A stretch of 32,668 nt of DNA, taken from the NCBI GenBank assembly GCA_030765135.1, contig JAVCDC010000018.1:1-32668 (forward strand), read 5' to 3'. Below are positions 1-32,668 of this stretch, one piece after another; the stretch's first letter is position 1, and every line of letters starts with the position of its first letter. The position numbers and the translations under genes were made by a program. Below the pieces are notes generated by a model. It was not told where the DNA came from. It made no database searches and worked only from the letters and a program-made list of their open reading frames with translations. Source of the stretch: Candidatus Tritonobacter lacicola. Lineage in GTDB: Bacteria; Auribacterota; Tritonobacteria; Tritonobacterales; Tritonobacteraceae.

Positions 1-144
1 ATCATTGTGTTTCGTGCTGACAGCCACCATACCAAGCCCGAAGTGATGGAATGGGTGGAAGCCCACGACGTGGACTTTGCGACGGGGATGAGCCCTAACG
101 CGAGGCTCAACCAACTGTTTGCCTTGATGAATAGATCAGGTTAG
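1..144 (+). pseudogene. IS1380-like transposase fragment (5' end outside window)
   Basis: Frame 1 is open from the first base to a TAG at 142-144. It encodes about 47 residues with the pattern FRADSHHTKPEVMEWVEAH followed by DVDFATGMSPNARL. This resembles the segment around the second catalytic aspartate of IS1380-family DDE transposases, where the usual form is RxDSxF..xEVMxWxExxxVDYxxGLxxNxxL. The family normally continues for more than 200 further residues, but here the frame stops soon after NARLNQLFALMNRSG. It is therefore truncated or broken. The family call rests on remembered motif similarity. No terminal inverted repeat is visible on the right side. Confidence 0.6.
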
Positions 145-251
145 ATACATTTAACTGCAAAAATAAGTGCCATAATGGCTCTATTTTAAATAAATATTTA
201 CAAGCAGGACAGCAAGTTACGAGTCAGGCAGGCTCCGTAGTGCCTTTGCGG

Positions 252-331
252 GGTGTGAAAAATAGATAACAGCAATGCTGTAAATCGCTAGAAACGGGCG
301 GGAGAAGCCCGGCCAACAAGGCGCACGCACC
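252..331 (+). other. Possible structured leader RNA upstream of the MetE-like gene
   Basis: The 250-bp gap before the methionine-synthase-like gene can fold. GGTGTG (252-257) can pair with CGCACC (326-331). Inside lie a 13-bp palindrome, acagca-a-tgctgt (269-281), and a GC hairpin, CGGGC/GCCCG with a 7-nt loop (295-311). It matches no SAM, SAH, cobalamin or THF riboswitch consensus that I know. The pairing could be chance. The rest of 145-395 shows nothing else I can support. Confidence 0.25.
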
Positions 332-395
332 AAAAAGTTTGCGTTCAATCCCTTTAAGTGTTACATTATCGCCTACCATGGAAACTGGGATTACT

Positions 396-1445
396 ATGAG
401 ACTAAAGGCCGCAGGAACAGCAACGGCGATCGGGAGCTTTCCCCACGATGACGCGGCGGCGCTGTGCGGCCTCATCCTGCAAAAACTGCCCGCCATACCA
501 TGCTGGCCGCAGCTTCCAAAGAGGGCTTTCAAGGAACAGATGTACGTCCAGGCCAGCGAGGGCCTCCCTTGCGTCGTCATCGACGAAGAGAAGGAAAAAA
601 TCTACTTCGACACTTCCGGCGATATCTACCCCGAGCTGGAAAAATGCCTTACACACGTGATTTCGGAGGACGTCGATTACTTCGCGATCTCGGAGGGTTA
701 CGCGGCCGGCCTCCATGAGATGGTGCGGCTGCTTGAAAATAAAAAGCCGGACACTATCACCTGGGTTAAAGGGCAGACGGTCGGCCCCGTCAGTCTCGGC
801 CTAACCGTCACGGATCAGGCCAAGCGCTCCATCATCTACAATGATGAGCTCTTCGAGGCCATAACCAAGTGCTGCGTGATGAAGGCGCGGTGGCAGATAC
901 GTAAACTGAAGAGCGTACATCCCCATGTTATAATTTTTATAGACGAGCCCTACTTGAGTTCCTTCGGTTCCGCATACATCAATATCCAGAGAGATCAGGT
1001 CATCGGCCTCCTGACGGAAATCATCGAAGCCGTGCACGATGAAGGCGCACTGGCAGGCGTGCACTGCTGCGGGAATACCGACTGGTCGCTACTCATGGAT
1101 ACACCTATCGACATAATCAACTTCGACGCCTACGGCTACTTCGAGGGAATAACCCTGTACCCGGAGAAGCTCGGGGACTTCCTCGAAAAAGGAGGGGTGC
1201 TGGCATGGGGAATCGTTCCGACCTCCGATGCGATTGCAACCTGCTCGCACGATGGCCTCCTGGAGGAGATAAAGAAAAAGATGGCGGCCCTGGAAAAAAA
1301 GGGGGTCGAAAAGGAACTCCTCCTGTCTAACTGCCTCATCACGCCGAGCTGCGGCACGGGGACTCTCTCCGTCGATCTGGCGGATAGGGTCCTAAACGTG
1401 ACCGCCCGCCTGTCAGAAAGTTTCAGGTCGGAGCAAACACCCTGA
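396..1445 (+). CDS. MetE-like core methionine synthase / corrinoid-linked methyltransferase (UroD/MetE fold)
   Basis: This 349-residue protein has the single catalytic barrel of cobalamin-independent methionine synthase without the N-terminal folate half. Zinc-site residues are visible: H223 and C225 in HCCGNTDW, and C319 in TPSCGTGTL. The N-terminus (TAIGSFPHDD) fits the family opening. The ATG at 396 is chosen because homology begins directly after it; an in-frame ATG at 378 and a TTG at 339 are alternatives, and no strong Shine-Dalgarno sequence is seen. Known core synthases lacking a folate domain probably take methyl groups from corrinoid proteins. As the first gene of a CODH/ACS run that encodes the corrinoid iron-sulfur protein, it may methylate homocysteine from that protein. 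The fold is fairly sure; the substrate is inference. Confidence 0.7.
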   Translation: MRLKAAGTATAIGSFPHDDAAALCGLILQKLPAIPCWPQLPKRAFKEQMYVQASEGLPCVVIDEEKEKIYFDTSGDIYPELEKCLTHVISEDVDYFAISEGYAAGLHEMVRLLENKKPDTITWVKGQTVGPVSLGLTVTDQAKRSIIYNDELFEAITKCCVMKARWQIRKLKSVHPHVIIFIDEPYLSSFGSAYINIQRDQVIGLLTEIIEAVHDEGALAGVHCCGNTDWSLLMDTPIDIINFDAYGYFEGITLYPEKLGDFLEKGGVLAWGIVPTSDAIATCSHDGLLEEIKKKMAALEKKGVEKELLLSNCLITPSCGTGTLSVDLADRVLNVTARLSESFRSEQTP

Positions 1446-1487
1446 AGTCCCCTGTAGCCATTTTTCAACAGGTCGTGATTTATATTT

Positions 1488-1550
1488 CGTAATCTTAATC
1501 GTAATCGATTGTAGTTAAGCATTGCCTATGCGATTACGAGTACGATTACG
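1488..1550. repeat. Imperfect palindrome between metE-like gene and first cooC
   Basis: The 20-nt arms at 1488-1507 (cgtaatcttaatcgtaatcg) and 1531-1550 are reverse complements with two mismatches. A further direct echo (agtacgag) follows. It sits in an AT-rich 137-bp gap and looks like one of the dispersed intergenic repeats of this genome. It may form an mRNA hairpin. Confidence 0.6.
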
Positions 1551-1582
1551 AGTACGAGTATAGTAGTTGGAGATAGAGACCT

Positions 1583-2404
1583 ATGACAGAAAAGAAGAGC
1601 TTCAGGATAGCGGTGACAGGAAAGGGCGGCGTGGGAAAGACCACCATCACCGGCCTCATCCTGAAATATCTCATACGGAAGGGGCTCAAGCCTGTTCTCG
1701 TCATAGATGCCGACCCCAGCATCAACCTCCCCGATCTGGTGGGGGTAAATTTCGATGACTCGATCGGGGGCATACGGGAAAACGGGTTCGACGGCAAGGA
1801 CCTCTCAGTCTCCAAGAGCGACTTCTTCCAGTATAAAGCGGAGTGCGCCATATCGGAGTGTGACGATTTCGACCTCCTCGTCATGGGCAGGCCTGAGGGC
1901 CCGGGTTGCTACTGCTTCGTCAACAACATCCTGCGGAACGTCCTGGACACGATATCCAGGAATTACCGGTTCGTACTCATGGACTGCGAAGCCGGCCTGG
2001 AGCACCTGAGCAGGAGGACGACCCGGGACATAGACTTACTCGTTCTCGTAGTGGACGGCTCGAGAAAATCTTTCCTCACGGCAAAGACCATAGTCGATCT
2101 CGCAGGCTCCCTTAAGACCAGGATCGGCAGGGTATGCCTGGTCCTCAACGGCTCCCGGGGAACCGATGGTAAGGTAACCGAGAGCTGGCTTAATGATCTC
2201 CGGGAATTCTCCGACTTCGAGATAACAGTCCCCAACGATCCAGAGGTAGCCTCCTTCGAGACTGAGAAAAAATCCATTCTCCGGATCCCGGATGACTCGA
2301 CAGCCTACAAGGCCATGTCAGAAGGCATGGACAAGATCTTGCCTCTGAAAAACAATGAAAACAGCGGAATATATAGAGTTCCGGCAAAGCCGGAACATGC
2401 ATAA
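1583..2404 (+). CDS. cooC: CooC-type nickel-insertion ATPase, second paralogue
   Basis: This is a 273-residue MinD/ParA-like P-loop ATPase. The deviant Walker A, GKGGVGKTT, is at residues 13-21 and is followed by VLVIDADPSINLP. A CxC pair (C109, C111; PGCYC) matches the metal-binding cysteines through which CooC dimers hold Ni or Zn. VLMDCEAGLEHLSR is the Walker B/switch region seen in CooC. It should deliver nickel to CooS or AcsB (AcsF-like role). It directly precedes a second cooC. Its last residues (VPAKPEHA) and the TAA stop are encoded by a palindromic repeat, so the native C-terminus may have been replaced. Which paralogue serves CODH and which ACS cannot be told from sequence. Confidence 0.85.
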   Translation: MTEKKSFRIAVTGKGGVGKTTITGLILKYLIRKGLKPVLVIDADPSINLPDLVGVNFDDSIGGIRENGFDGKDLSVSKSDFFQYKAECAISECDDFDLLVMGRPEGPGCYCFVNNILRNVLDTISRNYRFVLMDCEAGLEHLSRRTTRDIDLLVLVVDGSRKSFLTAKTIVDLAGSLKTRIGRVCLVLNGSRGTDGKVTESWLNDLREFSDFEITVPNDPEVASFETEKKSILRIPDDSTAYKAMSEGMDKILPLKNNENSGIYRVPAKPEHA

Positions 2405-2431
2405 ATTAGTGAGCAAAGCGAGCTAATTTAT
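2378..2431. repeat. Bipartite palindromic repeat, copy 1 (CCGGC hairpin plus ATAAATTAG hairpin)
   Basis: The first hairpin is gttccggc-aaa-gccggaac (2378-2396). The second has 9-bp arms, ATAAATTAG (2401-2409) and CTAATTTAT (2423-2431). It supplies the stop of the upstream cooC and ends 2 bases before the ATG of the next gene. The same two-part layout recurs at 9390-9441. Confidence 0.8.
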
Positions 2432-2433
2432 TA

Positions 2434-3186
2434 ATGAAGATAGCCATATCCGGAAAAGGCGGGGTTGGTAAAACGACGGTATGCGCCCTCCTCTGCCGTG
2501 AGTTCTCTCGGAGGGGGTACTCGGTGCTCGCCGTTGACGCAGACCCCGACTCAAACTTGCCTTCGGCTCTCGGCTTTCCCGGCGCCGAGAAGATCAAGCC
2601 CATTGTGGAGATGAAGGAGTTGGTAAGTGAACGGGCGGGAGAAGGCGGAGGTCTTGTCAGACTCAATCCGCGGGTAGATGATATTCCAGATACCCACAGT
2701 GCGACCCACGACGGCATAAAGCTCATAGTCATGGGCGGCGTCAAGCGGGCGGGCGGAGGCTGCGCGTGCCCGGAAAACGTCTTCTTGAGAGAGCTCCTGG
2801 GCCATATACTGACGGAGTCGAGGGAGATAGTGCTCGTCGACCTGGAGGCGGGCATCGAGCACCTGGGGAGAGCCACCGCCGGTAGCGTCGATATCTTCCT
2901 GATCGTTGTCGAACCATCCTTCCTGAGTCTCCAATCGGCTGAAAAGATCAACCGCCTGGCGCGAGAGCTGAAGATAGAGAGTATAGCCGTTATTGCCAAT
3001 AAAACCGGATCGGACGAGGAAAGGGATGCCCTGGAGAAGGCGCTCGAGCCACTCAAGTGTATCGGCGCCCTGCCGTTCAGCAGCGTACTCAGGAAAGCCT
3101 CCCTGAAATCCGGTATCCCCGGGGAGGACCCTGGCCTGGAGGGCGCCGTATCGAATATAGTTTCATCTCTACTCGAAACCGAATGA
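2434..3186 (+). CDS. cooC: CooC-type CODH nickel-insertion ATPase
   Basis: This 250-residue protein opens with MKIAISGKGGVGKTT (deviant Walker A), then AVDADPDSNLP. It carries the CooC cysteine pair in GGCACPEN (C110, C112) and ends the ATPase core with DLEAGIEHLGR. Length and motifs are typical of CooC, the dimeric ATPase that helps insert Ni into the C-cluster of CO dehydrogenase. It lies 134 bp upstream of cooS, which supports that partner. The start is fixed by the Walker A at residue 7. The start region abuts a palindromic repeat and has no clear Shine-Dalgarno sequence, so translation may depend on local mRNA structure. Confidence 0.92.
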   Translation: MKIAISGKGGVGKTTVCALLCREFSRRGYSVLAVDADPDSNLPSALGFPGAEKIKPIVEMKELVSERAGEGGGLVRLNPRVDDIPDTHSATHDGIKLIVMGGVKRAGGGCACPENVFLRELLGHILTESREIVLVDLEAGIEHLGRATAGSVDIFLIVVEPSFLSLQSAEKINRLARELKIESIAVIANKTGSDEERDALEKALEPLKCIGALPFSSVLRKASLKSGIPGEDPGLEGAVSNIVSSLLETE

Positions 3187-3189
3187 AAA

Positions 3190-3302
3190 AACCGCTGATT
3201 ATGCGCACGTCAGGCAGGGGCGCCGGATCGGAATGAGATTAAGCAGATTATCCTGGTGTTTTGCATTATGATTACTCGGGATAATCAGTTAAATTATCGG
3301 TT
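3190..3302. repeat. AACCGCGGATT-type palindromic repeat, copy 1 (degenerate)
   Basis: The gap between cooC and cooS begins with AACCGCTGATT (3190) and ends with AATTATCGGTT (3302), degenerate terminal inverted repeats. Its interior (ATGCGCACGTC.GGCAG, GCCGGATCG, TGAGATTAAGCAGATT) resembles the copy at 8335-8467. It leaves only the cooS ribosome site outside it. Confidence 0.55.
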
Positions 3303-3320
3303 CAAAAGAGGGGAAATTAA

Positions 3321-5243
3321 ATGAAGAAGACTGTTGACCGGGCAGCGGAAAAAATGATTGAAGCCGCAGCCGGCTATTCCATCAAAACGGTCTGGGACAG
3401 GCACGAAACAATGGAGCCCCGGTGCGGTTTCGGCGACCTCGGCATCTGCTGCAATATATGCCTTCAGGGGCCCTGCCGCATAGACCCCTTCGGCCCTTCC
3501 GAACAGAAGGGAGTCTGCGGTGCCAACGCCGACACCATAGTTGCCAGGAATTTTATACGGGCTATTGCGGGGGGAGCAGCGGCTCACTCGGACCACGGAC
3601 GCGATATCGCCACGGCGCTGCTTCATGCCGCCCGTGGAGGAGGAGGCGGCCTCCGCGTAACGGACACGGATAAGTTGAAGGCGATCGCCGGAGAGCTCGG
3701 CATCGAGACTAATGGCCTCTCGACAAACGAAATAGCGGAGAAGGTCGCCCTCTCCTGCCTCGAGCAGTTCGCCAGGGCGCCCATCTCGTTTATGAACAGG
3801 GCGCCCGAGGCCCTTAAAAAAAAGTGGACTAAAGCCGGTCTCTGGCCCAAGGGGATAGACAGGGAGATTGTGGAGGTGATGCACCGCACGCACGCGGGCG
3901 TCGACGTCGATTACCGGAACATCATCCTTGCCGGAATACGGGCCGCTCTCGGAGACGGATGGGGAGGCTCCATGCTCGCCACGGATCTGAGCGACATCCT
4001 GTTCGGCTCTCCATCTCCCATACGGTCCAGGGCCAACCTGGGCGTTATTAAAGAAGACGCGGTGAACATTGTCGTGCACGGCCATGAGCCTACGCTCTCC
4101 GAGATGGTCGCCCGCGCCTCCCGGGATGGAGAGCTCCTGGAGTACGCGCATCAAAATGGAGCAAAGGGAATCAACGTCTGCGGCCTGTGCTGCACCGCGA
4201 TCGAGCTCCTGATGAGGCAGGGCTATCCGGCCGCGGGAAACTTCCTGAGCCAGGAGCTTGCGATCATTACGGGGGCGGTCGACCTCATGTGCGTCGATGT
4301 CCAGTGCATCATGCCGGGGCTCGCGGACGTGGCCGGGTGCTTCCACACGGAGCTCATCACCACCTCTCCAAAGGCGAAGATGCCGGGCGTGACCCATATA
4401 GAGTTCGAGGAAGAGAAAGCCCAGCACATAGCCCACCAGATCGTGAGGATGGCTATAAAGAACTTCCCGAACAGAAGAAAGGACCGCATCAACATCCCCG
4501 AGGACACCATGGACCTTGTTGCCGGTTTCACAGCCGAAAATATCTTCACGAACCTCGGCGGGACGTTCAGGTCGACGTACCGCCCACTCAACGACGCCAT
4601 CATATCCGGAAGGCTCAGGGGAGTCGCCGCAGTGATCGGCTGTAACAACGCGAAAGTGACGCACGACGAAGGGCACATCGCAATGACGAAAAGGCTCATC
4701 TCAAGGGACGTCCTGGTCGTCCAGACCGGCTGCTCGGCGACCGCATGCGCGAAGGAGGGCTTCCTCAGGCCGGAGTCCGCCTTCGAGATGGCGGGGAAAG
4801 GCCTTCAGGAGATCTGCGAGACTGTCGGAATACCTCCCGTACTTCACCTGGGTTCCTGCGTCGATAACTCCCGGATACTGAGGGCGCTCTGCGAGATGGT
4901 CAACGAGGGGGGCCTCGGCGATGATATAAGCGACTTGCCCGTTGCAGGCGCGGCGCCAGAGGCGATGAGCGAGAAGGCCGTCTCAATCGCCAGTTACACG
5001 GTGGGCTCGGGCGTATTCACCGTCTTCTCACCCCCACCGAGGGTGGAAGGAAGCAGGAACGTCACCGAATTCCTCACCGCCGGAATAGAGGAAGTGACGG
5101 GAGGCAAATTCTGCTTCGAGCGTGACCCGATCAGGGGGGCGGACATGATGATCGCCCACATGGACGAGAAGCGGAAGGCCCTCGGCCTCAGCGGCATGAT
5201 GTACGGGAAGGAGGCTGAAACGGTGGAGGCGACGTCAAGCTGA
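3321..5243 (+). CDS. cooS: Ni-Fe-S carbon monoxide dehydrogenase catalytic subunit
   Basis: This 640-residue protein interconverts CO and CO2. The N-terminal cysteines C35, C43, C44, C47, C52 and C66 have the spacing of the D- and B-cluster ligands of Carboxydothermus CODH-II, offset by four residues. C-cluster elements follow: HGHEP (253-257), GLCC (C290/C291), DVQC (C329), GCNN (about 441), QTGCSAT (C471) and GSCVDNSR (C513). The length is usual for the monofunctional or AcsA type. The ATG at 3321 has a good Shine-Dalgarno sequence (agagggg). Being flanked by cooC, a CooF-like ferredoxin and acsB supports a role as the CODH half of CODH/ACS, possibly also in CO-dependent electron supply to the NuoEF-like genes downstream. 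Confidence 0.97.
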   Translation: MKKTVDRAAEKMIEAAAGYSIKTVWDRHETMEPRCGFGDLGICCNICLQGPCRIDPFGPSEQKGVCGANADTIVARNFIRAIAGGAAAHSDHGRDIATALLHAARGGGGGLRVTDTDKLKAIAGELGIETNGLSTNEIAEKVALSCLEQFARAPISFMNRAPEALKKKWTKAGLWPKGIDREIVEVMHRTHAGVDVDYRNIILAGIRAALGDGWGGSMLATDLSDILFGSPSPIRSRANLGVIKEDAVNIVVHGHEPTLSEMVARASRDGELLEYAHQNGAKGINVCGLCCTAIELLMRQGYPAAGNFLSQELAIITGAVDLMCVDVQCIMPGLADVAGCFHTELITTSPKAKMPGVTHIEFEEEKAQHIAHQIVRMAIKNFPNRRKDRINIPEDTMDLVAGFTAENIFTNLGGTFRSTYRPLNDAIISGRLRGVAAVIGCNNAKVTHDEGHIAMTKRLISRDVLVVQTGCSATACAKEGFLRPESAFEMAGKGLQEICETVGIPPVLHLGSCVDNSRILRALCEMVNEGGLGDDISDLPVAGAAPEAMSEKAVSIASYTVGSGVFTVFSPPPRVEGSRNVTEFLTAGIEEVTGGKFCFERDPIRGADMMIAHMDEKRKALGLSGMMYGKEAETVEATSS

Positions 5244-5305
5244 GTAGTACTCGCACTATAATTCGCGCCTGAAGTCGAGGTATCAACTGCGTGCGGAAAA
5301 AGATA

Positions 5306-5809
5306 ATGAAGGGTGTAATCGTCGTAGACGTTGAAAAATGCCTTGGCTGCAAGAGCTGCCAGCTGCAGTGCGCCCTGGAGCATTCCAGATCAAAGAGCCT
5401 GCATGAGGCAATATATGAATATCCCGCACCCCAGTGGAGGATTACGGTCGAGGCAGTCGATAATCTGGCCGCACCCCTCCAGTGCCGCCACTGCGAGGAT
5501 GCACCCTGTGTACAGGTGTGCCCCTCACAGGCACTGTCAAAGCCCGCGGCAGATGCGCCCGTCCTGCTCGACGGCGAGCGCTGCATCGGCTGCTCGTTAT
5601 GCGTTACGGTGTGCCCCTTCGGCGTGATCGCCATGGACGGCGTTGCCGGGGCGGTGATCAAATGCGATTTCTGCCTCGCAAGGCTCGAGGAGGACCGGCT
5701 GCCGGCCTGCGTGGAAGGGTGCCCGACGAACGCGCTGCAGTTCAAGAGATTGGAGGAAGTCGCCCCCGAGAAACGAAAGAAGTATCTTACGGGCATCGTG
5801 CTGGATTGA
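5306..5809 (+). CDS. cooF: CooF-like polyferredoxin (four-cluster 4Fe-4S electron carrier)
   Basis: This 167-residue protein belongs to the HycB/CooF/DmsB ferredoxin family. Cysteine blocks in order are CLGCKSCQLQC, CRHCEDAPCVQVC, CIGCSLCVTVCPFG and CDFCLARL with CVEGCP, which is enough for four clusters. It should take electrons from the CooS B/D clusters and pass them to a partner enzyme. It follows cooS by 62 bp and precedes the NuoE-like gene. The ATG at 5306 (MKGVIVVDVEKC) fits the family; a GTG at 5291 is the other possible start. Its position makes it the likely wire between CODH and the NADH module, which is inference. Confidence 0.88.
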   Translation: MKGVIVVDVEKCLGCKSCQLQCALEHSRSKSLHEAIYEYPAPQWRITVEAVDNLAAPLQCRHCEDAPCVQVCPSQALSKPAADAPVLLDGERCIGCSLCVTVCPFGVIAMDGVAGAVIKCDFCLARLEEDRLPACVEGCPTNALQFKRLEEVAPEKRKKYLTGIVLD

Positions 5810-5867
5810 GAAGAGGGGCATTGAATAGTCCAGGGTCTCCGCGTATTCAGTGAGTGAATAAATAGAT

Positions 5868-6338
5868 ATGATGAATGCAGACCTCATTAAAGAAGTCGAC
5901 AGAATAGTCGACCTGTATGGGGGCCGGATCACCGGCTCTATAGGGATGCTGCAGGACATCCAGAGCCGCTACAGCTACCTGCCGAGGGAGGCGCTCATCC
6001 ATGTGGCCGAAAGGCTCGATGTCCCCCTGAGCCAGGTATTCAGCCTGGCTACCTTCTACAAGGCTTTCAGCTTGAGGCCCCGCGGCAAGCACCTCATCGT
6101 CGTCTGCATGGGCACCGCCTGTCATGTCAGAGGGGCAACCAGGCTTGTTGACGAGATCGGAAGAAAGCTCGACATCAAGCCCGGAGAAACAACCGAAGAT
6201 AATCTGTTCACACTGGAGGCGGTAAACTGCCTGGGCGCGTGCGCCCTTGGCCCTCTGATGGTCATCGATGGTGAGTACTACGGAAATATGGCACCGAAAA
6301 AGGTTGAGTCCGTTCTGGGAAAATACAGTGAATCGTAA
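5868..6338 (+). CDS. NuoE/HydC-like thioredoxin-fold 2Fe-2S subunit
   Basis: This 156-residue protein has the NuoE architecture: an N-terminal helical part (IGMLQDIQSRYSYLP) and a thioredoxin-like [2Fe-2S] domain. Its four cysteines lie in the CMGTAC and NCLGAC motifs. Homologues are the 24-kDa subunit of complex I, HydC of bifurcating hydrogenases and the small subunits of NAD-dependent formate dehydrogenases. It works with the NuoF-like gene downstream. The start could be either of the two leading ATG codons (5868 or 5871). Nothing in the window encodes a hydrogenase or formate dehydrogenase partner, so the electron source is probably CODH through the ferredoxin. Confidence 0.9.
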   Translation: MMNADLIKEVDRIVDLYGGRITGSIGMLQDIQSRYSYLPREALIHVAERLDVPLSQVFSLATFYKAFSLRPRGKHLIVVCMGTACHVRGATRLVDEIGRKLDIKPGETTEDNLFTLEAVNCLGACALGPLMVIDGEYYGNMAPKKVESVLGKYSES

Positions 6339-6368
6339 GGGAAAACGAGTTAGCTTCGCAACTTCTTT

Positions 6369-6436
6369 AACCGCGGATTTTACGGATTAGGCTGATTAAT
6401 CTCAAACAATCCGTTCAATCCGTCTAATCCGCGGTT
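6369..6436. repeat. AACCGCGGATT-type palindromic repeat, copy 2 (intact)
   Basis: The 68-bp element between the nuoE- and nuoF-like genes has perfect 11-bp terminal inverted repeats, AACCGCGGATT (6369-6379) and AATCCGCGGTT (6426-6436). The interior repeats the GGATTA/TAATCC theme. TTTA is found on both outer sides, a possible short target duplication. It should form a strong hairpin in the operon mRNA. Confidence 0.75.
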
Positions 6437-6456
6437 TTAAATAGTGTAAGGTAATA

Positions 6457-8310
6457 ATGAATAGGTTACAAACACCGTCAGAGCTGGAAAACCTGAGAAA
6501 ATCGCTCGAGGCCGGGAGAGATTCTTCCAGGACCTGCATAACCGTCTGCATGGGGACGGGCTGCTCCGCCTCCGGCGCAGCGGAGGTGACCAAGTCTTTC
6601 AGGGAAGAGATCGAAAGGCAGGGGCTCGGAGAGCAGATAGGGATACGCACGACAGGATGTCACGGCTTCTGCGAGAGGGGCCCCCTGGTCGTCGTTCACC
6701 CGGAGGGAATTTTCTACCAGAAGGTCTCGAGGGAGGACGTCGCCGAGATAGTTTCCCGGACGGCGGTACAGGGCGAAATACTCGACCGCCTGCTCTACAC
6801 CGATCCGGCAAGCGGCAAGAAGATAATCCGCGAGAAGGAGGTCCCGTTTTACCGCAAGCAGACGAGGCTCCTCTTCGGGAATAACGGCAGAATCAACCCG
6901 ACGAGCATCGAGGACTATATCGCCCTCGGCGGCTACAGCTCGCTCGGCAGGGCGCTTTTCAAGATGAAGCCCCGGGAGGTCATCGACGAGATAAAGAAAT
7001 CCGGCCTGAGGGGACGGGGGGGAGGAGGTTTCCCCACCGGAAGGAAATGGGACTCCTGCAGAAAGGCCGAGGGAGAGCTCAAGTACGTGATATGCAACGC
7101 CGATGAGGGCGACCCCGGAGCCTTCCAGGACCGGAGCCTCCTGGAGGGGAATCCCCACAGCGTGATCGAGGGGATGATTATCGGCGGGTATGCCGTCGGC
7201 GCCGAAGAGGGATATGTCTACGTGCGCGACGAGTACCCCCTGGCCGTGAAGCACATCGAGATCGCCATACGGCAGGCCGCCGAATACGGCCTTCTTGGCG
7301 ATAATATCCTCGGTTCGGGCTACTCCCTCGCCATAAAGGTGAACCGCGGGGGGGGGGCCTTCGTCTGCGGCGAATCAAGCGCGCTGATGGCCTCCATAGA
7401 AGGGAGGCTCGGTGAGCCCCGGTTCAAACACGCCCACGCCACCGAGAAAGGCCTCTGGGACAGGCCGACCACCTTGAACAACGTGAAGACCTGGGCCACT
7501 GTCGGCATCATCATTAGCATGGGAGCGCGCGAGTACGCGAAGATAGGGACCGAAAAAAGCAAGGGCACGATGATCTTCTCCCTGGTGGGCAAGATCAACA
7601 ACACAGGCCTGGTCGAGGTGCCCATGGGGATCACGCTGCGCGAGCTCATCTTCGACATAGGCGGGGGGATTCCCGACGGGAAGCGCTTCAAGGCCGTCCA
7701 GACCGGAGGGCCGTCCGGGGGATGCATCCCCGACACGATGCTCGACCTGCCCGTAGACTACGACAGCCTCAAGGAGGCGGGGTCCATGATGGGCTCGGGC
7801 AGCTTCATAATCATGGATGAGGACACTTGCATGGTCGATGTGGCAAAATATTTCCTCTCCTTCACCATAGAGGAGTCGTGCGGAAAGTGCACCCCGTGCA
7901 GGGAGGGGGCCGGACACATGCTGCGGATCCTCGATACTATCACCAGGGGCGAGGCGGAGGAAAAGGACCTGGAGCTTCTGGAAGAAATCGGGAAGATGAT
8001 GAAGGTGACCTCCCTCTGCGCGCTGGGCAAGGATGCGCCCAACCCGATATTGAGCACCCTGCGCTACTTCAGGGACGAATACACAGCGCACATCACGCAG
8101 AAGCGGTGCCCCGCCGGCGTCTGCCGGGCCCTCATCGAATACTCGATCGACGGGGACGCCTGCACCGGCTGTGGAGCGTGCGTGCAAGCCTGTCCCGAGT
8201 CCGCAATTTCGGGCAAGGCGAAAGAACCGCATGTGATAGACGGGAAGAAATGCATCAAATGCGGCCTGTGCCTCGATGCCTGCGCTTTCGATGCCGTGAA
8301 GGTGAGCTGA
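6457..8310 (+). CDS. NuoF/HydB-like NADH-binding flavoprotein with extra Fe-S domains
   Basis: This 617-residue protein has four parts. (1) A NuoE-like [2Fe-2S] domain (CMGTGC, GCHGFC; about residues 25-110). (2) The NuoF core with the glycine-rich GRGGGGFPTGRKW, CNADEGDPGAF and GGGAFVCGESSAL motifs for FMN and NAD(H). (3) A [4Fe-4S] site in CGKCTPCREG with a distant SLCALG. (4) A C-terminal two-cluster ferredoxin (CTGCGACVQACP, CIKCGLCLDACA). This is the HydB/HndC layout of bifurcating hydrogenases and of related formate dehydrogenases and transhydrogenases. It should carry hydride exchange with NAD(H). Whether it bifurcates electrons cannot be decided from sequence. Confidence 0.92.
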   Translation: MNRLQTPSELENLRKSLEAGRDSSRTCITVCMGTGCSASGAAEVTKSFREEIERQGLGEQIGIRTTGCHGFCERGPLVVVHPEGIFYQKVSREDVAEIVSRTAVQGEILDRLLYTDPASGKKIIREKEVPFYRKQTRLLFGNNGRINPTSIEDYIALGGYSSLGRALFKMKPREVIDEIKKSGLRGRGGGGFPTGRKWDSCRKAEGELKYVICNADEGDPGAFQDRSLLEGNPHSVIEGMIIGGYAVGAEEGYVYVRDEYPLAVKHIEIAIRQAAEYGLLGDNILGSGYSLAIKVNRGGGAFVCGESSALMASIEGRLGEPRFKHAHATEKGLWDRPTTLNNVKTWATVGIIISMGAREYAKIGTEKSKGTMIFSLVGKINNTGLVEVPMGITLRELIFDIGGGIPDGKRFKAVQTGGPSGGCIPDTMLDLPVDYDSLKEAGSMMGSGSFIIMDEDTCMVDVAKYFLSFTIEESCGKCTPCREGAGHMLRILDTITRGEAEEKDLELLEEIGKMMKVTSLCALGKDAPNPILSTLRYFRDEYTAHITQKRCPAGVCRALIEYSIDGDACTGCGACVQACPESAISGKAKEPHVIDGKKCIKCGLCLDACAFDAVKVS

Positions 8311-8334
8311 CCGGAGTATTCACGATAAAATAGA

Positions 8335-8467
8335 AACCACGGATTATACGCCCGTCCGGCAGAGCCGCCGTCCGTCAGGCGACGTGCCGGATCGACTGAG
8401 GTCTGACGGAGATTCAACGGATTACTTTTCATCAGTTCAATCAGTATGATCTGCTCAATCCACGGTG
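8335..8467. repeat. AACCGCGGATT-type palindromic repeat, copy 3 (long, diverged)
   Basis: Terminal segments AACCACGGATT (8335) and AATCCACGGT (to 8466) enclose a 133-bp insert with nested inverted segments (GTCCGGCAG, GACGTGCCGGATCG). It shares its interior with the copy at 3190-3302. It fills most of the gap between the NuoF- and HoxU-like genes. Confidence 0.55.
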
Positions 8468-8490
8468 TATGAATAGGGCAACGTACAAAC

Positions 8491-9261
8491 ATGATTAAGG
8501 TCAAAATAGACGATAGAGAAATCGAGGTCGAGGAGCATTCCACCGTTCTCGAGGCGGCGGAAAGGCTGGGAATATACATTCCCACCCTGTGCGCTCACCG
8601 GACGCTGGCGCCCTACGGGGCGTGCAGGCTCTGCATGGTGGAACTCAGGGAAGGCGACTGGTCGAAACTGGTGACCGCCTGCACGTATCCCGTGGAGGAC
8701 GGCCTGGAAGTACACACGGGCTCGGAGAAGGTGATCGAGGCGCGGAGGTTCGTTATCGAGTTACTGTTGGCCCGCTGCCCGAACTCGGAAGAGATTCGTA
8801 TGCTGGCACGGCGGCTCGGAGTCGAAAATACCAGATTCGAAAGCGCGGATGAGGACCGGAAATGCATCCTGTGCGGCCTCTGCGTCCGGGTCTGCAGGGA
8901 AGTGATAGGAAGCGCCGCCATCAGCTTCATACACAGGGGCTTAGAGAGGGCCGTCGAGACTCCTTTTCAGATTCAATCCGACGCGTGCATCGGTTGCGGG
9001 GCCTGCGCTTTCGTCTGCCCCACCGGCGCTATCAGAATCGAGGACATAGAAGAAATCCGCAAGCTGGAGACATGGCATACCGAGCTCGAGCTGGTGAAGT
9101 GCAGGCAGTGCGGAGCCACTATCGGCACCGTCGAGGTGATCAACCGTTTGAAGGAAGAACTGGACCTCCCGGCGGAGGTTCTGGACCACTGCACCAGGTG
9201 CAGACGGAAGATACTGGGAAGGGAACTCTGCGTAAATAAATTAGCTCCCTTCGGGCGCTAA
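8491..9261 (+). CDS. HoxU/NuoG-N-terminal-like Fe-S subunit
   Basis: This 256-residue protein begins with a plant-type [2Fe-2S] domain (LCAHRTLAPYGACRLCMVEL plus a later TAC; residues 1-75). Two [4Fe-4S] ferredoxin motifs follow (CILCGLCVRVC and CIGCGACAFVCP). It corresponds to the N-terminal third of NuoG or HydA, as in HoxU, without any H-cluster or molybdopterin domain. The usual NuoG His/Cys N5 site is not evident. An unusual tail carries CRQCG and, 34 residues on, CTRCRRK, a possible zinc ribbon or extra cluster. The last residues (NKLAPFGR) and the TAA stop come from a palindromic repeat. It likely completes a three-subunit NAD(H):acceptor module with the two genes upstream. Confidence 0.85.
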   Translation: MIKVKIDDREIEVEEHSTVLEAAERLGIYIPTLCAHRTLAPYGACRLCMVELREGDWSKLVTACTYPVEDGLEVHTGSEKVIEARRFVIELLLARCPNSEEIRMLARRLGVENTRFESADEDRKCILCGLCVRVCREVIGSAAISFIHRGLERAVETPFQIQSDACIGCGACAFVCPTGAIRIEDIEEIRKLETWHTELELVKCRQCGATIGTVEVINRLKEELDLPAEVLDHCTRCRRKILGRELCVNKLAPFGR

Positions 9262-9266
9262 TTTAT
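9236..9266. repeat. ATAAATTAGC palindrome, copy 2
   Basis: Perfect 10-bp arms, ATAAATTAGC (9236-9245) and GCTAATTTAT (9257-9266), surround an 11-nt loop. It overlaps the 3' end of the HoxU-like gene and provides its stop codon. Confidence 0.8.
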
Positions 9267-9331
9267 CAGGCGCCGACTGCGTCGGAGCTGCAACTTATGC
9301 ATTTATTGAAATTTCGGGCTAGTAAATTAAT

Positions 9332-9361
9332 TTGAATGGATAGAATAAAAGGATTTATCAT
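9332..9361 (+). promoter_or_regulatory. Candidate sigma70-type promoter for acsB
   Basis: TTGAAT (9332-9337) and TATCAT (9356-9361) are separated by 18 bp in a markedly AT-rich part of the 178-bp gap before acsB. This gap is one of the larger ones in the operon, so an internal promoter for acsBDC is plausible. Match quality is moderate only. Confidence 0.35.
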
Positions 9362-9389
9362 AATATATTCTTATTAACGAAGAAAAATG

Positions 9390-9441
9390 CTCCGGCGAAG
9401 CCGGAGATGGATAAATTAATAAGTGGAGCGAATTAATTTAT
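9390..9441. repeat. Bipartite palindromic repeat, copy 3, overlapping the acsB start
   Basis: Hairpin ctccggc-gaa-gccggag (9390-9406) is followed by arms ATAAATTAAT (9411-9420) and ATTAATTTAT (9432-9441). The second arm contains the first two bases of the acsB ATG (9440-9442). The layout equals that at 2378-2431. Confidence 0.8.
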
Positions 9442-11629
9442 GTCGAAGATCATAGCAACAGCGGCAATACGTGGAGCCCATAAGCTCGCCCAAAGGGCTG
9501 AAGACGAGTTGAATAGCGCAATCGCCGAGCACTCCGAATCCGCTGCCGTCTCCCTGCCCGGCACAGCCTACTACCTTCCCATCATATACTCCATGCTCGG
9601 ACTGGCCGTCCAGTCCCTGGGGGACATGAAGAAGGTCCTAGCCAGGGCGAGATCTCTCCTCCCCGAAGTCCCATCGGAAAACCTGTGGCTCCCATATCTC
9701 GGCGACGCCCTCGACGCCGGCATGGCGGCCCTCTTCGCCGAGGAGATAATCGAGACCCTGAAATACCTCACCGGCCCCCCGCCGGCCGAGGGAATCTGGC
9801 TGGGCGCCACATCGGATGCCACCCTGAGAAACCAGGGCATCAAGCTCGTCGACGGCCGCATGCCCGGGTTCGCCGCCTGCGTGGGGGCACTGCCTTCCGT
9901 GGAAGACGCCGTCAAACTAGCACGCGACCTCCAGGAGAGGAACATCCTCGTTTTCATGGCGGGCAGTACAAACGGGACGAGCATGGCCGATCAGCTCGCG
10001 GAGGCCGGCATCGAGATGAACTGGGACACGTTCCTCGTCCCCTACGGTAAAGACATAACTGCTGCCGTGTACGCGGCCGGCTTCGCCGCGCGGGCGGCCA
10101 TGACCTTCGGGGGTATTCACCCCGCCGGCATGGAAGAAGCTCGCCGTATCCTGCTTTACAACAAGGAGCGTGTCAACGCCTTCGTACTGGCCCTCGGCGA
10201 GGTGGACGACGAAAAGTACGCTACGGCCGCGGGAGTCCTCAACTTCGGCTTCCCCATTATCGCCGACACCGATATACCCCAGATTCTTCCCAGCGGGATC
10301 TGCACATACGAGCACGTCGTTTCCCGAACTCCTCTTGAGAGTATCGCCCAGAAGGCCATCGAGGTGCGGGGCTTGAAAATCAAAATCGAGAAGATACCCG
10401 TTCCGGTCAGGGTCGGACCCGCCTTTGAAGGTGAAAGGGTTAGAAGAAACCAGGTAGCTCTCGAGTTCGGCGGCAAATACACACACGCCTTCGAATATCT
10501 TCGGAGTAAGGAGCTCGACGAGGTCGAGGATGGAAAGATCGAGGTGGTCGGGCCGGAGATAGATGACGTGGAGGAGGGAAGCGCCCTGCCACTGGCCATC
10601 CTCGTGGAGGTCGCGGGACGGGAGATGCAAAAAGACTTCGAGTCGATCCTGGAGCGGCACATACACTCGTTCCTCTCAGAAGCCATGGGGATCATGCACG
10701 TTGGACAGAGGCAGATCATATGGATCAGGATAAGCAAGGATGCAGCTAAGGCGGGATTTAAGATAAGGGACTTCGCCGTGATACTGAGAAGCAAGATGAT
10801 CAACGACTTTCCCTCCATCGTGGACAAGGTCCAGGTAACTCTCTACACCGATGAGGAGAAGGTCGAGGCTCTTCACCCGGAGGCCAGGGCCGCCTACGAT
10901 AAACGCGACCAGCGCATGGGAGAGATGACCGACGAGTCCGTCGACACGTTCTACTCGTGCACGCTTTGCCAATCGTTCGCCCCAAGCCATGTCTGCATTA
11001 TCACTCCCGAACGGCTCGGCCTCTGCGGGGCGTACAACTGGCTCGACGGCAAGGCCGCCTACCGGATAAACCCGACAGGGCCGAACCAGCCAGTGAAAAA
11101 AGGGGAATGCCTCGATACAGTCAAGGGCAAGTGGAAAAACGTAGACGATTTCGTCTATGAGAATTCGAATAAAACGATCAAAAGCTTCAGCGCCTACTCC
11201 GTAATGGATGACCCGATGACGTCCTGCGGCTGCTTCGAGTGCATCGTGGCTATCCTTCCCGATACGAACGGCGTGATGGTCGTGGGTCGCGAGTACGGCG
11301 GGATGACACCATCGGGCATGACGTTCGCGCATCTTGCTGAAGCCGTCGGGGGAGGCCAGCAGACACCCGGCTTTATCGGTATCGGCATCCTCTACATCAC
11401 CAGCAAGAAGTTCATCTCCGCAGATGGGGGGATTAAAAGAATTGTATGGATGGACAAGGAGCTCATGGAGCGGGTGAAGGAAAGGTTCATCCAACGCTGC
11501 AGTGAGATTGGAGAAGAGGACCTTATAGAAAAGATCGCCGATGAAACTGTGACCACAGATATGGCCGAGCTTGTGGAGCATCTCCAGAAAGTCGACCATA
11601 CCGCCCTGAAGATGGAACCGCTCTTCTGA
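9440..11629 (+). CDS. acsB: Acetyl-CoA synthase (CO-methylating), catalytic subunit
   Basis: At 729 residues it is exactly the length of the Moorella enzyme. It condenses CO, a methyl group from the corrinoid protein and CoA into acetyl-CoA. The A-cluster ligands are visible: C507, C510, C519 and C529 in CTLCQSFAPSHVC and GLCG for the 4Fe-4S cubane, and C596 and C598 in CGCFEC for the proximal and distal nickel. Each is shifted by one from Moorella numbering. The N-terminal region that docks to CODH is present, so this is the bacterial rather than the short archaeal form. The ATG at 9440 lies in the arm of a hairpin and has only a weak upstream purine run (gtggag), which suggests translation is limited by mRNA structure. 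Confidence 0.97.
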   Translation: MSKIIATAAIRGAHKLAQRAEDELNSAIAEHSESAAVSLPGTAYYLPIIYSMLGLAVQSLGDMKKVLARARSLLPEVPSENLWLPYLGDALDAGMAALFAEEIIETLKYLTGPPPAEGIWLGATSDATLRNQGIKLVDGRMPGFAACVGALPSVEDAVKLARDLQERNILVFMAGSTNGTSMADQLAEAGIEMNWDTFLVPYGKDITAAVYAAGFAARAAMTFGGIHPAGMEEARRILLYNKERVNAFVLALGEVDDEKYATAAGVLNFGFPIIADTDIPQILPSGICTYEHVVSRTPLESIAQKAIEVRGLKIKIEKIPVPVRVGPAFEGERVRRNQVALEFGGKYTHAFEYLRSKELDEVEDGKIEVVGPEIDDVEEGSALPLAILVEVAGREMQKDFESILERHIHSFLSEAMGIMHVGQRQIIWIRISKDAAKAGFKIRDFAVILRSKMINDFPSIVDKVQVTLYTDEEKVEALHPEARAAYDKRDQRMGEMTDESVDTFYSCTLCQSFAPSHVCIITPERLGLCGAYNWLDGKAAYRINPTGPNQPVKKGECLDTVKGKWKNVDDFVYENSNKTIKSFSAYSVMDDPMTSCGCFECIVAILPDTNGVMVVGREYGGMTPSGMTFAHLAEAVGGGQQTPGFIGIGILYITSKKFISADGGIKRIVWMDKELMERVKERFIQRCSEIGEEDLIEKIADETVTTDMAELVEHLQKVDHTALKMEPLF

Positions 11630-11643
11630 TTTTTTCGTTCTGG

Positions 11644-11676
11644 CATAAATTAATTAGCGTAGCTAATCAATTTATG
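11644..11676. repeat. ATAAATTAGC-type palindrome, copy 4
   Basis: The 15-bp arms CATAAATTAATTAGC (11644-11658) and GCTAATCAATTTATG (11662-11676) have one mismatch and a 3-nt loop. It starts 14 bp after the acsB stop. Confidence 0.8.
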
Positions 11677-11679
11677 TTA

Positions 11680-11710
11680 ATAAATTTGCGGACGAAGTGA
11701 GCTAATTTAT
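11680..11710. repeat. ATAAATTAGC-type palindrome, copy 5, overlapping the acsD start
   Basis: Arms ATAAATTTGC (11680-11689) and GCTAATTTAT (11701-11710) have one mismatch. The right arm includes the first two bases of the acsD ATG (11709-11711), the same arrangement as at acsB. Confidence 0.75.
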
Positions 11711-12641
11711 GGATATACCTCTCGAGAAACACAAGGGAAAGATCAGGACGGTCGAACTCAGGAAGGAGAGCCCCTCCGGCCTTGCCATCGGCGGTCAGGA
11801 CTGCCTGGCGCTCCACCTTTTCGAGGGGAGCTATCCCAATAAGCCGGTCATAGCGTGGGAAATCACCGACACGGACCCTTCGAAGTGGCTCGGGGACGTA
11901 CGGAAGCCTTACAAGGACGTCCTTGGAGACCCTGTCGGCTGGGCGAAGATGGTGCGTGAGGAACACGGTGCGAAAATTATCTGCCTCAACCTCATCGGCA
12001 CCGATCCAAACAAGGATGACAAGAGCCCGGAGGAAGCCGCTTCGCTCCTGAAGAATATCCTCAGTGCCATCGATATACCCGTTATCGTGAAGGGGCCGGG
12101 TCCCGGGGAAAAGCAGAACGACGTCCTGGCGGCATGCGCTGAAGCGGCGTCGGGTCAGAGCTGCCTATTCGCTGCGGCCGTGGAGGAGCAATACAAGACC
12201 CTCGTGGCGAGCTGCATGGCGTACGGCCACGCGCTTGTCGCGGAGACCCCCATAGACGTAAACCTATGCAAGCAGCTCAACATCCTCATTTCGGACATGA
12301 ACTTATCCCTCGACCGCGTCGTAATCGACCCCCTGACAGGAGGTCTCGGCTACGGCCTCGAGTACACCTACTCCGTCATGGAGAGGATACGGCTCCAGGC
12401 GCTCGGCGGAGATGAAATGATGCAGAATCCTTTCATATGCTTTATCGGCGACGAGGTATGGAAGGTCAAGGAGGTAAAGGCCGATGACCCCGCATGGGGT
12501 GACAGGGAAAAACGGGCGATCCTCTGGGAGATCGCCACCGCGACGAGCCTCCTATACTCGGGGGCCGACATCCTCGTCATGCGCCACCCCGAGGCAATAA
12601 AGGCGGTCAACGAAGCCATCGATGATCTGATGAAAGGGTAG
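11709..12641 (+). CDS. acsD: Corrinoid iron-sulfur protein small subunit
   Basis: This 310-residue TIM-barrel protein matches AcsD/CdhD: ALHLFEGSYPNKPVIAWEI near the N-terminus, then PVIVKGPGPGEKQNDVL, VIDPLTGGLGYGLEYTYSVMERIR and a C-terminal DILVMRHPEAIKAV. With AcsC it forms the CFeSP that carries the methyl group on cobalamin to the acetyl-CoA synthase A-cluster. The length is normal. No separate ribosome site is visible because the ATG lies in a palindrome arm. It is separated from acsC by a TPR gene, which is not the usual acsC-acsD adjacency. Confidence 0.96.
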   Translation: MDIPLEKHKGKIRTVELRKESPSGLAIGGQDCLALHLFEGSYPNKPVIAWEITDTDPSKWLGDVRKPYKDVLGDPVGWAKMVREEHGAKIICLNLIGTDPNKDDKSPEEAASLLKNILSAIDIPVIVKGPGPGEKQNDVLAACAEAASGQSCLFAAAVEEQYKTLVASCMAYGHALVAETPIDVNLCKQLNILISDMNLSLDRVVIDPLTGGLGYGLEYTYSVMERIRLQALGGDEMMQNPFICFIGDEVWKVKEVKADDPAWGDREKRAILWEIATATSLLYSGADILVMRHPEAIKAVNEAIDDLMKG

Positions 12642-12697
12642 TATTTAAGGATACTATGAACAAACTGTTCAACCCGAAAGTTGGGCAACAAACTAAT

Positions 12698-12765
12698 CCC
12701 CTCTCCCCCCTTTGGGGAGAGAGGTCGAATGATCCGGCAGAATTGACGGAGCAGGGTGAGGGGGG
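12698..12765. repeat. CCCTCTCC/GGGGAGAG dispersed repeat
   Basis: The segment cccctctcccccc-ttt-ggggagagagg, followed by a gcagggtgagggg block, is the kind of intergenic repeat seen in many bacterial genomes. It lies between acsD and the signal peptide of the TPR gene. It is open in the TPR frame but is not believed to be coding. Its final purine run may act as the ribosome site of that gene. Confidence 0.6.
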
Positions 12766-12775
12766 AAATAAAAAC

Positions 12776-13411
12776 ATGGAGATAAAACACCCGTTTGTAA
12801 TAACGCTTATGATCTTTCTTTTATGCGTACTGGTTGCTACTCAAGCGGCGGCACAGGAAAAAATATCCGACCTCGATGCCGCCAAGGAGGGAATCAGACT
12901 CAAGCCAAACGATGCAACAGCCCATTACTACCTGGGCAACGCCTATGCCGACCTTGGACAGGATGAGGAAGCAGTCGAAGCCTACAAGAAGGCCGTCAGC
13001 CTGAAGCCCGACTTCGCCGATGCCTACAGCAAGCTGGGCGCCATTTATGAAAAGCTCAACCGCTACAGTGAGGCAAGCGAGGTATACCGGAAACTCACTA
13101 GGCTCAAACCGGGCAACGTCGATCTTTGGTCTAAGTTGGGCAACGTGTACAAGGAAGCAGGAGACGAAAAGAAGGCCATCGACGCATATAAAAAGGTCGT
13201 CCAAATTAAACCAAACGACGCAGAAGCGCACTTCAACTTGGCCACGCTTTATCTCGATCGGGAAGATGAGGACTCCTTCAGGGACGAGTACGAGATATTG
13301 GAAAAATTGGACAATCAACTTACGGAGGAGCTGCGCACCCTGTTCAAGGACAAGTTCAAAGAAGAGTTCACGCCGGGGAAAAAGCCCGGGAGAAGGAGAG
13401 GTCGAGACTGA
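12776..13411 (+). CDS. Exported TPR-repeat protein inside the acs operon
   Basis: This 211-residue protein has a clear signal peptide (MEIKHPFVITLMIFLLCVL, then VATQAAAQ). About four tetratricopeptide repeats follow (for example AHYYLGNAYADLGQDEEAVEAY; AYSKLGAIYEKLNRYSEASEVY; LWSKLGNVYKEAGDEKKAIDAY). A basic tail (PGKKPGRRRGRD) ends it. The ATG at 12776 is chosen because it starts the signal peptide and follows a G-rich run; an upstream ATG at 12656 would read through a noncoding repeat. Its TGA overlaps the acsC ATG (TGATG, 13409-13413), implying translational coupling. Function is unknown. An exported protein amid cytoplasmic CFeSP genes is unexpected. Confidence 0.75.
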   Translation: MEIKHPFVITLMIFLLCVLVATQAAAQEKISDLDAAKEGIRLKPNDATAHYYLGNAYADLGQDEEAVEAYKKAVSLKPDFADAYSKLGAIYEKLNRYSEASEVYRKLTRLKPGNVDLWSKLGNVYKEAGDEKKAIDAYKKVVQIKPNDAEAHFNLATLYLDREDEDSFRDEYEILEKLDNQLTEELRTLFKDKFKEEFTPGKKPGRRRGRD

Positions 13412-14781
13412 TGGCCCTCACTGGTCTCCAGATATTCAAGCTGCTGCCGAACACCAACTGCGGTGACTGCGGCGTCCCGACCTGCCTGGCTTTCGCCATG
13501 AAGCTCGCCGCCAAGAGGGTCGAGCTCTCCAAGTGCCCGCACGCATCCGACGAGGCGAAGGCCGCCCTCGGCGAGGCGTCGGCGCCGCCGATACGGAAGA
13601 TCGCAATCGGCGCCGGCGAGAACATGGCGACCGTAGGCGAGGAGCTCGTCATGTTTCGCCACGACAAGACGTTCTACCACAAGACGGTCATCGCCCCCCT
13701 CCTCCATGATAATAATAATGCCGTTGACGAGGCAAAGACGCTGTCATCGATAGTCGTCGAGCGGGCCGGTGAGGTACTGAAGATCGACGCGATAGCACTG
13801 CAACAGAGCGGTGATGATGGAGAGCACTTTGCGAAGACGGCACAGGCGATCTCCTCAGAGACGGGCCTCCCCCTCATCCTCATCTCCGGAGACCCCGACG
13901 GGATGAAGAAAGCTCTCGATCTCGTCGGCGATAAGAGGCCCCTCGTCTATCCCATGGTAAATGAGAACTTCGATGGTATGACGGCTATCGCGAAGGAGAA
14001 AGGCGTCCCCATCGTGGTCGCGGGCCCATCCGGCCTCGACGGCCTGATCGAAAGGGTGAAGAAAGTGAAGGCCGCCGGTGTTGAGGATATCGTCCTCGAC
14101 CCGTCCTCGAAAAGCCTCGCCGGAAGCCTGCGCGACCAGACGCTTATACGGAGAGCCGCCCTGCAGGCAGACATCAAAGACCTGGGGTATCCCACAATCT
14201 CCGGCGCCCTCTCAGGCGGAGATTCTTCCTGTAAAAGCTCGATCGCCTCGATAGCAGCGATATGTAAATACTCATCGTTCCTCGTGATCGAAGACTTCCA
14301 GCCCTGGCAGTTCCTCCCCCTCCTCACGCTGAGACAAAACATCTACACCGACCCCCAGAAACCCCTCCAGGTCGAGCCTAAAATATACCCGATCCTGGAG
14401 CCGGATGAATCTTCGCCCCTGCTGGTGACCACTAACTTCTCGCTCACCTACTTCATGGTCTCCACGGAGATAGACGACTCCGAAGTCCCATCCCACCTGC
14501 TGATAACGGAAGCCGAAGGGCAATCCGTCCTCACGGCATGGGCCGCCGGAAAGTTCTCGCCCGAGATCATCGCAAAGGCGGTCATGGAGTCGAAGATCGA
14601 AGAGAGGCTTAAGCACAGGAACTTGATCATCCCGGGATACGTGGCAATGCTCAGCGGAGAGCTCGAGGAGAACCTCCCTGGCTGGCGCGTCCACGTCGGC
14701 CCCCAGGAATCCGCCGATATTCCCGCCTACCTCAGGGAAGAGTGGCCACAAATAGCTTCTTCCCCGGCCGGGGATGCATAA
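13411..14781 (+). CDS. acsC: Corrinoid iron-sulfur protein large subunit
   Basis: This 456-residue AcsC/CdhE protein begins with the small [4Fe-4S] domain whose ligands are C17, C20, C25 and C42 (NCGDCGVPTC with a later KC). A TIM barrel comes next, then a C-terminal cobalamin-binding domain (ITEAEGQSVLTAWAAGKFSPE, IPGYVAMLSGELEENLPGW). It carries the methyl group on its corrinoid for AcsB. Its start overlaps the stop of the TPR gene (TGATG), so its translation is probably coupled. A ribosome site (agaaggagagg) is also present upstream, within the TPR coding end. Length and motifs are standard. Confidence 0.97.
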   Translation: MALTGLQIFKLLPNTNCGDCGVPTCLAFAMKLAAKRVELSKCPHASDEAKAALGEASAPPIRKIAIGAGENMATVGEELVMFRHDKTFYHKTVIAPLLHDNNNAVDEAKTLSSIVVERAGEVLKIDAIALQQSGDDGEHFAKTAQAISSETGLPLILISGDPDGMKKALDLVGDKRPLVYPMVNENFDGMTAIAKEKGVPIVVAGPSGLDGLIERVKKVKAAGVEDIVLDPSSKSLAGSLRDQTLIRRAALQADIKDLGYPTISGALSGGDSSCKSSIASIAAICKYSSFLVIEDFQPWQFLPLLTLRQNIYTDPQKPLQVEPKIYPILEPDESSPLLVTTNFSLTYFMVSTEIDDSEVPSHLLITEAEGQSVLTAWAAGKFSPEIIAKAVMESKIEERLKHRNLIIPGYVAMLSGELEENLPGWRVHVGPQESADIPAYLREEWPQIASSPAGDA

Positions 14782-14876
14782 TAATCCGCTCTCCTTAGCG
14801 CTATAGTAACAAGCTGTAAGCTATAAGCTTAAAAATGGCTCACACATTTACAACTGGGAGCATAAAATAGTTTAAT

Positions 14877-15000
14877 GCGTCATTGCGAGGAGCGTGTGAG
14901 CCGGAGCCCAGAGCGAAGCGAAGGGGACGAAGCAATCTCAATTATTTACATACAAGTAGATTGCTACACTGAGTTTAGTTGAAGGGCTCGCAATGAAATG
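14877..15000. repeat. CATTGCGAGG...GCAATC dispersed repeat between acsC and the activator gene
   Basis: The 317-bp gap contains tcattgcgag (near 14880) and its complement ctcgcaatga (near 14988), with the inner pair gcaatct and agattgc. This is the common cattgcgaggagc / gacgaagcaatc type of intergenic palindrome. A second repetitive segment (15020-15112) is built of aactcatt and aatgagtt units. No gene is seen in the gap. Confidence 0.65.
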
Positions 15001-15098
15001 CAATCGGTTCTATGCTCCTCTTAGTAAATGAGTTAGTGAGTTTGAGAGATGATATATCGTGGCGAGGATAGAGAAACTCATTAAACTCATATAACTCA

Positions 15099-16967
15099 TT
15101 GAACTCATTTAAAGTCACAATAAATCCCTTTAACAAGACCGTCGAGATAGCGGAAAACTCCTCCCTCTACGATGCCATCCATAAATCCGGAATCCCCATC
15201 CACGCGGATTGCGGAGGAGAGGGTAAGTGCGGAAAATGCAGGGTCATCGTTGATAAAGGAGATTACAGAAGTGAAAAAAACAGGCTGGTAACACCGGAAG
15301 ATTCGGCTCGAAACATCGTCCTGGCCTGCCGGACCTTTCCCGGTTCCGATATCACGATAACCATCCCCGATAAAACTCTTCTACCCTACGACTACATCGA
15401 GCCCCTGAGAAGCTGTCCTATAGCTATCAAGGCGGAGACCATCGACCCTCTCGTCAAAAGGTTCAGTCTCCGGCTCGAAGAACCTAGCCTCGACGACAAT
15501 ATAAGCGACCTCGAGAGGGTGAAGAGAGGCCTCAAAAAGGCGGGCGTATCCGGGGCCATCGGGTGCAGCCTCGCAACTATGAGAAAGCTGGCGCCGCTCC
15601 TGAGGGAAAACGGGTGGATGTGCGACATCTATCTTCTCTCCGCCGATAACAGTATCGTAGACGCCGGAAGGCCCTCCGGGGGATCGCGGAAACTTGGCAT
15701 CGCCATAGACATCGGAACAACGACCGTGGCAACCGAGTTCGTCGATCTCGAAAGCGGGAGGAGCATCGCCTCCCACTCCCTCTACAACCGGCAGATTTCC
15801 TGCGGCGCGGATATAATCCACAGGATCGTTTTCAGCCAGAAGGACGACGGGCTAGAAAAACTCCGCTCCCTCATCCTGGCGACAATCAACGAGACCGTGA
15901 AAAAAATCACCGGGGAGAGCGGTCGCCCGAGAGAGGATATAATATGTGCGGTTCTATCCGGGAACACCACGATGGAGCACCTCCTCCTTGCCATAGACCC
16001 AAAGTACATCAGGGAGGAGCCCTACATTCCCGCTGCCACCCGTTTTCCCATCCTTACGGCACAAGCCGTCGGTCTTGACATCCCGCCCCACTCACCCGTT
16101 ATGCTTACGCCGTCGGTAGGAAGCTACGTCGGAGGGGACATCACGAGCGGCGTGACGGCCTCCGGCATGAATAATTCGGATCAACTTACCCTTTTCATGG
16201 ACATCGGTACGAACGGCGAGATCGTCATCGGGAACAGTGAGTGGATGATCGCGTGCGCCTGCTCGGCCGGGCCGGCCTTCGAGGGAGGCGGTATCGGGGA
16301 CGGTATGACGGCCACATCCGGGGCCATCGAGTCGGTCAAGATATTCGACATGAATAGGCCGCCTGTTCTAACCGTCATCGGCGGCGGACAGCCGCGCGGC
16401 ATATGCGGGTCGGCGATGATCGACCTCATGAGCGAGCTGTACTACTGCGGTCTGATAAACCAGAAGGGCAAGTTCAATCCGGATATATCGAAGATGATAC
16501 GGAAGATTAAAAATACCTTGGGCTACATCGTCGCGCCAAAGGAAAGGACGGAACACGGGAAGGATATTGTCATAACCGAGATAGACATCGCCAATCTCAT
16601 CAGGGCCAAGGGGGCGATCTGGGCGGGAGTATCGACCCTCCTGAAAAAGCTGGAAATCCCCTTCGGCGACCTTCAGCGCGTCCTAATAGCCGGTGGATTA
16701 GGGAACTCCCTCGACATCGAGCGCTCCGTGTCGATAGGCCTCCTCCCGGACGTGGAGAGGGATAAGTTCTGCTACCTGGGCAACGCCTCCCTTTCGGGCG
16801 CGAGATTGGCACTCCTCTCGGAGAAAGCCCGCCGGGAGCTCGACGAGATAGCCTCGAAGATGACCTACGTGGATCTATCCACGACGCCCGGCTACATGGA
16901 CGAGTTCGTCGCCGCCCTCTTCATCCCCCATACCGACGCCTCCCTCTTCCCCTCCATGAGCTCATAA
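15099..16967 (+). CDS. acsV: Reductive activator of the corrinoid iron-sulfur protein (RACo)
   Basis: This 622-residue protein reactivates oxidised Co(II)-CFeSP using ATP. The N-terminal plant-type [2Fe-2S] domain has C38, C44 and C47 (CGGEGKCGKC) plus the later cysteine in LACRTF. A middle domain leads to the ASKHA ATPase core with LGIAIDIGTTTVATEF, LSGNTTMEHLL, MDIGTNGEIV and GGGQPRGICGSAM. It is a full-length member. The only start in frame with the family N-terminus is TTG at 15099, which lies inside a run of aactcatt repeats and has no visible Shine-Dalgarno sequence. Its last 134 bp are duplicated at 19938-20071. Placement after acsC fits its partner. Confidence 0.92.
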   Translation: MNSFKVTINPFNKTVEIAENSSLYDAIHKSGIPIHADCGGEGKCGKCRVIVDKGDYRSEKNRLVTPEDSARNIVLACRTFPGSDITITIPDKTLLPYDYIEPLRSCPIAIKAETIDPLVKRFSLRLEEPSLDDNISDLERVKRGLKKAGVSGAIGCSLATMRKLAPLLRENGWMCDIYLLSADNSIVDAGRPSGGSRKLGIAIDIGTTTVATEFVDLESGRSIASHSLYNRQISCGADIIHRIVFSQKDDGLEKLRSLILATINETVKKITGESGRPREDIICAVLSGNTTMEHLLLAIDPKYIREEPYIPAATRFPILTAQAVGLDIPPHSPVMLTPSVGSYVGGDITSGVTASGMNNSDQLTLFMDIGTNGEIVIGNSEWMIACACSAGPAFEGGGIGDGMTATSGAIESVKIFDMNRPPVLTVIGGGQPRGICGSAMIDLMSELYYCGLINQKGKFNPDISKMIRKIKNTLGYIVAPKERTEHGKDIVITEIDIANLIRAKGAIWAGVSTLLKKLEIPFGDLQRVLIAGGLGNSLDIERSVSIGLLPDVERDKFCYLGNASLSGARLALLSEKARRELDEIASKMTYVDLSTTPGYMDEFVAALFIPHTDASLFPSMSS

Positions 16968-17032
16968 TTATCCGAGAACCTTTTTACCCCGCAGATAGGC
17001 TGCAATCCTGCTCTTTTGCTACAAGTGCCAAC

Positions 17033-19624
17033 TCACTGCCAGCCATAACCCATTGCCGGTGTGTATGGATCGCTGCTGTCCTTAAGATACCCATCAGGAG
17101 CAGTCGCCCCTGAAGGCTGGAAGTTGACCCTGGCGGGAAAGGAAAGGGGCGTGCGGGTCGGTGTGGCTGTGCTCGTGGAGGTAATCGTGGGTGTAGCAGT
17201 CGGCAACGGCGTGTTTGTCGGTGTCGGCGAAGATGTGCTCGTTGCTGCCGGAGTAGGTGTTCCAGTCAGCGTGGGTGTTGCAGTAGGCGTAGCACTGATT
17301 GTAGGAGTAGGCACGTTGACGTAAATAGCGTACAACCGATTATCATACGAGCCAATATAGATCGTGCCGTCGCTGCCTATTGCCGGTGAGGACATGATAT
17401 CATCTGCGGTTACATAGCTCCAAGAGAGCGAGCCGTCCGAGTTGACGCTGTAAAGACGGTTATCCCACGAGCCCACGTAAACGGTGCCTCCTGAATCTAC
17501 AGCCGGCGAGGAAAAGAGGCGATAGCCCGCGACGTAGCTCCAAGAGAGTGCGCCGTCTGCTGTGAGACAGTAGAGGCGGTTGTCATACGAGCTCATGTAA
17601 ACCTTTCCGTCCGAACCTAATGCCGGCGATGAGCCGACTTCCAAGCCGGTCGTGTAGCTCCACACAAAGGAGCCATCGGAATTGAGGCAGAAGAGGAGGT
17701 TGTCACACGAGCCCATGTAGATCCTGCCCTCATCGCTCAGTGCCGGCGAGGAGCGGATGGCATTCCAGAAGGTGTTCGACTCGCCGGTAACATAGCTCCA
17801 GGACAGGGTGCCATCGGAGTCGAGGACGCGGAGGCGATTATCCCACGAGCCAAAGTAAACCCTGCCGCTTAAATCTATGGCAGGCGAGGAATAAACCCGA
17901 TTGCCGGTAGTATAGCTCCAGGACAGGGTGCCGCCTGCGTTAAGGCAGTAGAGGCGCTTATCCAGTGAGCCGAAGTAAACCTTGCCGCTTGAATCTATCG
18001 TCGGCGATGAGTAAACGAAATACCCGGTCTCGTAGGTCCAGGATAGGGAGCCGTCGGCATTGAGGCTGTAGAAACGGTTGTCACTTGACCCCGCATACAT
18101 AGTGCCGCCCGAGCCTATTGCCGGCGAGGAATTCACATCCCATCCAGTAACGTAGCTCCAGGACAGGGTGCCGTCGGCGCTAAAGCTGTAGATGCGGTCA
18201 TCCTGTGAGCCCACGTAAACAGTGCCGTCTGAACCTATGGCCGGCGAGGAATAGGAGATTCGGAACCCTGTTACATAGCTCCACTTCAGCCCCGGGGCAG
18301 GAGATCCTTTATAAGAGCTTTGCCCCGTATGTCGCACATCATGGCGAAACATCGGCCAGGGGCCGGGTGTGGGAGTGGGCCCCGTTGGTGTTTTGGTCGA
18401 TGTGGGCGTGATGGTCGGCGTGGCCGTGATGGTCGGCGTAAGCGTAATGGTGGGTGTGAGCGTTGGCGTGGGTGTCGGCCCGGTTGGCGTCGGAGTCGCC
18501 GTGGGATCATAAAATGCATAGATCCTATTGTCCCAGGACGCCACATAAAGCCGTCCGCCAGAGCCTATGGCGGGGGAGGAATCCACTGAGGCTGCTCCGG
18601 TTGTATAAGTCCACAAAAGAGAGCCTGTAGAAGTAAGCGCAAAGATATCATAGTCGTAAGATCCCACATAGACCCGTCCTTCAGAGTCAACGGCTGGGGA
18701 AGAAAACGTACCGGGTGGAATTAAATAGCTCCACAAGAGAGAACCTGTAGATGTAAAGGCGAAGATACTATCGTCCCAGGACCCCACATAGACTTGTCCG
18801 CTGGAGTCCACGGCGGGAGAGGATTCCACGCTGTATACAGTCCCGTAACTCCACGCGAAGGAGCCACTTGGCGTGAGAGCGTAGATGTGATTGTCACTAC
18901 ATCCTGTATAGATCTGCCCGTCAGGACCTATGGCGGGGGAAGACCACACATTACCTCCCGTTACATAGCTCCATACAAGGGAGCCTGTGGAAGTGAGTGC
19001 GTACACATTGTCGTCATCAGACCCCACATAGACCCGGCCGTCAGCGCCTATGGCAGGGGAAGAATACACATAGGATCCGGTTACATAGCTCCACGAGAGA
19101 GAGCCTGCAGAAGTATAGGAGTAGACCCTATAGTCCCAGGAGCCCATATAGACTCGTCCGTCAGAGCCTATAGCCGGAGAGGAATACAATCCGCCTGGGT
19201 TATGAGTACTCCATAAGAGAGATCCCGTGGAAGTAAGGGCGTAGAATCCTAAGCCATCAGTTCCTACATAGACCCGTCCGTCAGAGCCTATGGCGGGGGA
19301 AGACCACACCACTTCGCTTTTTAACCCGTAACTCCATAAGAGGGCACCAGCAGAAGTGAGAGCGTAGATGTTTTCATCATAAGACCCCACATAGACCCGC
19401 CCATCGGAGCCCACGACGGGGGAGGAATCCACATAGCTACCGGTCTCATAACTCCATAGCAGAGTCCCCGTCTGGGAGCCAGAATAAGAGCTCAGGCCCG
19501 TGTGGCGAGCGTCGCGCCGGAACATCGGCCAGGGTGTGTCGGCAAGCTGGGGCCACGCGGCGTTACATTCAAAAAAGAGAAACAATAAACCGCATAGCAC
19601 AGATACCGCAGTCTGTCTTCTCAT
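17033..19624 (-). CDS. Secreted double beta-propeller PQQ-repeat protein
   Basis: This 863-residue protein has a signal peptide (about residues 1-25, VLCGLLFLFFECNAAWPQ). Two propellers follow, each opened by a PWPMFR.D.RHTG.SSY.GS cap and built of eight blades of about 38 residues (SLxWSYxTGxxVxSSPAIGSDGRVYVGS.D). Pro/Thr linkers follow each propeller. The C-terminus (ARVNFQPSGATAPDGY, then GYGWQ) stops exactly at a motif shared with two other proteins here. A Shine-Dalgarno sequence (aggaga) precedes the ATG, and a strong promoter lies about 50 bp further up. Such propellers bind ligands or scaffold proteins at the cell surface; the tryptophan-docking pattern is seen, the ligand is unknown. 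Confidence 0.85.
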   Translation of the reverse strand: MRRQTAVSVLCGLLFLFFECNAAWPQLADTPWPMFRRDARHTGLSSYSGSQTGTLLWSYETGSYVDSSPVVGSDGRVYVGSYDENIYALTSAGALLWSYGLKSEVVWSSPAIGSDGRVYVGTDGLGFYALTSTGSLLWSTHNPGGLYSSPAIGSDGRVYMGSWDYRVYSYTSAGSLSWSYVTGSYVYSSPAIGADGRVYVGSDDDNVYALTSTGSLVWSYVTGGNVWSSPAIGPDGQIYTGCSDNHIYALTPSGSFAWSYGTVYSVESSPAVDSSGQVYVGSWDDSIFAFTSTGSLLWSYLIPPGTFSSPAVDSEGRVYVGSYDYDIFALTSTGSLLWTYTTGAASVDSSPAIGSGGRLYVASWDNRIYAFYDPTATPTPTGPTPTPTLTPTITLTPTITATPTITPTSTKTPTGPTPTPGPWPMFRHDVRHTGQSSYKGSPAPGLKWSYVTGFRISYSSPAIGSDGTVYVGSQDDRIYSFSADGTLSWSYVTGWDVNSSPAIGSGGTMYAGSSDNRFYSLNADGSLSWTYETGYFVYSSPTIDSSGKVYFGSLDKRLYCLNAGGTLSWSYTTGNRVYSSPAIDLSGRVYFGSWDNRLRVLDSDGTLSWSYVTGESNTFWNAIRSSPALSDEGRIYMGSCDNLLFCLNSDGSFVWSYTTGLEVGSSPALGSDGKVYMSSYDNRLYCLTADGALSWSYVAGYRLFSSPAVDSGGTVYVGSWDNRLYSVNSDGSLSWSYVTADDIMSSPAIGSDGTIYIGSYDNRLYAIYVNVPTPTISATPTATPTLTGTPTPAATSTSSPTPTNTPLPTATPTITSTSTATPTRTPLSFPARVNFQPSGATAPDGYLKDSSDPYTPAMGYGWQ

Positions 19625-19681
19625 GCTCTCTCCTGTATATAGATAAAGAGCACCACCTAATCAGCCTGAACTTCTGATAAT

Positions 19682-19710
19682 ATTATAACACAAAATAGGC
19701 AATATTTCAA
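19682..19710 (-). promoter_or_regulatory. Sigma70-type promoter of the double-propeller gene
   Basis: On the minus strand, TTGAAA (19710-19705) and TATAAT (19687-19682) are separated by exactly 17 bp. Transcription would begin near 19675, giving a leader of about 50 nt that ends in an aggaga ribosome site before the ATG at 19624. The surrounding 19625-19860 is AT-rich and holds no other feature I can support. Confidence 0.7.
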
Positions 19711-19864
19711 GCTAAGTAGGCAACAATATAGGGAACAATATATTTGCACGAAAAAAAACGAGGCTTCACTATCAAGCGTGATTATTTCAGGACCCTGAGG
19801 AATCAAGTATTCAGGAGATAAGTATCCTAATCGTTTTTGAGATAAAGGTCGTCTTCGGATTTTA

Positions 19865-20080
19865 TTGCATAAGAAAACGACGGATGAGGTGCACAACCTC
19901 TTCCACATAGCGCGGTTGGCCATTCTGTCGGAAACAACCCGCCGGGAGCTCGACGAGATAGCCTCGAAGATGACCTACGTGGATCTATCCACGACGCCCG
20001 GCTACATGGACAAGTTCGTCGCCGCACTCTTCATCCCCCATACCGACGCCTCCCTCTTCCCCTCCATGAGCCGGGCTTAG
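19865..20080 (+). pseudogene. Duplicated 3' end of the RACo gene
   Basis: Positions 19938-20071 match 16828-16961 of the activator gene at 132 of 134 positions with no gap. They encode the same RRELDEIASKMTYVDLST region through FPSMS. Just upstream (19911-19937) the reading frame still resembles RACo (ARLAILSE against ARLALLSE), but the DNA is clearly diverged. Before that the similarity ends. Only about 70 residues remain open, so this is a remnant. It lies on the far side of the double-propeller gene from the intact copy. Confidence 0.8.
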
Positions 20081-20187
20081 AAGTCCGGAAAGCCAACACG
20101 GTCCGTGTTCCTTATAAGCGCACCGGCAATATAAAGAGCCGAGATGGCGGGAGAGTCCGGGCCCGGTCTGGGAATTCCGAGCCGATA

Positions 20188-20682
20188 TCACGCTTTGAAT
20201 AGACAGGACCCTTTTTTTGAAAAGAGGGCGGCGGTGCCGAAGGAGATAACGAGCATGAGAATGGTCGATGGTTCCGGCACACCGTTGGAGCCGGACAGGT
20301 CGTGCCGCGTCTCGGGCGGAGGGGAAGCCGGGTCGGCCGTGAAATTCGTGTAGGCGTTAAGCTCCTGCGACCCGTCCCACACGAGGAAATATACCTCGAC
20401 CGATGCTGTGGTCAGGGCGTGTATGACCATATTGTACCAGAAGCCCCCGCTTACGGTGATGTAGCACAAGCCGACCATGCCGTCGTCGCTCACACGGAAG
20501 GCCGCAGCCTGGTCGGTCGGGTCAAGGCCCGTGAAACCCGAGATCTCGCCCCACACGGTGTGACCGTACGGGCCCGGCCACCATCCGGGAGGTGTCCAGT
20601 GCTGGCCGCTGGCGGGGGCGGACAACGAGAGAAACACCGCTGATGCGACAAACAAAGACGCTATTTTCGTTCTCGCCTTCAC
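20188..20682 (-). CDS. PEP-CTERM exported protein
   Basis: This 164-residue protein has an N-terminal signal (KIASLFVASAVFLSLSAPASGQ). A compact beta-rich domain follows (WGEISGFTGLDPTDQAAAF, GLCYITVSGGFWYNMV). The C-terminus is a canonical PEP-CTERM sorting signal: VPEPST at about 135-140, a hydrophobic stretch and a basic end (SKKG). Known family behaviour is cleavage and transfer by an exosortase in the outer envelope; no exosortase lies in this window. GTG at 20682 is the start, one base after the stop of the upstream TPR gene, so the two are co-transcribed and probably coupled. The tail after SKKG (SCLFKA) is slightly longer than usual. Confidence 0.85.
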   Translation of the reverse strand: MKARTKIASLFVASAVFLSLSAPASGQHWTPPGWWPGPYGHTVWGEISGFTGLDPTDQAAAFRVSDDGMVGLCYITVSGGFWYNMVIHALTTASVEVYFLVWDGSQELNAYTNFTADPASPPPETRHDLSGSNGVPEPSTILMLVISFGTAALFSKKGSCLFKA

Positions 20683-20683
20683 C

Positions 20684-22024
20684 TCAGAGTTTCATCCTCG
20701 ATAACATCCCGGACGCGCGCAGGTTCTCCAGGGCCGGGTCGCTCTTTATATGCTTTCTGTCGTTGAACCCCCTCTTCACGGACTCCGAGAGCCAGTTAAA
20801 TGACCCGTCTATATCTCCCCGCTTGCTGAATACGCACGCCAGGTTGTAGTAGTTGCCGGGGTCCCGTGGCGAAAGCTCCATCGCCTTCCTGAGCTGCTTC
20901 TCCGCCTCTTCGTCCAGCCCGAGACGCAAATAGGCGTTGCCGAGCCCGCCGTACGCCCTGGCATACTCCGGGTCAAGTGCCAGCGTCTCTTTGAAAACCC
21001 TCTCGGCCCCGCTGTAGTCTTCCTCCTTCAGTAATAAGCCGCCCAGATAATCCTTGAGAATAATGCTGCGGGGATATGCCTCGACGAGGCTACCGAACAT
21101 ATCGCGGACCCGGTCCACCTTGCCATCCATGAAGTACAGGTCGGCCAGGGCGACCTCGAACCCTTTCAGCTCCGGGTCGACACCGAGAGCTTCCCTTATC
21201 TCTCTCTCCGCTTTGCCATACTCACTGCGGTTAAAATAGACGATCCCCCGCCTGATTAAGGCCGGGATGAAGAACGGCTCTGCGGCAAGGGCGGCCTCGT
21301 ATTTAGCCAGCGCCTTCTCGTACTCCCCCATCCTCTCGTGTATGAACCCATCGCATAAAAGATCCTGTGCCTCGAAGGCACGCCTGAGATTCGCATGCTC
21401 CACCCGCCCGAGCCTGCTCTCGCGCAGCAGTCGCTTCTGCTGCTCCCTCTCTATTCCCAACAACTTTTCGTACTCCCGGACCGCGCTATTCCTATCGCCC
21501 CGGGATTCGTAGATGGCAGCCAGCATGATATGGGGCTTAACGTAGTCCCGCCCCAGCATTCCGGCACTTCTGTAATGCTTGATTGCCCGGGTGATGTCTC
21601 CTCCGGCCAGGTAGAGGTTTCCCAGGTTATAGTGGGATTTTTCGACATTGATCTCCGGCCTGATGGCCTTCCTGAAGCAATCGAGAGCAGCTTTACTATC
21701 CCCCCGTGAAGCGTGCAGGATGCCGAGATTGTTGAGGGCGTTGATGTTGCCGGGTTCCTGTTCGACGATCTTTTCGTAAGCGGCAGCAGCTTCTCGATAA
21801 TCGCCCTCCTTTGATCTTGCGAGTGCGGCGGAGAAGTAACCGGATGCCCGTGACTTCTGGCGGCGCTGTAATATGCGGTAGGTGATAACTGCAGCAAATA
21901 GCCCGATGGCAAGAACAGCAGAGACAAGAACCAGCACTTTGAAAAACCTGTCAAATCTTCGTGCCCGCCTCCCCCCGGACAGGTGCCTGGTTACTCCCTT
22001 ATTTCTATGTTTCCTTGTTTTCAT
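20684..22024 (-). CDS. Membrane-anchored TPR-repeat protein
   Basis: This 446-residue protein has a basic cytoplasmic N-terminus (MKTRKHRNKG...GGRRARR), one membrane span at about residues 29-51 (VLVLVSAVLAIGLFAAVITY) and then about ten tetratricopeptide repeats (for example ALNNLGILHASRGDSKAALDCF; SHYNLGNLYLAGGDITRAIKHY; AYGGLGNAYLRLGLDEEAEKQL). TPR proteins are often neighbours of PEP-CTERM/exosortase loci, where they may scaffold export or polymer assembly. It starts 10 bp after the upstream gene and ends 1 bp before the PEP-CTERM gene. The call as a TPR membrane protein is firm; the role is inferred from context. Confidence 0.85.
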   Translation of the reverse strand: MKTRKHRNKGVTRHLSGGRRARRFDRFFKVLVLVSAVLAIGLFAAVITYRILQRRQKSRASGYFSAALARSKEGDYREAAAAYEKIVEQEPGNINALNNLGILHASRGDSKAALDCFRKAIRPEINVEKSHYNLGNLYLAGGDITRAIKHYRSAGMLGRDYVKPHIMLAAIYESRGDRNSAVREYEKLLGIEREQQKRLLRESRLGRVEHANLRRAFEAQDLLCDGFIHERMGEYEKALAKYEAALAAEPFFIPALIRRGIVYFNRSEYGKAEREIREALGVDPELKGFEVALADLYFMDGKVDRVRDMFGSLVEAYPRSIILKDYLGGLLLKEEDYSGAERVFKETLALDPEYARAYGGLGNAYLRLGLDEEAEKQLRKAMELSPRDPGNYYNLACVFSKRGDIDGSFNWLSESVKRGFNDRKHIKSDPALENLRASGMLSRMKL

Positions 22025-22033
22025 ATTTCCGGA

Positions 22034-22747
22034 TCACCGCCATCCGTATCCGCTCCCCGAAGATGGTCGCCCGCTGTCTCCGAGATAGCCGTCCGGGCTC
22101 GGTGAATATCCCGGCCCGAAGTTGACCCGGACGGTACCCGGGTTGGACCCGGCATCAACCGGGCTGGTCCCCGTTCCATACTCAAGGATGTCAGCCCAGC
22201 CGTCGCCGTCCGCGTCCCCCCCCGGATCGTTCCACGAACCGGGGTCGAAACCGTTCGCCCTGTAGAACCACTCCCAGTAGCCGCACATACCGTCTCCATC
22301 GCTGTCGTACTCCTCTCCCGTGACGAGGTCAAGCTCGACGGTATCGAACTGGGACGTGGACCCCTCGACGGCATAATAACCGGTGATAACGTACTCTCTC
22401 TTCCCGGCCTTGCTCACAGTGCGGAAGTTGAGAACCTCTCCGTTCCCGGCGTGGACGGGCATGAAGCCGTATCTCCCCTCCTCCCTCACAGTGAACCGCC
22501 CCCGGCAGACGCCCGAACCGTCGAAAGCGCCGATCTCATCACCCGCTTCTGCCGCCAGGCCGTTTATGATAAAGCTAACGCTGTAGAGCATCCGCCCTTT
22601 TCCCGCAGTGCGCAGGGGACTGCCATAGTACGGGCCGGCCACGGCGATTCCGGAAAAAAGAATGACAAGAGCCAATGTGATTGACCATTGACGATTGTCG
22701 ATTGTCGATTGATAATTAAATTTCATTATCCGCTTTACTATTTTCAT
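22034..22747 (-). CDS. Secreted protein with TSP3-like calcium repeats and GYGW C-terminus
   Basis: About 237 residues from the ATG at 22747; a TTG at 22783 and an ATG at 22726 are alternatives. The hydrophobic signal segment (ITLALVILFSGIAVAG) is preceded by residues (STIDNRQWS) encoded by a dispersed caatcgacaatc repeat, so the true start is uncertain. Next come a beta-rich domain (AEAGDEIGAFDGSGVCRGRF), two acidic calcium-type loops (DSDGDGM; DPGGDADGDGWADILEYGTG) and a C-terminal motif (VRVNFGPGYSPSPDGY, then GYGWR) that ends at the stop. The beta domain is reminiscent of that in the PEP-CTERM protein downstream. Function is unknown; surface location is likely. Confidence 0.7.
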   Translation of the reverse strand: MKIVKRIMKFNYQSTIDNRQWSITLALVILFSGIAVAGPYYGSPLRTAGKGRMLYSVSFIINGLAAEAGDEIGAFDGSGVCRGRFTVREEGRYGFMPVHAGNGEVLNFRTVSKAGKREYVITGYYAVEGSTSQFDTVELDLVTGEEYDSDGDGMCGYWEWFYRANGFDPGSWNDPGGDADGDGWADILEYGTGTSPVDAGSNPGTVRVNFGPGYSPSPDGYLGDSGRPSSGSGYGWR

Positions 22748-22803
22748 TCCCGCACCGCTTATTTGCTCTTTTTCAATTGTCAATCTTCACTCGTCAATCG
22801 ACA
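22688..22803. repeat. ATTGACGATTGTCGATTG dispersed repeats
   Basis: Two blocks, attgacgattgtcgattg (from about 22688) and gtcaatcgacaatcgtc (to about 22803), are built from the same TCGACAATCGTCAA unit in opposite orientations. They fall at the 5' end of the TSP3-like gene, partly inside its frame. Confidence 0.6.
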
Positions 22804-22807
22804 ATCG

Positions 22808-25444
22808 TCATTCACTGGGAAACCGGATCTCCACTCCCGATGCCCCGCCTTCCAGCTTTATCCACAGGCCCATACCCGGCCCGACGTATTTGAGTGTCTG
22901 GAGATAGTCCGGTATGCCCTTGTAATATGTGTGGTAGTACGGGAAAACATCGTCCACGGCTATCATCGCCTCCACTTTGTCTCCCGCCGGGTTGCCCGTC
23001 GCTGTGTAGACCACGAGGCCTTTCAGGTAGGCGATGATGTCATCGTGGCTCTCGCTGCCCATCCTGTCCGATCCAAACTGGGCCGTCGGGTAGCTTCCCT
23101 GGTAGTGGACCTTCGCGAAGAGGTCGCTTGCAAGGTTCCAGCCATCGTCCAGCGGCGTGACGAAGAGGCCGCATACCATCTTAAGACGCTTCTGGCCTTC
23201 CATTCTCCAGGTGCAGTCCGCATTCGCCCTCACCCAGTAGCCGTAGCCGCCGGCTATGAATTCGAGCGAGGAGCCCACGTCCTTCTCGTACGTGTAGACC
23301 TCCATTTGGTCCGGGTCGCTCGGGTCCGGGTGCCAGCCGGTTATCTTCTCCACGTTGTTATGAATCCCCATGCCGGTCAGCAAACTCTGGATGCTCGCGA
23401 TCTCGCTGTAGTGGGTCGCGGGTATCTTCGCCTTCACCGCCGCGGAGGGCTCGTGCCCGGCAACGTAGTAGCAGGCGTCCGGACTGAGGCCGATAAGCTT
23501 CCAGTCGTCGTACAGAGGAATCTCCTGGTTGAAGTTATCGTAGAAGTAGTTGATCGCGTAGATGTTGTTGTCCTCCGATCCAAAGTAGATTGTTCCATCG
23601 CCGCCTATGGCCGGCGAGGAGTAGATACTCGACCCGGTTTCATAGCTCCACGAAAATGAGCCGTCGGAGTTGATACTGTAGAGATGGTTATCGCCCCACG
23701 CGGAGCCAACGTAAACCGTTTCGTCAGAGTCTACCGCCGGTGATGATTCGATAAAGCTTCCTGTTTCATAGCTCCATAAAAAGGAGCCTGTAGAGCTGAA
23801 ACTGTAGAGGCGATTATCACAGGAGCCAATGTAAATCCTCCCGTCCTGGCCAAGGGCCGGTGAGGAACTGATATCGGCCCCGGTTACACAGCTCCACGAT
23901 AAAGAGCTGTCGGAGTTAATACTGTAGAGTCGATCGTCAGAAGAGCCGATATAGACCTTCCCGTCCGGGCCTATTGCCGGTGAGGAATACCAGATGAAGT
24001 TCCCGGTTCCATAACTCCAGAACAAGGAGCCGTCCGGGTTAATGCAGTAGATATTGGTTTCATCCTGCCCATAATAGCCGGCGCCAAAGTAAATCTTACC
24101 GTTCCGGCCGATGGCCGGCGAAGAGCCGACCCTGCCCCCGGTCTCATAGCTCCAGGAAAATGAGCCGCTGGAATCAATACTGTAGAGGCGCCTGTCGCCG
24201 GATCCCGAGCCGAAATATATCGTCCCGTCATCGGATATGGCCGGCGAGGACCATACATCGCTGCCGGTCATATAACTCCATAAGAGTAACCCGGCATGGC
24301 TGAGCCTGTAGAGCCGGTAGTCATAAGAGCCGGCATAAACCGTGCCGTCCGGACCTATGGTCGGTGAGGAATCGACATCATTACCCGTTTTGTAGCTCCA
24401 GAAAAGGGAGCCGTCGGAGTTAATGCCGTAGAGGTTGTTGTCGGAAGAGCCGATAAAAACCCTCCCGTTACCGCCCACTGCCGGTGAGGAAATGAGAAAA
24501 CCCCCGGTTCCATAGCTCCACCTCAGCCCCGCGGCCAGAGAGCCCTGATAGGGGCTCCGGCCCGTGTTCCTGACGTCGCGGTGAAACATCGGCCACGGCG
24601 CGTACGGCGTGGCCGTCGGTGTCGTGGTCGGCGGGGGGGTGGGTGTACTGGTTGGAGTGGGCGGATCCGTTGGAGTATTTGTCGGTGTCGGTGTGCGGGT
24701 GGCCGTCGGCGTTTGAGAGAGCGTGGCCGTGGGTGTAGGCGTTGTATCCCCCAGACACCATACCGTATTCCCGTCCTGAACTCCGTCACCATTGCTGTCA
24801 TAGGTGGTGCCGTACCGGTTTACAAAAATGCCGTTGTCGACAATATCGACCCAGGCGTCGTCATTGAGGTTGCCTAAAACCAGCCAGTGGCCGCCCGCTG
24901 CGCGATCACCGGTGAAGTCCGCCTCGTACTGACCGGGAGCAACTTCGATTATTTCGGCAGTCATGCGAAGCGTGTGCTGCCGGTCCCTGGCCGCGATGCA
25001 GGCGCAGGAAGTGCCTGCCGGTATAGTTATCGTTGCATAGCCGATCGTGTCCTGCCCGGTTATCACGTCGAAATCGACGCTCTCCTCAAACTCGTACAGC
25101 ACGGTCTCGCCGGGGCAGCTCACCAGCTCGAATGTTATGCAGCGCGTCAGTATATCCGGACTGGAACCCGTATCGATGCCGGGAGAGAGCTGCACCGCCA
25201 CGGTAACGTCGGTATCGCTTGTGAAATTGATATTCGCCGGAGATGGATCGGGGCAGAGAGCTTCTCTTCCCTGCCAGAAGTTGTCCGAGATAATCGTTTG
25301 GTCCGCAGCGCCAACCAGCCCGTCTCCCGTAATATCCGCGTGATAACCGGGCGGTGTGGGGGCGGGGATTTGGGCAACGGCATCACCTCCCGCAACGCGT
25401 ACCGATACAATAAATCCCAAATAGAAAATCAGCTGCTTTTTCAT
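22808..25444 (-). CDS. Secreted dockerin-like / PQQ beta-propeller protein, first gene of the c-di-GMP-controlled run
   Basis: This 878-residue protein has a signal peptide (MKKQLIFYLGFIVSVRVAGG). Next are a dockerin-like segment (ADITGDGLVGAADQTIISDNF), a beta domain, a second calcium-type segment (GNLNDDAWVDIVDNGIFVNRYG; DSNGDGVQDG) and a Pro/Thr linker. An eight-blade propeller opened by PWPMFHRDVRNTG comes next, then about 270 residues with aromatic GYGYWVRA and GWNLASDL motifs. It lacks the GYGW C-terminus of its neighbours and ends with VEIRFPSE. The upstream leader holds a promoter, riboswitch and terminator. A role in adhesion or surface-complex assembly is inferred; no enzyme active site is recognisable. 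Confidence 0.85.
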   Translation of the reverse strand: MKKQLIFYLGFIVSVRVAGGDAVAQIPAPTPPGYHADITGDGLVGAADQTIISDNFWQGREALCPDPSPANINFTSDTDVTVAVQLSPGIDTGSSPDILTRCITFELVSCPGETVLYEFEESVDFDVITGQDTIGYATITIPAGTSCACIAARDRQHTLRMTAEIIEVAPGQYEADFTGDRAAGGHWLVLGNLNDDAWVDIVDNGIFVNRYGTTYDSNGDGVQDGNTVWCLGDTTPTPTATLSQTPTATRTPTPTNTPTDPPTPTSTPTPPPTTTPTATPYAPWPMFHRDVRNTGRSPYQGSLAAGLRWSYGTGGFLISSPAVGGNGRVFIGSSDNNLYGINSDGSLFWSYKTGNDVDSSPTIGPDGTVYAGSYDYRLYRLSHAGLLLWSYMTGSDVWSSPAISDDGTIYFGSGSGDRRLYSIDSSGSFSWSYETGGRVGSSPAIGRNGKIYFGAGYYGQDETNIYCINPDGSLFWSYGTGNFIWYSSPAIGPDGKVYIGSSDDRLYSINSDSSLSWSCVTGADISSSPALGQDGRIYIGSCDNRLYSFSSTGSFLWSYETGSFIESSPAVDSDETVYVGSAWGDNHLYSINSDGSFSWSYETGSSIYSSPAIGGDGTIYFGSEDNNIYAINYFYDNFNQEIPLYDDWKLIGLSPDACYYVAGHEPSAAVKAKIPATHYSEIASIQSLLTGMGIHNNVEKITGWHPDPSDPDQMEVYTYEKDVGSSLEFIAGGYGYWVRANADCTWRMEGQKRLKMVCGLFVTPLDDGWNLASDLFAKVHYQGSYPTAQFGSDRMGSESHDDIIAYLKGLVVYTATGNPAGDKVEAMIAVDDVFPYYHTYYKGIPDYLQTLKYVGPGMGLWIKLEGGASGVEIRFPSE

Positions 25445-25493
25445 TTATCAATGTTGTTTCAGGGGAAGTACCGGGAATTCAGCCGGCATCCTG

Positions 25494-25546
25494 AAAATAA
25501 AAAACCGGTCCGCCGCTTTTCGCTTGAGCGATCTTCGGCAGCCCGG
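25494..25546 (-). terminator. Intrinsic terminator overlapping the riboswitch 3' arm
   Basis: On the minus strand CCGGGCTGCCG (about 25546-25536) can pair with CGGCGGACCGG (25515-25505), with about one mismatch and one GU pair. TTTTTTATTTT follows at once (25504-25494). The 5' half of this stem is also the closing strand of the c-di-GMP aptamer, so the two folds exclude each other. Confidence 0.65.
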
Positions 25547-25655
25547 CCGTCTTTCCCTTCGGCGACTAGGTACAAGCTTTTTCAGCCGTTCGGACTAAGA
25601 CCCGTGACTTTGCGTCCCACGGTTTCCCGTGGTTTGCCCTTTCGGACCTTTTTCC
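25536..25655 (-). ncRNA. Cyclic di-GMP-I (GEMM-I) riboswitch
   Basis: The minus strand reads GGGCAAACC, then CCACGG-GAAA-CCGTGG (a perfect stem with a GNRA tetraloop), then GACGCAAAGTCACGGGTCT and a third stem, and closes with GCCGGGCTGCCG. These are the conserved blocks, in order, of the GEMM-I aptamer. The P2 tetraloop and the GACGCAAAG.CAC junction are especially diagnostic. The third stem is longer than in Vc2. The overlapping terminator predicts that ligand binding blocks terminator formation, so c-di-GMP would turn on the downstream surface-protein genes. Confidence 0.82.
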
Positions 25656-25735
25656 ACACTGAACCATAGAGAGAAAAAATACCCCTACTAATGCCCCCTG
25701 GAAGGTTGTTTATTGTGTGTCTTCACTATAAAGAT

Positions 25736-25764
25736 AATATAACCTATATTACTATAACTGTCAA
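25736..25764 (-). promoter_or_regulatory. Sigma70-type promoter driving the riboswitch leader
   Basis: On the minus strand TTGACA (25764-25759) and TATATT (25741-25736) are separated by 17 bp. Transcription from about 25729 gives a leader of roughly 285 nt holding the GEMM-I aptamer and terminator before the ATG at 25444. The rest of 25656-25931 is AT-rich and otherwise without recognisable features. Confidence 0.7.
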
Positions 25765-25931
25765 GGCTTATAATAATATATTTTTCTCAAAGCGAGTAAC
25801 TATATGCAGGTGTTTTACTAACAGCTATCGCTTACACGATTGTACAGGTTCTTGTAAATTTGAACTATTAATCATCGTTTCCCAATAGAAGGAATAAACG
25901 GGAATTTATGAACGATTGGGAGAGATGCTTT

Positions 25932-26254
25932 TTAATGCCAGCCGTAGGTGCCCCTCGTTCCATAGCCGGAGCCGTCGTCCGCCTGGTACCCGTCCTGAGG
26001 AGAGGCTCCCGAGGTAAGGTAATTTATCTTTATAATCGTAGACCTGCCGGGGAAGCCCGGTTTCCGGGTCGGCACGGGCGACGGATCACTGAAGGCGTAA
26101 AGCACGCTCGACCCGGCGTATAACCTCCCGTCCAGACCCACGGCCGGAGAGGAAATCACCCTGGACCCCGTTTCCGATAACTCCAGGCAAGCGAGCCCGA
26201 CTGGGCAACGGTATTTTTGTCAACAAAAAGGCCCTGCTCAATCCCGGCGTCCAT
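25932..26254 (-). pseudogene. Frameshifted remnant of a PQQ-propeller protein with GYGW C-terminus
   Basis: The minus strand from 26254 encodes MDAGIEQGLFVDKNTVAQ, then a blade start, GSLAWSY. After that the frame shifts near 26175, and the blade resumes as ETGSRVISSPAVGLDGRLYAGS in another frame. It continues to a short linker and the C-terminal motif IKINYLTSGASPQDGY, then TYGWH and a stop. Less than one blade remains of the usual eight, and no signal peptide is visible. It is the decayed 3' end of a third propeller gene. Confidence 0.65.
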
Positions 26255-26418
26255 AATCACTTTTTTCGATATTTTAAAAAGTGCATTTCTTCCGGCTCAG
26301 AACCGAGCCTGTGATAACATTCCGATATATCTATTGCGTTTTTATTCCATTTTGTAAATATTATTGCTATAGTGTGAAGTGAAGCCGTGCGAAAAATTTT
26401 AAGCATCTTTTTTATTCA

Positions 26419-27426
26419 ATGAAGCAGGCGCGAAACGAGCACAAGGAAAAGCTCCTCCGGGAGATAGTGAAGGTCGTCGGCGAGCACGAAAGGTTCGCCA
26501 TCTTCTCCCACGAGGAGCCCGACGGCGACGCTATCGGCTCGCAGGTGGCCCTGACCCTCGCCCTGAGAGAACTCGGCAAGAGCGTGGTCTCTGTGCGGCT
26601 GGACAACGTCCCCCCTTGTCTCGGGTTTCTCAACAGGGACAATACCATCGAGAAGTACGACCCGGAAAAGGACAATGAGAAGATTCTCGAGGCCGATGTA
26701 ACCTTCACACTCGATACGTGCGACTACTTCCGCATGGGAGATATCGGCAACCTCGTCAAGGGGAGCCCGTCTCTGAAGATCAACATCGACCACCACAGGG
26801 ACAACGCCTTCTTCGGCGATATAGACTTCGTGCGATTCATAGCGGGCGGAACCGCAGAGATGGTCTTCGAGGTCATAAAAGCGCTGGGCGTAACCATAGA
26901 GGGAATAATCGCCGAGGCGATCTACATCGGCCTATCAACGGACACGCTCGGCTTCAAGTACATCGATCCCGACGGGAACATGATCGTCGTGATATCGGAA
27001 CTGGTAAAGGGGGGGATCCGCATAGAAGACCTCCAGGAGCGGCTGTACTACAACAGGCCGGACACCTACTTGACCGACCTCGCGAACATCCTGGAGAAGG
27101 TCCACTACGAAGAAAACGGTGCAATAGCATGGTTCGTTTTTAAAAAGAGGGAACAGCTGACCTATTACCAGCGGGAACTGACATCGGAGGCCCTTCACCA
27201 GCTCCTGAGCATGAAGAGGGTCCGGGCGGCCGTCATGCTCCACGAGGAGAGGACGGGCGTCGAGGTCTGGCTCCGTTCGAAGACAGACGTCGATGTCGGT
27301 AAGGCCGCGGAGAACGTCGGGGGGGGAGGCCACAGAACGGCAGCTGGCGCCCTAATCCGGGGAGCCAGCCTCGATGAAGCTATTCAAGAGGTTCTGGCCA
27401 ACGTGAAAGCGGCCTTTACCTACTGA
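26419..27426 (+). CDS. nrnA: DHH/DHHA1 phosphoesterase, NrnA-like (nanoRNase / pAp phosphatase)
   Basis: This 335-residue protein has the DHH-family motifs in order: SHEEPDGDAIGS (residues 30-41), LDTCDYFRMG, the DHH triad (D124-H125-H126) and the C-terminal DHHA1 signature GGGGHRTAAGA. NrnA enzymes degrade short oligoribonucleotides and dephosphorylate 3'-phosphoadenosine 5'-phosphate in the cytoplasm using Mn ions. The length is typical. It is a single gene preceded by a 160-bp AT-rich gap in which I see no convincing promoter or Shine-Dalgarno sequence. A related role in c-di-AMP or pGpG breakdown is possible; pGpG would be notable given the c-di-GMP riboswitch nearby, but that is speculation. 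Confidence 0.88.
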   Translation: MKQARNEHKEKLLREIVKVVGEHERFAIFSHEEPDGDAIGSQVALTLALRELGKSVVSVRLDNVPPCLGFLNRDNTIEKYDPEKDNEKILEADVTFTLDTCDYFRMGDIGNLVKGSPSLKINIDHHRDNAFFGDIDFVRFIAGGTAEMVFEVIKALGVTIEGIIAEAIYIGLSTDTLGFKYIDPDGNMIVVISELVKGGIRIEDLQERLYYNRPDTYLTDLANILEKVHYEENGAIAWFVFKKREQLTYYQRELTSEALHQLLSMKRVRAAVMLHEERTGVEVWLRSKTDVDVGKAAENVGGGGHRTAAGALIRGASLDEAIQEVLANVKAAFTY

Positions 27427-27465
27427 CCTACTTCACATCTTAGCCTGCTCCTGAAAAAAACAAAA

Positions 27466-27580
27466 TCAAACCACAGAGCACACGGAGCTCACGGAGAAGA
27501 TATTAAAAAAATTCGTGAAAACTTGTGCTGACGAAGATCCTGAGCGTAGTCGAAGGGAGCGAAGCAAAAGTATTCGTGTA
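27466..27580. repeat. Dispersed CCACAGAG / GAGCGTAGTCGAAGG repeats
   Basis: The gap between nrnA and lemA holds accacagagcacacggagctcacggagaa-type units and a gatcctgagcgtagtcgaagg unit. A relative of the latter (actgagtttagttgaagg) lies near 14966. Both are familiar intergenic repeats of GC-rich environmental bacteria. No gene is visible. Confidence 0.55.
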
Positions 27581-27594
27581 TAACAAATATTTTT

Positions 27595-28158
27595 TCAGAA
27601 GCTTACATTAACGGTGGCGCGATCCGCTTCCGAGACCTCGAAAAGGTCTCTCCTCCCGTAGCGCATTATCCCGGCAATAAGAAGATCGGGAAAAGACTCT
27701 CTCCTGATATTGTAGTTATTGACCGAGTCGTTGAAGAACTCCCGCCTGTCGGCTATCTCGCTCTCCAGGCCGCTGATTCTCTTCTGTAGCTGCATGAAGT
27801 TCTCGTTGGCCTTCAGGTTTGGGTAGTTCTCCGCGACCGCGAAAAGAGTCTTTAGCGCGCCGCCTATCATCTCGCTCGAGCCGGCTTTCTCCCTCATCGT
27901 CCGCGCGTTAAGGAACGCCGTCCGCGCCTCCGTGACCCTCTGCAAGACCTCCCTCTCGTGCTTCATGTAGCCCTTGACGCACTCCACGAGCCGGGGTATC
28001 TCGTCGGTACGCTGCTTCAGAAGGACGTCGATGTTGGCCCACGATTTCTCGATGTTGTTCTTCAGGCGGATCAGGCCGTTGAAGATGATGATGAGGTAGC
28101 CTGCAAAGCATATCGCAATCAAAATAGCAACCACCAGGACGATGATACCCGTATCCAT
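27595..28158 (-). CDS. lemA: LemA family membrane protein
   Basis: This 187-residue protein has one N-terminal membrane span (IIVLVVAILIAICFAGYLIII) and then the LemA coiled helical domain: FNGLIRLKNNIEKSWANIDVLLKQR, VKGYMKHEREVL and ENYPNLKANENFMQLQ. The C-terminus (NDSVNNYNIRRESFP...LF) is also typical, although the usual final FP/F.F motif is replaced by VNVSF. LemA proteins are anchored with a large outer or periplasmic helical domain; their function is poorly known. It is probably linked with the GIDE-domain gene about 700 bp upstream on the same strand, a recurrent pairing, though a repeat-borne gene now lies between them. Confidence 0.9.
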   Translation of the reverse strand: MDTGIIVLVVAILIAICFAGYLIIIFNGLIRLKNNIEKSWANIDVLLKQRTDEIPRLVECVKGYMKHEREVLQRVTEARTAFLNARTMREKAGSSEMIGGALKTLFAVAENYPNLKANENFMQLQKRISGLESEIADRREFFNDSVNNYNIRRESFPDLLIAGIMRYGRRDLFEVSEADRATVNVSF

Positions 28159-28202
28159 CTCACTCCCCTCTATCGGTGCTTACTAAAATCTACTACTCAT
28201 TT

Positions 28203-28278
28203 GGACGCTGATTTTCTCAGATCTTCGCTGATTTATCTTTTTCCAATAATCTTAATGATCTGCATTAATCTGCGTCCC
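28203..28278 (-). mobile_element. Solo palindromic repeat (MITE-like) with 5-bp flanking duplication
   Basis: Read on the minus strand, the element starts GGACGCAGATT and ends AATCAGCGTCC, with AAATG directly before and AAATG directly after it. Its left 32 bases differ at about five positions from the left side of the GxxExxY-bearing element, and its right 29 bases (ATCAGCGAAGATCTGAG and on) differ at about one. It lacks any gene. Confidence 0.7.
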
Positions 28279-28331
28279 ATTTGCTTTTTTAGGTCAATTT
28301 GAGTTATCCAGTTGCTCATTAATCCTTTTTT

Positions 28332-28791
28332 GGACGCTGATTTTCTCAGATCTTCTCTGATATTGTTTCATTGATCTGTGTCATATTCATTTTCTTCTAT
28401 TATCAAATGCCTTTCGCTTCACCTCTGGATGAACACCAAAGTTTAGAAGCAACCCAACTTCTATCTTTGTAGCTTTTAAATAATTTAGTAATTGAGCCTC
28501 ATATTCTTTCAACAAGCTCTTTGCCGCCTTAATCTCTACAATGACTTTATCATCCACTATGATATCTGCAAAATATTCTCCGACAACTCGCCCATCATAC
28601 AGGACTCTTATGGGAACTTGCGCCGAACATTTAAGGCTGTATTTGCTCAACTCGATCACCATTGCATTTTCATACACCTTTTCCAAAAATCCATACCCTA
28701 AAGTGTTGTAGACATTATAAAAGGTTTTTATGATCTTCTCAGTCAAATCAACATGTTTGTAATCCTGATAATCTGCGTTCATCTGCGTCCC
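28332..28791 (-). mobile_element. Gene-bearing palindromic element enclosing the GxxExxY gene
   Basis: The left end (minus strand) is GGGACGCAGATGAACGCAGA and the right end is GAAAATCAGCGTCC. Both ends match the solo element at 28203-28278, whose middle is replaced here by the GxxExxY gene. The flanks AAAAG and AAAAA are near-duplicates. Confidence 0.6.
28387..28782 (-). CDS. GxxExxY protein (PD-(D/E)XK nuclease-like)
   Basis: This 131-residue protein carries the name-giving motif G31-F-L-E34-K-V-Y37 and a PD-(D/E)XK-like core: D73 (YFADIIV), E83 and K85 (VEIKAAK). The family is small, often multicopy within a genome, and of unproven function; the fold suggests DNA cleavage. Its ATG (28782) lies inside the repeat arm, so residues MNADYQDY are repeat-encoded, and no later methionine is available before residue 41. 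The base composition is far more AT-rich than the GC-rich flanking genes, which suggests transfer. It separates the GIDE and lemA genes. Confidence 0.85.
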   Translation of the reverse strand: MNADYQDYKHVDLTEKIIKTFYNVYNTLGYGFLEKVYENAMVIELSKYSLKCSAQVPIRVLYDGRVVGEYFADIIVDDKVIVEIKAAKSLLKEYEAQLLNYLKATKIEVGLLLNFGVHPEVKRKAFDNRRK

Positions 28792-28837
28792 TTTTAAATT
28801 TCCTAGGTTGAGGATAAAGCTTCATGAACGGGAAGAG

Positions 28838-29608
28838 CTAGAACTTGGCGAAGGACCAGAAATGAGAGTAGAAGAGAACGAGCCAGAGGCAAAGCAGGAT
28901 GAGGAGGCCGCCACCGAAGAAGCCCCCGATGACCTTCCACCTCAGGAGGCCGAGTACGCGCTTCTCCGGACGGTCGGAGATATAGAAGAACCTCTCCTTC
29001 CCCCGGCCGATCATGATGTCCTGTGCCCCGCCCTCCACCGTGCCCTCCTCGACGAAGGGATTGTCTCCCGCCGTGCCCATGACGTACAGCATATCGCCGG
29101 GCTCTATGAAGGATTCCCTGTACCTCATCGTCTTGTTCACACTGAAGAAGCCCTCGAAATCCATGCCGCTCCTCCGGAGGAAGCGCTTGACGTCCTCGGG
29201 TGGATCCTTCATAAATCCCGATTTGAACTCGTTGTCGCGCAATATCTCAACCCCCGCACCCTTCGGATCAACGAGCACGCTGCCCGTCTCGTCCTCGATA
29301 TAGAAAGGGATAAAGTCAACTCCCTTCCGGACCGTCACCCATCGGCTATGTTTGCCCGAACTCCTGTACTCCTCTATGGAGAAGCGGGAGTAAACGCAAT
29401 CCCTGACAGTAAACGGGCTCTTGAGCACTTCCCCCCTGAACGGGACGACCTTCCCGTAAACCTCCACGAGGCCCATGGCAATTGATCGTATCTTCGAGGT
29501 GGGGATGTTCTCGATAAGCCGTTTCGACTTGAGCCATCCGAAGGCCCTGAAAAAGAGGAAAACGCCGAAGCCTAATCCAATGAGACTATATACAAGGAGG
29601 TTATCCAT
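28838..29608 (-). CDS. GIDE-domain membrane protein
   Basis: This 256-residue protein has an N-terminal span (LLVYSLIGLGFGVFLFF). A GIDE domain follows, opening RLIENIPTSKIRSIAMGLVEVYGKV, with FIPFYIEDETGSVLVDPKGA typical of this family. A second span is near the C-terminus (GGFFGGGLLILLCLWLVLF). In eukaryotes GIDE occurs in membrane E3 ligases such as MUL1; prokaryotic versions lack the RING and often accompany LemA. ATG at 29608 (MDNLLVYS) is preferred because it directly precedes the membrane span; GTG at 29638 is possible. It may act with LemA in an envelope-stress role, which is inference. Confidence 0.82.
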   Translation of the reverse strand: MDNLLVYSLIGLGFGVFLFFRAFGWLKSKRLIENIPTSKIRSIAMGLVEVYGKVVPFRGEVLKSPFTVRDCVYSRFSIEEYRSSGKHSRWVTVRKGVDFIPFYIEDETGSVLVDPKGAGVEILRDNEFKSGFMKDPPEDVKRFLRRSGMDFEGFFSVNKTMRYRESFIEPGDMLYVMGTAGDNPFVEEGTVEGGAQDIMIGRGKERFFYISDRPEKRVLGLLRWKVIGGFFGGGLLILLCLWLVLFYSHFWSFAKF

Positions 29609-29677
29609 ATTTAAGAGTTGGTCGTATTTTGCAACCACCTTGTCATAGGTGAATATTTTAAACGCAAACGCTACACC

Positions 29678-29721
29678 TTAGATTCGACGGCGTAGCCGGC
29701 GTAACCTGAAGGTGATGGTTC
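29678..29721. repeat. Hairpin downstream of hipA
   Basis: Near-complementary segments caccttagattcgacggcg and cgccggcgtaacctgaaggtg form a stem of about 19 bp with a few mismatches. It may end hipA transcription although no T-run follows on the minus strand. The remaining 29640-29780 shows no gene. Confidence 0.45.
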
Positions 29722-29780
29722 TCCGCTTTTTTCATTCACGAACATCTCTTGCAAGAAGCTGTTATGCTCTTTAAATGGCC

Positions 29781-31034
29781 TCACCCTTGTTCGGATGTCC
29801 ACTCCAGCATACTCAAGGCCCTGTCTGCTATGGTTTTCTGAAGTTGTTCAGTCATAGCCGCATCACCCTTTTCGAACGGCGTTCCAACGGCGGCAAGCTC
29901 TTCCAGGATGATCTGGCAGAGCTCGCTTATTCGCTCACGTATCATTGGCCAGCCAAGGCGCGTCTCTTGCGCCATCTTCTCCCAATTATCAATAGTGAGC
30001 GTATCGAGTGATTTGCTGCCACCGATCTTCATCGCCAGATTCTTCGAGAGTTCCGGCCAGGCAAGTGTGCAAACAAGGTCATAGAATGGCGATAGTCTGC
30101 GTTCACCGCCTCGGTACAGGATCGAATAGTTCTTGCCGTGCGCATCGGCATTCCCGATTACCACATTAAAGATCAATGCATCGATGAAGTCGCGAATATC
30201 CACAACAGGTGCGGTGGACCATTCGCGCAGCAGTGAAATGCAGTCCCGAAGCAGTGGGCCTCCCTCTTCCTGGTACTTTCGCTCCGGTGGAAATCCGAGT
30301 GCCTGACAGAAGTCCTCCTGGTGCAGTCGTGTGATAGTGCCGTCCGTACCGATCAATCGGTCATACCGTCGAATCAGAATGCACGCTTTCTCGCCGACGA
30401 GACGATACTCAACGGGAGGCACGTTCAGTCCAACGGCACTTGCCAACTTCATGCACAAGATTTCGTTGGCGACCAGTCCGGGAAAACGGTCCGGTTCCGG
30501 CTTCAGGATGTGGGAACTCGGCGTATCACCGAGGGGCAGACATATCTTGGCGTCATGCACAACGACGGGTAATTTGTCCTGAGCGCCGGCCAGAGACAGA
30601 CGGACGCCCTCCTTGCCGACCATTAGTGGGCGACGAGGAAGCTCGGCTACCACGTCCTGCAATTCTATCTCGCTCAATTCGCGCATCCGGGTGTCCTCTG
30701 GATATGGCGGCGCAGTACCTTCTGGAAGCAGACTCACGGCTCCTGCACACTCTCCTCCTATTCGCTCCAGCATGGCGAAATCATTGCGCTCACTGATTCC
30801 AAGGATCGCAGCTACCTTTTTCCGAGGGTCTTCATCAGGCAGTATCCCGGCGAAGAAAGGTCTGGCCTTCTTCCCCCGGAATACCTCCGATTGGAGAGGC
30901 AGCGATCGCGAAAGGGGCATTGCATTTGGCTGGATGAGCCATACCTCATCGTAGCAGAACTGCATCAAACCGCTCTCGTCTTGCTCCAGAGATCCGACCC
31001 TCTTGCCATTCAGGTAAACAGTCAGGCGCTTCAT
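29781..31034 (-). CDS. hipA: HipA-type serine/threonine kinase toxin
   Basis: This 417-residue protein has the HipA couple domain (LTVYLNGKRVGSLEQ... FFAGILPDE) and the HipA kinase core. Visible are the loop GVRLSLAGAQDKLPVV containing the autophosphorylation-type serine, SHILKPEPDRFPGLVANE, IRRYDRL, the catalytic-loop NADAHGKN and the metal-binding PFYDLV. The length is normal and all key residues are present, so it looks functional. HipA kinases phosphorylate aminoacyl-tRNA synthetases and arrest growth. Its ATG overlaps the hipB stop by 4 bp (31031-31034), the usual coupled arrangement. It follows an attC-like site on the same strand and may be part of a cassette. Confidence 0.93.
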   Translation of the reverse strand: MKRLTVYLNGKRVGSLEQDESGLMQFCYDEVWLIQPNAMPLSRSLPLQSEVFRGKKARPFFAGILPDEDPRKKVAAILGISERNDFAMLERIGGECAGAVSLLPEGTAPPYPEDTRMRELSEIELQDVVAELPRRPLMVGKEGVRLSLAGAQDKLPVVVHDAKICLPLGDTPSSHILKPEPDRFPGLVANEILCMKLASAVGLNVPPVEYRLVGEKACILIRRYDRLIGTDGTITRLHQEDFCQALGFPPERKYQEEGGPLLRDCISLLREWSTAPVVDIRDFIDALIFNVVIGNADAHGKNYSILYRGGERRLSPFYDLVCTLAWPELSKNLAMKIGGSKSLDTLTIDNWEKMAQETRLGWPMIRERISELCQIILEELAAVGTPFEKGDAAMTEQLQKTIADRALSMLEWTSEQG

Positions 31035-31270
31035 GGTTTCTCGCGTTTGCCCGCGTCATCGCCGGGGACGTCTATCTGGACCCTAAGCCCCAAGGCCTGA
31101 ATTACGTGGAGGAGCTTTCCGATCTGACAAGTCTGCTTGCCCTTCTCAAGATCGACGATGAAGCGCAGACCGGTGCCGCAGGCCATCGCCAGCTCTTTCT
31201 GGGTGACCTTTAGTTGCTTACGCCTTGCACGAACTGTAGTGCCAAGTTGCTCTGGATTCTGGATATTCAT
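31031..31270 (-). CDS. hipB: HipB-type XRE antitoxin/repressor
   Basis: This 79-residue protein has a helix-turn-helix of the Cro/CI type (VRARRKQLKVTQKELAMACGTGLRFIVDLEKGK), the HipB form in which GLRFI.DLE.GK is typical, and then a short beta/tail region. ATG at 31270 (MNIQNPEQLG) is chosen over ATG at 31318 because the nearest operator-like palindrome (31272-31285) sits directly before it. It should bind those palindromes, repress hipBA and neutralise HipA. Confidence 0.88.
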   Translation of the reverse strand: MNIQNPEQLGTTVRARRKQLKVTQKELAMACGTGLRFIVDLEKGKQTCQIGKLLHVIQALGLRVQIDVPGDDAGKREKP

Positions 31271-31271
31271 G

Positions 31272-31384
31272 TTACTGTTCGGGAGTATTCCATCGAATCG
31301 GCGATAAGTCAAGATCATTATTTACCGTTCGGTAACAAATGGCCTGCACTCAGGTCCAGTACTGCCATTATTCCCGATCGGTAA
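31272..31384. promoter_or_regulatory. Three HipB-operator-like palindromes at about 50-bp spacing
   Basis: The sites are TTACTGTTCGGGAG (31272-31285), TTACCGTTCGGTAA (31322-31335, nearly perfect dyad) and TTCCCGATCGGTAA (31371-31384). Starts are 50 and 49 bp apart, about five helical turns, so repressors would lie on one DNA face. They span the region upstream of hipB. Confidence 0.65.
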
Positions 31385-31407
31385 CAATTCGTTCGTGGTA
31401 TGTGGCT

Positions 31408-31540
31408 GGCGAACGTAAAGCTCAGCCACCGGAAGGGGCCAACGGAAAAACTATGCTACCCGGAAAAACGCCGGCGAAAAATAAAACGTTTGATAGCTGG
31501 ATCAGCCCTTCCGGTCTGCTTGAGCGACTGGTTCGCGGCT
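31408..31540 (-). repeat. attC-like recombination site 1 (integron cassette type)
   Basis: Read on the minus strand it begins GCGAAC, continues TCGCTCAAGCAGACCGGAAG, and ends CCTTCCGGTGGCTGAGC, then TTTACGTTCGCC. The outer arms (GCGAAC/GTTCGC) and inner arms (GCTCA-GC-ACCGGAAGGG) pair with extra unpaired bases on one side only, as in attC sites. It starts 2 bp after the stop of the HigA gene. The R' box GTTCGC departs from the consensus GTTRRRY. Confidence 0.65.
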
Positions 31541-31541
31541 A

Positions 31542-31817
31542 TTATGCAACTTCAAGTCTGAGATGTTTGCCAATAGCTTGAGCAAACTTTTCAAGGGTCG
31601 AAAGCTTGATGTCTTCGGCGTGGTTTTCGATTCTCGATATGGCAGATTTTTTAGTGTGCAAGCGGGCGGCAAGTTCTTCTTGAGTCAACCCGGCTTCTTT
31701 CCTGGCTTGCCGGAGTATAATGCCAATCTTGAAATGCTCATAACCCGAGTCAAATTCCTTAGCGAATTTCGAGTCACGGGTTTTGCGTTTATTGATGTAT
31801 TTCTGCAGATCGCTCAT
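31542..31817 (-). CDS. higA: HigA-type XRE antitoxin
   Basis: This 91-residue protein has an XRE helix-turn-helix (ILRQARKEAGLTQEELAARLHTKKSAISRIENHAEDIKLSTLEKFAQAIGKHL), typical of antitoxins paired with phage-derived Gp49-like HigB toxins. An excellent Shine-Dalgarno sequence (aggagg) precedes the ATG and overlaps the end of the toxin gene. The reading frame is intact although its toxin has an internal stop, so it may persist as a free repressor or anti-addiction gene. Its stop is directly followed by an attC-like site. Confidence 0.88.
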   Translation of the reverse strand: MSDLQKYINKRKTRDSKFAKEFDSGYEHFKIGIILRQARKEAGLTQEELAARLHTKKSAISRIENHAEDIKLSTLEKFAQAIGKHLRLEVA

Positions 31818-31819
31818 TT

Positions 31820-32164
31820 CTATTTCCTCCTGAAATAATCTCGTTTTCTATCTTCGGCAAGCCGAATAGCTTGCCTTGGTGTCTTTTGGCTCTTCTTTTG
31901 AAATGCATGTGCTAAAATCAAAAACTGTGATCCATCAAAGAATCCGAGAAATCGAAATATATTGGAGCCAACCTTGACTCGGACTTCCCAGAGTCACTTT
32001 GTATTCTTCATCTTTTGAAAGTACTGCGCCGGTACGATATTCAATTCCTCGACCAAATTAAGCACCCACGCTATCTTTTGGGCCTGCTTGGCTGTGAGAG
32101 TATCGAGGAATTCCTCAATCGGGCTCCGACCGGAAGCTGTCTTATAGAAATTAACTTTTCTCAT
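31820..32164 (-). pseudogene. higB: HigB/RelE-family toxin with an in-frame TGA
   Basis: The minus strand reads MRKVNFYKTASGRSPIEEFL to codon 56 (QKMKNTK). It meets TGA at 31996-31994, then continues in the same frame with LWEVRVKVGSNIFRFLGFF, a later AHAFQKKSQKTPRQAIRLAE and a TAG at 31822-31820. The 114-codon length and both halves match the Gp49-like HigB toxin family, where the position of the stop is usually occupied by a residue before LWEVR. One base change has thus inactivated an otherwise intact toxin. Other genes in this window use TGA as a true stop, so recoding is unlikely. Confidence 0.85.
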
Positions 32165-32223
32165 GCTGGGAATAAGTTAACATGTATGTTAACCAGGGGC
32201 AAGGAGAAACTGCATTTATTTTA

Positions 32224-32353
32224 GCCGCGAACGTAGAGCTAAGCTGCCGGAAGGGGCCTACCAAAAAACCATACTATCCGGGAAAACACCGGCGAAAAAT
32301 AGAACGTTCGACAGTAGCATTAGCCCTTCCGGTCTGCTTGAGCGATTTGTTAG
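32224..32353 (-). repeat. attC-like recombination site 2 (integron cassette type)
   Basis: On the minus strand it begins CTAACAAATCGCTCAAGCAG, then ACCGGAAGGG, and ends CCTTCCGGCAGCTTAGC, then TCTACGTTCGC. It is similar along its whole 130 bp to site 1. The TAA stop of the 86-residue ORF lies within its first box. CTAAC matches the canonical attC R'' box better than site 1 does. Confidence 0.65.
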
Positions 32354-32610
32354 TTTATCTTCCTAATTTTCTGGGAGATTAGCTTTAGTGGGGTTCCTTC
32401 TAATGATTTGCGCATCTTCTCTTTGAACTCTTCACTATAAAGAGGTTTTATAAATTGTTTTGGGATTTCTTCTTCCTCAAGATCTTTAATAAATTCCTCA
32501 TAGAGCTTTTCAAATTCCTCATCAGTAAATTCTATTTTCTTGGAGAGGTATAACCAAAAGTTGTGGATGAGAAAGAAAATGAGCGTATCCTCATAGGACC
32601 CTAGAAACAA
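32350..32610 (-). CDS. Small charged protein of unknown function (possible cassette gene)
   Basis: This 86-residue ORF starts at TTG (32610). It has an N-terminal aromatic stretch (IFFLIHNFWLYLSKK), then an acidic, helical body (FTDEEFEKLYEEFIKDLEEEE) and a basic end (KLISQKIRKIN). I do not recognise a family. The codon pattern looks like real protein, but the first residues overlap an inverted repeat shared with the ORF that begins at 32646, so the true N-terminus may be lost or lie elsewhere. Its stop falls in an attC-like site, the position expected for an integron cassette gene. Confidence 0.5.
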   Translation of the reverse strand: MFLGSYEDTLIFFLIHNFWLYLSKKIEFTDEEFEKLYEEFIKDLEEEEIPKQFIKPLYSEEFKEKMRKSLEGTPLKLISQKIRKIN

Positions 32611-32647
32611 TCAAACCTCTCGAGAGAGGTAAGGAGGATACGCTCAT
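32579..32647. repeat. 14-bp inverted repeat at the right edge
   Basis: atgagcgtatcctc (32579-32592) and gaggatacgctcat (32634-32647) are perfect reverse complements, with a further palindrome ctctcgagag (32617-32626) between them. The right arm includes the first two bases of the ATG at 32646. It could be an insertion-sequence end or an operator; the window stops too soon to tell. Confidence 0.6.
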
Positions 32648-32668
32648 GAAGCACCATACCACAGAGGA
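32646..32668 (+). CDS. Start of an ORF running off the window
   Basis: ATG at 32646 follows a good ribosome site (taaggagg, 32630-32637) and encodes MKHHTTE before the sequence ends. Since the other window edge holds an IS1380-like remnant, this may be a transposase start at a repeat-bounded contig edge. That is a guess from position only. Confidence 0.35.

Follow-up and report, generated by a model that had tools for sequence, protein, structure and literature searches.

Does the leader of a four-gene operon in a draft genome from a barely studied, uncultured phylum (probably Auribacterota) act as a riboswitch, and if so, which ligand would it sense and in which direction would it turn? The window examined here, 32,668 bases in length, is the entire contig 13 of that genome (3.2 Mb, 94% complete). 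A preliminary description of the window had proposed an ON switch in which the aptamer and the terminator are mutually exclusive. This reading was favored by the family score, the binding pocket, the folding energetics, the conservation and covariation of the overlap, and the c-di-GMP enzymes of the genome, and the probability that the leader is a transcriptional c-di-GMP-I ON riboswitch for the surface operon is put at roughly 85%. The switch is known in kind; its host and target genes are new.

Organization of the leader

The elements of the leader lie on the minus strand in the order promoter, c-di-GMP-I (GEMM-I) aptamer, intrinsic terminator and operon (Table 1), and both the order and the positions previously given for the first three were confirmed. 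When the upstream 160 nt were shuffled, the promoter score was equaled in 1 of 200 shuffles. The terminator hairpin was calculated at about -24.6 kcal/mol, compared to -13.7 kcal/mol (standard deviation, 2.6) when the downstream 31 nt were shuffled, a difference of ~11 kcal/mol in favor of the natural sequence; equal stability was reached in 0 of 1,000 shuffles. A second (tandem) aptamer was looked for in the window leader, and none was found. The four genes of the operon are all on the minus strand and nearly contiguous. Between the terminator and gene 1, a 13-codon open frame was observed (beginning ATGCCGGCTGAATTC and ending TGA), with its stop 3 bases before the start codon of gene 1; it may encode a translationally coupled leader peptide or may be there by chance.

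Table 1. Positions of the features discussed in the text
Feature	Position	Strand	Description
Promoter	25764-25736	minus	sigma-70 type, TTGACA-17-TATATT, 11/12 consensus matches
c-di-GMP-I (GEMM-I) aptamer	25648-25533	minus	G20/A47/C92, long P3 arm; RF01051 68.6 bits, RF03167 63.4 bits
Shared switching strand	25547-25536	minus	GCCGGGCTGCCG; P3 3' strand and C92 in aptamer, 5' arm in terminator
Intrinsic terminator hairpin	25547-25504	minus	GC-rich, about -24.5 kcal/mol
U-tract	25504-25494	minus	TTTTTTATTTT; directly after terminator hairpin
13-codon open frame	25489-25448	minus
Gene 1	22808-25444	minus	878 aa; signal-peptide-like start, Thr/Pro-rich linker, beta-propeller; PF13570 2.3e-75, PF13360 4.1e-27
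Gene 2	22034-22783	minus	up to 249 aa; TSP3-like, GYGW tail at end; weak NCBIfam matches to TSP3-bearing proteins
Gene 3	20684-22024	minus	446 aa; membrane-anchor-like start, TPR repeats; PF07719 2e-41
Gene 4	20188-20682	minus	164 aa; PEP-CTERM sorting signal VPEPSTILMLVISFGTAALFSKK; TIGR02595 19.2 bits, cut-off 16
GYGW motifs	17036-17137, 22037-22132, 25938-26030	minus
Propeller gene with 40-residue repeats	17033-19624	minus	863 aa
RACo-like gene	15099-16967	plus
162-bp stretch and its repeat	16800-16961, 19910-20071		93% identity

Family and probable ligand of the aptamer

The RF01051 covariance model matched the aptamer at 25648-25534 with 68.6 bits (curated cut-off, 35 bits), as the earlier assignment to this family had called for. 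The RF03167 model (c-di-GMP-I-GGC) was also matched over its full length, at 25647-25533, with 63.4 bits (E value, 6.5e-13; cut-off, 59 bits), and the Rfam clan competition, which is decided by E value, reports this "GGC" variant as the default for the aptamer. Taken at face value, the label would make the switch a variant with some altered ligand specificity, which is very improbable: RF01051 scored higher in raw bits, and the RF03167 consensus carries a G directly after GACGC, at position 47, where the window aptamer has an A. The "GGC" of the family name is taken here to denote that G, from the name itself and the model consensus. A reading by eye of the 48 leaders from the phylum survey described below revealed no G47. 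The pocket nucleotides of the window aptamer are G20, A47 and C92 (position numbers presumed from Vc2, by alignment), and because this is the ordinary c-di-GMP set, an ordinary pocket was preferred over the GGC variant. A variant label picked by E value inside a clan can thus mislead on ligand identity.

The scaffold was examined in the same model. P1 forms only 2 to 3 pairs, P3 holds an unusually long insert, and the terminator stem contains a G/A mismatch, all of which could be signs of a decayed, nonfunctional copy. Such decay is extremely unlikely given the intact pocket letters, the paired P2 and P3 with a GAAA loop on P2 (in RF01051 switches, a GNRA tetraloop of P2 docks into P3), the lower P3 with 7 of 7 pairs, and a promoter, terminator, U-tract and genes that are all intact. 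As read from these features, the window aptamer is very probably a c-di-GMP-I riboswitch with c-di-GMP as its ligand. It shares with known RF01051 switches the scaffold, the G20/A47/C92 set, the 5'-leader position and targets of the surface or motility type, but differs from them in its uncultured host phylum, its long P3 arm and its beta-propeller/TSP3-like/TPR/PEP-CTERM operon.

A switch that otherwise works as proposed but senses 3',3'-cGAMP (GEMM-Ib) was also considered. The cGAMP riboswitch of Geobacter metallireducens pilM has the same ON architecture (PMC9262584), and copies with A20, the cGAMP-type letter, were observed in two relatives, on contigs C67, C183 and C85 of G020 and contigs C297 and C257 of G015, both of which genomes also have G20 copies. 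Dual cyclic-dinucleotide signaling in the phylum is possible from these mixed sets. In Desulfobacca acetoxidans, G20 versus A20 separates c-di-GMP from cGAMP binding; there, too, G20 and A20 aptamers occur in one lineage and are predicted to be ON switches, but they stand in tandem with cobalamin riboswitches (PMC9481103), whereas the aptamer in the window stands alone, and every copy in its genome is of the G20 type. The letter at position 20 sets a preference and is no absolute filter. Against cGAMP, all six GEMM-I copies of the genome, the window aptamer included, carry G20 together with A47 and C92. The Ser that marks Hypr cyclases (PMC6456294) is absent from all four GGDEF domains found in the 94% complete genome; the GHxxGD motif keeps its canonical Asp in the C3 and C38 domains and shows Asn instead in the C123 and C108 domains. 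A cyclase may have been missed, since the genome is a draft of that completeness. Overall, cGAMP as the ligand is considered unlikely.

The preferred ligand, c-di-GMP, is in keeping with the remaining inventory. Besides six GEMM-I switches and the GGDEF domains, the genome encodes one HD-GYP domain and five PilZ domains; a search of it for EAL domains returned none. This would place a complete c-di-GMP-to-riboswitch circuit, with the ON architecture of the pilM type, in a barely studied phylum.

Aptamer/terminator overlap and predicted switching

The preliminary description held that the closing strand of the aptamer doubles as the 5' arm of the terminator. The overlap itself was found, although the shared strand is mainly the P3 3' strand plus C92 and not P1. 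The terminator can be built only with the aptamer's 3' strand and C92, so that its formation and that of the bound aptamer are mutually exclusive. In the 153-nt leader, the terminator fold was calculated at -59.1 kcal/mol and the aptamer-constrained fold at -55.9 kcal/mol, so that the terminator is favored by 3.2 kcal/mol with ligand absent, whereas a transcript stopping before the 3' arm of the terminator was predicted to fold with P2 and P3 formed. These energies are for single-strand folds and leave aside kinetics, magnesium and tertiary contact. Since the aptamer is able to form first and the terminator is favored by ~3 kcal/mol, the ligand must hold the aptamer, which fits an ON switch. 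The 5' end of the aptamer, GGUCC, is also complementary to GGACC in the 3' arm of the terminator; this pairing was rejected as a step of the mechanism, as by eye it is lacking in C67 of the same genome and in C11 of the relative G022.

The following sequence of events is proposed. RNA polymerase would start just downstream of the promoter and make the aptamer first. Binding of c-di-GMP, through contacts with G20, A47 and C92, would lock P3 and keep GCCGGGCTGCCG within the aptamer, and with that strand so held, polymerase would read through into the operon, whose four products are exported or surface proteins. At low c-di-GMP, the later-made strand CGGCGGACCGG would instead pair with GCCGGGCTGCCG, capture C92 and form the terminator. 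In the pilM switch, ligand binding is ended by a C75-G102 pairing (PMC9262584). The two are alike in that transcription is turned on, the terminator pairs a ligand-contacting C with a G (C75 in pilM, C92 in the window) and the aptamer and terminator exclude each other, as is predicted for the window. They differ in that pilM binds cGAMP and has other target genes, while the window aptamer carries G20 and no Hypr cyclase was found in its genome.

Conservation of the overlap in the phylum

GEMM-I matches were obtained in 22 of 44 genomes of the phylum, from which 48 leaders were extracted. An overlap like that of the window was present in 17 of them, distributed over six genomes, with the best terminator beginning 8 to 16 nt 5' of position 92. 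In all 17, the terminator pairs position 92 with G; the nucleotide is C92 except for U92 in one. The shared strand varies by locus (GGGCT, GGACT, GAACT, GGGTT and GCGCT), the terminator arm changes accordingly, and the P3 5' strand mostly follows as well, keeping 5 to 7 of 7 pairs. These leaders therefore supply a set in which a strand used by both aptamer and terminator varies together with its partners. Duplexes between shared strands and their matched terminator arms averaged -20.0 kcal/mol, compared to -17.6 kcal/mol for permuted arms, and permutations as good as the matched arms numbered 4 of 100,000, or 34 of 100,000 with 12 representatives; as the loci are related to each other, these counts are descriptive only. 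When arms were compared across loci, the one from the window came only 10th of 12 as a partner for the window's shared strand.

Leaders with terminators apart from the aptamer and a possible antiterminator pairing were found on C17 of the same genome and in G041 to G043, so OFF switches may exist in the phylum, and the window leader might be read likewise, with the bound aptamer promoting termination. The dependence of the window terminator on the aptamer 3' strand and C92, which makes the two structures exclude each other, argues against this, and an OFF switch at this locus seems highly improbable. Over the nonoverlapping leaders, the search for antiterminators gave mixed results. The C17 copy (aptamer, 3157-3297) has a P2 with ~45 nt inserted at its base and precedes two pseudopilin-like genes; because its terminator is separate and an antiterminator pairing is possible, it may be an OFF switch.

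Predicted target genes

For the window, where an ON switch is preferred, the predicted targets are the four genes of Table 1. The earlier assignments of a TSP3-like gene, a TPR gene and a PEP-CTERM gene to the operon all held, the first on weak matches. That of a dockerin to gene 1 was not upheld: no dockerin family was matched in Pfam up to an E value of 10, the protein is a beta-propeller, and its two EF-hand-like loops were seen by eye only. Gene 3 also matched the PrsT-like family TIGR02917, under its cut-off. The operon had furthermore been tied to exosortase-type display. This stands for one of the four proteins, in which the PEP-CTERM signal was found, and a single exosortase is encoded in the genome (PF09721, 7e-48); the other three are without the signal. 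The circuit would be tied to particular surface-protein families, one of them an exosortase substrate. From general c-di-GMP biology, we infer a link of the operon to a sessile lifestyle, and its role would be in surface remodeling at high c-di-GMP.

Paralogs of gene 1 immediately follow two further ON-type switches in the genome (C121, 52% identity over 333 aa; C71, 36% over 278 aa), and in G020, a relative from the same class, a paralog occupies the second position after such a switch (38% over 362 aa). Within the class, two families thus share this combination of switch and propeller. A scan of genome contigs for gene 1 gave one relative (L018, Candidatus Auribacterota), and a G020 riboswitch lies ~16 kb from a gene 1 relative, on a contig that is probably the same as that of L018.

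The GYGW tail and neighboring repeats

A motif of ~33 residues, (I/V)NFQP.....P.GY..D.G..Y....GYGW, was observed at 35 places in the genome. It was recognized by pattern in 27 of the 30 loci read, and in all 27 the stop codon follows GW by 0 to 4 codons. The motif was met again in three or four relatives from the class; it is likewise C-terminal in most readable copies of the relatives G022, G023 and G024 and is missing from most of the phylum. Scans of window proteins against NCBIfam and Pfam did not recognize the tail, and a PDB profile search with it returned nothing convincing. A protein ending in or near the tail is preceded by three of the six c-di-GMP leaders of the genome (gene 2 of the window operon and the first genes on C121 and C71). 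The tail is a candidate for a new C-terminal export or anchoring tag. In three loci of relatives (L125, L127 and L141), the motif instead begins a longer domain, of which the tail may therefore be a detached first segment; the longer domains of L125 and L127, the two scanned, had no Pfam match.

It is conceivable, though doubtful, that c-di-GMP-I ON switches control surface beta-propeller proteins throughout this class as one regulon, that the GYGW tail serves several of these proteins as an export or anchoring signal, and that pseudopilin genes are governed by OFF switches whose aptamers belong to the same family. If so, one messenger would exchange one surface program for another.

Adjoining the riboswitch operon, a gene with its own promoter-like upstream region was observed, whose 863-aa product contains two beta-propellers made up of 40-residue repeats (120-bp direct repeats in the DNA) and a GYGW tail. 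A 162-bp stretch that takes in the 3' end of the RACo-like gene is repeated downstream of the riboswitch operon, and the repeat was probably left behind by a local duplication that included the propeller gene lying between the two copies.

Follow-up and report, generated by a model that had tools for sequence, protein, structure and literature searches.

The window, by which we mean the whole stretch of 32,668 nucleotides that was analysed, carries between a LemA and a GIDE gene a small GxxExxY gene enclosed in a palindromic element, together with a shorter palindrome of the same kind that lacks the gene (Table 1). The two profile scores of the encoded protein compare with cut-offs of 35 bits for TIGR04256 and 22 bits for PF13366. 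No known RNA family was detected at the element with Rfam. The window also holds a riboswitch and a HipBA-like gene pair.

Table 1. Coordinates of the features in the window (strand: -, reverse; +, forward;., unassigned).
Feature	Position	Strand	Remarks
GxxExxY (PDDEXK_3) gene, 131 aa	28387..28782	-	TIGR04256 137.5 bits; PF13366 139 bits
Gene-bearing palindromic element, GGACGC...GCGTCC	28332..28790	-	459 bp; read directly from the sequence
Left arm (gene orientation), GGACGCAGATGAACGCAGATTATCAGGATT	28761..28790	-	iteron ACGCAGAT, ~10-bp period
Right arm (gene orientation), CAGAGAAGATCTGAGAAAATCAGCGTCC	28332..28359	-	27/28 identical to the right end of the solo
Gene-less (solo) palindrome, 75 bp	28203..28277	-	ends as in the gene element, ~17-bp middle
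Second solo palindrome, 68 bp, GGATT iteron class, AACCGCGGATTTTACGGATTAGGCTGATT...AATCCGCGGTT	6369..6436	.	iteron analysis
Lone CRCVRAG-class arm, ACCACAGAGCACACGGAGCTCACGGAG	27470..27496	+	arm search; partner not found
c-di-GMP-I-GGC riboswitch	25533..25647	-	Rfam 63.4 bits; upstream of an 878-aa dockerin-like/beta-propeller ORF
HipA-like kinase gene, then small helix-turn-helix gene	29781..31318	-	HipBA-like pair

Read in the orientation of the gene, the gene-bearing element and the solo palindrome share their start, GGACGCAGAT, and their end, AAAATCAGCGTCC. Their left 30 bp agree at 25 positions, counted by eye, and their right 28 bp at 27, with the gene standing in place of the solo's middle. 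An earlier note, made from this DNA alone, had described these shared arms, and direct reading bears the description out; both elements are real, and the note had run their far ends one base too long (28332-28791 and 28203-28278). The only in-frame ATG of the gene falls in the left arm, as had also been noted, and the same arm was picked up by iteron-pair detection as a GAT-class iteron pair. A third copy (L012, G000:C34:78958) lies on another contig of the source genome. It is gene-less and has the same asymmetric ends, agreeing with the gene-bearing element at 28 of 30 positions on the left and 22 of 28 on the right around a different 18-bp middle, and it lies nested in a palindrome whose iterons are of a different type, ACCACGGAGCACACTGAG...CTCCGTGCTCTCCGTGGT. 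A search of the 3.2-Mb genome with a 24-bp arm, allowing up to three mismatches, gave no match beyond these three sites, and its reversed-pattern control gave 0. Because this third, gene-less copy has the same ends, and because the ends are shared around a short middle, the solo is most readily interpreted as an internal-deletion derivative of the gene-bearing element, and the gene copy in the window as the autonomous copy.

Arms as such, though not their sequence, are general among GxxExxY genes. As a rule these genes are enclosed by inverted arms of two to four short iterons with a period of 7-10 bp, in elements of about 420-690 bp (median 497), and the arms agree within a locus and differ from locus to locus. 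An inverted arm score of at least 14 was reached by 77% of 149 non-redundant loci, as against 1.9% of 375 same-contig pairs and 2.0% of 398 other ORFs; pairing flanks across loci reached it in 24%. A wider flank search raises the armed share above 77%, some of the sub-threshold loci having their arms further out. In 32 loci from the source genome and its relatives, the two flanks of one gene match each other as inverted repeats much more closely than do flanks taken from different genes, and a scan of public genomes, which added 80 loci from about 20 phyla, Methanothrix and Methanophagales included, gave the same arm result. The GxxExxY family as a whole spans archaea and about 20 bacterial phyla. 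The source genome has nine PF13366 matches, which correspond to about seven genes, several of them broken; nearly all are armed, and the iteron differs from gene to gene, as in CCGCAGAGgCGCTGAGaaCGCAGAG, CCGCGGATTaaACGGATTagGCGGATT and CCACGAATTTCACTAATTAACACGAAT. The single repeat family envisaged at the outset thus gives way to one iteron for each gene. That short repeats in AT-rich intergenic DNA merely mimic arms has a negligible probability: the window element (L004) does score poorly on its own in a plain inverted alignment, but the idea is refuted by the cross-locus, same-contig, other-ORF and four-helix-bundle controls and by the three same-ended copies in the source genome.

Long PF13366 relatives appeared arm-less at first look; five of them, of 265-278 aa, turned out in the wider flank search to have outer arms of longer-period, 15-bp iterons. 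Among proteins of this length are L197 (G042), L198 (G038) and L200 (G031), with 15-bp iterons such as AATTGCAGGACTATTG.

Our comparison of proteins and arms revealed that the gene and its arms form a unit. CRCVRAG iterons accompany 74 of 78 GxGLLE proteins and 2 of 27 other proteins (Fisher p 8e-18), the CRCVRAG label changes 5 times on a tree of 105 proteins, as against 25.4 times when shuffled, and arm similarity is correlated with protein similarity (Mantel rho 0.36, permuted maximum 0.14), with the reservation that kinship among the sequences makes these figures too strong as p-values. In 25 of the 27 remaining proteins, most of them GxGFLE, the iterons are of the GGAT, CAGGAT or GAAT kind. 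Arm similarity declines with protein similarity, also among proteins less than 60% identical. The protein tree disregards host phylum, as horizontal spread would give, and iteron class tracks protein clade across phyla. Common descent of gene and arms suffices for this correlation, which therefore shows a unit, not recognition.

The GxxExxY protein itself has the features of a nuclease. Among 74 relatives D73 and K85 do not vary and the conservation of E83 is at least 90%, in agreement with the PD-(D/E)XK-like core that the earlier note had proposed from these three residues. Q97 and Y101, also conserved at 90% or more in the 74 relatives, form what we take to be the QxxxY motif of RecB-type nucleases. 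A sequence search for a solved homologue gave none that was convincing. The AF2 model of the window protein (pLDDT 92, pTM 0.84) finds its best PDB matches by Foldseek in Cas4 SSO0001, LHK-Exo, lambda exonuclease and archaeal Hjc, with TM values of 0.4-0.56; the Cas4 match, 4ic1, has an E of 9e-5 in this search with a predicted model. One GxxExxY relative matches the PADLOC Cas4 profile (E 1e-4). In 11 measurable pairs dN/dS is 0.02-0.13, which indicates purifying selection and therefore a protein that is made and selected. On the model and the conserved positions, GxxExxY would be a small, putative nuclease of the RecB/Cas4/lambda-exonuclease type, and a fold used on DNA ends and junctions would suit an extruded hairpin as substrate. 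It resembles the Cas4, RecB-family, lambda exonuclease and Hjc proteins in predicted fold and in the D-ExK and QxxxY positions, but it is half their size, lies in a palindromic element of its own and has no CRISPR, helicase or phage context.

Comparison of orthologous sites, in every case between species and not strains, revealed that the elements are gained and lost. In Undibacterium the trpE-trpG junction was read in 42 species: in 27 the two genes abut (0 bp, TAA directly followed by ATG), and in 10 a full GxxExxY element lies between them, with a further 5.5 kb inserted at one of these junctions (L247). The remaining junctions hold one decayed remnant (L235) and otherwise either a short spacer or a REP-like repeat that is unrelated. 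The occupied species are scattered on the tree. The close relatives L205 and L210 have flanks that are 94-97% identical around elements that are only 67.5% alike; the distant L208 and L209 have flanks 82-84% alike around elements 93% alike, so that one element has moved between distant species. The identity of the L209 flanks to those of L208 falls close to the element. Elements occupy trpE-trpG in other Betaproteobacteria too (L065, L077, L080). The unrelated REP-like repeat is present at the junction in three Undibacterium species (L243, L228, L226), so that trpE-trpG may be a general landing site. Homologous recombination between the flanking genes could account for transfer at this junction. 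The L114 element of Trichlorobacter occupies a site that is a spacer of 27-39 bp in related genomes, and once it is removed in silico the spacer that is left is collinear and of ordinary length. A single Sulfotelmatobacter site was found occupied by the complete element (L091), by a palindrome that lacks the gene (L375), by an element whose gene is truncated (L376) or by a repeat of unrelated kind (L374), and in many genomes it is empty. For Methanothrix, a relative has 10 bp between the genes that flank L072. The relatives' loci were thus found armed at the frequency given above and with empty sites in four genera, and the check by which the earlier note's reading could have been overturned did not overturn it. 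It is highly probable that the element gains and loses sites and travels together with its arms.

A very improbable account of these data would be that the element is immobile and that the pattern reflects ordinary deletion together with the exchange of operon segments by homologous recombination, with the arms as regulatory hairpins of a host gene. The flanking genes of donor and recipient are indeed homologous, and the decayed L235 and truncated L376 show ordinary decay. However, the flanks of L209 outside the transferred element are not donor-like with respect to L208, sister species hold two different elements, one replacing the other, and the family occurs in unrelated sites, in up to nine places per genome.

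The ends and flanks of the elements set them apart from classical insertions. Elements of the CRCVRAG class end in TT[C/A]ACC...GGT[G/T]AA, with covariation between the ends only at the base adjoining ACC. At the window, the solo is flanked by AAATG on both sides and the gene copy by AAAAG/AAAAA (four of five positions); these repeats, pointed out earlier, are real, but the third copy, with AGATA/CATAC, has none. Their interpretation as a 5-bp target duplication did not survive: no direct repeat of 2-10 bp rose above shuffled controls at 54 loci with clear ends, and for this reason the AAATG pair is probably due to chance. Direct repeats at 14 solo elements likewise showed no excess, a 5-bp repeat being present only at the window solo. 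A 7-bp alignment overlap in Undibacterium, considered as a duplication, is explained by the stop and start codons that meet at the junction. The idea that the elements entered palindromes already present was also rejected, the outer flanks being non-complementary beyond position -1 except at about three loci. Carriage by phages or plasmids was sought, with 0 hits in 50,697 phage records, 7 in 72,556 plasmid records, and 3 viral contigs; this scarcity counts against the reading as a mobile element driven by its nuclease.

Gene-less palindromes are abundant. The source genome has 88 two-iteron CRCVRAG arms (17 + 11 and 27 + 33, two strands), with 0 in the reversed-pattern control; they far outnumber its GxxExxY genes, few of which bear such arms. 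Some form clean palindromes of 74-97 bp, some are nested and many are single. The GGATT class of the second solo in the window is the class around another GxxExxY gene of the source genome (L003). The idea that every arm cluster of this genome is strictly nested was discarded, as only some clusters nest. At L288/L012 (G000:C34), L291 and L375 (G154), the palindrome of one iteron type lies inside that of another, as if newer elements tended to insert into the centre of older ones.

What surprised us most is that the chassis is shared. About 15 genes of the source genome encode four-helix-bundle proteins (PF05635, S23/IVP), a family followed here at loci L043-L052 and L253-L281, and locus-specific inverted iteron arms surround 83% of 35 such loci and 0 of 91 controls. 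Two unrelated small proteins, GxxExxY and the four-helix bundle, share one chassis. Because the four-helix-bundle genes do so without the nuclease, we have here our strongest ground for doubting that the nuclease alone moves the element, and it may not be the mover of the chassis. It is conceivable, though unlikely, that what moves or propagates itself is the arms, by way of some process of the host or of replication such as template switching, hairpin-primed synthesis or recombination, and that the two proteins are alternative passengers which ride in the loop and are retained for a different function, for example hairpin binding or processing. This possibility draws on the two protein families on one chassis, on the excess of solo palindromes over gene copies and on the nesting of solos in one another. 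However, a pure passenger is not expected to track iteron class so tightly across phyla, and the conservation of the catalytic residues and the low dN/dS also speak against it.

The four-helix-bundle family connects these elements to the intervening sequences of 23S rRNA, a unit of about 430 bp with inverted arms and one small S23/IVP gene that has been called selfish (PMC4990558). The architecture is alike, and the PF05635 family of that unit is found here in iteron arms, but the GxxExxY units lie in intergenic regions of protein genes (the window, trp, Trichlorobacter and Sulfotelmatobacter loci, the last three all between protein genes) and encode an unrelated protein. As rRNA intervening sequences they would be in the wrong place and with the wrong protein, and this identification was rejected. 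Another possibility, to which we assign a still lower probability than to passenger proteins, would be an element acting on the RNA level in a similar manner, with the arm hairpin cut from the transcript, insertion into operons thereby tolerated, and the protein acting on RNA or at the insertion step. The S23/IVP family in the same inverted arms and the position of elements between co-transcribed genes (trpE-trpG) would fit such a role. Nevertheless, no locus among those examined was seen to lie within an rRNA gene, and as fold matches tRNA splicing endonucleases rank below Cas4, lambda exonuclease and Hjc.

Taken together, the GxxExxY elements point to an undescribed family of mobile DNA. We put at roughly 0.55 the probability that a small mobile palindromic element has GxxExxY as its protein-coding gene, and that the protein is a nuclease which recognises and nicks or cuts its own iterons; that it acts on its own arms to move the element is what we infer, with the same modest inclination. 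The nuclease would recognise the iterons of its own element, probably once the arms extrude as a hairpin or cruciform, and would nick or cut there. Host repair would then copy the element into intergenic DNA with no target-site duplication, solo palindromes could be copied likewise, in trans, and the matching of arms within a locus might be kept by hairpin-templated correction. In the searched literature, which was without preprints and most subscription journals, we came upon no account of GxxExxY as a mobility gene, as the earlier note had supposed.

RAYT is an HUH tyrosine (Y1) nuclease, whereas GxxExxY is a PD-(D/E)XK protein by profile and fold, and on account of this wrong nuclease the GxxExxY units cannot be taken as RAYT/REP. 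The two systems nevertheless have in common many dispersed, non-autonomous palindromes per gene with related ends, here 88 CRCVRAG arms and few genes; REP/REPIN palindromes with their RAYT transposase likewise comprise few genes and many dispersed gene-less intergenic palindromes (PMC3116915, PMC3733652). REPs have fixed GTAG/CGTC tags, in contrast to the iteron array that each GxxExxY gene has of its own, and the comparison would fit by analogy, not by descent. With MITEs and their insertion sequences (PMC10969869) the elements have in common that gene-bearing and gene-less copies share inverted ends, as in the three copies of the source genome, and that an internal-deletion derivative lies next to a gene-bearing copy. 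They differ in the lack of a target-site duplication at the 54 loci and of a DDE transposase, and in terminal repeats that are iterons varying between loci. The autonomous-element-with-MITE layout first suggested for the window therefore stands as regards the unit, its gene-less derivatives and its presence and absence at sites, and fails as regards the target duplication, for which reason a classical IS with its MITE was rejected. As in PD-(D/E)XK homing endonucleases, a small nuclease gene has repeatedly been gained at one site (trpE-trpG in Undibacterium and at L065, L077 and L080), but GxxExxY has palindromic arms, gene-less derivatives, many unrelated sites and no intron or intein. In their working the units thus resemble RAYT/REP and IS/MITE, and in architecture rRNA intervening sequences.

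Tentatively, at somewhat less than even odds, these elements could constitute a new class of bacterial and archaeal mobile elements, in which a clade-specific nuclease reads fast-evolving iteron ends, with no target duplication, self-nesting, solos driven in trans and a chassis like that of S23/Avd, the rRNA intervening sequences being a special case. Both GxxExxY and the four-helix-bundle S23/IVP proteins are widely annotated without an established function, and their common architecture gives each a testable role. It would also account for many palindromic repeats of the CACAGAG/CGCAGAG type in environmental genomes. If the nuclease does read the iterons, hundreds of natural protein-iteron pairs would provide a data set for a DNA-recognition code.

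Two further arrangements involve other repeats. The 175-bp CRCVRAG palindromes L282 and L295 have common outer flanks, TGTGGGTAGAGTGA...AAGTAATTGGCTGTTA[CG]CCACA, and on account of these shared flanks they seem to be carried inside another repeat with TGTGG ends. At L006/L008 (G000:C46, C39), as seen only across contig ends, a GxxExxY gene is apparently split by an insert of about 170 bp with 14-bp inverted ends, AGCCTGAATTATTC, which appears to be a different small element within the GxxExxY element.
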